A stretch of DNA of 64,000 nucleotides from Eubacterium sp. GTDB taxonomy: Bacteria > Bacillota > Clostridia > Peptostreptococcales > Anaerovoracaceae. The notes beneath the pieces are model-generated. The model saw only the letters and a program-made list of their open reading frames with translations. It did no database searches and was not told the DNA's origin. Position 1 is the stretch's first letter. Every line of letters starts with the position of its first letter. The translations under genes and the position numbers were made by a program. This document shows positions 1 through 64,000 of this stretch, one piece after another. The stretch covers positions 1 to 64,000 of the forward strand of contig JAETRU010000004.1 in the NCBI GenBank assembly GCA_021769965.1, written 5' to 3'.

Positions 1-277
1 AGCAAGCGGGACGCAGACCCTGATCCACGACTTGGGGCAGGCAAGGAATACTTTGTTCTGTTAAAAATACATTGGAGTTGTCAACAAAAAACTCCACAAC
101 AACTTGACACGACCTTCAGCGTCAAAGTTCTACCGCTTTCATCTGATCTATGGTATAATGAAAGCAGCCTTTGACCGCAGCCGCTGTTCTACAGATCAGG
201 GGAACGGCTGCCATAGGATCAACAGGTCATCATAATCAGGGTATTTCAACAGACAAAACGAGGGGAGAGAGAAAAAA

Positions 278-1726
278 ATGAATATCGTCATACCGAATTT
301 ACCAAATCAAACCGATCAAACTAACCAGATCGATCAAACGATCCAAACAAACCAGCCAAATCCGGCCGATCAGCCTGAAGCGAATATTTTCTATAATAAC
401 ACCTATACCGTAGTTTCCACGGCAGCCTATCTCATCGGCGTGCCAGAACGGATCTTTCAGAGCGAGTTTGAATCGCCGCGTCAGGAAGTCTTTGACCGGC
501 TGGAAAAAGAAAAAAGCGCCCGCATCATACGCAACCTCTGCATTCTGCGGACGTCTATCGAACGAAATTTTAAAAACATCAATGATAAAATGCAGTTTGA
601 ATACAAGGGGCTCCTGTCCCTTCCGGAATACATACCGCAGGACGCGCTGACGCAGCTGTCTCAGGATGGCATCAATATCATAAAGTCCAATTATAAGCTC
701 GTCTACTATATTATTGATATCAACCGGCTGATCATGGACCGGATCAACAACTGCAAAGATTTTTTTCCTGTCTGGCTCAACTGGCAGTACCTGCGGGACA
801 TCTTTATCATGCCTGACGGTCTTACAGAAGAAGGCACCAGACGTGCCGCCGATCTGTACTATATGAACAAAAATCTCTATCCGTACCGCATGTACATCAA
901 CTGGCCTCCTTCAGAACAGGGGAATATCCTGTACAACGACAAAAAATTTGTCACCCTGCTCTACCAGTGGAACCACGACAGCTTCGAAGATCTGAGCAAA
1001 GTTTCCGACGCAAGCTTCCGGACTAAGAGCAATATCTACAGATTTCTCGACGAAAGCGAGAATGCCGTAGTCGTAGTCGATTGTGAAAATTCCGATCCAT
1101 ATAAGCTCTGCGCTGTCCTGAATCATCTGGATCAGGAAATGCTGGAGAAGATCACCCGTATCATCCTCTTTGATGATGTGCACACCACCGACGCATGGGC
1201 CATACTGCAGCAATATGTCAGCGTACCCATCGAACACAATGTCATCGAGCGCATCAAACAGAACAAATCTCTGGTGGATATCCGGCTTACTGCCGATGCC
1301 TGCAAAGAATTCTATCAGAACAAAGCGGATTCCTTCATCATCGTATCCAGCGACTCCGACTATTGGGGCCTGATCTCTGCCCTGCCCGACGCCAGCTTTC
1401 TGGTCATGATCGAGCGCGAAAAGTGCGGACCGGACATGAAGTCAGCCCTGGCCGCCTCCGGCATCTTTTACTGCTTTATCGATGATTTTTATTCCGGCGA
1501 CAGCCAGGAGATCGTCATCGACGCCCTGGTGCGTGAGACCCGGAAATATCTGGATTTTACCGTCAGGCTCAACGTCAACGACCTGATGGATCATGTCCTG
1601 GCAGCCACCCGGGCAAATCTGACCGACGCCGAAAAGAAAGCCTTCTTTGATAAATATATCAAACCCATGCATCTGCATATCGACGATAACGGCGATGTGA
1701 AGATCGAGCTGAACCCGTGGAAATAA
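278..1726 (+). CDS. NYN/PIN-like domain protein (putative ribonuclease) with N/Q-rich N-terminus
   Basis: Motifs AVVVVDCENSD and SFIIVSSDSDYWGLI typical of NYN/PIN-like folds; RBS ggggagagag before ATG. Confidence 0.7.
   Translation: MNIVIPNLPNQTDQTNQIDQTIQTNQPNPADQPEANIFYNNTYTVVSTAAYLIGVPERIFQSEFESPRQEVFDRLEKEKSARIIRNLCILRTSIERNFKNINDKMQFEYKGLLSLPEYIPQDALTQLSQDGINIIKSNYKLVYYIIDINRLIMDRINNCKDFFPVWLNWQYLRDIFIMPDGLTEEGTRRAADLYYMNKNLYPYRMYINWPPSEQGNILYNDKKFVTLLYQWNHDSFEDLSKVSDASFRTKSNIYRFLDESENAVVVVDCENSDPYKLCAVLNHLDQEMLEKITRIILFDDVHTTDAWAILQQYVSVPIEHNVIERIKQNKSLVDIRLTADACKEFYQNKADSFIIVSSDSDYWGLISALPDASFLVMIEREKCGPDMKSALAASGIFYCFIDDFYSGDSQEIVIDALVRETRKYLDFTVRLNVNDLMDHVLAATRANLTDAEKKAFFDKYIKPMHLHIDDNGDVKIELNPWK
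308..379 (+). repeat. Degenerate 18-nt tandem repeat encoding hexapeptides QTDQTN/QIDQTI/QTNQPN/PADQPE
   Basis: Direct reading of the nucleotide and protein sequence. Confidence 0.75.
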
Positions 1727-1734
1727 AAGACTCT

Positions 1735-1956
1735 TTATTGCTCCGCAGCTGCTGTCTCCGCCAGCAGCTGCCGCTCTTCTTCGGTCAGCTTCATGGTTTC
1801 TGCCAGCATATCCAGTACTTCCTGATCCAACACAAAACCAGGCTCGGTACACAGCCTGGTAAAGTCGTCCTTTTTGATACCGGTCCGGCTGAAAGTGATC
1901 TCTCCTGAAGCGATCTTTCTATCATAGATCCTAAAAAAGGCCTGTTTAAAGTTCAT
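1735..1956 (-). CDS. Small hypothetical protein (about 73 aa)
   Basis: ORF slightly overlapping the end of the M16 peptidase ORF; start chosen at MNFKQAFF. Confidence 0.55.
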   Translation of the reverse strand: MNFKQAFFRIYDRKIASGEITFSRTGIKKDDFTRLCTEPGFVLDQEVLDMLAETMKLTEEERQLLAETAAAEQ

Positions 1957-3256
1957 ACGTTTCCTCCCTAAGTGATTCTTTTTCAAAGATCTTCCGGATC
2001 CTCGCCAGATCGATCTTTTTCTGATCCCCTTTCAGGCTCAGCACCAGATTATCCGCCGTAAAGATCTCCCGGGCCATCTGTGAAAGCCTTTCCGACGTAA
2101 CAGACAGATAAGACCTTACGCTTTCCTCTATGCCGGACTCTCCGCCGTTCATAATATGCCCCTCATAGGCTCTCTGCCAGTTGAAGTTCTCGTTGTCGTC
2201 ATAGATCATAAAGGCGTTGTCGGTATATTCCGGCAGCACCAGAGAAAGCCGGCTCTCCATATCTGCCTCCAGATCCGCAAGGCCGTTGCTTACGACTTCT
2301 ATAGACGCGTACAGATCTCTGGCGGCCACCTCATAGGCAAAGTATATCCGCCCGATGTTGTTATATTTCTCCAGAGTACTGGTATAGCTGTAGATCATGC
2401 CCCGCTTTTCGGAAAGTTCCTGATGCATCAGGGAGTTCTCACCTGAAAAGAGCACGTCATACAGAAGGGCAAGCTCTGCTCCGGTATACCGTTCGGTCAC
2501 CAGATCATAGGAGAACTGCACCATGGTATACGGACTGTTTTTCACACCGATCAAAAGGTCTCGCGCGCCGAAACCCTCCGGCACCGGGGCGCAGTTGTCC
2601 CGGCGGACACCCTTTGACAGAGGCCCCAGGGCGGAGATCCTCCCGGCCAGTCCTGACAGGTCCGACTCCGTGACGCACCCGGTCACATAGAAAAACAGAT
2701 TCTCCGGGCAGAAGCTGCGGTGATGATATTCGGACAGTTTTCTCCGGCTGAAGGTACTGACGCTGCCCTTTGTTCCCAGAATGGTGTTGCGCAGCGGCGT
2801 GTCTTTCCAGCAGAGGGTTCCGGCAAAGTAATCCAGTGTCTTGAAATCCCCGGCTTCGCGTATCTCTGCCTTGACCCGCTGCTGTTCGGTTTTGATCTCT
2901 CCCGCAGGCAGGGTCAGGGGCTCAAAGGCTTTCAGCAGGATCTCCGCGGCTTCGTCGAAATGCTGCGGCGCGCCGATGATGTACAGCTGCAGGAATTCTT
3001 TATACGTAGCCCCGTTGAAGTAGAGGCCCAGCTGATCCAGTCTCAGGTACAGCTGTCCGTCCATGCGGCAGTTGATATTGCGGAACAGCACATGTTCCAG
3101 AAAATGAGTGATCCCGTTTTCTTCATCGGACTCGTACAGGGCTCCCGCCCGCACGTACAGAGACAGGCAGAAACTGTGGGTATGCCTGTTGGGATAAGTA
3201 AAAATTTCTATTTGATTTGCAGTTATCGTCTTATTTTCCATTCCGCCTGGCTTCAT
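1946..3256 (-). CDS. M16 (insulinase) family metallopeptidase
   Basis: HFLEHVLFR (HxxEH zinc motif) and M16-like architecture. Confidence 0.85.
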   Translation of the reverse strand: MKPGGMENKTITANQIEIFTYPNRHTHSFCLSLYVRAGALYESDEENGITHFLEHVLFRNINCRMDGQLYLRLDQLGLYFNGATYKEFLQLYIIGAPQHFDEAAEILLKAFEPLTLPAGEIKTEQQRVKAEIREAGDFKTLDYFAGTLCWKDTPLRNTILGTKGSVSTFSRRKLSEYHHRSFCPENLFFYVTGCVTESDLSGLAGRISALGPLSKGVRRDNCAPVPEGFGARDLLIGVKNSPYTMVQFSYDLVTERYTGAELALLYDVLFSGENSLMHQELSEKRGMIYSYTSTLEKYNNIGRIYFAYEVAARDLYASIEVVSNGLADLEADMESRLSLVLPEYTDNAFMIYDDNENFNWQRAYEGHIMNGGESGIEESVRSYLSVTSERLSQMAREIFTADNLVLSLKGDQKKIDLARIRKIFEKESLREETYEL

Positions 3257-3257
3257 A

Positions 3258-3704
3258 TTACAGGATCGCCTCGTCCAAAATCACGGTAAACGGTCCATCG
3301 TTTAACAGCGATACTTTCATTTCAGCGCCGAACTCTCCTGTCTCCACCACAGGGACCGCTTTGCGGCACTCCTCTACAATATAGTCGTAAAGGGCCTCGG
3401 CCTGATCCGGAGCTCCTGCATCTACAAAGCTCGGCCTGTTGCCTTTTTTACAGTTGGCGTACAGGGTGAACTGGGAGATCAAAAGCAGCTGCCCGTCTAC
3501 ATCCTTCAAAGACAGATTGGTCTTCCCGTTTTCATCCTCAAAGATCCGAAGTCCCAGCAGTTTCTTAATGTACTTGTCCGCGATCTCCTTTGTATCCTCT
3601 TTCCCCACGCCGATCAGAACCAGAAAGCCCTGATTGATCTTTCCTTTCACTGCTCCGTCAATCGTCACCGAAGCTTCCGTAACTCTCTGAATTACAAATT
3701 TCAT
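3258..3704 (-). CDS. dtd: D-aminoacyl-tRNA deacylase
   Basis: [17 protein letters not shown]...[10 protein letters not shown]...GNRPSF signature, 148 aa. Confidence 0.95.
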
Positions 3705-4071
3705 ATGGTTTCATTCCTCCGAATGTATTTTTTTCATCTATACCAGTATAGCGGCAAACCGGTGGGCGGTCAAGGATATATCGCATCCCTGATTCAGCAT
3801 CTGACCTGTTCTGGAGTTGTCCTGTTTCTTTACTTTTTCTTGTTTCAGACGAACTTCTCTCCAAATCGATCGCTGAAATGCCCTCCACAGCTGGAATTTA
3901 CAGCTTCTGCAAAGGGAGTAGTTGTACCAGAATTTCTAAAAAGCCTTTTTTAAGATAACTCGCCTGTAGAAACACAGCCGATTCAACTCAGCCATGAAAG
4001 GACAGGGAGCCATTTGCCGCATTCCTGTCCTTCCATTTTTGTTATTTGGTGCTCTGGTTTCCGACCTAACT

Positions 4072-4671
4072 CTATTTCCGGTCAAATTCCGGGTTAAACG
4101 CGTAGAAATTCCTGGAGTCCAGATCGTCCTGCACGATTCTGAGAGCTTCGCCGAATCTCTGGAAATGCACGATCTCCCGCTGACGCAGGAAGCGGATCGG
4201 ATCGATGACGTCCGGATCGTCCACCATGCGCAGAATATTGTCATAAGTAGTACGTGCCTTTTGTTCGGCAGCCATGTCTTCTACGAGATCGGTGATGGCA
4301 TCACCCTTTGATGCGAAGCATAATGCGTCAAACGGGAAACCCGCGGCCGCCTGGGCGTAAACGCCAGATGTATGGTCCACGAAATATTCCTGAAAGCCTG
4401 CTTCCTTGATCTGATCCATGGTCATGTTTCTGGTAAGCTGGTGTACGATGGCGGCGACCATCTCAAAATGACCAAGCTCCTCGCTGCCGACGTCCGTAAG
4501 CACGCCTGCCACCTTGCGGTATGGCATGGAATACCGCTGGGACAGATATCGCAGAGAAGCGCCGATCTCACCGTCGGGCCCTCCGTACTGGCTTATGATG
4601 AACTTTGCCATAGCCGGATTCGGATTTTTGATCTTTACAGGGTATTGTAATGTCTTCTCATAAGTCCACAT
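4072..4671 (-). CDS. cotJC: Spore coat protein CotJC (manganese catalase family)
   Basis: MWTYEKTLQYPVKI...GGPDGEIGASLRYLSQRY; cotJABC gene order. Confidence 0.9.
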   Translation of the reverse strand: MWTYEKTLQYPVKIKNPNPAMAKFIISQYGGPDGEIGASLRYLSQRYSMPYRKVAGVLTDVGSEELGHFEMVAAIVHQLTRNMTMDQIKEAGFQEYFVDHTSGVYAQAAAGFPFDALCFASKGDAITDLVEDMAAEQKARTTYDNILRMVDDPDVIDPIRFLRQREIVHFQRFGEALRIVQDDLDSRNFYAFNPEFDRK

Positions 4672-4672
4672 A

Positions 4673-4921
4673 CTATTCCTCCATTTCCCATGGCCACGGT
4701 GTTTCCACCCAGGACCATCCATTTTCTATTTCTGTGCCTGTTGCTCTCAGCGGGCCAAACTGTGCCTCGTAGGCGCTCACTGCTTCCTTGTACTTTTCTC
4801 TGGTATCGCCGTAGAAGGTCAGAGCAGTTTCGTTTGCCGGGTGAGTATCGAGGAACAGTTCTGTGTCCTTCAGGGCAAAGGCGTAGATCTGTACCTGTCT
4901 TAATGCTTCTTCTCTGGTCAT
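4673..4921 (-). CDS. cotJB: Spore coat protein CotJB
   Basis: Small ORF between CotJA- and CotJC-like genes; ...WVETPWPWEMEE ending. Confidence 0.85.
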   Translation of the reverse strand: MTREEALRQVQIYAFALKDTELFLDTHPANETALTFYGDTREKYKEAVSAYEAQFGPLRATGTEIENGWSWVETPWPWEMEE

Positions 4922-5316
4922 TTTCTCGTCCCTCCCTGATATCCTAAGAATGGAAGATCTAAGTCAGGGAAGATGGTCCCTGCCTGAAATCCCTTCTCGT
5001 AATCGTAAGGCTGCTGCCACTTCTGCCAAGGGACATAAGCCATGCCTACGACCATGGGCTGGGACTGCTGAATCTGCGGAGGCCGCGGACTGGCTTCAAT
5101 ATCTGGCTCCTGCGGCTTTGACGGTTCCTGCGGCATCGATGGCTGCGGCGGTCTTGACGGCTGCTGCATTTGCGGAGGCATCGGTGGTTTCGGCGGCTTT
5201 GGTCCCTGCGGCGGTTTCGGCCTCTCCGGCCGGTCAGCAGGATTGGCACACATGAACGGGTCAAATTCACCCAGAACGATCGGCATGCCGATATAAGGCT
5301 CTCTTCTGCTATTCAA
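4918..5316 (-). CDS. cotJA: Spore coat associated protein CotJA, proline-rich (TTG start)
   Basis: GMAYVPWQKWQQPYDYEKGFQAGTIFPDLDLPFLGYQGG, with a Pro-rich insert. Confidence 0.8.
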   Translation of the reverse strand: MNSRREPYIGMPIVLGEFDPFMCANPADRPERPKPPQGPKPPKPPMPPQMQQPSRPPQPSMPQEPSKPQEPDIEASPRPPQIQQSQPMVVGMAYVPWQKWQQPYDYEKGFQAGTIFPDLDLPFLGYQGGTRK

Positions 5317-5385
5317 AATAAAACCCCTTTCACAGTAAGATACTCTATACTATGAAAGAGGCTTTTATTTTGTGACTATATCTTT

Positions 5386-5991
5386 CTACTTTTCCTTCCC
5401 CCTGCTGTCGGGTTCCCCGGCACGGTCCAGCACCTTCAGTATCTCCTTGCAGGCAAGCATCTGCCCGTAGCTGGAGACTGCCAGCCGCAGTGCCTGCTCT
5501 GTCAGCCGGACCTCATCGGCTTCCGGATCGATCATCTCAGCGATCTCACCGAAGGTACTGTCCAGTGTTTCCCCGTAGTTCCGGTAAAAATCCTCGATAT
5601 CCCGGTGCTGCATCTGATTCTTCAGCAGGATCCCCGTTTCGCTGACGCTGAGCACCTGCTTCAGAAGGCAGATCGCCGTCAGATAACCGATGTGCTCCCT
5701 GCTGTACCGCTTGCCTTTAGCTCTCGGAAGCAGGCCGCTCTTGATGTAGTTGTTGATCATGGCGGAGGTCAGATTCTCGTCACCTTCCGGCGCCAGTCCG
5801 ATGTGCTGGCGGCCCATATAGCTGATCACCTGATCCATATACAGATCGATGTCCGGGATCTGTTCCCAGTCTTCCGGTCTGCCGGAAATCAGCCTGTCCC
5901 GCAGCGTCTCCATCTGCTGTCTGCGCAAAACCGCCCGGTCTTCCGTCATGGTTCCGCCTGCCGGCGCTGCTGTCTGTTCTGTTTTGTCCAT
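5386..5991 (-). CDS. DUF1836 domain protein
   Basis: DIDLYMDQVISYM...MINNYIKSGLLPR...KRYSREHIGYLTAICLLKQVLS. Confidence 0.75.
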   Translation of the reverse strand: MDKTEQTAAPAGGTMTEDRAVLRRQQMETLRDRLISGRPEDWEQIPDIDLYMDQVISYMGRQHIGLAPEGDENLTSAMINNYIKSGLLPRAKGKRYSREHIGYLTAICLLKQVLSVSETGILLKNQMQHRDIEDFYRNYGETLDSTFGEIAEMIDPEADEVRLTEQALRLAVSSYGQMLACKEILKVLDRAGEPDSRGKEK

Positions 5992-6160
5992 GGTTTATAT
6001 CCTCATATCTCTTTCTTATCAAATCAATTTCAGTCCTGTGACAAAAAATATTATAAACCTTATCTATATTTTTTGCAACAGCATATTGACATTTCCGCAT
6101 CCATGAAATATAATATTGAATATCATATCTAGCAATATAAAAAACCCGGCCGGTCGGCGT

Positions 6161-7030
6161 TTATTTCCGATCAGCCGGGTCAGTGCCCAGATCTTTCAGG
6201 GACTTGAATTGATACCCTTCTTCTTTCCATTTGGTTATCAGTTCCTGAAGGATCTGGGCATTTGTTTTAGAAGTAGAATGTAGCAATATGACCGCCCCGT
6301 TATGGGTCCGCGGCAGCAGCTTTGACAGCGCTTCCTCTCTGGACGGCTGCTGATCCACATACCAGTCCACATATGCCAGACTCCAAAAAGCAGTCTGATA
6401 CCCCAGCTTCTGCGCTGTCTCCAGATTGGTAAAGCTGAACTTTCCCTGAGGCGGCCGGTAGAACTTCTGCATCTTCTTGCCCGTTGCTTCCTTATACAGG
6501 TCCTCCACCTGCTTCAGCTGCTGACGAAAACTGCCCTCGTCCTCGATGGCCGACATATCGGGATGATCCATGGTGTGATTGCCGACGATGTGGCCTTCCG
6601 CCGCCATCCTTTTGATCAGCTCCGGATTCTGCCTGATATACGTGCCGACCACGAAAAACGCCGCCGGTACCTTCTCTTTCTTCAGAACGTCCAGGATCTC
6701 CGGCGTATAGCCGTTTTCATAGCCCGCGTCAAAGGTAAGATAGAGCACCTTTTCCTTTTCATCGCCGCAGTAATACGCGTCGTATTCAGCCAGTTCCTCC
6801 GGCGAAGCGTTGCCTGCAGGCCGCTGTCCCTCCTGCTGGAACGACAGCCCCCAGTTGGTCACCTGAGTACCCGACGCGGCTGAAACGCCCGCAGCTCCGT
6901 TCTCTCCCGTCTTCTCCTGTCCCATATGGCCCGGCTGGACCACTCTATAGCCCGCTGCCAGACCCACCGCAAGGACTGCGGCCAAAACGCCAGTCCCTGC
7001 CCTTTTCAGTTTTTTCTTATTCAAACTCAT
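6161..7030 (-). CDS. Polysaccharide deacetylase (PdaA-like)
   Basis: YLTFDAGYENGYTPEILDVLKK, GNHTMDHPDMS, FYRPPQGKFS (NodB homology motifs). Confidence 0.9.
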   Translation of the reverse strand: MSLNKKKLKRAGTGVLAAVLAVGLAAGYRVVQPGHMGQEKTGENGAAGVSAASGTQVTNWGLSFQQEGQRPAGNASPEELAEYDAYYCGDEKEKVLYLTFDAGYENGYTPEILDVLKKEKVPAAFFVVGTYIRQNPELIKRMAAEGHIVGNHTMDHPDMSAIEDEGSFRQQLKQVEDLYKEATGKKMQKFYRPPQGKFSFTNLETAQKLGYQTAFWSLAYVDWYVDQQPSREEALSKLLPRTHNGAVILLHSTSKTNAQILQELITKWKEEGYQFKSLKDLGTDPADRK

Positions 7031-7097
7031 AAACATGGTAAAGTATATGCGCCCCTGCCATGTTCTATTCCGTCATATTGTTTATCCCGGCGGCTCA

Positions 7098-8330
7098 TCA
7101 CAGCCGAACCGTAAACCGCGTCCCGAACTCCGGTCTTGATAAGATCTCGATCTCGCCTTTGTGAGCGTCCACGATCCACTTGGCAATGGACAGCCCCAGT
7201 CCCGTACCCCCGATCCGGCTGTTTCTGGCAGCATCAGACCGGTAGAAACGCTCGAATACGTGAACCACCTCAGACTCAGCCATACCGATACCCTCATCCT
7301 GAATGATGTAGGCCGGACGCCCCTTTGACCGGAGAGCCGCAAGACGTATGGTATCGCCGGGCCTGGAATACTTTGACGCGTTCTGCACCAGGATCCGCAG
7401 AGACTGCTTGACCATGGCAGGATCGCCGTAAGCCATCAGAGGCTCGCTGCCCTCAAAGACGTATTGGTGGCTGTCGTCGATCATCATGGACTCCTCCCAT
7501 ACATCCCGGACCATCTCCGTCAGATCAAAGTCCGCAAACTCCAGGGTATTTCGGCCGCTGTCTCCCCGTGCCAGAAACAGCAGCTGCTCGATAAGGCTCT
7601 TCATGTGCTCCGACTCATTTTTGATGGCCTCTATAGCCTCGCTGAGGATCTGAGGATCTTCCTTCCCCCAGCGGTCCAGCATATTGACGTACCCCTGGAT
7701 CACAGAGATCGGCGTCCGCAGCTCATGGGAAGCGTCAGAAACAAACCGCTCCTGCTGCATCCTGCTTTCCCGCATCCGGTCCAGCATGTTGTTGATAGCG
7801 ATCTCTAGGCTCTGCAGATCCTGATCGCCGGTGGTCACATGAGCGTCAGGATTGTCCGGATCCAGTCTGCGGATAGCGGCTTCCATATTCTGAACCTTGC
7901 CGCTGTCAAAAGGCTGGCAGGCCAGCTGTTCCGCCCGCAGCGCCATATCCGCGATAGGCCGCATCATCTGCCGGACCCTGCCCGCGCCAAAGAGGCCGGA
8001 GATCAAAATCACGGCCTCTGCGATCAAAAGCACGATGGCAGGTATTTTCAGCAGCGCAAACAGATCCCTGAAATAGTATCCGTACTGGGTGCCGTTTTCT
8101 GTCTCAATGACGTACCGCAGGGTCTCAAAGGGCGTTCCTGTAAAATACCTGTCCACGACTTCCGTTCCCTGAGGAACGACGCCTTCTCCATACAGAAAAA
8201 AGGTGACGGCCGCCCCAATGACCAGCACCAGATCGATCAGAAGAAGATCCCCAAACTGCCGCAGCCAGAACTCCATGTTGATCCGCCGCGCGATAGAAGT
8301 CATCCTGTTTGTATCTTTTCGTTTTTCCAT
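7098..8330 (-). CDS. HAMP-containing sensor histidine kinase
   Basis: FVSDASHELRTPISVIQGY H-box; GGTGLGLSIAKWIVDAHKG G-box. Confidence 0.95.
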   Translation of the reverse strand: MEKRKDTNRMTSIARRINMEFWLRQFGDLLLIDLVLVIGAAVTFFLYGEGVVPQGTEVVDRYFTGTPFETLRYVIETENGTQYGYYFRDLFALLKIPAIVLLIAEAVILISGLFGAGRVRQMMRPIADMALRAEQLACQPFDSGKVQNMEAAIRRLDPDNPDAHVTTGDQDLQSLEIAINNMLDRMRESRMQQERFVSDASHELRTPISVIQGYVNMLDRWGKEDPQILSEAIEAIKNESEHMKSLIEQLLFLARGDSGRNTLEFADFDLTEMVRDVWEESMMIDDSHQYVFEGSEPLMAYGDPAMVKQSLRILVQNASKYSRPGDTIRLAALRSKGRPAYIIQDEGIGMAESEVVHVFERFYRSDAARNSRIGGTGLGLSIAKWIVDAHKGEIEILSRPEFGTRFTVRL

Positions 8331-8344
8331 CCTCCGGCCCTCGT

Positions 8345-9019
8345 CTAGTCCTCTTTGATGGCGTAGCCGACGCCCCGGACCGTAGTGATGAACCGGATGC
8401 CGAACCGCTCGTCGATCTTGGACCGGATATACCTGACGTAGACGTCGATGACGTTGCTCTCGCCCATATAGTCATACCCGCACACCGCCCGCAGCAGCTG
8501 CTCCCGGTTCATGACGATGTTCTTGTTTTCCATCAGCGTCCTGACCAGCTCATACTCCCGGTGGTTCAGCTCTATGCTCTCTCCGTCAAAGGTCACCTCA
8601 TGGCGGTCGATGTCCATAGTCACGCCTTTGACGCAGAGCCTGCGGGTCTCCTTTGTTCCCCGGTCCTTCTTCCGGAGAATGACCCTGATCCGCGCCAGCA
8701 GCTCCTCGATGGCAAAAGGCTTGGTGATATAGTCGTCCGCCCCGGCGTCCAGCCCCGACACCTTGTCCATGACCGCGTCCCGGGCCGTCAGCATGATCAC
8801 CGGCACGTCGCTCTCCCGCCGCAGCCTGCGCAGCACCTCCAGTCCGCTGAGCTCCGGCAGCATGATATCAAGCAGCACCAGATCCGGTCCGCCGGACAGT
8901 GCCAGCTCAAGCCCCGTCCGGCCGTTATACACCTTCTCCACGTCATAGCCCTCGTGCCGCAGCTCCAGCTCTATGAACCTGGCGATCTTTTCCTCATCCT
9001 CTATGAGCAGAATTTTCAT
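8345..9019 (-). CDS. OmpR/PhoB-family response regulator
   Basis: MKILLIEDEEKIARFIELEL receiver domain plus winged-helix C-terminus; paired with the kinase. Confidence 0.95.
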   Translation of the reverse strand: MKILLIEDEEKIARFIELELRHEGYDVEKVYNGRTGLELALSGGPDLVLLDIMLPELSGLEVLRRLRRESDVPVIMLTARDAVMDKVSGLDAGADDYITKPFAIEELLARIRVILRKKDRGTKETRRLCVKGVTMDIDRHEVTFDGESIELNHREYELVRTLMENKNIVMNREQLLRAVCGYDYMGESNVIDVYVRYIRSKIDERFGIRFITTVRGVGYAIKED

Positions 9020-9077
9020 CCCTCGTCATCCTTTCTCTCATCCGCAGGTGTTCTTCCGTCAAAGGGTGTCCGTCCGG

Positions 9078-9602
9078 CTACTGCCTGCTGAATTCCTGTT
9101 TCACATTTTCGGCTGCTTCAGCCGCCTTGTCACATGCCATGTTCACGTCTACGGCTCTGGTGATCTCACCTTTGAAGGCATACCGGAAGCCGAAGAATAA
9201 CCCTATTACCAGCAGCGGTACGATGATCCAGAAGGCAAAGAGCAGCAGCACTACCAGCAGCAGCACCGGCACCGTGATGATCTCCTCATATCCTTTGCTG
9301 ACGATGAAAAAGTTTTCACAGCCCTTGCGGATCATCATGCCGCACCACTGTACGAACTTCTTCATGGTGCCCTCTTTCGGTCTTTTCTCATACACTCTCG
9401 CCGCTTCCTGGATATCCCTGCAGCTGTCCTCCGGCTTTGTGGAGTAGGTCTGCTGCGCCGGACCTTTGATCTTGCCCTGGTTCTCCAGCAGCACGATGGC
9501 GTCCAGAATATCGCCGCCCGCCTCTTCCAGTGCAGTCTTAGCGTCCTCGTAGGATACGCCTGTCTTTTCTCTTATCTTCTCAACCTTTTCTAAAAGTTCC
9601 AT
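9078..9602 (-). CDS. DUF4342-like membrane protein with N-terminal UBA-like helix bundle
   Basis: VEKIREKTGVSYEDAKTALEEAGGDILDAIVLLE plus a TM hairpin. Confidence 0.75.
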   Translation of the reverse strand: MELLEKVEKIREKTGVSYEDAKTALEEAGGDILDAIVLLENQGKIKGPAQQTYSTKPEDSCRDIQEAARVYEKRPKEGTMKKFVQWCGMMIRKGCENFFIVSKGYEEIITVPVLLLVVLLLFAFWIIVPLLVIGLFFGFRYAFKGEITRAVDVNMACDKAAEAAENVKQEFSRQ

Positions 9603-9697
9603 TGTCTTCTTCCTTTCTTTCTTCCCTTTTTCCCTTCTGCAAGCAATAATATACTCCGCCCATATTAAGGAAAAAGGGAAGAAAGATTAAAATTAAA

Positions 9698-10303
9698 TTA
9701 AAAACTCAGGCTCGAAAACCAGTTATCTATGTAATCCGCCCGCTTATTATGATGTTTCAGATAGTAGGCGTGCTCCCACAGGTCCAGCGCGATCAGCGGG
9801 AAAAAACAGCTGGCCAGCGGATTGTCCTGATTGGCTGTGGTCACGATCTGCAGCTGCCCGTTCCTGTCTAATACCAGCCATGTATATCCTGATCCGAAGA
9901 CAGTACCGACAGCATTTTTAAACTCCTCACGGAACCCCGAAAAGCCGCCGAAGCGCTGTTCCATCAGGCTCAAAAGCTCTCCGCTTGGAAGATTCGTTTC
10001 TCCTGCAGGCGCCAGGCGGCTGAAATACAGAATGTGATTATACACGCCTCCCGCGTTGTTGCGCACGGCGTCCCGGATCTCCCACGGCAGCCTGTCATTT
10101 CCGATGATCAGCTGATCCAGCGTCCAGTTCTGCAGATCCGGATACCCGCTTATGAGGTCATTGAGATTATCTACATAGGTCTGCAGATGGGCGTCATGAT
10201 GCAGCCGCATGGTCTCTTCGTCGATCAGCGGCTCCAGGGCATCGTAGGCATAAGGAAGCGGCGGATTGATAAAGGGATAACGTTGATTCAGATTTTCTTC
10301 CAT
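9698..10303 (-). CDS. Fe/Mn superoxide dismutase
   Basis: PYAYDALEPLIDEETMRLHHDAHLQTYVDNLN; DLWEHAYYLKH. Confidence 0.92.
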   Translation of the reverse strand: MEENLNQRYPFINPPLPYAYDALEPLIDEETMRLHHDAHLQTYVDNLNDLISGYPDLQNWTLDQLIIGNDRLPWEIRDAVRNNAGGVYNHILYFSRLAPAGETNLPSGELLSLMEQRFGGFSGFREEFKNAVGTVFGSGYTWLVLDRNGQLQIVTTANQDNPLASCFFPLIALDLWEHAYYLKHHNKRADYIDNWFSSLSF

Positions 10304-10391
10304 ATCTGTCCTCCAAAAACAAGATTTCTCCCTTTATTATATGCGGCGGCCTGCTTCCGCGTGCCTGCTGTTTTTCTCAAACCTGCTGATT

Positions 10392-11099
10392 TTACTCTGC
10401 TGTATCTCCCGCCAGCAGATCCCGTATGATCTCCCCGCCGATCAGAAGCCCCGCCACCGGCGGCACATAGCTGATACTGCCTGGAGTGCGGTTTCCGGTC
10501 TTTACCGGCTCTTCTTTGGAAAACAGGACCTTGACGCCTCCAACGCCCCGGTCACGCAGGGCTTTTCTGACCGCCTTCGCCAGAGGGCAGACGCTGGTCT
10601 TACTGATATCTGCGATCTCAAAGCGGGACGGATCCAGCTTGTTGCCTGTACCCATGGATGAGATCACCGGCGTTTGCGCCTCCCTGCACCGGCATATGAT
10701 GTCGATCTTCGCCGCGACCGTATCGATGGCGTCAGCCACATAGTCATACGCCGCGAAATCAAACTGCCCGGCACACGGATCATCCGGCAGATAGAAACAA
10801 TTGAATACCTCCACCTGGCAGTCAGGGTTTACCGACAGGATCCTCTCTTTCATGACCTCGGTCTTCCGCCTTCCGATGGTATCATAGGTGGCGATGATCT
10901 GCCTGTTGATGTTGCTCTCCGACACCAGATCATCATCCACGACGGCGATGTGTCCCACGCCGGCTCTGGCAAGCGCCTCGCAGATATATCCTCCAACGCC
11001 GCCGACGCCAAAGACAAGCACCCTGGCCGTCTTCAGTTTTCTGAGCCCCTCCTCGCCGATCAGAAGGGCTGTTCTCTCATGTCTTTCTCCATTGCTCAT
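10392..11099 (-). CDS. tcdA: tRNA threonylcarbamoyladenosine dehydratase / ThiF-family protein
   Basis: E1-like fold: VLVFGVGGVGGYICEALARAGVGHIAVVDDD. Confidence 0.88.
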   Translation of the reverse strand: MSNGERHERTALLIGEEGLRKLKTARVLVFGVGGVGGYICEALARAGVGHIAVVDDDLVSESNINRQIIATYDTIGRRKTEVMKERILSVNPDCQVEVFNCFYLPDDPCAGQFDFAAYDYVADAIDTVAAKIDIICRCREAQTPVISSMGTGNKLDPSRFEIADISKTSVCPLAKAVRKALRDRGVGGVKVLFSKEEPVKTGNRTPGSISYVPPVAGLLIGGEIIRDLLAGDTAE

Positions 11100-11593
11100 C
11101 TTCTCAAATCTCCGATCACTGCATAGATAACGTCGCTGCTGTAACCCTTTGACGCCAGCCTGCGGGCAGCCCGTGCCAGAATTTTTTCCGGGATCTGCGT
11201 ACCCTCCGTAACACCGGCCGCGCGAAGGACCTTTTCTGCTTCCTCCTTTGCTCTCTGCCGCTCATCCGGTTCGCCTTCCTCCCGGCAGTGCTCTTCGTAG
11301 GCAGCCTCGATCAAAGAGGCATCCACTCCTTTTTCCCGAAGCTCCGCGAAAACGCGGCGTTTCCCCTTTCCTCTGGCAAAGGCGTAACGAAAATATTCCC
11401 TGCAGTACCGGCTGTCGTCCAGATAGCCGTACTCCTGAAACCGCTCCACCAGATCGTCCACATCCTCCTGTGCAAAGCCTTTTCTTCCCAGACACTGTTT
11501 CAGTTCCCGGACAGTCCTGCTTCTTGTGGACAGGTGGCGCAGAGCCGCGTCACTGAGGGAAACCGTGGTTTTCTTTCCATTGTCTTGTCTCAT
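11096..11593 (-). CDS. recX: Recombination regulator RecX
   Basis: ALRHLSTRSRTVRELKQCLGRKGF...YGYLDDSRYCREYFRYAFARGKGKRRV; 4-nt overlaps with both neighbours. Confidence 0.85.
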   Translation of the reverse strand: MRQDNGKKTTVSLSDAALRHLSTRSRTVRELKQCLGRKGFAQEDVDDLVERFQEYGYLDDSRYCREYFRYAFARGKGKRRVFAELREKGVDASLIEAAYEEHCREEGEPDERQRAKEEAEKVLRAAGVTEGTQIPEKILARAARRLASKGYSSDVIYAVIGDLRR

Positions 11594-12162
11594 GCCAGCA
11601 CCCGCCACTGGATCTGGGCCTTTTCCACGGTGCACGCCGCGCATTTGATATCATCGGCAATTTCCAGATCCGTAAAATAGTAAGTCCTTCCCTGCCAGCT
11701 GATCTCCGGCAGCAGATCCAAGTCTTTACTCACCATGGAAGGCATCTGTGAAAAAACGCCCTGTCCGGTGCACTTGCAGAAAGCCTCCCGGCGGACCCAC
11801 AGCTGATAGAAGCCGTCGATGCCCCAGATCCGGACATAGTGCTGCTCATCCTCATCAAACTGCCGGCCAGCGATCTCCTCATAGCGGCAGTCCTTCATCT
11901 GCTGCAGATCTATGCCGCACGGCCGGTCCGCAAACATGCACAGCCACAGCAGGCCGCTGTGGCTTAGAGAAAATTCCAGCTCCGCATCGGCAAAATACGG
12001 TTTGCCCTTCTCTTCCCTCAGAATCTCCGCATGGAGAAAATCATCCTCCATGCCTGTCTCTGCGCCGTGTCTGGCGGCAGCCGCCCGAATCAGCGGCCAG
12101 CCTGCCTCTCCTTTTTCAAAAGGTCCGTCATATAGATAAACTGCGTACATAATTTGCCTCAC
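11590..12162 (-). CDS. 4'-phosphopantetheinyl transferase (Sfp type)
   Basis: GKPYFADAELEFSLSHSG, GIDLQQMKDC, WVRREAFCKCTGQG. Confidence 0.88.
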   Translation of the reverse strand: MRQIMYAVYLYDGPFEKGEAGWPLIRAAAARHGAETGMEDDFLHAEILREEKGKPYFADAELEFSLSHSGLLWLCMFADRPCGIDLQQMKDCRYEEIAGRQFDEDEQHYVRIWGIDGFYQLWVRREAFCKCTGQGVFSQMPSMVSKDLDLLPEISWQGRTYYFTDLEIADDIKCAACTVEKAQIQWRVLA

Positions 12163-12195
12163 TTTCCTCTATCAGATCCTATATCGGTATACTGA

Positions 12196-12223
12196 AAAGG
12201 ACGCCGTCCGGCGTCCTTTATTT
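12196..12223 (-). terminator. Intrinsic terminator downstream of the yerC-like gene
   Basis: AAAGGACGCCgtccGGCGTCCTTT hairpin. Confidence 0.7.
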
Positions 12224-12224
12224 T

Positions 12225-12530
12225 TTATTTCTTTTTCTGGTTGGCCAGTCTTTCCAGAACCCGCTGGTATCCATCGGCCCCATAAACCAGACACTTATTG
12301 ATCCGGCTGATCGTCGCAGTGGAAGCCTTGGTGATCGCCTCGATCTCACTGTAGGTCTTCTTCTTTGACAGCAGCTTGGCCACCTGCAGCCTCTGGGCGA
12401 TGGCGTGGATCTCATTGATGGTACAGATATCTTCAAAGAACCGATAGCAGTCCTCTCTGTCTTTCAATGTTAGTACCGCATCGAAGAGTTCATCGATATC
12501 GTCTCTTTTAAACTTAGAATCATATGCCAT
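12225..12530 (-). CDS. TrpR-like YerC/YecD family DNA-binding protein
   Basis: ELFDAVLTLKDREDCYRFFEDICTINEIHAIAQRLQVAKLL...TATISRINKCL. Confidence 0.92.
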   Translation of the reverse strand: MAYDSKFKRDDIDELFDAVLTLKDREDCYRFFEDICTINEIHAIAQRLQVAKLLSKKKTYSEIEAITKASTATISRINKCLVYGADGYQRVLERLANQKKK

Positions 12531-12609
12531 TTTGCAGACTCCTTTCCCGGCTTTATCGCTTTACACGGTTAGTATATCACTTTTACGCGCTAAAGTCAAA
12601 GAAAACCCG

Positions 12610-13788
12610 CTACTTTTTTCCCAGGATTTCCAAAGCCTTCGCCAGCTGCCGGTCCGTCTTGTCTTTTTCGCTCAGTTTCACCTCGTAATCCGGCTTGACG
12701 CCTACGCCGTGTATCTTGTGGTCTTTCGGTGAAAAATACTGCTGGATCGTCAGCTTGACTGCGGAGCCGTCCTTAAACTGGATCGTTCCCTGAATGATGC
12801 CTTTGCCATAGGTCGTGGTCCCCACCAGCTTGCCGCCTTTGTTGTCTTTGATGGCCGCGGCCACGATCTCGGAAGTGCTGGCGCTGTAGCCGTCGACCAG
12901 GACCACATATTTCAGTCCGGTACAGGCCTCGTCAGAATTATAGTACTTCGTCTTCCCCGCTTTGTCTTCTGTATGCGTAATGGTGCATTCCGGAAGAAGC
13001 ATGTCGGCGATCTCAACGCCGGCATCCACCAGGCCGCCTCCATTGCCGCGCAGATCCAGGACCAGACCTTTGACGCCTCTGGTCTCAAATTCATCCAGTT
13101 CCCGTTTAAACTGTTCTGCTGTTCCACTTTCGAAAGCGGAGATCCGGATATATCCATACTGCTTGTCGATCGTCTCGGCATAGACCGACGGCTCTTCTAC
13201 CTGAGCGCGGACCAGCTCCGCCTCTCTGGTCTTACTGCCTCTCCGGTAGGTCACTTTCACTGAGGTGCCCTCTTTACCCCGCAGATGCATGGCCATCTGG
13301 TCCGCGTCGTCGTAAGCCTTTCCGTCCACCTTCAGAAGCACATCTCCGGCTTTTATACCCGCGCTGTCTGCCGGACCGCCGCTCATGATCTTACTGATGA
13401 CAAAATCTCCGGATTTTTCCTGGGAAAAGACCACTCCCACGCCGGTGAACACGCCCTGGATATAGTTCTGCCATTCCGCGTAGTCCTCTTTGCTCATATA
13501 CTCGGAATATTTATCATCCAGAGACTCCATCAGCGCCTTATAAACTGCGTCCATCTGTTTGTCCTGATCCACATCCCAGAGGAACTGGTCTTCGACGGCC
13601 CTCTGCAGAGTATAAAGCTTGCCGTACCGCGTGCCGATATCGCTTAAAGTATTGTAGTCCTCCCTGCTGATCAGGGCCATGCCCGTCGCCTGGCTTACGA
13701 CAAAGAACCCGGCTGTGGCTGCCAGCAGCGTAGCGATAACGACGCCGGCTATAAGCAGGATGAACCTGCGTTTTTTCATTTTAATCAT
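12610..13788 (-). CDS. S41 family C-terminal processing peptidase (PDZ-containing)
   Basis: GVGVVFSQ..., PDZ domain, LVDGYSASTSEIVAAAIKDN catalytic region. Confidence 0.93.
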   Translation of the reverse strand: MIKMKKRRFILLIAGVVIATLLAATAGFFVVSQATGMALISREDYNTLSDIGTRYGKLYTLQRAVEDQFLWDVDQDKQMDAVYKALMESLDDKYSEYMSKEDYAEWQNYIQGVFTGVGVVFSQEKSGDFVISKIMSGGPADSAGIKAGDVLLKVDGKAYDDADQMAMHLRGKEGTSVKVTYRRGSKTREAELVRAQVEEPSVYAETIDKQYGYIRISAFESGTAEQFKRELDEFETRGVKGLVLDLRGNGGGLVDAGVEIADMLLPECTITHTEDKAGKTKYYNSDEACTGLKYVVLVDGYSASTSEIVAAAIKDNKGGKLVGTTTYGKGIIQGTIQFKDGSAVKLTIQQYFSPKDHKIHGVGVKPDYEVKLSEKDKTDRQLAKALEILGKK

Positions 13789-13797
13789 AATATCACC

Positions 13798-15453
13798 TTA
13801 TCTTTCGGCACCGGATACGGTAAACTGCAGATATGTCCTGCCGTTCCATGTCTGGCTTCCCAGTGTGCCGATCATGCTGACCGGCCTGCCTGCCTGCAGT
13901 ATATCATCATATGTGCCCGCGTCCTTAAATATGACGCAGGCCAGTTCACGGCCGTCATCCAGAATACCGGTAAACTTGGTATACTGCCCCTGGTTTCCGA
14001 TCCTGCGCATGGACTGGGGCCGGAGCTGTATCCTGACCAGCGGCTGGGGATTGGCACAGCCGAAAGGTTCCAGCATCTGCAGCTGCTCGGCAAGTTCCAG
14101 TTTCACGTCCCCCGCATCGAGATCCAGATCAGCCTGCAGACGCCGGTCAAATAAATTCGGATCTTCCGCCAGCATCCGGGCCATGGACTCATTCAGATTC
14201 TGTCTGAGCAAAGGCAGATTCTCTTTCTTCATCGTAAAGCCGCAGGCCGCGCTGTGACCGCCGAACCGCTCAAAGAGCTGACGGTTTTCTGCAAGCAGTT
14301 CATAGATGTTGACGCCGTCTATGCTCCTTCCCGTTCCCTTCAGACAGTCGCCGGCGGTAGGCGTAACAATGACAGCAGGCCTGTTATATGTTTCCTTTAC
14401 CTTTCCCGCCACAATGCCGGTAATGCCTTCATGGGCGTCGGGCAGGTCAATGACGTAAAAGAGATCCTCCTTATACCGGTCTTCCACCAGTTTTCTGCAC
14501 TGGTCAAAGGTCTCTTCCTGTAGATTTTTCCGCTGCCGGTTGCAGCTGACCAGCTTTTCCACGCCGGCCTCCACATAGGCCTGATCTCTGGCCATCATCA
14601 GCCTGGCCGCAGTGCGCGCGCTTTCCATTCTTCCGGAAGCGTTGAGATGAGGCACGATAACATAAGAAATATTCTCGGAGCAGATCTCGCCCTGTTTCAG
14701 ACTGACTCCTTCGATCAGTCCGCGAAGGCCCGGTCTCTGGCTCACGTTGACAGCCCTGATACCGTACTTGGCAAGCGTTCTGTTTTCATCCACCAGCGGG
14801 ACGATATCTCCTATGGTGCCGATACCTACCAGATCCAGAGTCCTGTTTACCACCCTTTTATCAAGACCTGTTTCCGCCGCGACAGCCTGCGCCAGCTTAA
14901 AAGCTACGCCGACGCCTGCCAGATCCTTGAATGGATAGGGGCAGCCCGACTGCTTGGGATTGATGATCAGACAGTCTGCCTGCTGGTCTTTGATGGTATG
15001 ATGGTCAGTGACCAGGATCTTCAGGCCGATCTCCTTCGCGTGCTCAACTTCCGCGCAGGATACGCTGCCGCAGTCCACTGTGACTACCAGATCCACTCCA
15101 GCCCCTTTGATCTTGTCCAGCGCCTCGCAGTTGAGGCCGTATCCCTCGTCAAAGCGGGACGGGATGTAATAGGACAGATTACCGGTCAGCTGGGAGAGGA
15201 CCTCCATCAGTACCGAAGTGGATGTGATGCCGTCCGCGTCATAATCTCCGTAAATGCAGATCTTCTCATCCTCTTCAATGGATGACAGTATTAAATCCAC
15301 CCCTGCTTCCATATTGAGAAGCAGGAATGGATCATAAGTCTTCTGCGGCCGGGCGGAAAGGAATTCTTCGATCTCCTCCTCTGTGCGCAGGCCCCGTTTA
15401 TGTAATAACTCGATCAGTCTCGGTTGTAAATTCATACCTGGTTGTAAATTCAT
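13798..15453 (-). CDS. recJ: Single-stranded-DNA-specific exonuclease RecJ
   Basis: ICIYGDYDADGITSTSVL, VTDHHTIKD, LNASGRMESA, GGHSAACGFT. Confidence 0.95.
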   Translation of the reverse strand: MNLQPGMNLQPRLIELLHKRGLRTEEEIEEFLSARPQKTYDPFLLLNMEAGVDLILSSIEEDEKICIYGDYDADGITSTSVLMEVLSQLTGNLSYYIPSRFDEGYGLNCEALDKIKGAGVDLVVTVDCGSVSCAEVEHAKEIGLKILVTDHHTIKDQQADCLIINPKQSGCPYPFKDLAGVGVAFKLAQAVAAETGLDKRVVNRTLDLVGIGTIGDIVPLVDENRTLAKYGIRAVNVSQRPGLRGLIEGVSLKQGEICSENISYVIVPHLNASGRMESARTAARLMMARDQAYVEAGVEKLVSCNRQRKNLQEETFDQCRKLVEDRYKEDLFYVIDLPDAHEGITGIVAGKVKETYNRPAVIVTPTAGDCLKGTGRSIDGVNIYELLAENRQLFERFGGHSAACGFTMKKENLPLLRQNLNESMARMLAEDPNLFDRRLQADLDLDAGDVKLELAEQLQMLEPFGCANPQPLVRIQLRPQSMRRIGNQGQYTKFTGILDDGRELACVIFKDAGTYDDILQAGRPVSMIGTLGSQTWNGRTYLQFTVSGAER

Positions 15454-15465
15454 AGTTCACCCTGT

Positions 15466-16509
15466 CTAAAAATACTGCATCGGATCCACATACTGTCCGT
15501 TGATTCGAACCTCAAAATGGAGGTGTGGCCCTGTAGAAACACCGGTAGAACCTGAGCTGGCAATGACCTGTCCCCGGCTGACATTTTGTCCCACACTGAC
15601 ATTAAGGCTGCTGTTATGGCCGTACAATGTGCTGATCCCGCTGCCGTGATCGATGACTACTGCGTAGCCATAACCTCCGTACCAGCTGGCCACAATGACC
15701 GTGCCGTCTGCAGCCGCATAAACAGGAGATCCCATGCCGACGCCGATATCCACGCCGGTATGTCCGGTATATACGCCGGTGACCGGATGGATCCGGAAGC
15801 CGAACGGAGAGGTAATATAGGTAGACGTAGTCGGCCACATGAACTGACCGCCTTTATAAACCTTCTGCGGGTTCTGCATGGCTGCGATCTCATCACTGAT
15901 CGCTTCCGCCTCCGCGTTGAGTTCATCCAGTTTGGCCTGCAGGGCCTCTTTGTCCGCCTGCAGCGCTGTCTGCTTTTCCTCCGCTTCAGCCTTCTGCTGA
16001 TTCAGGGATTCCTTTTCCACCTTCAGTGCCGCCTTCTTCTGTTCCAGCTCGTCGTGCTGTTTTTCCAGTGTCCGTAAGGTTTTTTCATCTCCTCTGTAGA
16101 TCCGCTGGATCAGTTCCAGATTCGTCAGAAACTCCGAAACGCTGTTTGACCCGAGCAGCACGTCCAGATACCCTACGGAACCGTTCTTGTACATGTTCCG
16201 AAGCCGTTGGTTCAGTCCTTCCTGCTGCTTTTCGATATCCCGAATGGTCTGTTCAATATCCGCCTGGGCAGCGTCGATCTCATTCTGCTTCTGATCCATT
16301 GATTTTTCCAGTTTGTCGACTTCGGCCTGCTGCTCTTTGATGCTGGAGGTCAGGGCCGCCATATCATCTTTTACGTCGCTCTTCTGCTTGTTGATCTGAT
16401 CCAGCTCCTGCTGCTTATCCGCCTTGTTGTCCGCATAAGCCAGAGAATAGGTTCCCAGACAGCATACCATGGTAAAGATCAAAAAACAGATCAGTGATTT
16501 TTTCTTCAT
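15466..16509 (-). CDS. Murein hydrolase activator / M23 peptidase with N-terminal coiled coil (EnvC/PcsB-like)
   Basis: HTGVDIGVGMGSPVYAAADGTV...GPHLHFEVRINGQYVDPMQYF; adjacent to ftsX. Confidence 0.92.
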   Translation of the reverse strand: MKKKSLICFLIFTMVCCLGTYSLAYADNKADKQQELDQINKQKSDVKDDMAALTSSIKEQQAEVDKLEKSMDQKQNEIDAAQADIEQTIRDIEKQQEGLNQRLRNMYKNGSVGYLDVLLGSNSVSEFLTNLELIQRIYRGDEKTLRTLEKQHDELEQKKAALKVEKESLNQQKAEAEEKQTALQADKEALQAKLDELNAEAEAISDEIAAMQNPQKVYKGGQFMWPTTSTYITSPFGFRIHPVTGVYTGHTGVDIGVGMGSPVYAAADGTVIVASWYGGYGYAVVIDHGSGISTLYGHNSSLNVSVGQNVSRGQVIASSGSTGVSTGPHLHFEVRINGQYVDPMQYF

Positions 16510-16530
16510 GATTTCATATCCCTCCTGTTG

Positions 16531-17421
16531 CTATGCGTCTAAGAAACGGCGCATGGAAATGATACTGCCGCAGGCGCCAATGCTGACACCCATAGCAAGA
16601 AATATACAGATCAGGTTTCCGGACAGATATCCTGCAGGAACCAGCGGCGATGACAGAATAGTCATCACCTGCGTGCCGATCAGGCTCACCACTCTGCTGT
16701 AGAGCAGATACGTGATACCTGCTGAGACCAGCGACGCAAAGATGCCGATGATGATGCCCTCCACCAGAAACGGACCTCGTATGAACCAGTTGGTCGCTCC
16801 GATATATTTCATGATGGAGATCTCTCTGGCTCTGGCAAAAACGGTCAGCTTGATGGTGTTGGAAACGACTACTACAGAGACTACCACCAGAAATGCCATG
16901 ATCACCAGCGCTGCCAGCTGCAGAAAGTTGGTCACCTTAGTCAGCTTTTCCACAGTTTCTTTGTAATATTTGATATCTTCGACTCCGTCAAAACCAGAGA
17001 CGTATTTCGTTACCTCTCCCGCGCTTTCCAGCGATTCCACTGTGATCAGCACGGAATTCGGCAGCGGATTCTCTCCCAGAGAGTCCAGCAGATATCCGCT
17101 TTCGCCCCAGCGTTTTTTCAGGATCTTCAGTGCGTCTTCCTTACTCCTGTACTCTACCAGCTTCACGTGTTTATGGCTTTCCACCTGGTCCATGATCTGC
17201 TGGGCTTCTTCCTCAGTGGTGGAATCCTCCAGAAAGATCTCGATCTGGTCATAGTCTGATTTTACCATTTCAGTAAACAGATTGATATTGACTGTTATGA
17301 CAAAAAACAGTCCCAGAATCAGCATCATAGCCGTAATGGCGAAAACTGACGCAAGACTCATGCCTTTATTTCGTCCGATCTGGGTGAAGGCCTGTCTGAT
17401 GTTATATCCTATCCTGCTCAT
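16531..17421 (-). CDS. ftsX: Cell division protein FtsX
   Basis: Four-TM FtsX permease architecture; overlaps ftsE. Confidence 0.93.
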   Translation of the reverse strand: MSRIGYNIRQAFTQIGRNKGMSLASVFAITAMMLILGLFFVITVNINLFTEMVKSDYDQIEIFLEDSTTEEEAQQIMDQVESHKHVKLVEYRSKEDALKILKKRWGESGYLLDSLGENPLPNSVLITVESLESAGEVTKYVSGFDGVEDIKYYKETVEKLTKVTNFLQLAALVIMAFLVVVSVVVVSNTIKLTVFARAREISIMKYIGATNWFIRGPFLVEGIIIGIFASLVSAGITYLLYSRVVSLIGTQVMTILSSPLVPAGYLSGNLICIFLAMGVSIGACGSIISMRRFLDA

Positions 17422-18484
17422 GCTCTGCGGCCTCCTCTGTCTTATTTTCCTCCCGGTTCGGGTTTTGCATCTGTCTACTGCTTCCCGCCGCCTTCCTGAT
17501 CTCCGCGGCGCTGATGCTGATCGTATCAGTCATTTTTACAGCGTTCGCGGCTTCCGGCTCAGATCCTGCCGGTTCTCTGACCGGCGCTTCGTCCGGCTCT
17601 TCGATCAGCTCTTCAGCAGAATCTTCGCTCAGTTTTTCGGCAGGCTCGCAGCCTTCGCTCTGCCGTTCCGCGTCTTCCGGGGCTTCCGGTTCCAGTTTTC
17701 TCTGCAGCAGATCAGCCGGCGGTTCTTTTGCCATAACGGCTTCTTCATTCTCCTGATCAGGCTCCGGTTCAAATACGCTTTCTATTACGCTTTCTATCGC
17801 ACCTGATTCTTCAAATCCATACTGCCCGAATTCATCCCTGACGATATGCCCGTCCTCGATGGCGACGACCCGCTTCTGCATTCGATCCACGATATCCTTG
17901 GCATGGGTCACCATAACTACAGTCGTTCCGGTCATGTTGATCTGATTCAGCAGATCCATGATCTCCGCGGCCGTATCCGGATCCAGATTTCCTGTCGGCT
18001 CATCGGCAATGAGGACTGTTGGATTGTTGATGATCGCTCTGGCGATAGCAACTCTCTGCTGCTCTCCTGCCGACAGTTCGTTGGGATACTTGTCTGCTTC
18101 ATTGCTGATACCCACCAGACTGAGGACCTGCGGCACCTTTTTCCGGATCTGCCGTTTGCTCTTATGCAGGATCTCCATAGCAAAGGCTACATTCTCATAG
18201 ACCGTCTTCTTCGGCAGCAGCCGGAAATCCTGAAATACGATACCGATCCTGCGCCGCAGCTCCGGCACCTCGCGGTTGCTCATGGTGGTGACCTCTCTGC
18301 CCGCCACCTTGATGCTTCCGCTGTCAGCGTCGATCTCCTTCAGGATCAATTTGATAAAAGTAGATTTTCCCGCGCCGCTGGGGCCTACGAGAAAAACAAA
18401 ATCGCCTTTATTGATATGAATGCTGGCATTCTCAAGACCTACATTGGTATTGTAATGCTTCGTCACATTTTCAAATGTTATCAT
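17402..18484 (-). CDS. ftsE: Cell division ATP-binding protein FtsE with long acidic C-terminal extension
   Basis: MITFENVTKHYN...FVLVGPSGAGKSTF-type Walker A, LSAGEQQRVAIARA signature; start placed at MITFENV. Confidence 0.93.
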   Translation of the reverse strand: MITFENVTKHYNTNVGLENASIHINKGDFVFLVGPSGAGKSTFIKLILKEIDADSGSIKVAGREVTTMSNREVPELRRRIGIVFQDFRLLPKKTVYENVAFAMEILHKSKRQIRKKVPQVLSLVGISNEADKYPNELSAGEQQRVAIARAIINNPTVLIADEPTGNLDPDTAAEIMDLLNQINMTGTTVVMVTHAKDIVDRMQKRVVAIEDGHIVRDEFGQYGFEESGAIESVIESVFEPEPDQENEEAVMAKEPPADLLQRKLEPEAPEDAERQSEGCEPAEKLSEDSAEELIEEPDEAPVREPAGSEPEAANAVKMTDTISISAAEIRKAAGSSRQMQNPNREENKTEEAAEHEQDRI

Positions 18485-18576
18485 TCTTATTCCCCTTTTA
18501 CAGCTTTCGTTTTTCTTCTGCACATACACATTAATCATACCATAATTCGACTTTTTTTTAAATAGGTAAAGACCAT

Positions 18577-19365
18577 TTAAAAGCCCAGTTTACGTGAAAC
18601 TTTCGTGAAAATTTCCAGTAAATCCTTTCTAATTTCAGGATTTTGCCAGTGAAAACGGCAGGCGTATTCATCAGCGTAGATCAGGGCAGGATCAAAGCCG
18701 GGCATCCACAAAATATCTCGTGTCTTCAAAAATCCGGCTGTCTGGCGGCGGCTGACGCCGCTGTTAGTCCTGTTGCACAGCCAGAGCACCGGCAGCCCCG
18801 ACAGTTCCAGCTTTTTCAGCGTCTGAAACCGCTGCACCCCCGCCATCAGTCTGGACGGCAGAGGATCGCATACGGCTATGACCGCGTCCATCCCGGTCAG
18901 AAGCGGCTCCCAGTCCGGTCCCGTATCCAGATCAAAGACGCAGATCTCTCCTCTGGCGCTGGCAAGGAGCCGTTCCCGCTGCCGCCCGTCCAGACGTATC
19001 CCAGCATCCCGATCCTCCGGCGCCGGCAGAATCCACCTGATATCCTGCTCCAGATTTTCCAGACCGCGCACAGGCGCATTACCTGCGATCAGTTCATAAA
19101 ACCGTATAAATCTGCGATTTGCAAAACGCTGATCCATGGCTGCCGCGTCGTAAAGCAGCGCCCTGCCCGGCTCCGGATGAAGGCACTGGCAAAAAGTCAG
19201 ATAATTCCCCTTTGATTGAAAGTAAAAGGCCAGAGACGATGCAACAAAAGTTGTTCCAACGCTCCGGCCAAGTCCTGTAACGCCGATATTCCATTGTTCC
19301 ACAGGTTTCCGTTCCTCTTCCTGCGGCTGAAGTCCCTTATATTCTCTGAAAAAAATCCTCTTCAA
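18577..19365 (-). CDS. MinD/ParA-like P-loop ATPase with atypical P-loop
   Basis: NIGVTGLGRSVGTTFVASSLAFYFQSKG; AVIAVCDPLPSRL. Confidence 0.6.
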   Translation of the reverse strand: MKRIFFREYKGLQPQEEERKPVEQWNIGVTGLGRSVGTTFVASSLAFYFQSKGNYLTFCQCLHPEPGRALLYDAAAMDQRFANRRFIRFYELIAGNAPVRGLENLEQDIRWILPAPEDRDAGIRLDGRQRERLLASARGEICVFDLDTGPDWEPLLTGMDAVIAVCDPLPSRLMAGVQRFQTLKKLELSGLPVLWLCNRTNSGVSRRQTAGFLKTRDILWMPGFDPALIYADEYACRFHWQNPEIRKDLLEIFTKVSRKLGF

Positions 19366-19509
19366 AGCGACGCACCTCCCTTGCCTGACGGCTCTGCTAT
19401 GCTATGCTAACAGTTTACCATTTTTGTGCAGGGTATGCAATCCTTATTTTCCTTTTTTATACTTTTATTTGTTTATTCTGTGCTTCTGCAGCCGGTCAGA
19501 CTGACGGCC

Positions 19510-19565
19510 GTTTCCAAAATTGCCGAATCGGTTTCTATGGAAACCAAAAACGCCGAATTTGAAAC
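19510..19565. repeat. 56-bp four-box dyad element, copy 1
   Basis: GTTTC-N16-GTTTC-N4-GAAAC-N16-GAAAC read directly. Confidence 0.85.
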
Positions 19566-19694
19566 AGCTCAGTGCGTTCAACCACCCTTCCGCCTTTTTT
19601 CGGCAGCAGATTCATCAGAATTCGTCCGTATACAAGATCGAATAGCATTTCAAGTGCTCTTATGTTCTGTTTAAACAACATTTTATGTGATTTC

Positions 19695-19750
19695 GTTTCT
19701 AAAACGATCAAATCGGTTTCTATAGAAACCAAAAACGCTAAAACTGAAAC
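19695..19750. repeat. 56-bp four-box dyad element, copy 2
   Basis: Same length and box positions as copy 1. Confidence 0.85.
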
Positions 19751-19789
19751 CGGTATTGCCGATATTGCCAGTCCTGCCATCCTTACCCG

Positions 19790-20227
19790 CTATTTAGCAA
19801 AATCCGACTTCAGCTGGATGCTGTCCGGAAGCCCGGTCAGATCCGTCTTCACCAGATCATAAGGATAGCAGATCACCTGGGCCAGATTTTCCGCATCAGC
19901 GGGATCTGCAAAAGTTGCGGAAACATTGAGTATACTTCTGTCATCCTTGCTTTCCAGTGTGATCTCCTCTATTTTTACATCATACCCGGCCGTAGGCTTC
20001 TCGCCTCTCGTAACCATGACATAGACCGTATCATCCACCTTAAACGCCAGGGCCCGCTCCAGATCCCGATAGGACGGCAGTATCTCCGCTTCGATCTCAC
20101 GAGGCACGGCCTTTTCCGACACACGCTCAAACTTTACCTTTGTTTCACCTGCGTTGATGCCGAATGCCAGGATCAGCCCTGCCAGCACCACTGCCGCTAT
20201 GGCAATGGCAATAATCTCCTTCTTCAT
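19790..20227 (-). CDS. PrcB-family protease complex subunit-like protein
   Basis: N-terminal TM segment; VYVMVTRGEKPTAGYDVKIEEITL. Confidence 0.8.
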   Translation of the reverse strand: MKKEIIAIAIAAVVLAGLILAFGINAGETKVKFERVSEKAVPREIEAEILPSYRDLERALAFKVDDTVYVMVTRGEKPTAGYDVKIEEITLESKDDRSILNVSATFADPADAENLAQVICYPYDLVKTDLTGLPDSIQLKSDFAK

Positions 20228-20354
20228 AAGACGTCTCCTCTCTCTGCGACTGTTTAACCTTATGAGACAAGAAGGCCGAATATGCGTAAAGGACGGGAAA
20301 AACCCGTCCTTATCCATTTAATCTGTCATTTTATATTCAACTGATGCCAGTCTT

Positions 20355-21290
20355 TTAGTACACTTCGCGGACCGCTTTGACGATATCTGCCGCGGTCATG
20401 CCGTACTTCTCCTTCAGTTCGTCCGGTTTACCGGATTCGCCGTATGTATCATGCTGACCGACCATTTCCATTCTCACAGGGCACTTTCTGCACAGAACCT
20501 CTGCCACTGCGCTTCCCAGTCCGCCGATGATGGAGTGCTCTTCCGCCGTAACGATGCGGCCTGTTTCCTTTGCGGCCTGAAGGATGATGTCCTCGTCCAG
20601 AGGTTTGATGGTGTGCATGTCGATGACACGTACATCGACACCTTCCTCAGCCAGCTGCGACGCTGCCATCATGGCCTCGGCGACCATAATGCCTGTGGCG
20701 ATGACCGTCACATCTCTGCCCGGACGAAGAACGTTGCCTTTGCCCAGCCTGATGTCCGCAGTCTCATCATAGAATACAGGCACCGCAGCTCTGCCCAGTC
20801 TCACATAAGCCGGACCGTCAAAATCCACTACCTGCTTCAGAAGCAGCCTTGCGCTGACGCCGTCAGAAGGGTTGACCACAGTCATGCCCGGAATCGTCCG
20901 CATCAGAGCCAGATCCTCAAAGGTCTGATGGCTCGCGCCGTCCTCGCCTACCGTAATGCCTGCGTGAGTAGCGCAGACCTTTACGTTTGCTCCGGTATAT
21001 CCGATAGAATTTCTTATGATCTCAAAAGCTCTTCCGGATGCGAACATGGCAAAGGTCGACGCGCAGACTACCTTGCCGGATAACGCCAGACCCGCTGCCG
21101 TTCCGTACAGATTCTGCTCCGCGATACCCATGTTGAAAAATCTCTCCGGATAGGTCCTGCTGAATTCGTTTGTCATAGTAGACTTGGAAAGGTCAGCGTC
21201 CATGACGACCAGATTCGGGTTTTCTGCGCCGATCTCTACCAGCGTTTTGCCGTATGCGGCTCTTGTTGCCATTTTCTCTGCCATTACCAT
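20355..21290 (-). CDS. Transketolase C-terminal subunit
   Basis: TRAAYGKTLVEIGAENPNLVVMDADLSKST; YVRLGR; pairs with N-terminal subunit gene. Confidence 0.93.
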   Translation of the reverse strand: MVMAEKMATRAAYGKTLVEIGAENPNLVVMDADLSKSTMTNEFSRTYPERFFNMGIAEQNLYGTAAGLALSGKVVCASTFAMFASGRAFEIIRNSIGYTGANVKVCATHAGITVGEDGASHQTFEDLALMRTIPGMTVVNPSDGVSARLLLKQVVDFDGPAYVRLGRAAVPVFYDETADIRLGKGNVLRPGRDVTVIATGIMVAEAMMAASQLAEEGVDVRVIDMHTIKPLDEDIILQAAKETGRIVTAEEHSIIGGLGSAVAEVLCRKCPVRMEMVGQHDTYGESGKPDELKEKYGMTAADIVKAVREVY

Positions 21291-22114
21291 GTACCTCCCA
21301 GTTCTTCTACTGCCAGTCTGGCCTCCTCTTCATTCGGCGCCTTGCCGTGCCATCCGGCCTGATCTTCCATAAACGACACGCCTCTGCCCTTATGTGTTCT
21401 GGCAATAATGGCTGTCGGCCGTCCCTTGCAGGCTCTGGCCTTGTCAAAGGCGTCAAAGATCTCTTCAAAATCATGTCCGTCGATAACGGTCACATTCCAG
21501 CCAAAGGCCGCAAATTTCTCATCTACAGGCTTTACAGTCATAACGTCATCGTTTTTTCCGTCGATCTGCAGACCGTTGAAATCCACGATAGCAGTCAGAT
21601 TGTCCAGCTTATAGTGGGCCGCAGACATAGCCGCCTCCCAGACCAGACCTTCCTGCAGCTCGCCGTCTCCCAGCAAAGTATAGATACGGCCCGGATTGCC
21701 GTCCATTTTATTTGCCAGAGCCATGCCGACGCTGACGGAGATACCCTGGCCCAGAGAACCTGTAGACATTTCAATGCCGGGAACTTTGTGCATATTCGGA
21801 TGACCCTGAAAACGGCTGCCCAGCTTGCGCAGGCTCATCATATCCTCTGCCGGAAAGTATCCTCTTTCCGCCAGAGCGGCATACTGCACCGGACCGGCGT
21901 GGCCCTTTGACAGGATAAACTTGTCACGGTCGGCCTTCTTCGGGTCAGACGGATCGATATTCATTTCTTTAAAGTACAGAGCGGTGACGATATCCGCTGC
22001 GGAAAGGCTGCCGCCCGGATGACCGGAACCGGCACTATGTATAGCGCGGATGACGTCGATCCTGACCTTTGCGGCCAGTTCTTCATAAGCTTTTATATCC
22101 ATTTTATCCTCCAT
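21284..22114 (-). CDS. Transketolase N-terminal subunit (TPP-binding)
   Basis: GHPGGSLSAADIVTALYF; LLGDGELQEGLVWEAAMSAAHYKLDNLTAIVDFN. Confidence 0.94.
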   Translation of the reverse strand: MEDKMDIKAYEELAAKVRIDVIRAIHSAGSGHPGGSLSAADIVTALYFKEMNIDPSDPKKADRDKFILSKGHAGPVQYAALAERGYFPAEDMMSLRKLGSRFQGHPNMHKVPGIEMSTGSLGQGISVSVGMALANKMDGNPGRIYTLLGDGELQEGLVWEAAMSAAHYKLDNLTAIVDFNGLQIDGKNDDVMTVKPVDEKFAAFGWNVTVIDGHDFEEIFDAFDKARACKGRPTAIIARTHKGRGVSFMEDQAGWHGKAPNEEEARLAVEELGGTW

Positions 22115-22163
22115 ATATTTTCACAGGAAGACCGGTACTGCCGGCCTTCCCTGATGATCAAAA

Positions 22164-22535
22164 CTAAAAGGAACGGTGCTTCGGATCTGTAATGCCCAGA
22201 CTGACGCTGAGCGCCTGATCCACACCCGGCATCTGCGCCTGGCTGAGGCAGCCGATGTGTTCCTTTAATCTTTTCTTATCGATGGTGCGCAGCTGTTCCA
22301 GCAGCACCACCGAATTTTTGCTGAGTCCGCCGTCGGCGGCTTCCAATTTCACATGGGTTGGCAATTCTGCCTTTGTCTGAGATGTAATGGCAGCCACGAT
22401 AATCGTCGGGCTGTATCGGTTTCCTACGTCGTTTTGTACTACAAGCACTGGTCTGACTCCCCCTTGTTCAGAGCCGACAACGGGACTTAAATCAGCAAAA
22501 TAAAGGTCTCCCTTCTTTACTATCAAGTCCAACAC
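22164..22535 (-). CDS. mazF: MazF/PemK family toxin (mRNA interferase, NdoA-like)
   Basis: KKGDLYFADLSPVVGSEQGGVRPVLVVQNDVGNRYSPTIIVAAITSQ. Confidence 0.94.
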   Translation of the reverse strand: MLDLIVKKGDLYFADLSPVVGSEQGGVRPVLVVQNDVGNRYSPTIIVAAITSQTKAELPTHVKLEAADGGLSKNSVVLLEQLRTIDKKRLKEHIGCLSQAQMPGVDQALSVSLGITDPKHRSF

Positions 22536-22538
22536 TCC

Positions 22539-23396
22539 TTATAAAAGTTCTTTTATGGCAAAAGGCGTGTATTCTGCTATATCACTGGCTGTTAAGCCGT
22601 GCTCTCCCGTTTTTTCCGCTGCCAGATCTCCTGACAGTCCGTGTACAAATACCCCTGCCCTGGCCGCGTCAAAAGCGCTGAGGCCCTGACCTGCCAGAGA
22701 CGTGATGATGCCAGTCAGCACATCACCGCTGCCGGCTGTCGCCATGCCGGGGTTACCTGTAGTATTAATATATGCCTTCCCGTTCGGATCGGCAACCAGA
22801 GTGCCTGCACCTTTTATTACAGCGATGCAGCCATAAGCTTTTATCAATGCTTCCGCTATGGCCTCCTTCGCCGGCTGTCCGTCTTCCCCTGACGGCCAGC
22901 TGCCAGAAAGCAGCCGCTTTGCCTCGCCCAGATGGGGCGTCATGATCACCCTGGCCCGTGTCTGTCTCATCAGCGCCTGCAGCCGGCTGTCGCCTGCTAC
23001 AGTGTTGAGCCCGTCCGCATCGATGACCAGAGTTTTCCCATACGTCCGGAGCACCTGCTCCAGAATCTTCTTTGTCCGTCTACCAACTCCCATTCCCGGG
23101 CCTATCGCCACTGCATCGTAAGCGGACAGGTCCTTATTCAGCTTGTCCCACGTGATACAGGTGGCTTCCGGAACCGAAATCTGCAGAACAGGGAAGATCT
23201 TTTTCGATGTGCAGACCTTCACCAGACCGCTGCCGCATTTGATCGCCGCCCTGGCCGCGAAGACAGCGGCGCCCGCCATCTCCTTTGAGCCTGCCAGGAT
23301 CAGGACCCTGCCGCAGTCACCTTTATGTATCTCTCTGGAACGTGTTCTGATTACAGTATGGGCAAAAGTCCGATCAGTTAAACCTGTTATATCCAT
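22539..23396 (-). CDS. nnrD: ADP/ATP-dependent NAD(P)H-hydrate dehydratase (YjeF C-terminal/CARKD family)
   Basis: GRVLILAGSKEMAGAAVFAARAAIKCGSGLV; NTTGNPGMATAGSGDVLTGII. Confidence 0.93.
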   Translation of the reverse strand: MDITGLTDRTFAHTVIRTRSREIHKGDCGRVLILAGSKEMAGAAVFAARAAIKCGSGLVKVCTSKKIFPVLQISVPEATCITWDKLNKDLSAYDAVAIGPGMGVGRRTKKILEQVLRTYGKTLVIDADGLNTVAGDSRLQALMRQTRARVIMTPHLGEAKRLLSGSWPSGEDGQPAKEAIAEALIKAYGCIAVIKGAGTLVADPNGKAYINTTGNPGMATAGSGDVLTGIITSLAGQGLSAFDAARAGVFVHGLSGDLAAEKTGEHGLTASDIAEYTPFAIKELL

Positions 23397-23873
23397 TTAT
23401 TTTTTCACCTTATCAAAAATCAGTGTGATCTCTTCATCCTCTTCCGGATCGGTATAGGTCAGCAGCAGCTTGGTCTCCGACTTCAGCTGATATCCCAGTA
23501 CCTGATCCGTCTTCATCGTATCCCACGGCGCCGGCGGGTCAAAATCCGCCTTGTTCACACCGGCAAGCTGCACCACGCCATCCTCAGGAAACAGAAACTT
23601 TCCCTCTATGCCCGGGTTTCCCTCTTCTGCGTCGTACATTTCAAAAGAGCCGTCTGACGAGATCTTCAGACGAAGATACCCCACATAGATGTCCGGTATA
23701 CCCAGAGGATTGTCCTCGCACTCCCACGCGCCTGCTATAAGTTCCAGTGTCTGAGCGCGTACCTCCGGATCCTCTGACGGATATTCCGACTCCTGCGTTT
23801 CTCCGCATCTGCAGAGCATCGCCAGCAAAAGGCAGAGCAGACAGATACATATGCCGCTGTGAATTTTTTTCAT
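23397..23873 (-). CDS. Hypothetical lipoprotein-like secreted protein
   Basis: N-terminal signal with LLLAMLCRCGETQ, a possible lipobox. Confidence 0.55.
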   Translation of the reverse strand: MKKIHSGICICLLCLLLAMLCRCGETQESEYPSEDPEVRAQTLELIAGAWECEDNPLGIPDIYVGYLRLKISSDGSFEMYDAEEGNPGIEGKFLFPEDGVVQLAGVNKADFDPPAPWDTMKTDQVLGYQLKSETKLLLTYTDPEEDEEITLIFDKVKK

Positions 23874-23902
23874 GGTACACCCCTTTTCTCTTTTTCAACA
23901 GA

Positions 23903-25300
23903 TCACAGTCCCAGAAATACCATCGCCATGGCGAAGTAGATAGACAGGGCGACCATGTCCGACACAGAGGAAATGGCCGGATTGGCGATCAGCGCCGGGT
24001 CCAGATTCATCTTCTTGACCAGAAGCGGCACCATGCTGCCGAGCACTTTGCCGATGATGACGATAAACAGCATGGCTGCGCATACCGTCAATGCGATGAT
24101 CGGTTCCTGCCTGTCCAGCAGGCATACTCTGGCAAAATTGAAAGCACTGAGAATGACGCCGATCAAAGCGCCGATGCGTATCTCCTTCCAGAGGATCTTA
24201 AACACGTCGGAGGTATCCACCTCGTCTGTGGCAAGACCGCGGATGATCAGAGTGGCTGCCTGAGATCCGGTATTGCCGCCGGTTCCCATCAGCATCGGCA
24301 TATAGGATACCAGACAGATGATCTGAGACAGGCGGCCCTCAAAGCTGCTGACGATCATACCGGTAAAGATATACGCGACCATCAGGATCAAAAGCCACGG
24401 CAGCCTGTTCAGAGCGTGCTGCCAGACAGATTTGTCCAGATACCCTTTGTCCGAGTTTTCAAAGTCGATGACGCCGTTCATTCTCTCGATATCCTCGGTA
24501 GCCTCTTCTTCCATGACATCCAGAATATCGTCGACGGTGATGATTCCTACCAGCCGGTGTTCATTATCCACCACGGGCAGAGCCAGAAATCCATACTTTT
24601 TGAAATCCTCGGAGACCTCTTCCTGGTCCTCATACACATTTTCCCAGACGTAATCTGTACGCATGATATCCATGATCCTGATCTCATCGTCTGTGATGAC
24701 CAGCGTGCTCAGGGAAACGATGCCGATCAGCTTCCGTCCGCTGTCTTTCACGTAGCAGGTATAGATGGTCTCCGCATCCATGCCTACTTCTTTGATATAT
24801 TCCATAGCCTGTCCGACAGTCCAGTCCTTCTGCAGGCTGATATAGTCAGGCGTCATCAGACTGCCCGCGCAGGTGTCCGGATAATTGAGGAAGGTATTGA
24901 TCAGCTTCCTCTCGTTCTTAGGCGTTTTCTCCAGAATTTTGTCGACCACATTGGCCGGCAGTTCTTCCAGAATATCGATCTTATCGTCGAAGTCCATCTC
25001 CTGAACGATAAAATTGATTTCCTTATCTGTAATGCCGTTTACGATCTCTACCTGATCGTCAGAAGGCAGTTCAGAGAACACCTCTACAGAGATGTCTTTC
25101 GGCAGCAGGCGGAACAGAATGATGGTCATCTCGATTTCCATTTCCTCGGTGACCTCTTCCAGCAGCTCCGCGATATCTACCGCATTATATTTCAATAATT
25201 CATCCCGGGCAAGGAAGTAGCGTTTTTCTTCCAGCAGCTCCAGGATCTTTTCCAGCGATTCATCCATCAGGATGCCGGTATCGATAACTTTGTTATCCAT
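23903..25300 (-). CDS. mgtE: Magnesium transporter MgtE
   Basis: MgtE N domain, tandem CBS domains, MPMLMGTGGNTGSQAATLIIRGLA. Confidence 0.95.
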   Translation of the reverse strand: MDNKVIDTGILMDESLEKILELLEEKRYFLARDELLKYNAVDIAELLEEVTEEMEIEMTIILFRLLPKDISVEVFSELPSDDQVEIVNGITDKEINFIVQEMDFDDKIDILEELPANVVDKILEKTPKNERKLINTFLNYPDTCAGSLMTPDYISLQKDWTVGQAMEYIKEVGMDAETIYTCYVKDSGRKLIGIVSLSTLVITDDEIRIMDIMRTDYVWENVYEDQEEVSEDFKKYGFLALPVVDNEHRLVGIITVDDILDVMEEEATEDIERMNGVIDFENSDKGYLDKSVWQHALNRLPWLLILMVAYIFTGMIVSSFEGRLSQIICLVSYMPMLMGTGGNTGSQAATLIIRGLATDEVDTSDVFKILWKEIRIGALIGVILSAFNFARVCLLDRQEPIIALTVCAAMLFIVIIGKVLGSMVPLLVKKMNLDPALIANPAISSVSDMVALSIYFAMAMVFLGL

Positions 25301-25378
25301 TGGTATTTACCCCGCTTTCTTTGGTATTTCCCCGTCTGGCGCAAAATACCCTCTCGCGGGGTCCTCCCCCGGCGGGAT

Positions 25379-25543
25379 CTATCTGCTGCATGAAGACAGG
25401 GATGTTTTCTGCCCCGGCTGCGGTTTGACAGATCCCGGAGAGGTAAGACGCTCCGTCTTCCGGATCTCAGCGCTGATCAGTTCTGCCGCGGCCATGGTTC
25501 TTATGTGATATTTGCTTTGTTTAGAGGCAGGCCCGTTATCCAT
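25379..25543 (-). CDS. Small ORF upstream of mgtE (54 aa, possible leader or small protein)
   Basis: MDNGPASKQSKYHIRTMAAAELISAEIR...; SD-like GAAAGGATGTGAAG before ATG. Confidence 0.35.
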   Translation of the reverse strand: MDNGPASKQSKYHIRTMAAAELISAEIRKTERLTSPGSVKPQPGQKTSLSSCSR

Positions 25544-25759
25544 GTCTTCACATCCTTTCGAATACAATTTGCTCTAACGCTTTATTATACATCATATAAA
25601 CGTTAATTTGCAACCTCTTCGCCGGGAAAATCGCAAAAATTAACAGATTGCGCCAGGATCGCGGCTGCTGCTTTCTTTTTCGCTGAATTTTTCCTGTGCT
25701 TTAGCAATGTACATTGTAAAATCCTTGAAATTTCAGTCAATTTTATAGTGAGAAAACAG

Positions 25760-25788
25760 TTGACTATTATTTGTCAAAGTGTTATATT
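25760..25788 (+). promoter_or_regulatory. Sigma-A-type promoter for gdhA (TTGACT-17-TATATT)
   Basis: Direct reading; places the real start at 25859 rather than 25748. Confidence 0.65.
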
Positions 25789-25858
25789 GAATGTAACGGC
25801 GACAATATTTACAAATTCTAAAACTAAATTTTTAAATGAGAGAAAAGAGGAGATCAAA

Positions 25859-27202
25859 ATGGCAAATTTAGTTGAGCAGTACATTGAGATTGCGAAGAAA
25901 AGAAATCCTGGCGAACCAGAATTTATTCAGACTGTAGAAGAAGTATTGACTTCTATCGAACCTGTTCTGGAAGCACATCCTGAATATGTAGAAGCAGGTC
26001 TGATCGAAAGACTGATCGAGCCTGAAAGAGGAATCAGCTTCAGAGTACCTTGGGTTGATGATGAAGGTAAAGTTCAGGTCAACAGAGGTTACAGATACGA
26101 ATTCAACAGCGCAATCGGGCCTTACAAAGGCGGTCTGCGTTTTGCTGCTAACGTATATCCTGGAATCATCAAGTTCCTCGGATTTGAACAGATCTTCAAG
26201 AACAGCTTAACCGGTCTTCCAATCGGCGGCGGCAAAGGCGGCGCTGACTTTGATCCTACCGGTAAATCCGATGCAGAAGTCATGAGATTCTGCCAGTCCT
26301 TTATGACTGAATTATACAGACATATCGGACCTCACACTGACGTTCCTGCTGGTGACATGGGCGTTGGCGCAAGAGAAATCGGTTACCTGTTCGGACAGTA
26401 CAAGAGACTGACTAACAGATATGAAGGCGTTCTGACTGGTAAGGGCCTTGCTTACGGCGGATTAGCAGGAAGAACAGAAGCTACTGGTTACGGTATCGTA
26501 TTCTTTGCAAGAGAAATGCTGAAACACTGCGGCGAAGAGCTGGCAGGAAAGACTGTTGCAGTATCTGGTTTCGGTAACGTATCTTGGGGTACTGTTCAGA
26601 AGCTGAACGAATTAGGCGCTAAAGTTATCACTATCTCCGGACCAGACGGATACATCTACGATCCAGACGGCGTTACCGGCGAAAAGGTTGATTACATGTT
26701 AGAGCTGAGAGCTTCCGGTAAGAACATCTGCTCACCTTACGCAGAAAAATTCCCAGGCGCTACATTCTATGCTGGTAAGAAGCCTTGGGAAGTTAAGGCT
26801 GACCTGTACATCCCTTGCGCAACTCAGAACGAAATCCACATCGAAGATGCTAAGACTATGGTTGCTAACGGCTGTAAGTTCCTCTGCGAAGGTGCTAACA
26901 TGCCTACCACTAACGAAGCTATCGAATACCTGCAGAAGAACGGCGTTATCGTTGGACCTTCCAAGGCTGCAAACGCTGGCGGCGTAGCTTGCTCCTGCAT
27001 CGAAATGGGACAGAACGCAGGTCACACTGTATTCTCACCTGCACAGGTTTACGAACAGCTTGAAACTATCATGGTTAACATTCACAAGAATGCAGCTGCT
27101 GCATGCGAAAAATATGGTCTGGGCTATGACCTGATCAAGGGCGCTAACATCGCTGGTTTCGAAAAGGTTGCAGAAGCTATGATGGCTCAGGGTATTGTAT
27201 AA
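25859..27202 (+). CDS. gdhA: NADP-type (hexameric) glutamate dehydrogenase
   Basis: PIGGGKGGADFDPTGKSDAEVMRFCQSFMTEL; start MANLVEQYIE after agagaaaagaggag. Confidence 0.95.
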   Translation: MANLVEQYIEIAKKRNPGEPEFIQTVEEVLTSIEPVLEAHPEYVEAGLIERLIEPERGISFRVPWVDDEGKVQVNRGYRYEFNSAIGPYKGGLRFAANVYPGIIKFLGFEQIFKNSLTGLPIGGGKGGADFDPTGKSDAEVMRFCQSFMTELYRHIGPHTDVPAGDMGVGAREIGYLFGQYKRLTNRYEGVLTGKGLAYGGLAGRTEATGYGIVFFAREMLKHCGEELAGKTVAVSGFGNVSWGTVQKLNELGAKVITISGPDGYIYDPDGVTGEKVDYMLELRASGKNICSPYAEKFPGATFYAGKKPWEVKADLYIPCATQNEIHIEDAKTMVANGCKFLCEGANMPTTNEAIEYLQKNGVIVGPSKAANAGGVACSCIEMGQNAGHTVFSPAQVYEQLETIMVNIHKNAAAACEKYGLGYDLIKGANIAGFEKVAEAMMAQGIV

Positions 27203-27242
27203 TAGGATTTAGTCGTATAAACAATATTCCAAGCAAAAATTT

Positions 27243-27271
27243 GAGGACTGCGAAACGCAGTCCTCTTTTTT
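27243..27271 (+). terminator. Intrinsic terminator of gdhA
   Basis: AGGACTGCgaaaCGCAGTCCTcttttttt. Confidence 0.85.
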
Positions 27272-27295
27272 ATGGTGAAAGCCTTCGCTTAGCTA

Positions 27296-27324
27296 TTGCA
27301 ATCACCGCCTTTATTTGATATAAT
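27296..27324 (+). promoter_or_regulatory. Promoter of candidate small antisense RNA (TTGCAA-17-TATAAT)
   Basis: Direct reading of -35/-10 with 17-bp spacing. Confidence 0.65.
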
Positions 27325-27330
27325 AGGACT

Positions 27331-27414
27331 TAAGAAAAGGGAAGCCGATGAAAACGACTGACCGTGGGTTAAAGAATAACCGCCGTAGTCGCTAACTGGA
27401 GGCGGTTATTTTTT
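27331..27414 (+). ncRNA. Candidate small antisense RNA of a type I toxin-antitoxin-like locus
   Basis: Predicted TSS about 27331; terminator AATAACCGCC(27375-27384)...GGCGGTTATT(27401-27410)TTTT; 3' end overlaps the toxin-like ORF. Confidence 0.6.
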
Positions 27415-27483
27415 ATTTCCTCTAATCATTTCTATTACTGTAATCATCATTAAGACGATTACTAGAATTTCATAAGCTGAAAT
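27406..27483 (-). CDS. Candidate 25-codon type I toxin-like peptide: (I)SAYEILVIVLMMITVIEMIRGNKK
   Basis: SD GGGGAGGTGAT 7 nt upstream of ATT; hydrophobic TM segment, charged tail; promoter TTGACC(27545-27550)-17-TATACG(27522-27527). Confidence 0.5.
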   Translation of the reverse strand: MSAYEILVIVLMMITVIEMIRGNKK

Positions 27484-27627
27484 ATTATCACCTCCCCATT
27501 TGTACAATTCGGATTTTTCACCGTATATGTAGCAATAACGGAAAGGTCAACCGCTTTACAGCTGCTCCCTGTTCTGTTGTCCTTGTCCCTTGGGACATTT
27601 TCATATTAACATACTGCGAGCATCATA

Positions 27628-29004
27628 TCAACGTGTTTTTGTTTTTGTGCCGCCTGCAGCTTTTAAAGCTTTTTCATAGCCGGAGCAGATAAAATCAGTC
27701 AGCACTTCTCTTCCAAAGTCCACGCTTCCCACCGGAATTCTTTCATCTGCCGCGTGAATCAGCGCGGTAAAATCAAGTTCCCCGGGCAGATCCATCGGTG
27801 TGAATCCATAAGTCTGAATCCCCAGTCCAGACAAAAATCTTCCGTCAGTAACGCCGGTCACGACAAGGGGTACGGGAACAGCTTCACAATCCTTTCGTTT
27901 CAATGCCGCAAAGAGTTCCTCCATCAACGTCATATCTATATCGTCGCTTCCCTTATCATATTCTATCACTTCAATTTCGTATGTATTGCCAATGACGGAA
28001 CGTACATCTGCAAGGGCTTCCTCCATGGTACAGCCGGGAACCAGTCTCAAATCGCACTGACAGCTTACCTCCGCAGGAATTACATTGATTGCCGTTCCGC
28101 CCTCAATCATCGTCACATTGATATTGTTGTGCAGAATCGGTTTGAAAATTTCCAGCTGATCTCCAGCCATTTTCAAAATCCTGTCTGTAAGCGCCGGTCT
28201 CAAAAGCAGCCGCAGTACAATCCCCTGCGCACCGCCAAGCGCAGACGCAATCGCTTCTACCATATATCTCGCTGCAGGAGTGATTCTAACCGGCAGACTT
28301 CTCTCCGACAGCTTTACCGCAGCACTGCAAAGACGCTCCATGGCTGTATCTCTGTGTGCAAAAGAACCATGACCGCCCTCGCCTCTTGCAGTGATCTTCA
28401 AATGCGCGAACTGCTTTTCCGCAACCATAACCGGATACAGCTTTTTCCCCGAGAGCTGCAGGGAAAATCCTCCGATTTCACCCAGCGCATATCGAATACC
28501 TGCAAAAATCTGCGGATGCTGCGCGGTCAAGTAGGCTGCGCCCCACTCTCCGGTTCCTTCTTCATCACTTAAAACCAGCAGTTTCAGGTCAAAGGGAAGG
28601 CAGACCTTTTCTCGTTTCAGCTGCACTATAGTCATAATGAACATAGCAAGTTCGCCCTTCATGTCCAGCGCGCCCCGTCCCCATATAAAACCATCTGCCG
28701 CTTCTCCGCCAAAAGGTTCTTTAGACCATGTCTGCCCGGCCGTCGATACTACATCGATATGACCATACATCAAAAGCGGCGGCAGCTTTGGATTCTGACT
28801 TCTCAGCGTCGCCATCATATTAGGCCGCTGTGGATCCTTTGCAAAGATCTCCGTTTCGATTCCTTCGCCTTCCAGAAGTTCCCGAAGGTAGTCAACTGCC
28901 GGTTTTTCCGGCATAACGCCGGTCGTCGTGTCAAACTGAATCAGCTTCTGTAAAAGTCTGTCTCCGTCTGACAGATTCATGCTTTCTTTCATCTCTTTGC
29001 TCAA
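27628..29004 (-). CDS. M20 family metallopeptidase
   Basis: LLMYGHIDVVS...GRGALDMKGELAMF...SDEEGTGEWG. Confidence 0.9.
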   Translation of the reverse strand: MSKEMKESMNLSDGDRLLQKLIQFDTTTGVMPEKPAVDYLRELLEGEGIETEIFAKDPQRPNMMATLRSQNPKLPPLLMYGHIDVVSTAGQTWSKEPFGGEAADGFIWGRGALDMKGELAMFIMTIVQLKREKVCLPFDLKLLVLSDEEGTGEWGAAYLTAQHPQIFAGIRYALGEIGGFSLQLSGKKLYPVMVAEKQFAHLKITARGEGGHGSFAHRDTAMERLCSAAVKLSERSLPVRITPAARYMVEAIASALGGAQGIVLRLLLRPALTDRILKMAGDQLEIFKPILHNNINVTMIEGGTAINVIPAEVSCQCDLRLVPGCTMEEALADVRSVIGNTYEIEVIEYDKGSDDIDMTLMEELFAALKRKDCEAVPVPLVVTGVTDGRFLSGLGIQTYGFTPMDLPGELDFTALIHAADERIPVGSVDFGREVLTDFICSGYEKALKAAGGTKTKTR

Positions 29005-29105
29005 AATCTAATTCCTCCAAAAACTATCATGATTTCAGCCACGTCTGCTGTGATGATACGCTGATCTGGCAAAAGCAGAATTCTACTTCAATGAAAAATG
29101 GAATG

Positions 29106-30446
29106 TCAGACCTTTGCTCTATAACCCAGCTCCTTCCTCTTCACCCAGAACCGCACAGCATACAACGTCAGCATCACGCACCAGGACAAGCCTTCCGCAT
29201 AAGCGATGACCATATTATCCCAGAGTCCGACCAGCGTATAGGACATGATGATCCGGGAGATCAATGCTATGATGCCGATGATGCTGGAATACGCCACGTC
29301 GCCGATCCCCTCCAGCGCGCCCCGCACAGCCATGCAGAGTCCATAGACCGGATAGAAGCAGCCGAATCTGCGGAAAAACTCGCCGCCGATAGCGCTGGCC
29401 GCAGCGCCTACGCCAAACATGGCAACCATGTATTCTCCGGCAAACACGACAAAGAGCGTCAGAACCACAGATACCACCGTCACCAGCATCGTTCCCACCT
29501 TGAAAAAGCGGAAGATCCTTGGCTTATCACCGGCGCCGTCGGACTGAGCCGCCATAGTTGAGACGGCGGATCCCACATTGACTACCGGAAGCAGCGCAAC
29601 AGTATCCACACGATAAGCTGTCGTGATCGCCGCAACAGTCTGTGTTCCGAAGCCGTTCATGAAATTCTGCAGCACCATATTTCCAAGGGCATTGACACTG
29701 CTTTGGATCATCGGCGGAATGCCCAGTCTGCATCCGGCCTTTATTACACTTCTGTCAATCATATCCGCGCCGAAGCGGAACCTGAGAATCCGGTGCCGCT
29801 TCACTGTATAACAGATAGTAAACAGTACCATGAGAATCTGAGAAGCAGAAGTTGCAATCGCCGCGCCGGTCACGCCCCAGCCCGCCAGAGCGACAAGGAG
29901 AATATCCAGTACAATATTGACCGCCGAGGAAAACAGAATTGCCCAGAAAGGCGCCTTGCTGTCCCCGATTGCCCGCAGCGCAGCAAAATACACATTATAA
30001 ACAGCCAGAAAAGGCATCCCGATAAAACTCAGCTGCAAATAGATCTTTGACAGTTCGAAGATATCCTCCGGCGTATGTAAAAGCCATAGAATCGGCTGCG
30101 CCAGAAAACATCCGGCCGCGGAAAGCGCCAAAAAACAACCGCCGACGATCACCACAAACGTGGACAGGATCCGTTTCAGGATCTCTTTCTGCCCGGCTCC
30201 GAAATTTCTTGCGAACAGAATCCCGAGTCCTGCCGTAAAGCCTGTCATCACCATGACAAAGAAGCCGATCACCGTACCGGTTGCGCCGATTGCCGCCAGC
30301 GCCAGTTCTCCTTCCACATTTCCTACAATAAAAGCGTCCGCCCAGCTGTAGAGCTGCTGCAGAATCCCGCTCAGGATAAGAGGCAGGCTGAATCTCACTA
30401 AAATCAGCAGAGTATTTTCCTGCTTTTTTATCTCCGTCTGACCCAT
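29106..30446 (-). CDS. MATE family efflux transporter
   Basis: Multi-TM; LPLILSGILQQLYSWADAFIVGN; QNFMNGFGTQTVAAITTAYRVD. Confidence 0.9.
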   Translation of the reverse strand: MGQTEIKKQENTLLILVRFSLPLILSGILQQLYSWADAFIVGNVEGELALAAIGATGTVIGFFVMVMTGFTAGLGILFARNFGAGQKEILKRILSTFVVIVGGCFLALSAAGCFLAQPILWLLHTPEDIFELSKIYLQLSFIGMPFLAVYNVYFAALRAIGDSKAPFWAILFSSAVNIVLDILLVALAGWGVTGAAIATSASQILMVLFTICYTVKRHRILRFRFGADMIDRSVIKAGCRLGIPPMIQSSVNALGNMVLQNFMNGFGTQTVAAITTAYRVDTVALLPVVNVGSAVSTMAAQSDGAGDKPRIFRFFKVGTMLVTVVSVVLTLFVVFAGEYMVAMFGVGAAASAIGGEFFRRFGCFYPVYGLCMAVRGALEGIGDVAYSSIIGIIALISRIIMSYTLVGLWDNMVIAYAEGLSWCVMLTLYAVRFWVKRKELGYRAKV

Positions 30447-30497
30447 TGCTCCTTCTTTTCCTTTCTAACTTTCCTTTCTGATCTGATCCTTTCCCAA

Positions 30498-31343
30498 TCA
30501 GTCCGCCATAAACCGCTTCAGTTTTTCCGACAGACCTTCTGTCACATAATACCCTTCCAGATACGCCTTCTTCAGCTTTTTCCTGTCCTTCTCTATCCGG
30601 CCGATACCGAGATCCCCCATAGGCGCGATAACAAAGGCACGGCCCGCCGCCTCTTCCCGGCGGATCAGTTCCAGCGTCTCATTGTAGACCCGATGCCGAT
30701 TCTGAAGAGCGCGGACCAGGCCCGGATATTTGCCGTACTTCAGCTTTACGATAGGAACCACTCTGCTGGCGGTCTTGGTATAGTCTCTCGGTCTTGTCAG
30801 AACGATCACATTTTTCTCATTTCCCTGTCTGATCATCTGTGCCAGCGGAATGGAATCCGCAATGCCGCCGTCCATATAAAGACCGCCGTCTATCTCTACC
30901 ATATTGGCAAAAAACGGGAGCGACGCCGAAGCCCGCACCCACTCTATATCTTTGAACATATCGGAGATCACTGGATATTCAGCTTCCCCCGTCCCGCAGT
31001 TGGTCACAACAGCCTGAAATTTCACGCCGCTCTTCCGAAAAGCCTCATTATCGATAGGATACAGCTTTTCCGGTATCCTGTGATACAAAAACTCCGCGCC
31101 GAACAGATCTCCTGTTTTGCGAAGGCTGTAAAAGCTGCAGTAATCCCGGTCATCCAGATAATCTACGCTGGTCGCGAAAGCCCGTCCCCGCTGTCCTGAA
31201 ACAAAGCTGCACCCGTGGCAGGCTCCTGCCGATACTCCTATCACATTGCTGAAGGACAAGCCCTCATCCAGCAGATAATCCAGCACGCCGGCGGCAAAGA
31301 TGCCCCGCATGCCGCCGCCTTCTAAGATCAATCCCGTTCCCAT
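30498..31343 (-). CDS. Patatin-like phospholipase
   Basis: LILEGGGMRGIFAAGVLDYLL; GVSAGACHG (GxSxG); DGGIADSIP. Confidence 0.92.
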   Translation of the reverse strand: MGTGLILEGGGMRGIFAAGVLDYLLDEGLSFSNVIGVSAGACHGCSFVSGQRGRAFATSVDYLDDRDYCSFYSLRKTGDLFGAEFLYHRIPEKLYPIDNEAFRKSGVKFQAVVTNCGTGEAEYPVISDMFKDIEWVRASASLPFFANMVEIDGGLYMDGGIADSIPLAQMIRQGNEKNVIVLTRPRDYTKTASRVVPIVKLKYGKYPGLVRALQNRHRVYNETLELIRREEAAGRAFVIAPMGDLGIGRIEKDRKKLKKAYLEGYYVTEGLSEKLKRFMAD

Positions 31344-31355
31344 AACAGCTGCCTC

Positions 31356-34300
31356 CTACATCCTGATTGATTTTCCCATACCCAGCAGGTACAGATACGC
31401 TTCCTTCACAGGAAGCCCTGCAGCCTGCGTTAACGCTTCCTTATAGATCACGATCTGTTCTTGATACGCGCCGCGCAGTCTTTCCGCTTCCTCTTCAAAG
31501 CTTTTCTCTCTGTCGATCCAATTGGTCTTATAATCCAGCAAAACCACTTCTCCGTCTTCTTCAAAGAAGCAGTCTATGATTCCCTGCACGATCACCGTCT
31601 CGCCTTCCTTTTTCTGCAGCAGGTTAAAATGCCGCTCCCGCTGCAGTCTGCCGTCCGCGAAGGCTGACGCGCACCGCAGGCCCAGCTCCGATGAGAAAAA
31701 GTCTGCGATCCGAGAAAGGCGAACGGCTTTGATCTCCTTTTCCGTAAAGATGCCTGCCTGCACCATTGCCTCTGCGGCCTCCTTCAAATAAGCCTCTCCT
31801 TCTTCCGCGGCTCTGGCAAAGTCGATCCGCTCCATGATACCGTGGTAAACGGTTCCCCGCTCCGCCGCCGTCAAAGCTCTTTCACCCTGCCGGAATTTAG
31901 GTACCGCCAGCGTGATCTCTCTTACCGGCTGATCTGCCTGATCATCCGTCTGCCGGCCTTCCCAGTTCAGCTCCGTGACAGAATACTTGGATTTCAAAGT
32001 CCTGGCCTTCTCGTGAGGATACACGAAATTCAGCCTCCGCAGGATCTCCCGCTCCTTCGCCGCGTCCGGCTCCCCGTCATAGATATCCCAGTCCATAGGA
32101 TTTCCATAGCGGCCTCTGCGCTCCGCCCCCGCAGGCGAAAGCTGATTGGGATCTACCATCTGAAAATCCGAGACCTCCCCGATCATATCCAGATAGCAGC
32201 TGTCTCCCGTCAGGCCCGTATCTCTGTTCTCCCTGAATTTTTCTCCATCTCTGACGCATCCCGTCAGAAACAGAAAATCTTTCGCGCGGGTCAGCGCCAC
32301 ATAGAGGATCCGGACCTCCTCCTGATATTCCTCACGGTGGATCTGCCTGCCGATGAGCCGCTGCAGCAGCGTCTGCTTGTACCAGTGGCCCTCAAAATCC
32401 GCCAGAGTCATCCCCAGTCCCAGGTCTTTGTGCAGGGTGACGCCCCGCCCCATCCTGGTATAGTTGAGTCTTCTGCCCAGGCCGCTGACGATGACCATAG
32501 GAAATTCCAGTCCCTTGCTCTTGTGAATGGTCATGATCCGCACCAGATCGTCGTTTTCGCCTACCAGCTTCACCTGTCCCATAGGAACCTTCCGCTGCTT
32601 GACCGCGTCGATATAGCGGACGAAGCTGTAAAGCGACCCCTGCCTGCTCTCGCTGTAGGCCTCGGCCTTGTCCACCAGCGCCCGCAGATTGGCCTGACGC
32701 TGACTGCCGCCGGGCTGAGTCCCCATCTGCAGGTAATATCCCGTCTCCAGTAATAACGACCAGATGAATTTGCCCAGAGGCTGTGATGCCGCCATCTCCT
32801 TCCACCTGCGCAGATCCGCCAGCGCTTTTGCGCATTTTTCCGCCAGAGAACTGTCCGCAGCGTCGTCAAGAGCCGCAGTCTCAGGCGTCTTGATACCGCC
32901 GGACGGATGCCCCTTTGACAGAGAGGCGTACTGGAGAAAAGCCCCGGCGTAAGACCCTTCCCGGAAGGCCGCCCTGACCCGGCCCAGCTCCTCGGCGGAA
33001 AACCCGAAGATCTCCGAGTGAAGCACGCTGATCAGGGGCACGTCCTGCATCTTATTGTCTATTACCGATAGGAGATTCATGAACACCTCTATCTCCATAG
33101 TGTCAAAATACCCATCACTGTCGTCGACAAAGCTTTCTATGCCGCTTTCCCGCAGGGCGTTTGCGAAAATGTCCGCGTAGTTTTTCACGCCCCGCATGAG
33201 CACTACGATATCGGAGAGACGCAGGGGCCGTTCGCACCCCGTCTTATGATCAAAGAATGTCCGTCCCACGTTTTCATGTATCAGGCGGCAGACCTCCAGA
33301 GCCTCTATCTCTGCGCTCCTGAGGGCTGCCAGCTCTTCGTCGCCGGCGTCAACACCGGCCATGTCCACCACCCGGAGCGCCGGGGTAAACAGATGCGGAC
33401 CGGCATACTCCACGCCGGCATACAGCATGGCCTGCTCGTCGTAGCCCTCCATCAGATCGCTGAAGATCAGATTGATCTCATCAATGATCGTTTTCTTGCT
33501 CCGGAAATTTTTGTTCAGATCGATCTTCACAGAAGTGTTATGATCCGCGCCGTAAGCCTCATACTTGCGGCGGAATATCTCCGGCTCCGCCAGCCGGAAT
33601 TTATAGATGCTCTGCTTGATATCGCCTACCATGAACAGGTTGTCTTCCCTTTTGACGCGGGAAATGATCTCTTCCTGCAGGATATTGGTATCCTGATATT
33701 CATCGATGAAGATATATTCAAATTTATTTCTGTAATATGCGGCTGCTTCGCTGTCTTCCAGGATCTCCAGACAGAAATGCTCGATGTCGTTAAAATCCAC
33801 CAGGCGGCGTTCAGCTTTGGCATCTGCGAAGATCCGGTCGAAATCCAGCAGCAGAGCGCGCAGAGTTTCCGCTTTAGGCGCTGTCTGATTCAGTTCTCGG
33901 ATCTGATCCTCAAGATCTTCGCTGAAGCACAGGGTCTTCAGTTCCTTCGCGGCAGCCGACGCCCGGTCCCGCAGCGCTTTGACCAGAGGCTTCACCTGCT
34001 CATAATCTTCTTTTTCATCTTTTTTTGCTGCCAGTCTGACGCCGGGCAGACTGCAGACCAGCTGCCGGGTGTTTTCAAAGTCCCTGCGGGCCGCCGCCTC
34101 TGCCATAGCCGTATAATGCGGCAGTTCTTCTGTCTGCAGCTTCTCCGCAAGGCGCTGCAGACCGGCGCTAGCCAGAGCGTCCGCCGCCTTTTCTTCCTGA
34201 TCAGCTGCTTCTGTCAGGGACGCGTTCACGTATTCCCACAGCTGATCCATCAGATAAGAATCAGCAAACGCTTCCGGAGAAAGCTTCAGATCTTCGATCT

Positions 34301-34874
34301 TCTCATCCAGCCACCTCCACGGATACGGCAGCGACTGAAGAACACTGTAGGCGCTGTCCAGAAGCTCCCGGATCTGGTACATGTTCCTCTCATCACTGTA
34401 CCATCCCAGAAAATCATAGAACTCCTCACTTCCCTCGGCAAAGGCTGACTCGAGGAGCAGGTCCATGGCATCTTCTTTCAGAATCGTTCTCTGCGCGTCG
34501 TCGCAGATAGAAAACGACGGCTCAATATCCGCTGTATAGAAAAATCTGCGGATCACATCCAGCGCAAAAGCATGAAAGGTGCTGATATTTGCCCGCGGCA
34601 AAAGATTCAGCTGCTGCCGCAGCTTTTCGCTGTTTTCCGGATCCGCCTCGATCTCCTTATATAAGGCGGCGCGGATCTTCTCCTTCATCTCCGCAGCCGC
34701 GGCATTGGTAAAGGTGACGATGAGCATCCTGTCGATAGGTACCCCGTCCTCTATGATCAGTTTTTTGATACGTTCTACAAGGACCGCCGTCTTACCGGAT
34801 CCGGCGGCGGCCGCCACCAGAATATTCGCGTTTCGCCGGTCGATGGCTTCCTGCTGTTCTCTTGTCCAGTTCAT
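31356..34874 (-). CDS. addA: ATP-dependent helicase/nuclease subunit AddA
   Basis: WTREQQEAIDRRNANILVAAAAGSGKTAVLVERI; UvrD-like motifs; C-terminal nuclease VVLLDYKTNWID. Confidence 0.95.
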   Translation of the reverse strand: MNWTREQQEAIDRRNANILVAAAAGSGKTAVLVERIKKLIIEDGVPIDRMLIVTFTNAAAAEMKEKIRAALYKEIEADPENSEKLRQQLNLLPRANISTFHAFALDVIRRFFYTADIEPSFSICDDAQRTILKEDAMDLLLESAFAEGSEEFYDFLGWYSDERNMYQIRELLDSAYSVLQSLPYPWRWLDEKIEDLKLSPEAFADSYLMDQLWEYVNASLTEAADQEEKAADALASAGLQRLAEKLQTEELPHYTAMAEAAARRDFENTRQLVCSLPGVRLAAKKDEKEDYEQVKPLVKALRDRASAAAKELKTLCFSEDLEDQIRELNQTAPKAETLRALLLDFDRIFADAKAERRLVDFNDIEHFCLEILEDSEAAAYYRNKFEYIFIDEYQDTNILQEEIISRVKREDNLFMVGDIKQSIYKFRLAEPEIFRRKYEAYGADHNTSVKIDLNKNFRSKKTIIDEINLIFSDLMEGYDEQAMLYAGVEYAGPHLFTPALRVVDMAGVDAGDEELAALRSAEIEALEVCRLIHENVGRTFFDHKTGCERPLRLSDIVVLMRGVKNYADIFANALRESGIESFVDDSDGYFDTMEIEVFMNLLSVIDNKMQDVPLISVLHSEIFGFSAEELGRVRAAFREGSYAGAFLQYASLSKGHPSGGIKTPETAALDDAADSSLAEKCAKALADLRRWKEMAASQPLGKFIWSLLLETGYYLQMGTQPGGSQRQANLRALVDKAEAYSESRQGSLYSFVRYIDAVKQRKVPMGQVKLVGENDDLVRIMTIHKSKGLEFPMVIVSGLGRRLNYTRMGRGVTLHKDLGLGMTLADFEGHWYKQTLLQRLIGRQIHREEYQEEVRILYVALTRAKDFLFLTGCVRDGEKFRENRDTGLTGDSCYLDMIGEVSDFQMVDPNQLSPAGAERRGRYGNPMDWDIYDGEPDAAKEREILRRLNFVYPHEKARTLKSKYSVTELNWEGRQTDDQADQPVREITLAVPKFRQGERALTAAERGTVYHGIMERIDFARAAEEGEAYLKEAAEAMVQAGIFTEKEIKAVRLSRIADFFSSELGLRCASAFADGRLQRERHFNLLQKKEGETVIVQGIIDCFFEEDGEVVLLDYKTNWIDREKSFEEEAERLRGAYQEQIVIYKEALTQAAGLPVKEAYLYLLGMGKSIRM

Positions 34875-34900
34875 TTATTTACCTCGATTTTCTTCTCTGC

Positions 34901-34935
34901 CTTTCATTATATCAAAATCTCTGTTATAATGAAAG
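34901..34935. promoter_or_regulatory. Palindromic bidirectional promoter (TTTCAT-17-TATAAT on both strands)
   Basis: CTTTCATTATA-N13-TATAATGAAAG, an 11-bp perfect inverted repeat. Confidence 0.6.
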
Positions 34936-34987
34936 CAGAAAGGATCTCAAAACCCCGGTGAGTGCAAAATTGACCGAAGAGGCCTGA

Positions 34988-35257
34988 GTTGGGCGAAAGT
35001 CCTGGATTCTGACCAAAAAACCCAACTTTTCTCTGAGATGTTGGGCTAAATACAGTGAAATCTACCCAAAAGCCCAATTTCACAGCTCCGAGCGGCCTTC
35101 AAATCCGCGATAGTTGGGCTTTTTGTTGTAAATCTCTGAGAAAAGCCCAATGTGCAGGAGGAAAAGTTGGGTTTTTTGCTGCAATTCCTTGAGAAAGACC
35201 CAACCTGTGGAAGCAAGACCTGGGCTTTTCACCATCAAATGCGCCAAAAAGCCCAAC
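34988..35257. repeat. Array 1: five 39-bp GTTGGGC...GCCCAAC inverted-repeat units
   Basis: Units at 34988-35026, 35040-35078, 35113-35151, 35166-35204, 35219-35257; linkers 13, 34, 14, 14 nt. Confidence 0.9.
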
Positions 35258-35329
35258 CCTGCCCTGCCCTGTACCACCCCTCAGTAAAGACGAAGATCCT
35301 TACATCAAATCACAAACAGGAGATGAACC

Positions 35330-36856
35330 ATGATGAACATAAAAAAAAGACCGACTATGCTGATGATACTTGACGGATTCGGGCTCAATGACCGGAAGTC
35401 CGGCAATGCCGTAGCTCAGGCCCGTACGCCGAATCTGGACCGTATCTTTGATAAATACCCGCACACCCGCCTGTCTGCCTGCGGACTGGCCGTAGGTCTG
35501 CCGGAAGGACAGATGGGAAACTCTGAGGTAGGCCATCTGAACATCGGCGCCGGCAGAGTCGTCTATCAGGAACTGACCCGGATCACAAAATCCATTGAAG
35601 ACGGCGGCTTTTTCGAGAATCAGGCTCTGTGCGCCGCCATGGATCATGCTCTCTCAAAAGGCTCCGCCCTGCATCTGCTGGGCCTTGTCTCTGACGGAGG
35701 CGTCCACAGCCACATCAGCCACCTGTTTGCCCTTCTGGATATGGCAAAGAAAAAAGGCTTATCCAGGATCTACGTCCACTGCTTCCTCGACGGCCGGGAC
35801 GTGCCGCCCCGCTGCGCGGGCGAATATATTGAAGCTCTGCAGGCTCATATGGATCAGCTGGGCGTCGGCGAGATCGCCACGGTTTCCGGACGGTATTACG
35901 CTATGGACAGGGATAAACGCTGGGAGAGATTAGAAACAGCCTATGACTGCATGACCCTGGGACAGGGTTTCAAGGCTGCCACCGGCTGCGCCGCCGTAGA
36001 CGCCGCGTATGAACGGGATGAGAGCGACGAGTTTGTAAAGCCGACATCTGTAGGCGAAGGAACAGTCTCTGACGGAGACGCTTTGATCATGTTCAATTTC
36101 CGTCCCGACCGGGCCAGAGAGATCACACGTGCCTTTGCAGACCCCGGCTTTGACGGCTTTGTCAGGAAGAAATGCCCGAAAGACATCAAATACATCTGCA
36201 TGACACAGTATGACGCGTCAATGCCCAACGTGGAGGTCGCCTTCCCGCCGCAGAAGCTGGAAGACACCTTTGGCGACTACATCGCATCTCTGGGGCTGAA
36301 GCAGCTTCGCATCGCGGAGACTGAGAAATACGCCCACGTGACGTTCTTCTTCAACGGCGGCGTAGAGACGCCTTCCGACGGCGAAGACCGCATTCTGGTG
36401 CCTTCTCCTAAGGTGGCCACCTATGACCTGCAGCCGGAGATGAGCGCGCCGGAGGTGACGGACCGGGTCTTAGCGCAGATCGAAGCTGAGAAATACGACT
36501 GTATCATCCTTAACTTCGCCAATGCGGATATGGTAGGACATACGGGAGTCTTTGACGCGGCGGTCAAGGCCGTCGAGACCCTGGACGCCTGCGTACCGAA
36601 GATCGTTGAAGCTGTTCTGGCAAAAGGCGGCCAGATCCTTCTGACGGCAGACCACGGCAACGCGGACTGCATGGTGGACGAAGAAGGGAATGTGGTCACG
36701 GCCCACTCCCTGAACCAGGTGCCGCTGGTACATATCGCGGACAGCCCGGCGGAGCTTGCAGACGGCGGACGGCTCTGCGACATCGCGCCGACCATGCTGA
36801 CTCTGATGGGACTGCCGGTTCCGGAAAAAATGACAGGACAAAACCTGGCAAAATAG
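35330..36856 (+). CDS. gpmI: 2,3-bisphosphoglycerate-independent phosphoglycerate mutase
   Basis: LMILDGFGLNDRKSGNAVAQARTPNLDRI; GNSEVGHLNIGAGRVVYQ. Confidence 0.96.
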   Translation: MMNIKKRPTMLMILDGFGLNDRKSGNAVAQARTPNLDRIFDKYPHTRLSACGLAVGLPEGQMGNSEVGHLNIGAGRVVYQELTRITKSIEDGGFFENQALCAAMDHALSKGSALHLLGLVSDGGVHSHISHLFALLDMAKKKGLSRIYVHCFLDGRDVPPRCAGEYIEALQAHMDQLGVGEIATVSGRYYAMDRDKRWERLETAYDCMTLGQGFKAATGCAAVDAAYERDESDEFVKPTSVGEGTVSDGDALIMFNFRPDRAREITRAFADPGFDGFVRKKCPKDIKYICMTQYDASMPNVEVAFPPQKLEDTFGDYIASLGLKQLRIAETEKYAHVTFFFNGGVETPSDGEDRILVPSPKVATYDLQPEMSAPEVTDRVLAQIEAEKYDCIILNFANADMVGHTGVFDAAVKAVETLDACVPKIVEAVLAKGGQILLTADHGNADCMVDEEGNVVTAHSLNQVPLVHIADSPAELADGGRLCDIAPTMLTLMGLPVPEKMTGQNLAK

Positions 36857-36892
36857 GCTGCGGTTTCGCGCAGAGAGCATCTGACATATATG

Positions 36893-36938
36893 CCAAAAAG
36901 CCATCGGCTCACGCTGTCCGTGCGCTGATGGCTTTTTC
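36893..36938 (+). terminator. Intrinsic, probably bidirectional, terminator after gpmI
   Basis: AAAAAGCCATCGGC...GCTGATGGCTTTTT. Confidence 0.8.
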
Positions 36939-36942
36939 TGTG

Positions 36943-38571
36943 TCATATTTTCTGTGTCATAACAGCAGGTCCTTCCTCTGCCGGATCGATCTCCATCGGC
37001 GCGTATTTGCCGATGATCTTTTCTGCCGCTTTCATGCCGTCACAGGCGGCGCTCATGATGCCTCCGGCGTAACCTGTTCCTTCTCCTGCCGGATAGAACC
37101 CGCCGAAGGTTCCTTCCATCTGCTCGTTGCGGGCAAATCGCACCGGCGATGAACTTCTAGTCTCCACCGCCGTCATCACAGCCTCAGGATCGTCAAAACC
37201 GGCAAGCTTTTTTCCCAGCATCGGCATGGCTTCACGCATGGCTTCTGCCGCGAAAGCCGGCAGAGACTCGATCACTGGCCGCGCGGAAGGCTTTCCGTCA
37301 CGGAACTCTCCCCAGGTAGTCTTCGGTGCCCTGTATGTACCGCCGCCGTTTTCAAAGGCCAGCCGCTCGTATTTTTCCTGAAATTCCACGCCTGCCAGAG
37401 GATGAGGCGAACCGAAATCCTCGCATCGCACGTCCACCAGCAGGCCGCTGTTGGCTGTGCCGCTGTTTCTGGCCCGGTTGCTCATGCCGTTGGTGACCAC
37501 GCCGCCCTCCTGTGATGACGCCACCACGACCTCGCCGCCGGGACACATGCAGAAGGTATACACGCCTCTGCCGTCCGCGCAGTGATACGACAGCTTATAA
37601 TCAGCCGGCGGAAGCAGCTTCGCCTGCGCTGCCGCGCCGTACTGCGCCCGGTCGATCAAAGCCTGGGGGTGCTCGATGCGCACGCCGATAGAAAAAGGCT
37701 TCTGCTGCATCTTTACGCCCCGTTCCAGCAGATACCGGAAAGTATCCCGGGCGCTGTGGCCTATGGCGAGCACAACGTTTTCCGTCGGTATCTCCTCCCG
37801 GATGCCGCCGGATTCCACGACAACAGATTTTACACACTTTTTCTTCGTATTGACTTCCACGAACCGGGTATCAAAACGGATCTCTCCGCCGCAGCGTAAG
37901 ATCTCCTTCCGTATGTTTTTCACCACAGTCCGCAAAACATCCGTGCCGATATGAGGTTTCTGCTTGTACAGAATATCCTCGTCAGCGCCGGCCCGCACGA
38001 ATTCCTCCAGCACACGGCGGATGCGCCGGTCTTTGATGCCGGTAGTCAGCTTGCCGTCAGAAAATGTCCCTGCTCCTCCTTCGCCGAACTGGACGTTAGA
38101 CTCAGGATTCAGAATACCTTCCTTCCAGAACCGCTCCACATCGCGGACTCGGTCCTCTATGCAGCCGCCTCTCTCGATGATCAGAGGCTGATAACCCCGC
38201 CTCGCCAAAAGCAGTCCGCAGAACATGCCGCATGGCCCGAACCCGATGATCACAGGCCGGTGCTTCAGTGTTTCACTGCCGCTTGATACTTCCGTGTATG
38301 ACATATCCGGAGCCTCCGTAAGGCCGAGCCGGGTATTCACCGGCAGACGTACATAGTCCTTGGGCCGCTGCCGCGTCACAGCGCAGAAATCCACCGTATA
38401 GACCAGCTTGATATCCTTCTTGTCACGAGCGTCGATGGACTCCCTGACGATTTCCATATCCGTCAGGATCAGATCCCGGTTGCCCAGTTTTTTCAGGATC
38501 TTCTTCGCCAGATCGTTTTGGGTAGCGCCGGGATCCATCTTTATCTGATTCATTCTATATCGTTTATTCAT
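36943..38571 (-). CDS. FAD-dependent NAD(P) oxidoreductase (COG2509-like)
   Basis: VIIGFGPCGMFCGLLLARRGYQPLIIERG; QFGEGGAGTFSDGKL; YTFCMCPGGEVVVASSQEGGVVTNGMS. Confidence 0.88.
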   Translation of the reverse strand: MNKRYRMNQIKMDPGATQNDLAKKILKKLGNRDLILTDMEIVRESIDARDKKDIKLVYTVDFCAVTRQRPKDYVRLPVNTRLGLTEAPDMSYTEVSSGSETLKHRPVIIGFGPCGMFCGLLLARRGYQPLIIERGGCIEDRVRDVERFWKEGILNPESNVQFGEGGAGTFSDGKLTTGIKDRRIRRVLEEFVRAGADEDILYKQKPHIGTDVLRTVVKNIRKEILRCGGEIRFDTRFVEVNTKKKCVKSVVVESGGIREEIPTENVVLAIGHSARDTFRYLLERGVKMQQKPFSIGVRIEHPQALIDRAQYGAAAQAKLLPPADYKLSYHCADGRGVYTFCMCPGGEVVVASSQEGGVVTNGMSNRARNSGTANSGLLVDVRCEDFGSPHPLAGVEFQEKYERLAFENGGGTYRAPKTTWGEFRDGKPSARPVIESLPAFAAEAMREAMPMLGKKLAGFDDPEAVMTAVETRSSSPVRFARNEQMEGTFGGFYPAGEGTGYAGGIMSAACDGMKAAEKIIGKYAPMEIDPAEEGPAVMTQKI

Positions 38572-39707
38572 TTTGCCATCTCCCTTCCGGCCCGCATGCC
38601 GGTCTCCCACGCATGCTGCAGATTATATCCGCCGCACGGTCCGTCATAGTCCAGAACCTCTCCCGCGAAGTAAAGGCCTTCGATCAGACGGGACTGACAG
38701 GTTTCGGCATCCACCTCGTCCAGCGGGACGCCGCCTTTGGTGACCTGAGCAAAGTCCCAGCCCCGCACAGCCGCAGGTGACAGCGGAAAATCCTTCAAAA
38801 GCTTCGCGGTCGTCTTCACATCGCCCTTTGACGATTCCAGGATCATCGCGCCGACAGGCCCCCGCACCAGATATCGCAGAAGTTTTTCTCCGTCAAGACC
38901 CGCCAGCTGGCGCCGGATCAGCAGCTGCTCCAGTTCCTCCTCGTCCATATCAGGGAAGAAATCCAGTCCGATCCGGTAATCGTCAAAACCGTTCTCAAGG
39001 CTTTTTCCTTCCGGGATCAAAAGATATCTGGAAAGATCAAACACGCAGATGCCTGAGATGCCGGTCTTGGTAAACTGTATCTCCCCCGTCTCACGGAAAA
39101 TCTCTTTGTCCTGAAAATACAGCGCCGCCGCGCCCTTTGCCCGGATACCTGCCAGTTTCTCCACATTTTCTTTTACATCTGCCGCCGTCAGGACCGGGAT
39201 CAGTTTTTTCACCCGGTGCCCCAGACTGCGGGCAAAACGAAAACCGTCGCCGGTGCTTCCAAAAGAAGGACCCGCTTTTCCCCCGCAGGCGATGAGAAGT
39301 TTTTCCGCCTCGATCTCTCCATTGGCGAGATGAATGCGGAAACCCCTGTCTTTCTTCTCCACAGAAATGACCTCTGCGCAGGTATCCGCTCTCACCGACA
39401 GCTGCTGCAGCCGTGCTGTCAGCGCTCCCTGTACCGCCCCTGCTTCCTCTGTATAGGGGTAGACGCGCCCGGCGGGATCGGTTCTGGTCACAAGACCCAG
39501 CCGTTCAAAGAAGTCCAGCGTTTCACCGCAGCCCGGGCAGGCTCTGTTGGACAGATTACACTTGCCGTTGCCCGTAGCCAGGATCTTCCTGCCAAGCCGG
39601 TTTTTCTTTTCCAGAATCAGAACGTCCAGCGCAGGATCAGCCTCTTTCGCGCAGATAGCGGCTGTCATGCCTGCCGCCCCGCCGCCGATGATACAAATAT
39701 CAGTCAT
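38568..39707 (-). CDS. HI0933-family FAD/NAD(P)-binding flavoprotein
   Basis: ICIIGGGAAGMTAAICA; GRKILATGNGKCNLSN; GGVPLDEVDAETCQSRLIEGLYFAGEVLDYDGPCGGYNLQHA. Confidence 0.9.
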   Translation of the reverse strand: MTDICIIGGGAAGMTAAICAKEADPALDVLILEKKNRLGRKILATGNGKCNLSNRACPGCGETLDFFERLGLVTRTDPAGRVYPYTEEAGAVQGALTARLQQLSVRADTCAEVISVEKKDRGFRIHLANGEIEAEKLLIACGGKAGPSFGSTGDGFRFARSLGHRVKKLIPVLTAADVKENVEKLAGIRAKGAAALYFQDKEIFRETGEIQFTKTGISGICVFDLSRYLLIPEGKSLENGFDDYRIGLDFFPDMDEEELEQLLIRRQLAGLDGEKLLRYLVRGPVGAMILESSKGDVKTTAKLLKDFPLSPAAVRGWDFAQVTKGGVPLDEVDAETCQSRLIEGLYFAGEVLDYDGPCGGYNLQHAWETGMRAGREMAK

Positions 39708-39765
39708 ATTTACCCTCTCTCTTTAAAAAAAGGGATTTCCCCTCTGGAGAAATCCCGCGTACTTT

Positions 39766-40494
39766 CTATGCTTCCCTGTCTTCCTCAGATACAGCCTCCT
39801 CACCGATAGGCTGGCTGATAATTTCATGGAATTCCATAGCTTCCTCTGCGACCCGCACAGCAGCGCTTCTGGCCTTTCTGGCCTTTTTGATAGCCCTCTT
39901 TGCTTCCTTATGCGCCTCCTGTGCCGCAGCCTCCGCATCGGCGATCTTCTCATCCTTGGTTTTGATCAGGTCCGGCTTGCTGTAGGTGATATCCGCGCCG
40001 ATCTTAATGGTATTGGCTCCCTGGATCGCAAAGATAATGCCCAGCATCATCAATACGGACAGTCCCAGCAGTCTGGAATTGAAAAAGGTATAAATACCTG
40101 CTATCAGGTTCAGTCCGCTGACGCAGACCATCCAGTAAAAATCCACGTCTTTCTCCTGGGTACCGTGTTCCTGGGTCACCACGACAAATCCTCTGATACC
40201 GGATATCATGCACCATAAACCGAATACTACCGGCACCGCGATATCCGCCGCCAGCTGACCCGTCAGGACCACCACACCCAGCACAAAGGTAGTCAGACCC
40301 TCGATGAGGATCCAGTGCCGGTTTTCCTCATCCTGCATAGTCCGCTTATACGCGAAGCATTCCACCATGCCGACGAGAACCAAAACAACTCCTATAGGAA
40401 AGGCGAGTGAAAGAAAAGTCAGCCCGGCATTTGCCACTGAGAACACACCCAGTATGGTAAGCAGTATGCCCGCTATGATCGTTATTATTCTCAC
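39766..40494 (-). CDS. HdeD/DUF308-like membrane protein
   Basis: Multi-TM with Lys/Ala-rich cytosolic tail. Confidence 0.65.
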   Translation of the reverse strand: MRIITIIAGILLTILGVFSVANAGLTFLSLAFPIGVVLVLVGMVECFAYKRTMQDEENRHWILIEGLTTFVLGVVVLTGQLAADIAVPVVFGLWCMISGIRGFVVVTQEHGTQEKDVDFYWMVCVSGLNLIAGIYTFFNSRLLGLSVLMMLGIIFAIQGANTIKIGADITYSKPDLIKTKDEKIADAEAAAQEAHKEAKRAIKKARKARSAAVRVAEEAMEFHEIISQPIGEEAVSEEDREA

Positions 40495-40563
40495 TTTCTC
40501 TACCTCCAGTTTTTTCTGTATGTCGTAAATATCTCTTTATTATACTGAACGCGGCTTTAAATG

Positions 40564-40947
40564 TCAAGAAACGGCCGGAACCACGGTCAGACGGGCTCTG
40601 CCTCCAAGTTCCTTCTGCAGTCTTCCCAGAAAGCTGCCTTCGCTTTCCACCTCACCGGACTCACCGACGACTACCTGATTGATCCTGTTCTTATCCACCA
40701 GCTGGATCAGAGTGGACATAACGTCGGCAGAGCGCTCCACAGTCAGCTCCGCGCCTGCTTCTTTGGCCTTTTCATAGAGAAACTCCAGTGCTTCTCCCTC
40801 CTTATCATGTCCCAGAAAGCTGAAATTTTCCGGCGCCACATGAATAACATAGAGCTTGTCATCCGCGTTTTCCTTCATTCCGCTGCCATAATCGATCAGC
40901 CGCTGACATGTCTTCTGTCCCGTTACGCACACCATGATGCGATTCAT
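40564..40947 (-). CDS. Universal stress protein family
   Basis: RIMVCVTGQKTCQRLIDYG...LYVIHVAPE; VVVGESGEVE. Confidence 0.75.
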   Translation of the reverse strand: MNRIMVCVTGQKTCQRLIDYGSGMKENADDKLYVIHVAPENFSFLGHDKEGEALEFLYEKAKEAGAELTVERSADVMSTLIQLVDKNRINQVVVGESGEVESEGSFLGRLQKELGGRARLTVVPAVS

Positions 40948-41054
40948 GTTCCCACACCCCTTTTAGATAGATTTGCTATATCAGTATAGCACAAAAAACC
41001 TCCGGAAATGTGATTGTTATTTGATACTTTCCAAAGATGTGATAAAATATTCCT

Positions 41055-42257
41055 ATGGACAGAGTAATTTTACATTGTGATATGAATAATTTTTACGCTT
41101 CGGTAGAACTTTTAGAGCGGCCTGACCTGGCCGGCCTTCCCGTGGCGGTCTGCGGCGACCCGGAGGGACGCCACGGCATCATTCTGGCAAAGAATCAGCT
41201 GGCAAAGGCGGCCGGAGTCGTCACCGCGGAGACCGTCTGGCAGGCGAAGAAAAAATGTCCGGGTCTGCAGTTTGTGCGCCCGCACCACGACAAATACAAA
41301 GAATTCAGCAGGCGGATCAACCAGATCTACCAGCAGTACACCGATATGGTAGAGCCTTTCAGCATTGACGAATCCTGGCTGGACGTAACCGCGAGCCGGC
41401 GTCTCTTCGGCAGCGGCAGGCAGATCGGAGACACCATCAGAGAGAGGATCAAAAGCGAGCTGGGTCTGACCCTTTCCGTCGGAGTGTCCTATAACAAGAT
41501 CTTCGCCAAGATGGGCAGCGAATACAAAAAACCGGACGCTACCACGGAGATCACCCGTGAAAACTACAGAGCCCTTCTCTGGGACAAGCCTGTGGGCGAG
41601 ATGTTCTTTGTGGGATGGGCCACAGCGGAAAAACTGTCATCCCTCGGCATCTCCACCATAGGGGATCTGGCCCTCGCAGATCCGGCCGCGCTGAAAGCTT
41701 TGCTGGGCAAGCAGGGCCCTTTGCTGCATCAATACGCCAACGGCCTGGACGACAGCCCCGTGGCTCTGTATAACCAGCGGGAGAAGATCAAATCCGTCGG
41801 CAACGGTATCACCTTCCGGCGTAATCTTGCAGGACGCGACGATATCCTCACCGCCGTTACCAGCCTGTCGGACACAGTGGCCAGCCGCCTGCGCAAATAC
41901 CAGCTGAAAGCCTGGGGCGTCAAAGTAGACATCAAAGATCCCGGCTTTAAGACCATCTCGCGGCAGAAGCAGCTGCCGGGCGCCACTCACCTCGCTTCAG
42001 ATATCATCCGGGCCAGCATGGAGCTGATCGAAAATTCCTGGCGGATCAGCGATCCGATCCGGCTTCTGACCATCACCGCCATCAATCTCACCGACGAAAC
42101 AGAAGCCGAGCAGCTTTCCCTCTTCGATACGGATACGGAAAGCCGGGAAAAAGGCGAATCCATTGAGCGGACCATGGACGATATCAGAAAAAAATTCGGC
42201 GACAGCGCCGTCACCTTCGGCAGCGTGCTGGACAATGATCTGGGGATCGACCTGTAA
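41055..42257 (+). CDS. dinB: DNA polymerase IV (Y-family)
   Basis: VILHCDMNNFYASVELLERPDL; FSIDESWLDVTAS; GVSYNKIFAKMGSEYKKPDA. Confidence 0.95.
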   Translation: MDRVILHCDMNNFYASVELLERPDLAGLPVAVCGDPEGRHGIILAKNQLAKAAGVVTAETVWQAKKKCPGLQFVRPHHDKYKEFSRRINQIYQQYTDMVEPFSIDESWLDVTASRRLFGSGRQIGDTIRERIKSELGLTLSVGVSYNKIFAKMGSEYKKPDATTEITRENYRALLWDKPVGEMFFVGWATAEKLSSLGISTIGDLALADPAALKALLGKQGPLLHQYANGLDDSPVALYNQREKIKSVGNGITFRRNLAGRDDILTAVTSLSDTVASRLRKYQLKAWGVKVDIKDPGFKTISRQKQLPGATHLASDIIRASMELIENSWRISDPIRLLTITAINLTDETEAEQLSLFDTDTESREKGESIERTMDDIRKKFGDSAVTFGSVLDNDLGIDL

Positions 42258-43811
42258 TTATATCACCTTGCAGGTCCAGTCCTCGATATTCCAGACGTCA
42301 GTGACGATATCCTGATAAAACTCCGGCTCATGGCTGACCAGGATCACGGTTCCCTTAAAGTCCCTGACGGCTTCTTTCAGCACGTCTTTGGCGACAGGAT
42401 CCAGATGATTGGTCGGCTCGTCTAAGACCAGCAGGTTCATCGGCCTCTGCATCAGCTTGCAGAGACGGAACTTGGCGTTTTCGCCGCCGGACAGGACCCG
42501 CACCTGACTTTCAATGTGCTCGTTGGTCAGACCGCACTTTGCCAGAGCCCGGCGGACCTCTCCATTATCCAGGGCCGGAAATTCGTCCCAGAAATCCTGC
42601 AGAGCGATCTTGTCGCTGGCATCCGCCTCCTGCTCAAAGTAGGCAGGCTCCGCGTAATAATCCAGCTTCACGCTGCCGTCAAAGGCCGGAATGATTCCCA
42701 GCATGGTCTTCAGCAGAGTGGATTTTCCAAGACCGTTGACGCCTTTGATGGCGATCTTCCTGCCCCGCTCCACGTGGAAGGTCAGCGGTCTGGTCAGCGC
42801 TTCGTCATAGCCCAGCACCAGATCCTCCGCTTCGATGACGTATTTTCCCGGCGCGCGGGAATACTCAAAGTGGAAGGCCGGCTTCGGCTTTTCTTTGACC
42901 AGTTCGATCTTCTCCATCTTGTCCAGCTTCTTCTGGCGGGATTTCGCCATGTTTGTAGTGGCAATGCGGGCTTTGTTTCTGGCGATGAAATCTTCCAGAT
43001 CAGCGATCTCCTTCTGCTGTTTTTTATATGCCTGCTCCAGCTGGGCTCTTTTGATATCATACATGTGCATGAAATCATCATAATTACCGGTATAGCGGGT
43101 CAGTACGGCATCCTCTACATGATAGATCACGTTGACCACATCGTTTAAAAATGGAATATCATGAGACACTAAGATAAACGCGTTTTCGTAGTTCTGCAAA
43201 AATCTGGTCAGCCAGACGATATGATTTTCATCCAGATAGTTGGTCGGCTCGTCCAATATCAGGATCATGGGATTCTGCAGCAGCAGCTTTGTCAGAAGCA
43301 CCTTTGATCTCTGACCGCCGGAAAGCTCCGACACATCTCTGTCCAGGCCGATATCGCCAAGACCCAGGCCGCCCGCAAATTCCTCGATGCGGGCATCAAT
43401 AGTATAGAAACCGCTGTGCTCCAGAATATCCTGGATCTCTGCCGCGTCTTCCATGAGACGGCTCATCTCGTCCTCAGATGCTTCTGCCATCTTATCGTAG
43501 GCCGCCAGCATTTCCTGCTCCAGATCAAAATAGTCGCTGAACGCTTCCCTGAGCACTTCTCTGATCGTCTTTCCCGCAGTCAGCGTGGTACGCTGATCCA
43601 GATAGCCTGTGGTGATATGGTTGCACCAGCTGACCCTGCCCTCGTCAGGCATCAGGTTTCCGGTTATGATATTTAAAAATGTGGTCTTGCCTTCGCCGTT
43701 GGCGCCGACCAGGCCCACGTGTTCTCCTTTGTTCAATCGAAAAGAGGCGTCCTCCAGAATCTGCCTTCCGCCAAATCCGTGAGACACCTTTTCCACTGTC
43801 AAAACGCTCAT
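42258..43811 (-). CDS. ABC-F family ATP-binding protein
   Basis: Two ABC domains (GANGEGKTTFLN; GVNGLGKSTLLK; LSGGQRSKVLL; LSGGENAKFRL), no TM region. Confidence 0.93.
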   Translation of the reverse strand: MSVLTVEKVSHGFGGRQILEDASFRLNKGEHVGLVGANGEGKTTFLNIITGNLMPDEGRVSWCNHITTGYLDQRTTLTAGKTIREVLREAFSDYFDLEQEMLAAYDKMAEASEDEMSRLMEDAAEIQDILEHSGFYTIDARIEEFAGGLGLGDIGLDRDVSELSGGQRSKVLLTKLLLQNPMILILDEPTNYLDENHIVWLTRFLQNYENAFILVSHDIPFLNDVVNVIYHVEDAVLTRYTGNYDDFMHMYDIKRAQLEQAYKKQQKEIADLEDFIARNKARIATTNMAKSRQKKLDKMEKIELVKEKPKPAFHFEYSRAPGKYVIEAEDLVLGYDEALTRPLTFHVERGRKIAIKGVNGLGKSTLLKTMLGIIPAFDGSVKLDYYAEPAYFEQEADASDKIALQDFWDEFPALDNGEVRRALAKCGLTNEHIESQVRVLSGGENAKFRLCKLMQRPMNLLVLDEPTNHLDPVAKDVLKEAVRDFKGTVILVSHEPEFYQDIVTDVWNIEDWTCKVI

Positions 43812-43844
43812 TGATACAGCTCCTTTACAAATAAAAGTGTCGCT

Positions 43845-44357
43845 TTAAAGTTTATCATTTTTCGGGTGGGACTGCAAGTAGATATTGCGCACATAAAGCT
43901 GGCAGGCAAAGGCATTGCAGACATTCCAGAGTAAATGCCGGGGATCTGTCGCGTCGTCAGTCTTCTCCATGGCGGTGCCGGCAAAGGCATGGCTCACCGC
44001 CTCCTCGATAAGGGTGCAGAACCGGTTGTAAGCCAGCTCCTTTTCGCTGCTGCGCAGAGACAGCCGGATCAGCCGCGCGATCTCCTCAATGGTATAGACC
44101 GGCTTCAGAATGGCAATAACAAAGAGAGAGGCCACCGCCGTCCTGTCGTAACGCTTGTTGACAGGAGCAGCGATGAATTTCTGTTTTACATAGTTGTTGA
44201 TCATGGTCTTTGTCATGACCTTTTTGCCGTCAAAAGTAAGGTAAGGCCCAAGCCATTCGTCCAACAGCGAAAGGACCTGATCCAGATACAGATCGATAGA
44301 GGGAAGCTCCTCCCATCTCGGCAGTCTAAAATATTCAAGTCCTCTGGTCCTCGCCAT
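43845..44357 (-). CDS. DUF1836 domain protein (second copy in window)
   Basis: PSIDLYLDQVLSLLDEWL...MINNYVKQKFIAAPVNKRYDRTAVASLFVIAILKPVYTIEEI. Confidence 0.75.
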   Translation of the reverse strand: MARTRGLEYFRLPRWEELPSIDLYLDQVLSLLDEWLGPYLTFDGKKVMTKTMINNYVKQKFIAAPVNKRYDRTAVASLFVIAILKPVYTIEEIARLIRLSLRSSEKELAYNRFCTLIEEAVSHAFAGTAMEKTDDATDPRHLLWNVCNAFACQLYVRNIYLQSHPKNDKL

Positions 44358-44502
44358 GGTTCGCGCTCTCCTTTCACTTCTGCGGAAATTTCATATATGA
44401 AGCATACCACAGGAAAAAGTCATTGTCAACCGTTGACAAAGTGTTATTAATGAGTTAATATAGTTTTAATAACTATGTAAATTTATCGAGGAGAATATAG
44501 AA

Positions 44503-46233
44503 GTGAACAGAGTAAAAGAACTGAAACCCGTATTTGACTCCGTCCTGCATCGGGATTATCGCGCCCTGCTCGACTATGGAGCCGACGTTTACAGAGGAGA
44601 CGACGCATACATCATCAAACATAAAAAGGGAAAAGACGTGTCTTATGAGCACATCAAATTTGAGGATTTCCGGGATCAGGTCAACGATCTGGGCACTGCC
44701 CTGCTGAAAAAAGGCTTCGCTGGCAAAAGGATCGCCATTATCGGAAAAAACCGCTATGAATGGATGCTGGCCCACTACGCTACCCTTTGCGGTCTGGGCG
44801 TCAGCGTACCTCTGGACAAAGGTCTTCCTTTCGACGAGCTGGAAAACTCACTGCAGATCAGCCGGGCCGACATGCTGGTCTTTGACAGGGCTCATCTGGA
44901 TCTGGTCAGAGATCTGCAGGAAAAAAAGACCACGCAGGTCACGGATTTTATCTCCATGGATCCGCTGGAAGGCTTTGACGACATCAGAGCTTTGATGGAA
45001 GAGGGACGGTCTGCGCTGGCGGACGGTTATGACGATTATCTGCACCTGCCGATCGATCCGAACGCCATGTCCATCCTGCTCTTTACCTCCGGCACCACAT
45101 CCCGGGCCAAGGCGGTGCAGCTGTCGCAGTACAACATCCTGTCCAATGTCTACGCTATGCTGAAGGTGCAGGATATCCGCCACGGCGATATCAACATGGC
45201 GTTCCTGCCTTACCACCATACCTTCGGTTCTACCGGTCAGGCTGTCATGCTGGCGGCCGGCGTCACTACCACCTACTGCGACGGTCTGAAATATCTGCAG
45301 AAAAACATTGTGGAATACAAAGTATCCCTGTTCGTCTGCGTGCCTCTGCTCATCGAATCTATCTACAAGAAGATCATGCAGACGGTGAAAAAACAGGGAC
45401 TGGAAAAGAAGGTGGCTTTCGGTCTGAAGGTATCGAAAGCACTGCTGAAGGTCGGCATTGACGTGCGCCGCAAACTGTTTAAGGAAATTCTGGATCAGCT
45501 TGGGGGCAATCTGCGCTATGTCATCAGCGGCGCTTCTGCCATCGATCCGGAAGCTCTGCAGGGATTCCTTGATTTCGGCATCACCGCCGTGCAGGGCTAT
45601 GGCATGACTGAGGCTTCTCCGGTACTTGCAGGCGAGAACACCTGGGAGCACAAGCTGGGCTCCATCGGAAAGGCCATGCCTGGCATAGAACTGGCTGTCG
45701 ACGAGCCGAATGAAGAAGGTATCGGCGAGCTGATCGCCCGCGGTCCTAACATTATGAGCGGCTATTATGAAAACGAAGAGGAAACTGCCAAAGTACTGGC
45801 TGACGGCTGGCTTCACACGGGAGATCTGGCTTATCTTGATGAAGATGGCTATATTTTCATCTGCGGCCGCAAGAAAAACGTCATTGTCCTGAAAAACGGC
45901 AAAAATGTCTATCCGGAAGAGCTTGAGATACTGATCAGCAACCTGCCTTACGTAGAGGAAAACATGGTCTTCGGTCAGCCTAAGCACAATGACGGCGATG
46001 AGAAGGATCTGGCCCTCTGTGCCAAGATCGTCTACAAACCGGACTACATGAAAGATATCTACGGCACCAGCGATCCGGCCGAGATCGAACGGATCATCAG
46101 AAAAGACATCGACGCCATCAACGAGGATCTGCCGGTCTACAAACATATGCTCCGCATCATCGTCACCGACGATCCGATGATCAAAACCACTACGGGCAAA
46201 GTTAAACGATATGAAGAGACGAAGAAGCTGTAG
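44503..46233 (+). CDS. AMP-dependent synthetase/ligase (long-chain acyl-CoA synthetase-like)
   Basis: ILLFTSGTTSRAKAVQLSQYNI; GYGMTEASPVLAGE; WLHTGDLAYLDEDGYIFICGRKKNVIVLKNGKNVYPEELE. Confidence 0.93.
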   Translation: MNRVKELKPVFDSVLHRDYRALLDYGADVYRGDDAYIIKHKKGKDVSYEHIKFEDFRDQVNDLGTALLKKGFAGKRIAIIGKNRYEWMLAHYATLCGLGVSVPLDKGLPFDELENSLQISRADMLVFDRAHLDLVRDLQEKKTTQVTDFISMDPLEGFDDIRALMEEGRSALADGYDDYLHLPIDPNAMSILLFTSGTTSRAKAVQLSQYNILSNVYAMLKVQDIRHGDINMAFLPYHHTFGSTGQAVMLAAGVTTTYCDGLKYLQKNIVEYKVSLFVCVPLLIESIYKKIMQTVKKQGLEKKVAFGLKVSKALLKVGIDVRRKLFKEILDQLGGNLRYVISGASAIDPEALQGFLDFGITAVQGYGMTEASPVLAGENTWEHKLGSIGKAMPGIELAVDEPNEEGIGELIARGPNIMSGYYENEEETAKVLADGWLHTGDLAYLDEDGYIFICGRKKNVIVLKNGKNVYPEELEILISNLPYVEENMVFGQPKHNDGDEKDLALCAKIVYKPDYMKDIYGTSDPAEIERIIRKDIDAINEDLPVYKHMLRIIVTDDPMIKTTTGKVKRYEETKKL

Positions 46234-46245
46234 GCTGCCCGCCGC

Positions 46246-47049
46246 CTAGTACCTTTCTATCTGAATATACAGCCTGTCTTTCCGGGACCGCCCGCCGATT
46301 TCAGCAAGACGGGCTTTTCCTTTTCCGCGCAGGGTGATCTGATTCCCCTCGCTGACCGGCGCGTCAGTCTTTGTCACCTCCACATGGTTAACAAAGACAA
46401 TGCCGCCTTTGACGGCCTCAGCCGCCTTGCCCCGCGACAGGCCGAAAGCTGAAGCCACGATATTGTCAAGGCGCAGTGACGCTACCGTGTCCGTAATGAT
46501 CTTCCGCTCCGTTTCCGGCACGATCAGCTCCGTCACCGGGACCTGCTCCAGCGACAAATTCGTCCGCCCCGCCTTACAGTAATTCATGAGAATAAAGTCG
46601 GCGATATCCGCAAGAACGATAATATCCGCCCCATCGGGACGAACCAGAATGTCCCCCAGCAGATCTCTTTTGATCCCCAGACCTACCAGAGAGCCCAGAT
46701 AATCCCGATGAGTCAGTACCCTGCTGCCTGCAGGAGCCGCCGCCCGTATCACAGTCAGCGGATCGTCGTCTTCCACAAAAGCGTAGTCCGGCAGATTGAT
46801 CAAAATGACCCGCTCCGCGTCATCGTAGCCGCCGTAAAACCGCACCCGGCAAGACGGCAGTCTCCCTTCTGATGCCGCAGTCTGTTCCGCCGCCCTGTCA
46901 AAGACGGGTACATGATTCTTTCTGCAGTATATTCTTGCCATGGACTGCTGATGGCTGTCAAGAAATCCCGTACTGGTAACGATATATTTATTTTCACACT
47001 GGGCAATCTTGTCCTCGATCTGACCCAGCAAAAAGTTATCTTCTTTCAT
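46246..47049 (-). CDS. YlmH-like S4-domain RNA-binding protein
   Basis: RVRFYGGYDDAERVILINLPDYA; LGSLVGLGIKRDLLGDILV; C-terminal S4 domain. Confidence 0.9.
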   Translation of the reverse strand: MKEDNFLLGQIEDKIAQCENKYIVTSTGFLDSHQQSMARIYCRKNHVPVFDRAAEQTAASEGRLPSCRVRFYGGYDDAERVILINLPDYAFVEDDDPLTVIRAAAPAGSRVLTHRDYLGSLVGLGIKRDLLGDILVRPDGADIIVLADIADFILMNYCKAGRTNLSLEQVPVTELIVPETERKIITDTVASLRLDNIVASAFGLSRGKAAEAVKGGIVFVNHVEVTKTDAPVSEGNQITLRGKGKARLAEIGGRSRKDRLYIQIERY

Positions 47050-47243
47050 ATTGTGTCCGCTCCCTTCTCGTTTCAGTATACAGAAAAACTTCAAAGCTTG
47101 CAAGATACTTTCCCATGCCTGCTCCACAAAATCCAACCCATAAATCAATATTTTTAACTTTTACATTAAAAAAATTAATTTTAATATTGACTTTTTGAAT
47201 TTATTGTATTATATTTTTAACAACAAGAGGAGGTAATCACCCT

Positions 47244-47609
47244 ATGAAAAAAATCATCAGCCGCTGCCCGGTCTGCAGTGGAGAACTGAAAGTCACCCGG
47301 CTGAAGTGCGGCACCTGCGACACGGTCATCGAAAACGACTTTGCCCTGAGTAAGTTCGACTATCTGTCTGACGAAGACCTCCACTTCACCGAGACCTTTA
47401 TCAAGTGCCGCGGCAATATCAAAGAGGTGGAGAAAGAACTGGGCATATCCTATCCCACAGTCCGCTCCCGTCTGGACGGCATCATCAAAAAACTGGGATA
47501 CGAAGACACGTCAAAGCAGGACGAAACAGCACAGCTGCGGGAAGATGTCCTGCGCCGTCTGGAGCAGGGCGAGATCACCGCAAAGGAAGCTCTGGAAATG
47601 CTGAAGTAA
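47244..47609 (+). CDS. DUF2089 family protein
   Basis: Zn-ribbon CPVCSGELKVTRLKCGTC; HTH NIKEVEKELGISYPTVRSRLDGIIKKLGY. Confidence 0.88.
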   Translation: MKKIISRCPVCSGELKVTRLKCGTCDTVIENDFALSKFDYLSDEDLHFTETFIKCRGNIKEVEKELGISYPTVRSRLDGIIKKLGYEDTSKQDETAQLREDVLRRLEQGEITAKEALEMLK

Positions 47610-47613
47610 AAGA

Positions 47614-48021
47614 ATGAGAGGAATGGAAACTATGGAAGAAAAAATGAGGATCTTAAAAATGTTAGAAGACGGAACCATTACAGCCGAAGAGGCTGCTGAA
47701 CTGATGGACGCTCTGGGCGTAGACGCACAGCCGGAAGCCGAAAACCCGGGACTTCCAACTCTGAAAAGAAACTATGAAAGAAAGATGCTTCACATCCAGG
47801 TGGACGGCAATGACAAGGTCAACATCCAGTTCCCCATCAGCGCCATCAGGAAGATCCTGAAGGTCACCGGTAAAATTCCCCTGCCGGAAGAGACCCTGGG
47901 AGACTTCGATCTGGATGCCCTGATGGAGGCGATCAGCGAATGCCTGGACGAGGAGATCGTCGGCGACTTTGTCAACGTGACCGCTGTTGACGGAACTTCC
48001 GTCCGCATCTATGTTGAATAG
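47614..48021 (+). CDS. SHOCT-like / YvlB-type small protein
   Basis: MRILKMLEDGTITAEEAAELMDALG; directly downstream of the DUF2089 gene. Confidence 0.65.
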   Translation: MRGMETMEEKMRILKMLEDGTITAEEAAELMDALGVDAQPEAENPGLPTLKRNYERKMLHIQVDGNDKVNIQFPISAIRKILKVTGKIPLPEETLGDFDLDALMEAISECLDEEIVGDFVNVTAVDGTSVRIYVE

Positions 48022-48038
48022 GATAGAGTGAACAGCCC

Positions 48039-48305
48039 ATGAAGATCAAAGTCCGCACCACAGACGGAAAGAGGATAACCGTCCCCGTTCCCGTATCCGC
48101 CGTCGGCGCCGTCCTGCGGCTGACCCCGGCTTCGGTCTGGCGTACTGCCGCTGAAAACGTACCTGATCCCTACAAACCGCTGGTAAGCAGAAAAATGATC
48201 CTGCTGTATTACAAGGCGTGCAAGGAGATCCTACATGATCATCCCGGCCTTGAGCTGGTCCGGGTGGAAGCGGCAGACGGAACCTTCGTTTCCATCAAGC
48301 TGTAA
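48039..48305 (+). CDS. Hypothetical small protein in DUF2089 operon
   Basis: Tight spacing and same strand as 47614-48021. Confidence 0.6.
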   Translation: MKIKVRTTDGKRITVPVPVSAVGAVLRLTPASVWRTAAENVPDPYKPLVSRKMILLYYKACKEILHDHPGLELVRVEAADGTFVSIKL

Positions 48306-48437
48306 GGTCGTTCAAAGAGCGCCCCGCGCCCTCATACTTTCGTCTGATTTTGTTAAATATATGTAAAATCACGGCTGCACCCCTTGCTTTTTTTCCTCCC
48401 CGGTGCTATAGTGTGTAACAGAAAAAACACATATCCT

Positions 48438-48595
48438 TTAAAAGGGAGTAGCTGGCAGTCCGGACACTCATGTCCCAGGCTGCAGTAATATGCGTCAGTA
48501 CGACCGGCGGCTCTGCAGCCCGGTCCGCAGTTACTTGAAATAGCGAGACTTTTAAGGCAGATTTCTTTTACTGCCTTGAAAGTCTCTTTTTTTTA
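48438..48595 (+). ncRNA. yybP-ykoY family (Mn2+) riboswitch with terminator expression platform
   Basis: AAAGGGAGTAGC...CGTCAGTACGACCGGCGGC...AGCGAGACTTTT; terminator GAGACTTTtaAGGCAG...CTGCCTTgaAAGTCTCTTTTTTTT; upstream promoter TTGCTT-17-TATAGT. Confidence 0.85.
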
Positions 48596-48635
48596 AACTT
48601 TCGGGCATACTAATCACATACGCGGGAGGTATTAC

Positions 48636-51164
48636 ATGTTTTACAACAAAGATATTTCGTCTGTCATGGAGGAATTTCATGCATCATATGCCGGCCTGAC
48701 CCAAAGCCAGGTGGAAAAAAACCGTCAGGAATTCGGTGAGAACAGGCTGCAGGAGAAGAAGAAAAAGAGCACTCTCCAGATCTTCGTGGAGCAGTTCAAG
48801 GATCTTCTGGTCATCATCCTTATCATCGCCGCGGCCATTTCCATGGCTACCGGCAACTCTGAGAGCACCGCAGTCATTCTGGCTGTTCTGATTTTAAATG
48901 CCATTTTAGGCACAGTCCAGTACATCAAAGCGGAAAAATCCCTGGAAAGCCTGAAAAGTCTGTCTGCCCCGATCGCTAAAATCATCAGAAACGGCGAAAA
49001 TCTGGAAATCAACGCAGACGAGCTGGTCTGCGGCGACGTGATCCGGCTGGAAGCCGGTGATATCGTGCCCGGCGACGGACGCATTCTGGAAAGCTATTCA
49101 TTAAAACTCAACGAAAGCTCTCTGACCGGTGAATCCGAGCCAGTGGAAAAGACCGCCGAGACGCTCCACGCGGATAACATCGCTCTGGGCGATCAGATCA
49201 ACATGGTCTTTTCTGGATCTCTGGTCACTTACGGGCGCGGCCTCGCTGTCATTACCGGCGTGGGGCAGTCCACAGAGCTGGGCAAGATCGCCGATCTGAT
49301 GAATAACACGGCAGAGCGCAAAACACCGCTGCAGATCACCATGGATAACTTCAGTAAGAAGCTTTCCATCGCCATCATGGCTGTCTGCGTTCTGGTCTTT
49401 GCCCTGAGCCTGTACCGCGGCATGGCCTTTGCCGACGCTCTGCTCTTTGCCGTGGCTCTGGCCGTAGCAGCCATTCCGGAGGCTCTTTCCTCCATCATCA
49501 CCATTTCCCTGGCCATCGGTACCTCCCGCATGGCGGATCAGAACGCCATCATCAAGCAGCTGTCCGCTGTGGAAGGCCTGGGCTGCGTATCCGTCATCTG
49601 TTCTGACAAGACCGGTACGCTGACCCAGAACAGAATGACAGTAGAACAGGTGATCTGCGATGACGCTGATCTGGATACACTGCTGCAGGCTTCCATTCTC
49701 TGCAACGATACAGTCGTCGCTGACGGGCAGACAAAGGGAGATCCGACGGAGACTGCCCTGGCAGACTACTATACGGCCGTCAAAGGTGATTATACAGCGG
49801 CAAAAGAAGCTCTGCCGCGGCTGTCCGAACTTCCTTTTGACTCCGACAGAAAACTGATGACTACCCTCCACTGCATTGACGGCAGCTATACCGCCTACAC
49901 AAAAGGCGCTCTGGACGTGATCCTGAGCCGGGTAAAGGGACTTTCTGACGACGAGAAAGAAAAGATCCGCCAGACAAACTTTGATCTGTCAGATCAGGGT
50001 CTTCGGGTGCTGGCCTTCGCGAGAAAGATCTTGCCGGCGGAAAAAACTTTGACCTTCGACGATGAGAACGATCTGGAATATCTGGGGCTGATCGCGGAGA
50101 TGGACCCTCCGAGGGAGGAATCAGCACGCGCCGTAGCAGACTGCCGGAGCGCGGGGATCAAAGCGGTCATGATCACAGGCGACCACAAGATCACAGCGTC
50201 AGCCATCGCCAGACGCATCGGCATCATGGAGGAAGACGATCTGGCCGTTACCGGCACAGAGCTGGACGCTATGGACGACGCAGAACTGGCGGAAAAACTG
50301 CCGCATATCAGCGTTTACGCCCGTGTCAGTCCGGACAACAAGATCCGAATCGTCGACGCGTGGCAGGAACGCGGCAGCATTGTAGCGATGACCGGCGACG
50401 GCGTCAACGACGCGCCGGCTCTGAAACAGGCTGACGTCGGAGTCGCCATGGGCATCACCGGTACAGAAGTCGCAAAGGACGCTGCCGCCATGATCCTGAC
50501 CGATGACAATTTTGCCACCATCATCAAGTCAGTGCTCAACGGCCGCAACATCTACGCCAATATCAAAAATGCCGTCAAGTTCCTGCTGTCCGGCAACGCG
50601 GCAGGTATTCTGACCGTCCTGTACGCTTCTCTGATGGCCCTGCCGACGCCGTTTACCGCTGTGCAGCTTTTGTTCATCAATCTGATCACCGACAGTCTGC
50701 CGGCTCTGGCTATCAGCATGGAACCGCTGAACACAGCTTTGATGCACGATACGCCCCGTCCGCGCAGCGAATCTGTTCTGACAAAAAAGACCCTGACGCA
50801 GATCGCTTATCAGGGACTGCTCATCGGCGCAGCCACTATCGCGGCCTTCTATATGGGACTGCAGACAGACCCTAAGGCCGCCACCACTATGGCCTTTGCC
50901 ACTCTGTGTCTGGCCCGGCTGTGGCACGGTTTTAATTCCCGCGGCGATCAGTCCATCTTCCGACTGGGACTTACCACCAACGTATACACCATCGGAGCGT
51001 TTTTCCTTGGCGCGGCGCTGCTGTTTTCCATCCTGCTGATCCCGTTCTTCGCAAAGGCTTTCGGCATCGCGGCACTGACAGGCGCGCAGCTGGGCTGGAT
51101 CTGCGTCCTCGCTCTGCTGCCAACCGTCGTGATCCAGCTGATAAAGATTATCAGAGAGAGATAA
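48636..51164 (+). CDS. P-type cation-transporting ATPase (Ca/Mn-type)
   Basis: CSDKTGTLTQNRMTVEQ; MVAMTGDGVNDAPALKQADVGVAMG-like motif; cation-ATPase N-terminal domain. Confidence 0.94.
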   Translation: MFYNKDISSVMEEFHASYAGLTQSQVEKNRQEFGENRLQEKKKKSTLQIFVEQFKDLLVIILIIAAAISMATGNSESTAVILAVLILNAILGTVQYIKAEKSLESLKSLSAPIAKIIRNGENLEINADELVCGDVIRLEAGDIVPGDGRILESYSLKLNESSLTGESEPVEKTAETLHADNIALGDQINMVFSGSLVTYGRGLAVITGVGQSTELGKIADLMNNTAERKTPLQITMDNFSKKLSIAIMAVCVLVFALSLYRGMAFADALLFAVALAVAAIPEALSSIITISLAIGTSRMADQNAIIKQLSAVEGLGCVSVICSDKTGTLTQNRMTVEQVICDDADLDTLLQASILCNDTVVADGQTKGDPTETALADYYTAVKGDYTAAKEALPRLSELPFDSDRKLMTTLHCIDGSYTAYTKGALDVILSRVKGLSDDEKEKIRQTNFDLSDQGLRVLAFARKILPAEKTLTFDDENDLEYLGLIAEMDPPREESARAVADCRSAGIKAVMITGDHKITASAIARRIGIMEEDDLAVTGTELDAMDDAELAEKLPHISVYARVSPDNKIRIVDAWQERGSIVAMTGDGVNDAPALKQADVGVAMGITGTEVAKDAAAMILTDDNFATIIKSVLNGRNIYANIKNAVKFLLSGNAAGILTVLYASLMALPTPFTAVQLLFINLITDSLPALAISMEPLNTALMHDTPRPRSESVLTKKTLTQIAYQGLLIGAATIAAFYMGLQTDPKAATTMAFATLCLARLWHGFNSRGDQSIFRLGLTTNVYTIGAFFLGAALLFSILLIPFFAKAFGIAALTGAQLGWICVLALLPTVVIQLIKIIRER

Positions 51165-51188
51165 CTTCTTCATTTTATTTCATATAAA

Positions 51189-51232
51189 GAGGACTGGAGC
51201 TGCCGCTTTTCCGCGGTGCTCCAGTCCTCTTC
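51189..51232 (+). terminator. Intrinsic terminator after P-type ATPase
   Basis: GAGGACTGGAGC...GCTCCAGTCCTCttcg. Confidence 0.7.
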
Positions 51233-51253
51233 GTGTTTCTGCTTCTATATAGA

Positions 51254-52663
51254 TCATGCCTCTATGGCAAACACTGTTCCCGGGTTCATGATGCCCTTCG
51301 GATCGAAGACATCTTTGATGCCCTTCATCAGCGCCAGTTCCGCTGCCGGCTTCTGCTCCCGCAGCTCCTCCACGCGGATCTTTCCGATGCCGTGCTCGCC
51401 GGTCACCGTGCCGCCATAGCTGTAGCAGATATCGTACATCTTGTGTTTCAGCTCATCCGCATAGTCCGGAATAGAGCCGTCCGGCAGATACAGAATGTCG
51501 TTATGCACGTTGCCGTCTGCGATATGGGCGATGACATTGGTTCCTGTATGGTATTCAGCTACCAGCTCTTTCAGCTTCAGAATAAAGTCGGATACATGGG
51601 ATACCGGCACTGCCATGTCGAAGGAATCGCAGATCTCGTCCTTGATCAGCTCATAGTGTTGGCTTCTCACCAGCAGCAGTTCCTCCTGCTCCTTCTCCTT
51701 GCCCGCAAAGAGGCACGGCAGGGCTTTGTTCGCCTTGCAGATCTCATTTATCGCCTTTACCGCGTCGTACAGCTGCTGCTCCGTCCGCTCCGACAGGATG
51801 ATCAGAAGGTCAGCGCTTCCGTCCTGTGCCTGCCACGTAAGGCCCAGCATCTTCGCGGTATCCACAAAGAGACGCTTATCCATATATTCTACGGCCAGAG
51901 GCGTGTAGCCGCTCTTTAAAATGTCCGTTACCGCATGGCAGGCGTCCTGAATCTTCTCAAAAGGCGCCACGATGGTGGCAGTCGCCTTGTCCTTCGGAAA
52001 TATCTTCAGAATCACCTTTGTTACGATTGCCAGCGTGCCTTCGCTTCCCAGAAGCAGCTGAGTCAGATTATAGCCGGCATTGTTTTTGATCAGCTTTCCG
52101 CCCAATTCCAGGATCTCCCCGTTTGGCAGTACCGCGGTAACGCCCAGGATGTGCTTGCGCATAACGCCGTGGCGCACAGCTCTGGCCCCGCCGGCATTGG
52201 TCACAGCCATGCCGCCCATCTGGGCTCCCTCGTCTCCCGGATGGACCGGAAAACTGAGGCCGTCATGATGTTCCAGCTCCTCCAGCAGGTCCATCAGAGT
52301 AACGCCGGCTTCCAGCACGGCGACCATATTTTCCTCGTCGATCTCAAGAATATGATTCATCCTCTCCGTAGAGATGATGATGCTGTCGACTACAGGCGTG
52401 CACCCTCCGGCAAGGCCTGTCGCGCCGCCCCGCACTACCACAGGCACGGTCATGGCGTCTGCGATCTTCATCACAGCCGCGACCTCTTCAGTATCAGCCG
52501 GTTTGACTACCACGCAGTTCTGCGCTGCGTCAGGCCGGTAAGTGATCTCCACTTCATCGTACAGGAAAGCCTCTATCCGTTCCCTGCCTGTGATGACAAA
52601 ATCCTCACCTACTGCCTGAACCAGACGTTCTGTAACTTCTTTTGTGATCGGGTTATATTTCAT
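51254..52663 (-). CDS. FAD-binding oxidoreductase (GlcD/D-lactate dehydrogenase-like)
   Basis: VVVRGGATGLAGGCTPVVDSIIISTERMN; GTVTGEHGIGKIRVEEL. Confidence 0.92.
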   Translation of the reverse strand: MKYNPITKEVTERLVQAVGEDFVITGRERIEAFLYDEVEITYRPDAAQNCVVVKPADTEEVAAVMKIADAMTVPVVVRGGATGLAGGCTPVVDSIIISTERMNHILEIDEENMVAVLEAGVTLMDLLEELEHHDGLSFPVHPGDEGAQMGGMAVTNAGGARAVRHGVMRKHILGVTAVLPNGEILELGGKLIKNNAGYNLTQLLLGSEGTLAIVTKVILKIFPKDKATATIVAPFEKIQDACHAVTDILKSGYTPLAVEYMDKRLFVDTAKMLGLTWQAQDGSADLLIILSERTEQQLYDAVKAINEICKANKALPCLFAGKEKEQEELLLVRSQHYELIKDEICDSFDMAVPVSHVSDFILKLKELVAEYHTGTNVIAHIADGNVHNDILYLPDGSIPDYADELKHKMYDICYSYGGTVTGEHGIGKIRVEELREQKPAAELALMKGIKDVFDPKGIMNPGTVFAIEA

Positions 52664-52669
52664 GGCGCA

Positions 52670-53677
52670 TCACCTGTCCTTTCTGTCAGCTTCAGCAGCA
52701 AAAGCTTCTGTCAGCTTCGGCACGATCTCGTAGAGATCTCCCACAAAGCCGTAGTCGGAAATATTGAAAATCGGTGCGGAAGGATCGTTGTTGACCGCAA
52801 TGATCAGATCTGACTCCTTCATGCCGGCCAGATGCTGAGGCGCTCCGGAGATACCGCAGGCGATGTATACCTTCGGTTTTACCCTGTTTCCGCTGTAGCC
52901 GATCTGAATACTGCTGGCCGCCATGCCGGCATCCACCAGCGCGCGGGATACGCCAACCTGACCGCCCAGCACATCTGCCAGTTCCTGCAGCAGCTGCAGA
53001 TCCTCTTCCTTCCGGATACCGCGGCCGCCCGCCACGACCACCTCTGCGTCAGTGATATCCACATCACTGGTAGAAATGATCTCTTCGATGTTCACGCCTT
53101 TATGTTCTTTCACATACGGCTTTACCTTTTCGATGCGGATCTCTGCTCCTTCGCAAAGCTCTGCCTCCTGAAATTCCTTATATCTGACCGTAGCCATCTG
53201 CGGTCTTTTCATCGTCTTGATATGCGCTAAAATATTGTCGCTGAACGCCGGTCTGATCTGTTCCAGCGCTCCGTCATCAGCAATTTTCAGTTCTGTACAG
53301 TCAGCGGTAAGACCCGTTCCCAGAGCCGCCGCCATTCGCGGCGCCAGAGATCTTCCCATATGAGTCGCTCCGATCAGAACTGTGGCCGGCCGGCGCTCTC
53401 TGATAAAGCTGACGATATTCTCAGCAAAGAGGCTTTCCTCCGGCTGCGCGAAGCACGCGTCCTCCATTACATAGACCTGATCCGCCCCTCTGAGACACAG
53501 TTCAGAGGCATCAGTTTCGCGTCCTGTCAAAAGCAGACAGGAGAGGCTTTCTCCTGCGGCTTCCGCCAGCTGACGACCTTTGTATAACAGTTCAAAGGCC
53601 ACTCTGTGAATATGGTCATGTTCCATTTCTCCAATGACCAGTATGCCCTTATATTCTTTCTTATCCAACTCTGACAC
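52670..53677 (-). CDS. etfA: Electron transfer flavoprotein alpha subunit
   Basis: VVAGGRGIRKEEDLQLLQELADVLGGQVGVSRALVDAG; GISGAPQHLAGMKESDLIIAVNNDPSAPIF. Confidence 0.93.
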   Translation of the reverse strand: MSELDKKEYKGILVIGEMEHDHIHRVAFELLYKGRQLAEAAGESLSCLLLTGRETDASELCLRGADQVYVMEDACFAQPEESLFAENIVSFIRERRPATVLIGATHMGRSLAPRMAAALGTGLTADCTELKIADDGALEQIRPAFSDNILAHIKTMKRPQMATVRYKEFQEAELCEGAEIRIEKVKPYVKEHKGVNIEEIISTSDVDITDAEVVVAGGRGIRKEEDLQLLQELADVLGGQVGVSRALVDAGMAASSIQIGYSGNRVKPKVYIACGISGAPQHLAGMKESDLIIAVNNDPSAPIFNISDYGFVGDLYEIVPKLTEAFAAEADRKDR

Positions 53678-54458
53678 CCCTTTCTGTCAGTTCCTTCTTC
53701 AGCAGATCGATGAAATCCGGAAGATCTTCCCGGAATACGCGGCTCTCTCTTTCCACGGCTTTCGGCACTTCGATTCCGGCAACCTTGGTCGGGGAACCCG
53801 CAAAACCGGTGTCCTCCTTTGACAGGGCCGGAAGGTCAGAAAGACCGATTTTATGGACGGCTATAGTAAGGGATCCCAGCTTTCTGTCTACTGTCGGCAG
53901 CTGCAGCTTTCCGATGTTCTTCGTCACGCCGACCAGAGCCGGTAATGTCATAGTACGGATCTGACGGCTGCCGCACAGATTCTCTATAGATACCCGCACG
54001 GTCCGCTCGTCAGCCATCTCGATGGAATCTGCATAATAGGCGTGGGGGATGCCGAGAAGCTCCGCAGTCTCAGCGCCTACCTGAGCTGTATCGCCGTCTA
54101 CGGACTTTTCGCCGCACAGAATGAGATCATAATCCCCCGCGGCGATGGCAGCAGACAGCGCTCTGGATGTAGCGATGGTGTCTGACCCGCCGAAAGCTCT
54201 GTCAGTAAGAAGAACGCCCTCATCAGCGCCTCTTGCGTAAGCGTCCTGCAGTGTCTTCTCCGCGCGCGGAGGCCCCATGGTCATGGCCGTCACATGAGCT
54301 CCATACTTTCTTTTCAGCTCCAGAGCCGCCTGCAGAGCGCTCTCATCAAAGGGATTGATCTCCGCCGGCGCAGAGGATCTGTCCACTACGCCCCGCTCGC
54401 TGTCAAACCTGACCTTCTCCATGTCAGGTACTTCCTTTATCAAAACGAGAATATTCAT
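53661..54458 (-). CDS. etfB: Electron transfer flavoprotein beta subunit
   Basis: MNILVLIKEVPDMEKVRFD; INPFDESALQAALELK; ILCGEKSVDGDTAQVG. Confidence 0.93.
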   Translation of the reverse strand: MNILVLIKEVPDMEKVRFDSERGVVDRSSAPAEINPFDESALQAALELKRKYGAHVTAMTMGPPRAEKTLQDAYARGADEGVLLTDRAFGGSDTIATSRALSAAIAAGDYDLILCGEKSVDGDTAQVGAETAELLGIPHAYYADSIEMADERTVRVSIENLCGSRQIRTMTLPALVGVTKNIGKLQLPTVDRKLGSLTIAVHKIGLSDLPALSKEDTGFAGSPTKVAGIEVPKAVERESRVFREDLPDFIDLLKKELTERGVRVG

Positions 54459-54505
54459 GTCTACCTCTTTTTTACATATTATATTTATATTTTCCACGCT
54501 TTTCC

Positions 54506-54522
54506 AAGTGGTCTTACCACTT
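54506..54522. promoter_or_regulatory. GntR/FadR-type operator AAGTGGTCTTACCACTT
   Basis: Matches TGGTNNNACCA; between etfB and the FadR-like regulator gene. Confidence 0.75.
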
Positions 54523-54661
54523 ATATTGTACAACAGTTCTGTATTTAATGCAATACTTTTTTGGTCTTTAATTGATTTTTCTTACTATTTCCGCTAAAAT
54601 AGTAAGTACGAACATTACCACCGCGGCCTTATGGCTGCCGTTTCACAAGGAGGGAACTGCC

Positions 54662-55393
54662 ATGGCAGAATACATAAATGATAACGATAAACTGGAAAGC
54701 AAAAAACTTTCGGATCAGGTCATCCGCCATATCCAGAAAATGATTTTAGACGGAGAGCTTTCTGAAGGCGACAAGCTGCCGCCGGAACGTGAAATGACTG
54801 AACGCTTCGGCATTGGACGCCCCGCCCTGCGGGAGGCGCTAAAGTCTCTGGAAATGCTGGGACTGGTAGAGCGGCACCACGGACGTGGAAACTTCATCGT
54901 CAACAATATTCAGTCCAGCTATTTTGAGCCTCTCTCCCTTTCCTTTATGCTGAGTCACGGCACCATGCAGGAGATTTATGAGATGCGCCGCTGTCTGGAG
55001 ACTTTTGCTGTGCGCAAGGCAGCCGAAACTGCTTCCTCAACGGATATACTGGCTCTCCGCGGCAATCTGAAGCAGATGATGGCCGCGGAAAACACTTCGT
55101 CAAAGGCTGACTTTGACCGCAGCTTTCATCTGGAGATCACCCGCATCGCCGGTAATATCCTGCTTTACAATACCATAGAAAACCTTTCTTACCTGATGAA
55201 CCGATTCATTGAACGGAGCGTCCGCCTTTCTTACTTTGAAGGAGATTCCATCGATAATATTTACAAGGAGCACGCCGCCATTATCAGCGCTGTCGAGCAC
55301 CACGATCCTGCCGCGGCTCTGAAAGCCATGGAGATACATCTGGGTAATATCAAAGTATCCATGATCGATGACGACGCGGTCAGCGTGAAATAG
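54662..55393 (+). CDS. FadR/GntR family (FCD) transcriptional regulator
   Basis: DGELSEGDKLPPEREMTERFGIGRPALREALKSLEMLGLVERHHGRGNFI. Confidence 0.94.
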   Translation: MAEYINDNDKLESKKLSDQVIRHIQKMILDGELSEGDKLPPEREMTERFGIGRPALREALKSLEMLGLVERHHGRGNFIVNNIQSSYFEPLSLSFMLSHGTMQEIYEMRRCLETFAVRKAAETASSTDILALRGNLKQMMAAENTSSKADFDRSFHLEITRIAGNILLYNTIENLSYLMNRFIERSVRLSYFEGDSIDNIYKEHAAIISAVEHHDPAAALKAMEIHLGNIKVSMIDDDAVSVK

Positions 55394-55395
55394 AG

Positions 55396-55439
55396 AAAAA
55401 GCCCTGCACAGTCGATATGCTGTGTCACAGGGCTTTTTT
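55396..55439 (+). terminator. Intrinsic, probably bidirectional, terminator after FadR-like gene
   Basis: AAAAAGCCCTG...CAGGGCTTTTTT. Confidence 0.8.
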
Positions 55440-55450
55440 ATTGGTGGTGT

Positions 55451-56728
55451 TTATTCTGCTGCCAGTTTTCTGATAGCGCTTTTGTAGATGTCTTTGGCCA
55501 GTTTCAGATCTTCGATGAACATATACTCGTTAGCCTGATGTTCCGTCAGCTCCCTGCCGGGAAGCATAGGTCCAAAAGCAACGATATTTTCCATGGCGCG
55601 GGCATAAGTGCCGCCGCCGATCACAGTGGCACGGCCCATATCTCCGGTATGCTCGCGATAAGCTTCCAACAGTCTGGTTATCACCGGTCCGTCTTCTTCA
55701 AGGAAAACATATGGCTCATTATGGAGCAGTTCCATCTTTACATCTCCATAACCGCTTTTTGTCATATGCTCTCTGATCTGTTCCAGAATATCCTCAATGC
55801 GGAAAGTCACCGGATACCTGATATCCGCCGTAAGGCTGATATCATCTCCGTCTGTGCGGATCATACCAAAGTTATATGTAATCTCGCCGCTCTCCTTGTC
55901 TGCGGCATAGCCGTTCAGGCTTTCTCCATGGTATTCCATTTTGACGCAGTCCCGGAAAAAGCGGCTCAGCTGGCAGTCCTCACGCGTCTGAAAACTAGTC
56001 ATCAGCTTTGATATAGCATTTTCCCCGTCCTGCGGCGTACTGCCGTGGGCTGACTTCCCTGTCTCCGTCAGGGAAAGGATCTCTCCGTTCTCGCTGCGGA
56101 ATCTGGCCCTGCAGATATCCGGAACCATGTTGACCGCATTGCCTCCTTCGATATCTTCAAAGCAGGTCTGCGTCCGGTCAAAGGTGAATCGTACATTCGC
56201 AATACCCATTTCAGCATAGATAGCCGGAAAATCCGCATCAGGCGTAAAGCCGAAATCGATCTTTTCCTCTGTCTGCTTATAGTACTCCATATCGATCCAG
56301 TCTCCTGCCTCCTCAGTCATGCCGAATATAATACGGATCCGTTTATTAAAGACACAGCCTTCTTCAAGCAGTTCCCTGATCGCATGGATCACCGCTGCGG
56401 CCGGACCTTTGTCATCAGTAACGCCGCGGCCTATGAGCTTTCCGTCTTCAACCGTCAGCGCAAAGGGTTCATAGTTCCAGCCGTCTCCTGCGGGAACCAC
56501 GTCCAGATGAACCAGGATCCCCATCAGTTCTTCGCCTTGGCCTGCCTCTGCGTATCCTATCATGTTGTCACAGTTTTTTGTCCTGAATCCATAAGAGCCG
56601 CAGATGTCCAGAGCGGTATCCAGCGCTTTCCGCACGCCTTTGCCAAAAGGGCATTCTCTTTGATCTGTCCGTGCTGAAACACTGTCTATCTCTACCAGTT
56701 TTCGCAAATCAGCTATTAATCTGTCCAT
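55451..56728 (-). CDS. M20 family dipeptidase/deacylase (Sapep/PepV-like)
   Basis: VHLDVVPAGDGWNYEPFALTVEDGKLIGRGVTDDKGPAAAVIHAIREL. Confidence 0.9.
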   Translation of the reverse strand: MDRLIADLRKLVEIDSVSARTDQRECPFGKGVRKALDTALDICGSYGFRTKNCDNMIGYAEAGQGEELMGILVHLDVVPAGDGWNYEPFALTVEDGKLIGRGVTDDKGPAAAVIHAIRELLEEGCVFNKRIRIIFGMTEEAGDWIDMEYYKQTEEKIDFGFTPDADFPAIYAEMGIANVRFTFDRTQTCFEDIEGGNAVNMVPDICRARFRSENGEILSLTETGKSAHGSTPQDGENAISKLMTSFQTREDCQLSRFFRDCVKMEYHGESLNGYAADKESGEITYNFGMIRTDGDDISLTADIRYPVTFRIEDILEQIREHMTKSGYGDVKMELLHNEPYVFLEEDGPVITRLLEAYREHTGDMGRATVIGGGTYARAMENIVAFGPMLPGRELTEHQANEYMFIEDLKLAKDIYKSAIRKLAAE

Positions 56729-56739
56729 TCTATGTTTCC

Positions 56740-57846
56740 TTATCTTTCAAACGGCTTATACTCTACGTCAAAGCCGAAGTGTTTAGGGCCGAAGCAGGCA
56801 AGTCCTTCCGGAGTCGTCCATACCTCCGGCGACGGAAGCGCGATGACAGTCATTCTCTGACCCAGATCAAAGTTCGGCGTAGTCAGCGGATCGCCGTTCT
56901 CACCGATCATGCAGATCAGATCCGGAGCCATTACGTCGATCTCTCCGTTTCTATATGACATAATATTTTCGTTTTTCAGCCAGATCTTATAGGTTTCGCC
57001 TGCAAATTCCTCTTCACCCTGCAGATGGATCTCGCCGAAGTTAAAGCCGTCTCTGGTTTCCCAAGGGAATTCCGTTACAACGCCTTTGAAGAGCAGTTTT
57101 CCGTCTTTTGCGTCAGCGATAGCTTTTGCCACATCCAGGCCCTTCTCTTTTGCTTCCCGCAAAGTAACGCCTATCTCCTGCGCGTATGTTATCATATCAG
57201 GGATCAGAGATTCTTTGATGACTTTTCCTACATTGGCATGGTCCGCAACGCCGACCATGTTGTCGCTGGCCACGGCAATGGCTCTGACGATATCCTCCGC
57301 TCTCAGGTCACCCTGTACATTCTGAAGCACGATCTTCTCGCCAAACTTGGTGGCGACGCCCATAGGGCAGATCGGCACATCTTTTACGTAATAGGTAGAG
57401 TGCTGCAGCTCAGGTACAGATCTTCCTGCCGGGTCCGCATCCAGAAGAGGAACGCCCATTTCCAGAGCGGCATGAAGCGCTTCCGCTGTATTGGCGCCGC
57501 CTAATTCTGTTGAGCCGACGGCATAGATCTTCTTGCCAAGAAAGCCCTCCAGAGCCTGCACCGCAAGTACAGAAGCCGCTTCCTCCGCAATGTCCAGATC
57601 CGCAAATTTCGGATTCTTACCGCCTGCAGACGGCGCGCCGCAGCCATACGGCGTAACTACGTATTCGTCGTCAGGCAGTTCCTCCAGTTTGATCAGCTTC
57701 AAAGTTTCCCCTTTATCAAAATGCTTTTTCATCAGGGAAAGTCCCTCTTCCAGAGGTCCGCCGCCGCCGGTGCCCAGTACCGCGCATCCGTATAGTACAT
57801 CGATCATGTCCTGTTTGTTTAACTCTCTCATTTTATTTTCCTCCAT
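56740..57846 (-). CDS. DUF917 family protein
   Basis: DVLYGCAVLGTGGGGPLEEGLSLM; LGGANTAEALHAALEMGVPLLDADPAGRSVPELQHSTYY. Confidence 0.88.
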   Translation of the reverse strand: MEENKMRELNKQDMIDVLYGCAVLGTGGGGPLEEGLSLMKKHFDKGETLKLIKLEELPDDEYVVTPYGCGAPSAGGKNPKFADLDIAEEAASVLAVQALEGFLGKKIYAVGSTELGGANTAEALHAALEMGVPLLDADPAGRSVPELQHSTYYVKDVPICPMGVATKFGEKIVLQNVQGDLRAEDIVRAIAVASDNMVGVADHANVGKVIKESLIPDMITYAQEIGVTLREAKEKGLDVAKAIADAKDGKLLFKGVVTEFPWETRDGFNFGEIHLQGEEEFAGETYKIWLKNENIMSYRNGEIDVMAPDLICMIGENGDPLTTPNFDLGQRMTVIALPSPEVWTTPEGLACFGPKHFGFDVEYKPFER

Positions 57847-57853
57847 TTAATAT

Positions 57854-59131
57854 TTATGCTACTATATGATCAGATCCGTCTCTTGAAGCAGACGGGATCA
57901 GTCTTTCTATTACCAGATAGGCAGCCGCGCCTACCAGAATCCCAGTAAACTCAATACCGATAAAATATGCGATGACCGCGCTGACCGCCCATGCGATGAC
58001 GCCTGCCCAGTTGACGCCGTCCTTCGGCCGGAAATTCTCTTTCTTTCCTCTTCCTACGATCCAGTAGTCGGTAATGATAACGCCGCCAATCGGACACACT
58101 ACATAGGACAGCAGGCTCAGTACGCCTTCGATATGTCCCAGAATACCCAGATCGCACAGGATGATCCCGATAATGCCGGAGATCAGCGTTGCCTCTCTTC
58201 TTCTGTTGTCATTGAGCTTCAGAGCCATAACGATATTGAGGCCTGCGCTGTAAGCGTTGGTGGAATTAGTGGTCCACGTCGAGATGACCAGCGCCGTAAT
58301 TCCGAGAAGCGGAAGTCCTACATTGATCAGAACCATGCTGACATCGTACTCTCCAGACATTTTGGTCAGCAGAATTCCCATGACCAGCGTTACGACGCCC
58401 ATTGGAAATACGCCATAGAATACAGATTTTACGGTATCCTTCCTGCTCTTCTGAAATCTGGTGTAATCAGCGGCGGTGATCGTGCCCACTGCTGTGAAAT
58501 TGAAGGACAGGGCCACGCCTCCCATGAAGCTCATGGTCTGCGCAGTCGCTGTATGCAGCCCGCCGGTGCCGTAGGTCCTGAATGCCAGGAAGGTTCCATA
58601 CAGCATGATGATCATCAGGAGAGGAATGGATATCTTGTCCAGCTTTTCCAATGCGCTGACGCCGAATACAGCGGTCAGCAGCATGATGATGCCCCAGACA
58701 GTATTAGATACGATCACAGGAATTTCGATTCCTGTCATGGCATACATGGCATTGCTGAACGCCTCGCCGCAGACGCCGTTCTGTATGCCGAACCAGCCTA
58801 CCATGTTCACCGCGAAAATAGTGCTGACGATAAATCTGGCTCCGGATCTTCCGAAACCGGCTTCACAGGCTGTGCAGGACGCCACGCCCAGATCACAGCC
58901 CATCATGCCCGTGATCACCATTCCGATAACGACGACCAGATACCCGAGAGATCCTGAAATAATTGCAGGCCATATAGGCATTGCTTCCGCAAGCAATGCG
59001 CCCAGCAGGAAAGCCGGTACACAGACACAGATTCCTGCCTGTACGAAAGCCAGGGAGACCCAGCCCTTTCGTTCATCTTCGCCAATAGGCTTTAAAGCCG
59101 TGGCTTCTACTTGTTTCTGTTCTTTTTTCAT
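57854..59131 (-). CDS. NCS1/CodB-like purine-cytosine permease family transporter
   Basis: 12-TM pattern; GWVSLAFVQAGICVCVPAFLLGALLAEAMP; LNFTAVGTITAADYTRFQKSRKD-like region. Confidence 0.85.
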   Translation of the reverse strand: MKKEQKQVEATALKPIGEDERKGWVSLAFVQAGICVCVPAFLLGALLAEAMPIWPAIISGSLGYLVVVIGMVITGMMGCDLGVASCTACEAGFGRSGARFIVSTIFAVNMVGWFGIQNGVCGEAFSNAMYAMTGIEIPVIVSNTVWGIIMLLTAVFGVSALEKLDKISIPLLMIIMLYGTFLAFRTYGTGGLHTATAQTMSFMGGVALSFNFTAVGTITAADYTRFQKSRKDTVKSVFYGVFPMGVVTLVMGILLTKMSGEYDVSMVLINVGLPLLGITALVISTWTTNSTNAYSAGLNIVMALKLNDNRRREATLISGIIGIILCDLGILGHIEGVLSLLSYVVCPIGGVIITDYWIVGRGKKENFRPKDGVNWAGVIAWAVSAVIAYFIGIEFTGILVGAAAYLVIERLIPSASRDGSDHIVA

Positions 59132-59139
59132 CGTTCTTC

Positions 59140-59151
59140 GTGCTTTTGCAC
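59140..59151. promoter_or_regulatory. GTGC-N4-GCAC dyad, proximal copy
   Basis: GTGCTTTTGCAC just upstream of permease start. Confidence 0.4.
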
Positions 59152-59233
59152 TTCCTTTCTGAATTTTTAATTATCATATCATAGAATTCAGTCCTTATCA
59201 TTGGGCTGTTGATGAAATATCCCTTATTTGATT

Positions 59234-59247
59234 TGTGCAATTGCACA
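59234..59247. promoter_or_regulatory. Palindrome TGTGCAATTGCACA in pucR/permease divergent region
   Basis: 14-bp perfect palindrome. Confidence 0.55.
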
Positions 59248-59316
59248 TTTCCGTTGTTCTGACGTGAGAATTCTGCTATAATAAAAACATCATTTTATCG
59301 ATCAGGAGGAACTGTT

Positions 59317-60894
59317 ATGAGTATTACTCTGAAAGACTGCCTATCTCTGCCGTCCATGAGCTTCGGCAGGGTCATCGCAGGCAGCGCCGGACTGGACAAA
59401 ATCGTATCGTCTGTCTCCGTTCTGGAGTTTTTTGAACATGAAAGCTATGGTCTGGACGTGTTTACCCCCAATGAATTGATCCTGTCCGCATTTTATGATT
59501 TCAAGAATGACGTCAAAATGCAATGCGATGCTGTCAAAAACCTGGCCAATACCGGCTCTATCGCGCTGGTCCTGTTCTATGTCGGGAAGATCATTCCCTA
59601 TGTAGACGAAAAACTGATCCAGACAGCGGACCGGCTGAGTTTTCCCCTGATCGTATTGAAGAACGACAGTTACCGGATCAAATACAGCGACATTATCACC
59701 GATGTTATGGGTGTTATCATTCGCGATCAGGATCTGTCAAAGGATTTTATCAGTTCAACGGAAAAAAGACTTGCCCAGATGCCTACTGAGCTGAGAACCA
59801 TGGAAAATCTGCTGCGTATCATGTCCAATCACTACAAATGTAATCTGCTCCTCAGCACCAGCTCTCAGGTCTACTTTCAGGCATCTTACCGTCCTTCCTA
59901 TGTCCTGAACGACCCTGATTATTTTTGTAATCTCTTTCACGGCTCATCCTCAGGATACGCCTCAAAGGATGTGGAACAGGACGGAGCAGAATTTCATATT
60001 TACAAAATGGACTTTTCAAATGGTAAGGATACCAGAATGACTCTATATGCCTCCTGCCATAACACCACGCTGAACGAAAAGATCATCAGCGATATGTGTA
60101 CCTGCACCGGCTTTTTCTCCTCTGTCTGGGGATATTCTATAGATCTCCAGTCACCGCACGCTCTGCTGTCTTTGATCTTTAAAACAAAGGAAGCGGCGGC
60201 AAAAAAATACCTTCGAAACTCCAATATCAGCTTCGACCGTATTTCCAATCTGATCATCATTTCCTCGGGAAACGGATCTATGGAACCGCTGCAGGACCAG
60301 ATCAGCCGTCTCTTTGAAGAATATCATAAATTTTATCTTTCTGATCAGATCGACGATCATCTGGTGATCCTGTCTTCTTTCATGCTCTCCGACAGTCTGG
60401 ATTACGCGCTATACGACGATCTCCACTGTTTTGTAGAAAAATATGATGAAAAAGCCACCTTCTTTATGGACAACGGGAACAAGGATATGGCTTCGCTGAA
60501 GCAGACCTACCGGGATTATCTGAAAACCGAGCCGGCCCTGCAGAAGATCTTCCTGAACCGACGGAACTGGGATGATCACGACATCATGCTTTCTCAGGAT
60601 GTCATGACCCTGTCTGAAACCAGTAACAAGCGGACAGAATACCTTTTCGGCATCTTAGATTCCCAGAGTCATGATCGTGATGATCTTCTGAAAACGCTGG
60701 CCATCTACATGATCGACTGTGATTCTAAACTGAATGTCGCTGCGCAGATGCTGTATCTTCACAGAAATACAGTAACCTATCGTCTGAACAAAGCGCGGCA
60801 GCTTACCAACACTGATTTCAGCCTGATGCCTGCGTCCTATGACTTTTATACCGCACTGGCCCTCTGGAGATATCATAACGTGGAAACTTCGTAA
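59317..60894 (+). CDS. PucR family transcriptional regulator
   Basis: N-terminal PucR-type domain; C-terminal LNVAAQMLYLHRNTVTYRLNKARQLT HTH_30. Confidence 0.92.
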   Translation: MSITLKDCLSLPSMSFGRVIAGSAGLDKIVSSVSVLEFFEHESYGLDVFTPNELILSAFYDFKNDVKMQCDAVKNLANTGSIALVLFYVGKIIPYVDEKLIQTADRLSFPLIVLKNDSYRIKYSDIITDVMGVIIRDQDLSKDFISSTEKRLAQMPTELRTMENLLRIMSNHYKCNLLLSTSSQVYFQASYRPSYVLNDPDYFCNLFHGSSSGYASKDVEQDGAEFHIYKMDFSNGKDTRMTLYASCHNTTLNEKIISDMCTCTGFFSSVWGYSIDLQSPHALLSLIFKTKEAAAKKYLRNSNISFDRISNLIIISSGNGSMEPLQDQISRLFEEYHKFYLSDQIDDHLVILSSFMLSDSLDYALYDDLHCFVEKYDEKATFFMDNGNKDMASLKQTYRDYLKTEPALQKIFLNRRNWDDHDIMLSQDVMTLSETSNKRTEYLFGILDSQSHDRDDLLKTLAIYMIDCDSKLNVAAQMLYLHRNTVTYRLNKARQLTNTDFSLMPASYDFYTALALWRYHNVETS

Positions 60895-60901
60895 AACACG
60901 C

Positions 60902-60952
60902 AAAAAGGCCGCCCGTTCAGACGTCTGCAAACGCCCAGCCGGACGGCCTTTG
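60902..60952 (+). terminator. Intrinsic terminator after pucR-like gene
   Basis: AAAAAGGCCG...CGGACGGCCTTTG. Confidence 0.65.
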
Positions 60953-60991
60953 TTGGATCAATTGCTTATCCTTTACTTTTGCTGCTGTTTC

Positions 60992-62404
60992 TTAGAAAGT
61001 CACCAGCAGGTTGGTCAGCAATGTAACCAGAGGAATTGCGATAATGGTTCTCTCGATGAACACGAGGAACAGATGGCCTACATTGACGGGTACTCTGGAC
61101 TTTATCACGATGAGGCCGACTTCTGTCATGTAGATGATCTGCAGCAGAGATGCGCAGCCCATGATAAACCTTGTTCTCTCGATCGGGAAGTCTGCCAGCA
61201 TCAGAGGCGGGATATACTGGTCTGCAAAGCCTACCAGAGCAGTAGGCGCAACGTCTGCGGCGCCTTCGATACCGCACAGATTCATGAGCCAGCCAAATGG
61301 AATGGATACAAAGTCGAAGATCGGCGTGTATTCAACCAGTACCAGAACGATAGTACCCCATGCCATAACCACCGGAATCAGATCCAGGAACATAGTAGCA
61401 TAGACACGGACACCGGCTTTGCCGACGCCTTTTGCGGTCGCGTTCTCAGCTCTGTGGCCTGCCAGGTTCAGCGCCCACTTCATCTTGGACACACCCTGCG
61501 GCACCTGCTCGTTGATCCGCTTTCCGGAGATCTCGTCATAGGTGTCAGGAATCCTGGAAAGAGGCGGGATACGCGGAATGATCATTGCCAGCACAACGCC
61601 GCCGATCAGGCTGATCAGATAGAAAATGGTAAACTTCTCTTCTACGCCGATCAAAGTCGCGATAACATAGCAGAACGGAATGGAAACGAAGGAAAAATTG
61701 CAGGAAATAGTCGCTGCTTCTCTTGCTGAATAGAATCCGGATTCATACTGGCCGGTAGTCAGAATAGCTGCCGCGTTGGAAGTTCCCAGCCAAGATGTAA
61801 CCAGGTCGATAGCGGAACGTCCCGGTACAGTAAACAGGGTACGTACTACCTTTCTCAGCAGAACTCCAACAAATTCCATAATTCCGAAGTCTGTCAGAAG
61901 CGGCATCAGGAAAGCAATGCACAGGATAACAGATACAAGTGTCGCAGAAACGCCCAGCATGGATCCGCCTGTGGCCCCTGACCATATCATTTCCGGTCCT
62001 ACCTGGAAATATGCCAGATATACGATGACCAAACCGATGATACGGCTGACAAAATACAATGGAGATGGCGATAAGATCTTATTCATCATCTCATTTTTTT
62101 GGATAAATTGCGGTTTAAATAATTTGTTGATGATCGTCAGCACTGTAGAAATCGTAATGAAGGCCACTACAGCAACGCTTGCCAGATTTACAGTTTCTAA
62201 AGCTAACAGATCACTAACCCAGTTAATAAGAATACCGATAGGTATCGTAAAAGTTGTCCCCTTTGGAATCGGGATCAGGAACAGAAAAATTCCCGCCAGT
62301 GATGCGATAACGAATTTGGCGATATTAGAGTTTTTCACAGGTTCGAGTTCTACAACTGTAACGTTTTCTTCAGCTGCAGAAGTTACATTTTTACTCTCAC
62401 TCAT
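60992..62404 (-). CDS. YjiH-like membrane protein (nucleoside-recognition/Gate domain)
   Basis: LAGIFLFLIPIPKGTTFTIPIGILINW; multi-TM. Confidence 0.8.
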   Translation of the reverse strand: MSESKNVTSAAEENVTVVELEPVKNSNIAKFVIASLAGIFLFLIPIPKGTTFTIPIGILINWVSDLLALETVNLASVAVVAFITISTVLTIINKLFKPQFIQKNEMMNKILSPSPLYFVSRIIGLVIVYLAYFQVGPEMIWSGATGGSMLGVSATLVSVILCIAFLMPLLTDFGIMEFVGVLLRKVVRTLFTVPGRSAIDLVTSWLGTSNAAAILTTGQYESGFYSAREAATISCNFSFVSIPFCYVIATLIGVEEKFTIFYLISLIGGVVLAMIIPRIPPLSRIPDTYDEISGKRINEQVPQGVSKMKWALNLAGHRAENATAKGVGKAGVRVYATMFLDLIPVVMAWGTIVLVLVEYTPIFDFVSIPFGWLMNLCGIEGAADVAPTALVGFADQYIPPLMLADFPIERTRFIMGCASLLQIIYMTEVGLIVIKSRVPVNVGHLFLVFIERTIIAIPLVTLLTNLLVTF

Positions 62405-62489
62405 TGCTTTACTCCTTTCTTAAGTATATTTATTTTCTTATTCAGCGGGCCGGCGCTGATGCCGGCCTGCTGTAACAAGCTCAGCGATA

Positions 62490-63647
62490 TCAGAACTGAA
62501 TCTTTTCGATCCGGTCAAAGGCTTCTTTCAGAGTATCCACGTTTACAGTGCAGGCAATACGCACATAACCTTCTCCGCAGGCGCCGAAAGCATCTCCCGG
62601 CAGCATCAGCACATGAGCCTCTTCCAGAATCTTATCAGCAGCCTCGACGCTGGTCAGTCCGGTCTCTTTAATGTTCATAAACAGATAGAAGCTTCCCTTT
62701 GGAGGGTAGATGACAGACAGCTTCGGGATCTGATTGATTCGTTCTGCCGCGTAGAACATCCTCTTTCTGTATTCCTCTACCATCGGTGGCTGGATCTCTG
62801 CTCTGTGGCGCAGAGCGTGAATCGCTGCACGCTGCGAAATGGACGGCGCAGTGAATACCACATTTTCATTGATCTGCTGAATGACTTTGATGATATAATC
62901 CGGCGCGATGATATTGCCTACTCTCCAACCAGTCATAGTGAAATTCTTGGAGAAGGAATTAAGAATGATAGTTCTCTCCCGCATGCCAGGCAGAGACGCG
63001 AACGGCACGAACGGATTCTGATAGCTGAACGCTGTGTAGATGTCATCGGCGATGACGATCAGATCATATTTTACGGCGATCTCAGCGATCTTCTCCATTG
63101 TCTCCACTGTCAGGCAGTTGCCTGTCGGATTGCTCGGTGAATTGATGACCAGAGCTTTGGTCCTTTCTGTGATCAGAGATTCCAGTCTCTCTGTATTGAT
63201 CTGAAAATCCTCTTCCTCATAAGTCGGAAGCTCCACAGGAATGCCCCTTGCCAGTTCCACCTGCTGCGGATACGGCGTAAAGAACGGCGCCTGCAGGATG
63301 ACCTCGTCGCCATCGTCTACGACAGCTTCCAGCGCTAGATACATGCCCAGGCAGGCTGACGCGCAGACGAAGACCTCTTCATCCTTCACATCCATATCGT
63401 ACTCTTCTTTGTAGTACTTGCAGATCTCTGCCCGAAGCTCCGGGTCTCCTCTGAAATCGGTGTATTTGGTATGACCAGCTCTGGCATCTTCATAGGATTT
63501 GTCGATGATCAGGCTGTCGGTGATCAGGTCCGGATCTCCCAGACTCAAATTGATGCAGTCATCGAAGGATTTGGCCATTTCATCGGATTTTCCCATGGCC
63601 GTACTCTGATCCTTCCAGTATCTTTTTGCAATAAATCTGTGTTTCAT
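62490..63647 (-). CDS. PLP-dependent class I/II aminotransferase
   Basis: VINSPSNPTGNCLTVETMEKIAEIAVKYDLIVIADDIY; NSFSKNFTMTGWRVG (PLP lysine). Confidence 0.93.
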   Translation of the reverse strand: MKHRFIAKRYWKDQSTAMGKSDEMAKSFDDCINLSLGDPDLITDSLIIDKSYEDARAGHTKYTDFRGDPELRAEICKYYKEEYDMDVKDEEVFVCASACLGMYLALEAVVDDGDEVILQAPFFTPYPQQVELARGIPVELPTYEEEDFQINTERLESLITERTKALVINSPSNPTGNCLTVETMEKIAEIAVKYDLIVIADDIYTAFSYQNPFVPFASLPGMRERTIILNSFSKNFTMTGWRVGNIIAPDYIIKVIQQINENVVFTAPSISQRAAIHALRHRAEIQPPMVEEYRKRMFYAAERINQIPKLSVIYPPKGSFYLFMNIKETGLTSVEAADKILEEAHVLMLPGDAFGACGEGYVRIACTVNVDTLKEAFDRIEKIQF

Positions 63648-63680
63648 ATTGCTACGCTACCTCCTGGTACTTCAGTTTAG

Positions 63681-63693
63681 GTGGTAAGACCTC
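63681..63693. promoter_or_regulatory. Second TGGTNNNACC-like operator, upstream of the aminotransferase
   Basis: GTGGTAAGACCTC, near-match to the reverse complement of the 54506-54522 operator. Confidence 0.45.
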
Positions 63694-63775
63694 TTGGATA
63701 TATTAAAGCACAATTCGACAAAAAATGCAACAGGAAAATCGCCCTATTTACAACTTTCTGAAAACATTTTTTTCC

Positions 63776-64000
63776 GATAGGTTTCTTTGCTGATGAAAAG
63801 GAAGAAAGCCCAACTTTTACTTTTACGCGTTGGGCTTTCTATGGATATTTATTGCAAAAAGCCCAACTATCACAGGCTCAGAAGGTCTTTGGCGTTGTTC
63901 TGAGCCGTGAATTTGGGCTTTTTAATGAATATTTTTGAAATCTGCCCAAGTTCTTAGATGAAAAGTTGGGCTTTTTGATAGTTTTAACTACATTTAGCCC
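63776..64000. repeat. Array 2: 39-bp GTTGGGC...GCCCAAC units, truncated by window end
   Basis: Units at 63776-63814 (degenerate left arm), 63829-63867, 63912-63950, 63965-64000+; linkers 14, 44, 14 nt. Confidence 0.88.

Follow-up and report, generated by a model that had tools for sequence, protein, structure and literature searches.

The window, by which we mean the whole 64,000-nucleotide stretch of Eubacterium sp. DNA analysed here, carries between addA and gpmI an array of five consecutive inverted-repeat units (array 1, 34988-35257). All five are on the forward strand and each is 39 nt long, as the original prediction had it: U1 at 34988..35026 with arms GTTGGGC and ACCCAAC, U2 at 35040..35078 (GTTGGGCTAAA ... 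AAAAGCCCAAT), U3 at 35113..35151 (GTTGGGCTTTTTG...TAAATCTC...) and U4 at 35166..35204 are matches to the unit pattern, and U5 at 35219..35257, with the degenerate left arm CCTGGGC, is a match with 2 mismatches. The linkers measure 13, 34, 14 and 14 nt, the same values as first read. The 34-nt central gap (35079..35112) is no irregularity, because the 73 bp from U2 to U3 are 7 helical turns; at this position other TTGGGC arrays have 83, 93 or 94 bp from unit to unit. The left arm had also been described as GTTGGGC followed by TTTT, which is correct for units 3-5 and wrong for units 1-2, where CGAAA and CTAAA follow. This difference between early and later units is a real polarity present in nearly all arrays, with first units of the form CTTGGGCTAAAT...ATCAAAAAGCCCAA and later units of the form ATTGGGCTTTTTG..TAAAT....AAAGCCCAA. 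A second array of the same family (array 2) is found by pattern match on the reverse strand at the end of the window, with a degenerate outer unit corresponding to the canonical U5 (63776..63814), units corresponding to U4 (63829..63867) and U3 (63912..63950, 83 bp to its neighbour), and the beginning of the next unit (63965..64000), which runs beyond the window end; the fifth unit is at 64018-64054 of the contig, outside the window. With up to 2 mismatches allowed, the pattern gives 16 strand-matches in the window, compared with 1.9 +/- 1.8 in shuffled sequences (maximum 8).

Upstream of array 1 there is a TATAAT hexamer on the forward strand (34925..34930) that is shared with three congeners (L055, L056, L057) and that presumably belongs to the gpmI promoter; array 1 is placed between this hexamer and gpmI. 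In the three congeners addA and gpmI are divergent and separated by a short intergenic region with the conserved TATAAT and no array. Array 1 therefore either arose in this lineage, by insertion or assembly, or was lost elsewhere.

We scanned the genome (2.99 Mb, 82 contigs) for TTGGGY-N25-RCCCAA with zero mismatches and found 52 units, with none for the reversed-pattern control. When the gap was left free between 12 and 42, there were 55 matches genome-wide (9 in the control), and those listed measure 37 nt from TT to AA apart from three, of 36, 38 and 29 nt, the last of which is nested in unit 2; the strict pattern with a gap of 8-30 gave three units, all N17. The family is therefore enriched and of nearly fixed unit length, in agreement with the original prediction, and we see neither random unit lengths nor a lack of enrichment. 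The units are grouped in about 15 intergenic arrays, and nearly every complete array has exactly five. Nine arrays could be read uninterrupted, with five units each by the arm criterion (the window array at 34988; C14 at 63776 and 90842; C16; C17; C20 at 2683 and 5901; C25; C57), and the array in C80 also reaches five once a unit whose arm is mutated is included. In C7, four units are followed by an IS110-family element (L018:8083-9587, transposase at L018:8158-9180) and then by the fifth unit. C59 carries two units and C24 three, and both contigs break off in the same IS110 sequence (at the ends of L029 and L026); the two sets of units are probably the halves of one split five-unit array. Apart from the copy in C7, the transposase turns up in the genome only as a fragment at the end of contig C59, and both known copies are therefore in arrays. 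Partial arrays occur in C20 at 66.6 kb (four units), C10 (two) and C60 (one). A clustering of the arrays on few contigs was considered, and the large contigs C18 and C21, which carry no TTGGGC units, argue against it.

The arrays are intergenic in every clear case, which bears out the earlier view that they are non-coding. Their neighbours are unrelated housekeeping genes (gpmI, addA, pfk, FTHFS ligase, coaBC, sbcD, gltX, smpB and others) in tandem, divergent or rarely convergent arrangement, and there is no obvious regulon among them. Among the neighbouring genes examined we found no candidate gene for an arm-binding protein linked to the arrays, and no Lrp gene is linked to them. Array polarity varies with respect to the genes on either side, which is what one expects of an element that acts as DNA.

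The consensus of 63 units is.TTGGGCTAAA...AAAAAgCCCAAc, with a variable interior. Between dispersed arrays the TTGGG/CCCAA arms are 96% identical, whereas identity in the interior lies close to the column background and the interiors are nearly saturated. Interiors that occupy the same position in different arrays are nonetheless more alike than those of different positions (identity of 0.39 for the same unit index and 0.34 for a different index, with 0 of 500 permutations as large), which indicates that the arrays share an ordered ancestry. The original prediction had spoken of selection on geometry rather than sequence. Its first half agrees with our data, since the geometry follows whole turns of B-DNA, and its second half does not, since the arms are 96% identical; the interior is also not free, because its A/T tracts are phased at 10.5 bp.

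Units of fixed length with a variable interior could be taken for a TIGR or CRISPR-like array that encodes guide RNAs. TIGR units are 36 nt long and most arrays have 5-15 units (PMC12045711). The TIGR pattern of two alternating 8-12-nt repeats with 9-nt spacers and a constant period is absent here, as the period is 52-54 with further values of 63/73/83/93 and the arms are inverted. The units are spread over about 15 separate loci of five instead of standing in one array beside an effector gene, the distances between units vary by helical turns, and the interiors evolve slowly in register, unlike replaceable spacers. No Nop-domain (Tas) gene (PF01798) was matched in the genome, and the same search was positive in 4 control archaea, so that TIGR-Tas is excluded and guide arrays in general are very improbable.

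It could also be supposed that the arrays act as RNA, forming hairpins in tandem, terminators that work in both directions (AAAAGCCCAAC - loop - GTTGGGCTTTT across the linkers) or a structured RNA. Array 1 does fold better than shuffled sequences on both strands (z of -3.7 and -5.7), and when a two-unit sequence model was searched in sampled genomes of the family and class, it gave weak matches, those read being ordinary terminators (AAAAGCCCAA-loop-TTGGGCTTTT) of the AAAAGCCCAAC/GTTGGGCTTTT type. However, covariation between the arms, which the original prediction had proposed as a check, is almost absent: the covariation term is 0.14, and 2 of 12 pairs show double changes in arms that are nearly invariant. 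Position 7/33 pairs in 42 of the 63 units, compared with 37 expected by chance, and in U1-U3 the stem could not extend past GGGC, where TAAA stands opposite AAAA. A terminator at the place of array 1, downstream of the presumed promoter and ahead of gpmI, would cut off expression of a glycolytic gene, the mixed polarity relative to genes speaks against an RNA element, and an RNA has no need of whole-turn spacing. The Rfam covariance models gave no gathering-score match over the whole window. We therefore regard an RNA element as improbable.

A periodicity scan of 0.5 Mb of the genome revealed arrays with other arms. The pattern TTGAGCA-N23-TGCTCAA is present in 70 units genome-wide (control 0), all but one of those listed being 37 nt long, in arrays with a period of 63 bp (L020:6678-6964 in C14, L100:16766-17117 in C6 and about 12 further loci). 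GTTTCGT-N25-ACGAAAC is present in 29 units (control 2) of 39 nt, with two exceptions (38 and 40). The 39-nt units measure 37 nt from TTT to AAA, and the family forms arrays with a period of 63/64 bp (L026:3795-4088 in C24, L099:10729-10925 in C5 and about 12 further loci). Three dispersed families with unrelated arms thus have one unit length, 37 nt from TT to AA. Further candidate arrays carry GTTCGGC, TTGACA and AGTTGTG. We noted GTTCGGC/TGCCGAA arrays with 29-31-bp inverted pairs (L025:5158-5424, L108:9755-9852, L109:499-608) and TGACA-rich arrays (GTTGACAAAAGTGACA...TGTCACTTTTGTCAAC), two of which are similar to each other (L094:1330-1563, L109:15794-16053, L101:16811-16915). A scan for arrays of any inverted 7-mer, irrespective of sequence, found 21 in a 513-kb sample that had been deliberately enriched for TTGGGC loci, and 1-2 in shuffled sequences. 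In C12 (L104:12221-12560) we also observed a direct repeat of about 63 bp in tandem copies, A/T-phased and lacking clear inverted arms.

To the extent that units are separated by other than the modal distance, the distances are not arbitrary. From unit to unit they are 53 (31 of 49), 52, 54, 63, 73, 82/83 and 93/94 bp in the TTGGGC family, 63 (32 of 37), 62, 53, 42 and 105 bp in the TTGAGCA family, and 63/64, 62, 74, 126 and 127 bp in the GTTTCGT family. The 22 non-modal distances, pooled over the three families, fall close to multiples of about 10.5 bp [R = 0.92, Rayleigh P of about 1e-8, a nominal value that assumes more independence than there is, since gaps were inherited in some arrays and the TTGGGC arrays are not fully independent copies]. 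The distances are whole turns of B-DNA, and this grid is common to three families with different modal periods.

The A/T content follows the same helical period. The power of A/T tracts at 10.5 bp averages 4.0 in arrays, compared with 0.16 in the flanks and 0.14 +/- 0.04 in shuffled sequences, although part of this power is a harmonic, because a period of 53 or 63 bp alone gives harmonics near 10.5 bp. When phased places in 0.5 Mb were ranked by the periodicity scan, most of the top ranks were TTGGGC and TTGAGCA arrays, and in some arrays of other families the phasing is weak. From dinucleotide wedge values, most arrays are predicted to be in the top 0.01-2% of 105-bp windows for curvature. 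With tracts every 10-11 bp and predicted curvature, the arrays show the traits of phased A-tract curved DNA.

Phasing of this kind raises the possibility that the arrays are strong gyrase (topoisomerase) wrapping sites similar to BIME-2, in which phased GC/AT content favours wrapping and intergenic arrays absorb supercoils. In E. coli the flanking arms of the gyrase motif have a GC periodicity of 10.75 bp, and BIME-2 elements are preferred gyrase sites (PMC6379681). The strong 10.5-bp A/T periodicity of the arrays is in keeping with this, but the gyrase motif is degenerate and about 130 bp long, and it leaves unexplained the invariant TTGGGC arms and the occurrence of three arm sequences with one unit length. 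We consider this explanation improbable, to about the same degree as an RNA element.

A stronger candidate is that the arrays are mobile palindromic repeats similar to REP/BIME, non-autonomous elements that a transposase has distributed or that recombine, and that have become homogenised as tandem copies. Their geometry would then reflect how the spreading enzyme works, and a role for the host, if any, would come second. The arrays are dispersed, intergenic, species-restricted and of several classes, with inverted sites that alternate; BIMEs likewise have several sequence classes per genome and inverted sites in alternating orientation (PMC2817692). The site of array 1 is empty in three congeners, an IS110-family element is found within two TTGGGC arrays, and IS110 elements are known to insert in REPs (PMC1525189). 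Some TTGAGCA arrays, and also GTTCGGC arrays, contain near-identical tandem units, which shows that amplification happens. On the other hand, saturated interiors together with invariant TTGGGC arms require selection after spreading, and whole-turn quantisation is not predicted by free mobility. There is no GTAG/CGTC tag, and the palindrome consists of the 6-8-bp arms alone with no conserved stem. Set against at least three families, the genome has a single Y1_Tnp, too few for one RAYT per family, and no cognate RAYT flanked by inverted repeats was found; within the 3.4-kb Y1_Tnp locus (L067) we found no TTGGGC arm, only single TTGAGC and TTTCGT/ACGAAA arms. The arrays thus show the general traits of interspersed palindromes, being intergenic, many-copy (52 + 70 + 29 exact units), alternating and regularly spaced, and lack the REP/BIME defining features that we tested. 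The original prediction assigned the arrays to no named repeat class, and the comparisons with REP/BIME and TIGR-Tas and the Rfam search leave that position unchanged. As a full account, REP/BIME-like mobility seems to us rather unlikely; a mobile origin of this kind is possible and would be compatible with a function as a scaffold, and the IS110 insertions and the near-identical TTGAGCA units fit it.

The arrays are real, strongly non-random and part of a larger set than the original prediction saw. We propose that they are scaffolds for cooperative, sequence-specific, DNA-bending proteins, with one specificity for each family, and we give this reading a probability of about one half. Each array would serve at the level of DNA as a docking scaffold for a sequence-specific protein, a dimer or tetramer, that binds paired short inverted sites (the TTGGGC-type arms, about three turns apart in a unit of 37-39 bp). 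The pairs, nearly always five and at whole-turn distances, would place all sites on one face of the DNA path, which the phased A/T tracts would bend. Cooperative binding would then wrap or fold the element of about 290 bp into a compact intergenic nucleoprotein body, and this body may influence the topology of the DNA around it, the boundaries of domains or the promoters nearby. The parallel families (TTGAGCA and GTTTCGT in this genome; TTCGACAA and TTCTAGAA in the congener G008) would serve related proteins that are built alike but differ in the DNA they recognise.

TTGGGC arrays were not recovered in the other collections searched, from which records very close to this genome may be missing. 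None was found in 60 relatives, with at most 2 chance matches per genome, or in the sampled genomes of the family and class searched with the two-unit model, and the strict unit gave 9 single matches in GTDB contigs, about the number expected by chance and none in an array. In viral contigs the TTGGGC unit gave two matches inside a gene and one chance match, TTCTAGAA matched unrelated AT-rich repeats, TTGAGCA matched within coding sequence, and GTTTCGT gave no match; plasmid and phage records, and distant blastn, gave no TTGGGC array. The congener G008 has no TTGGGC unit in a genome search and carries arrays of its own. With a period of 52-53 bp there are TTCGACAA/TTGTCGAA arrays at 31/21 and TTCTAGAA arrays at 30/22 (L130:17622-17815, L126:10972-11260 and L133:16398-16487), and the scan for inverted 7-mers also gave two looser arrays. 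No TTCTAGAA arrays were found in 149 genomes of the family, a sample that does not include G008. The flank TAACTGTGCGG is common to two G008 arrays and absent at the others. In a further congener, G005, the tandem inverted repeats are built differently, with a period of 89-95, inverted 7-bp ends, in some cases a GC-rich hairpin core, and mostly no 10.5-bp phase (L136:3084-3357, L140:785-1015, L150:1866-2082 and 5634-5921); these are a different kind of repeat. The phased geometry is thus seen in two species, the source genome and G008.

A broader and more tentative proposal, which we consider possible but not likely, is that the arrays represent an undescribed class of chromosomal scaffold in bacteria of this genus, in which related DNA-bending proteins each have one inverted-site code, each code has about 15 dispersed phased arrays, several codes coexist in a genome, and codes turn over between species like centromeric satellites while the helical geometry is kept. 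That several families of a single genome combine whole-turn spacing with conserved arms is strong evidence at the sequence level for a system of DNA architecture, one that lacks the defining traits of REP/BIME. If this is confirmed, the arrays would be a bacterial equivalent of architectural DNA that resembles satellites and evolves fast, and they would extend the picture of nucleoid organisation in these bacteria.

Operators of the Lrp type are regularly spaced and wrap DNA, with a number of inverted sites that lie whole turns apart on the same face. The arrays share this arrangement of multiple inverted sites, but they are much longer, occur in about 15 dispersed copies and combine unrelated site sequences with one geometry. 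Compared with REP/BIME, they are similar in their intergenic, dispersed, species-restricted and regularly alternating occurrence, in their several classes and as targets of IS110, and they differ in that the interior of 23-27 nt is variable, only the 6-8-bp arms are conserved and the distances are whole turns. Strong gyrase sites and BIME-2 are also intergenic, with a GC/AT periodicity of 10-11 bp over more than 100 bp, whereas the gyrase motif has no invariant arms of the TTGGGC type and no exact unit length. TIGR arrays likewise have fixed-length units with a variable interior, while here the five-unit loci are dispersed, the distances are not constant and a Nop/Tas gene is absent. The phased A-tract curved DNA of prokaryotic chromosomes shares the intergenic A/T tracts every 10-11 bp and the predicted curvature, but in the arrays this phasing is tied to conserved, sequence-specific inverted sites, to a fixed unit length and usually to five units.
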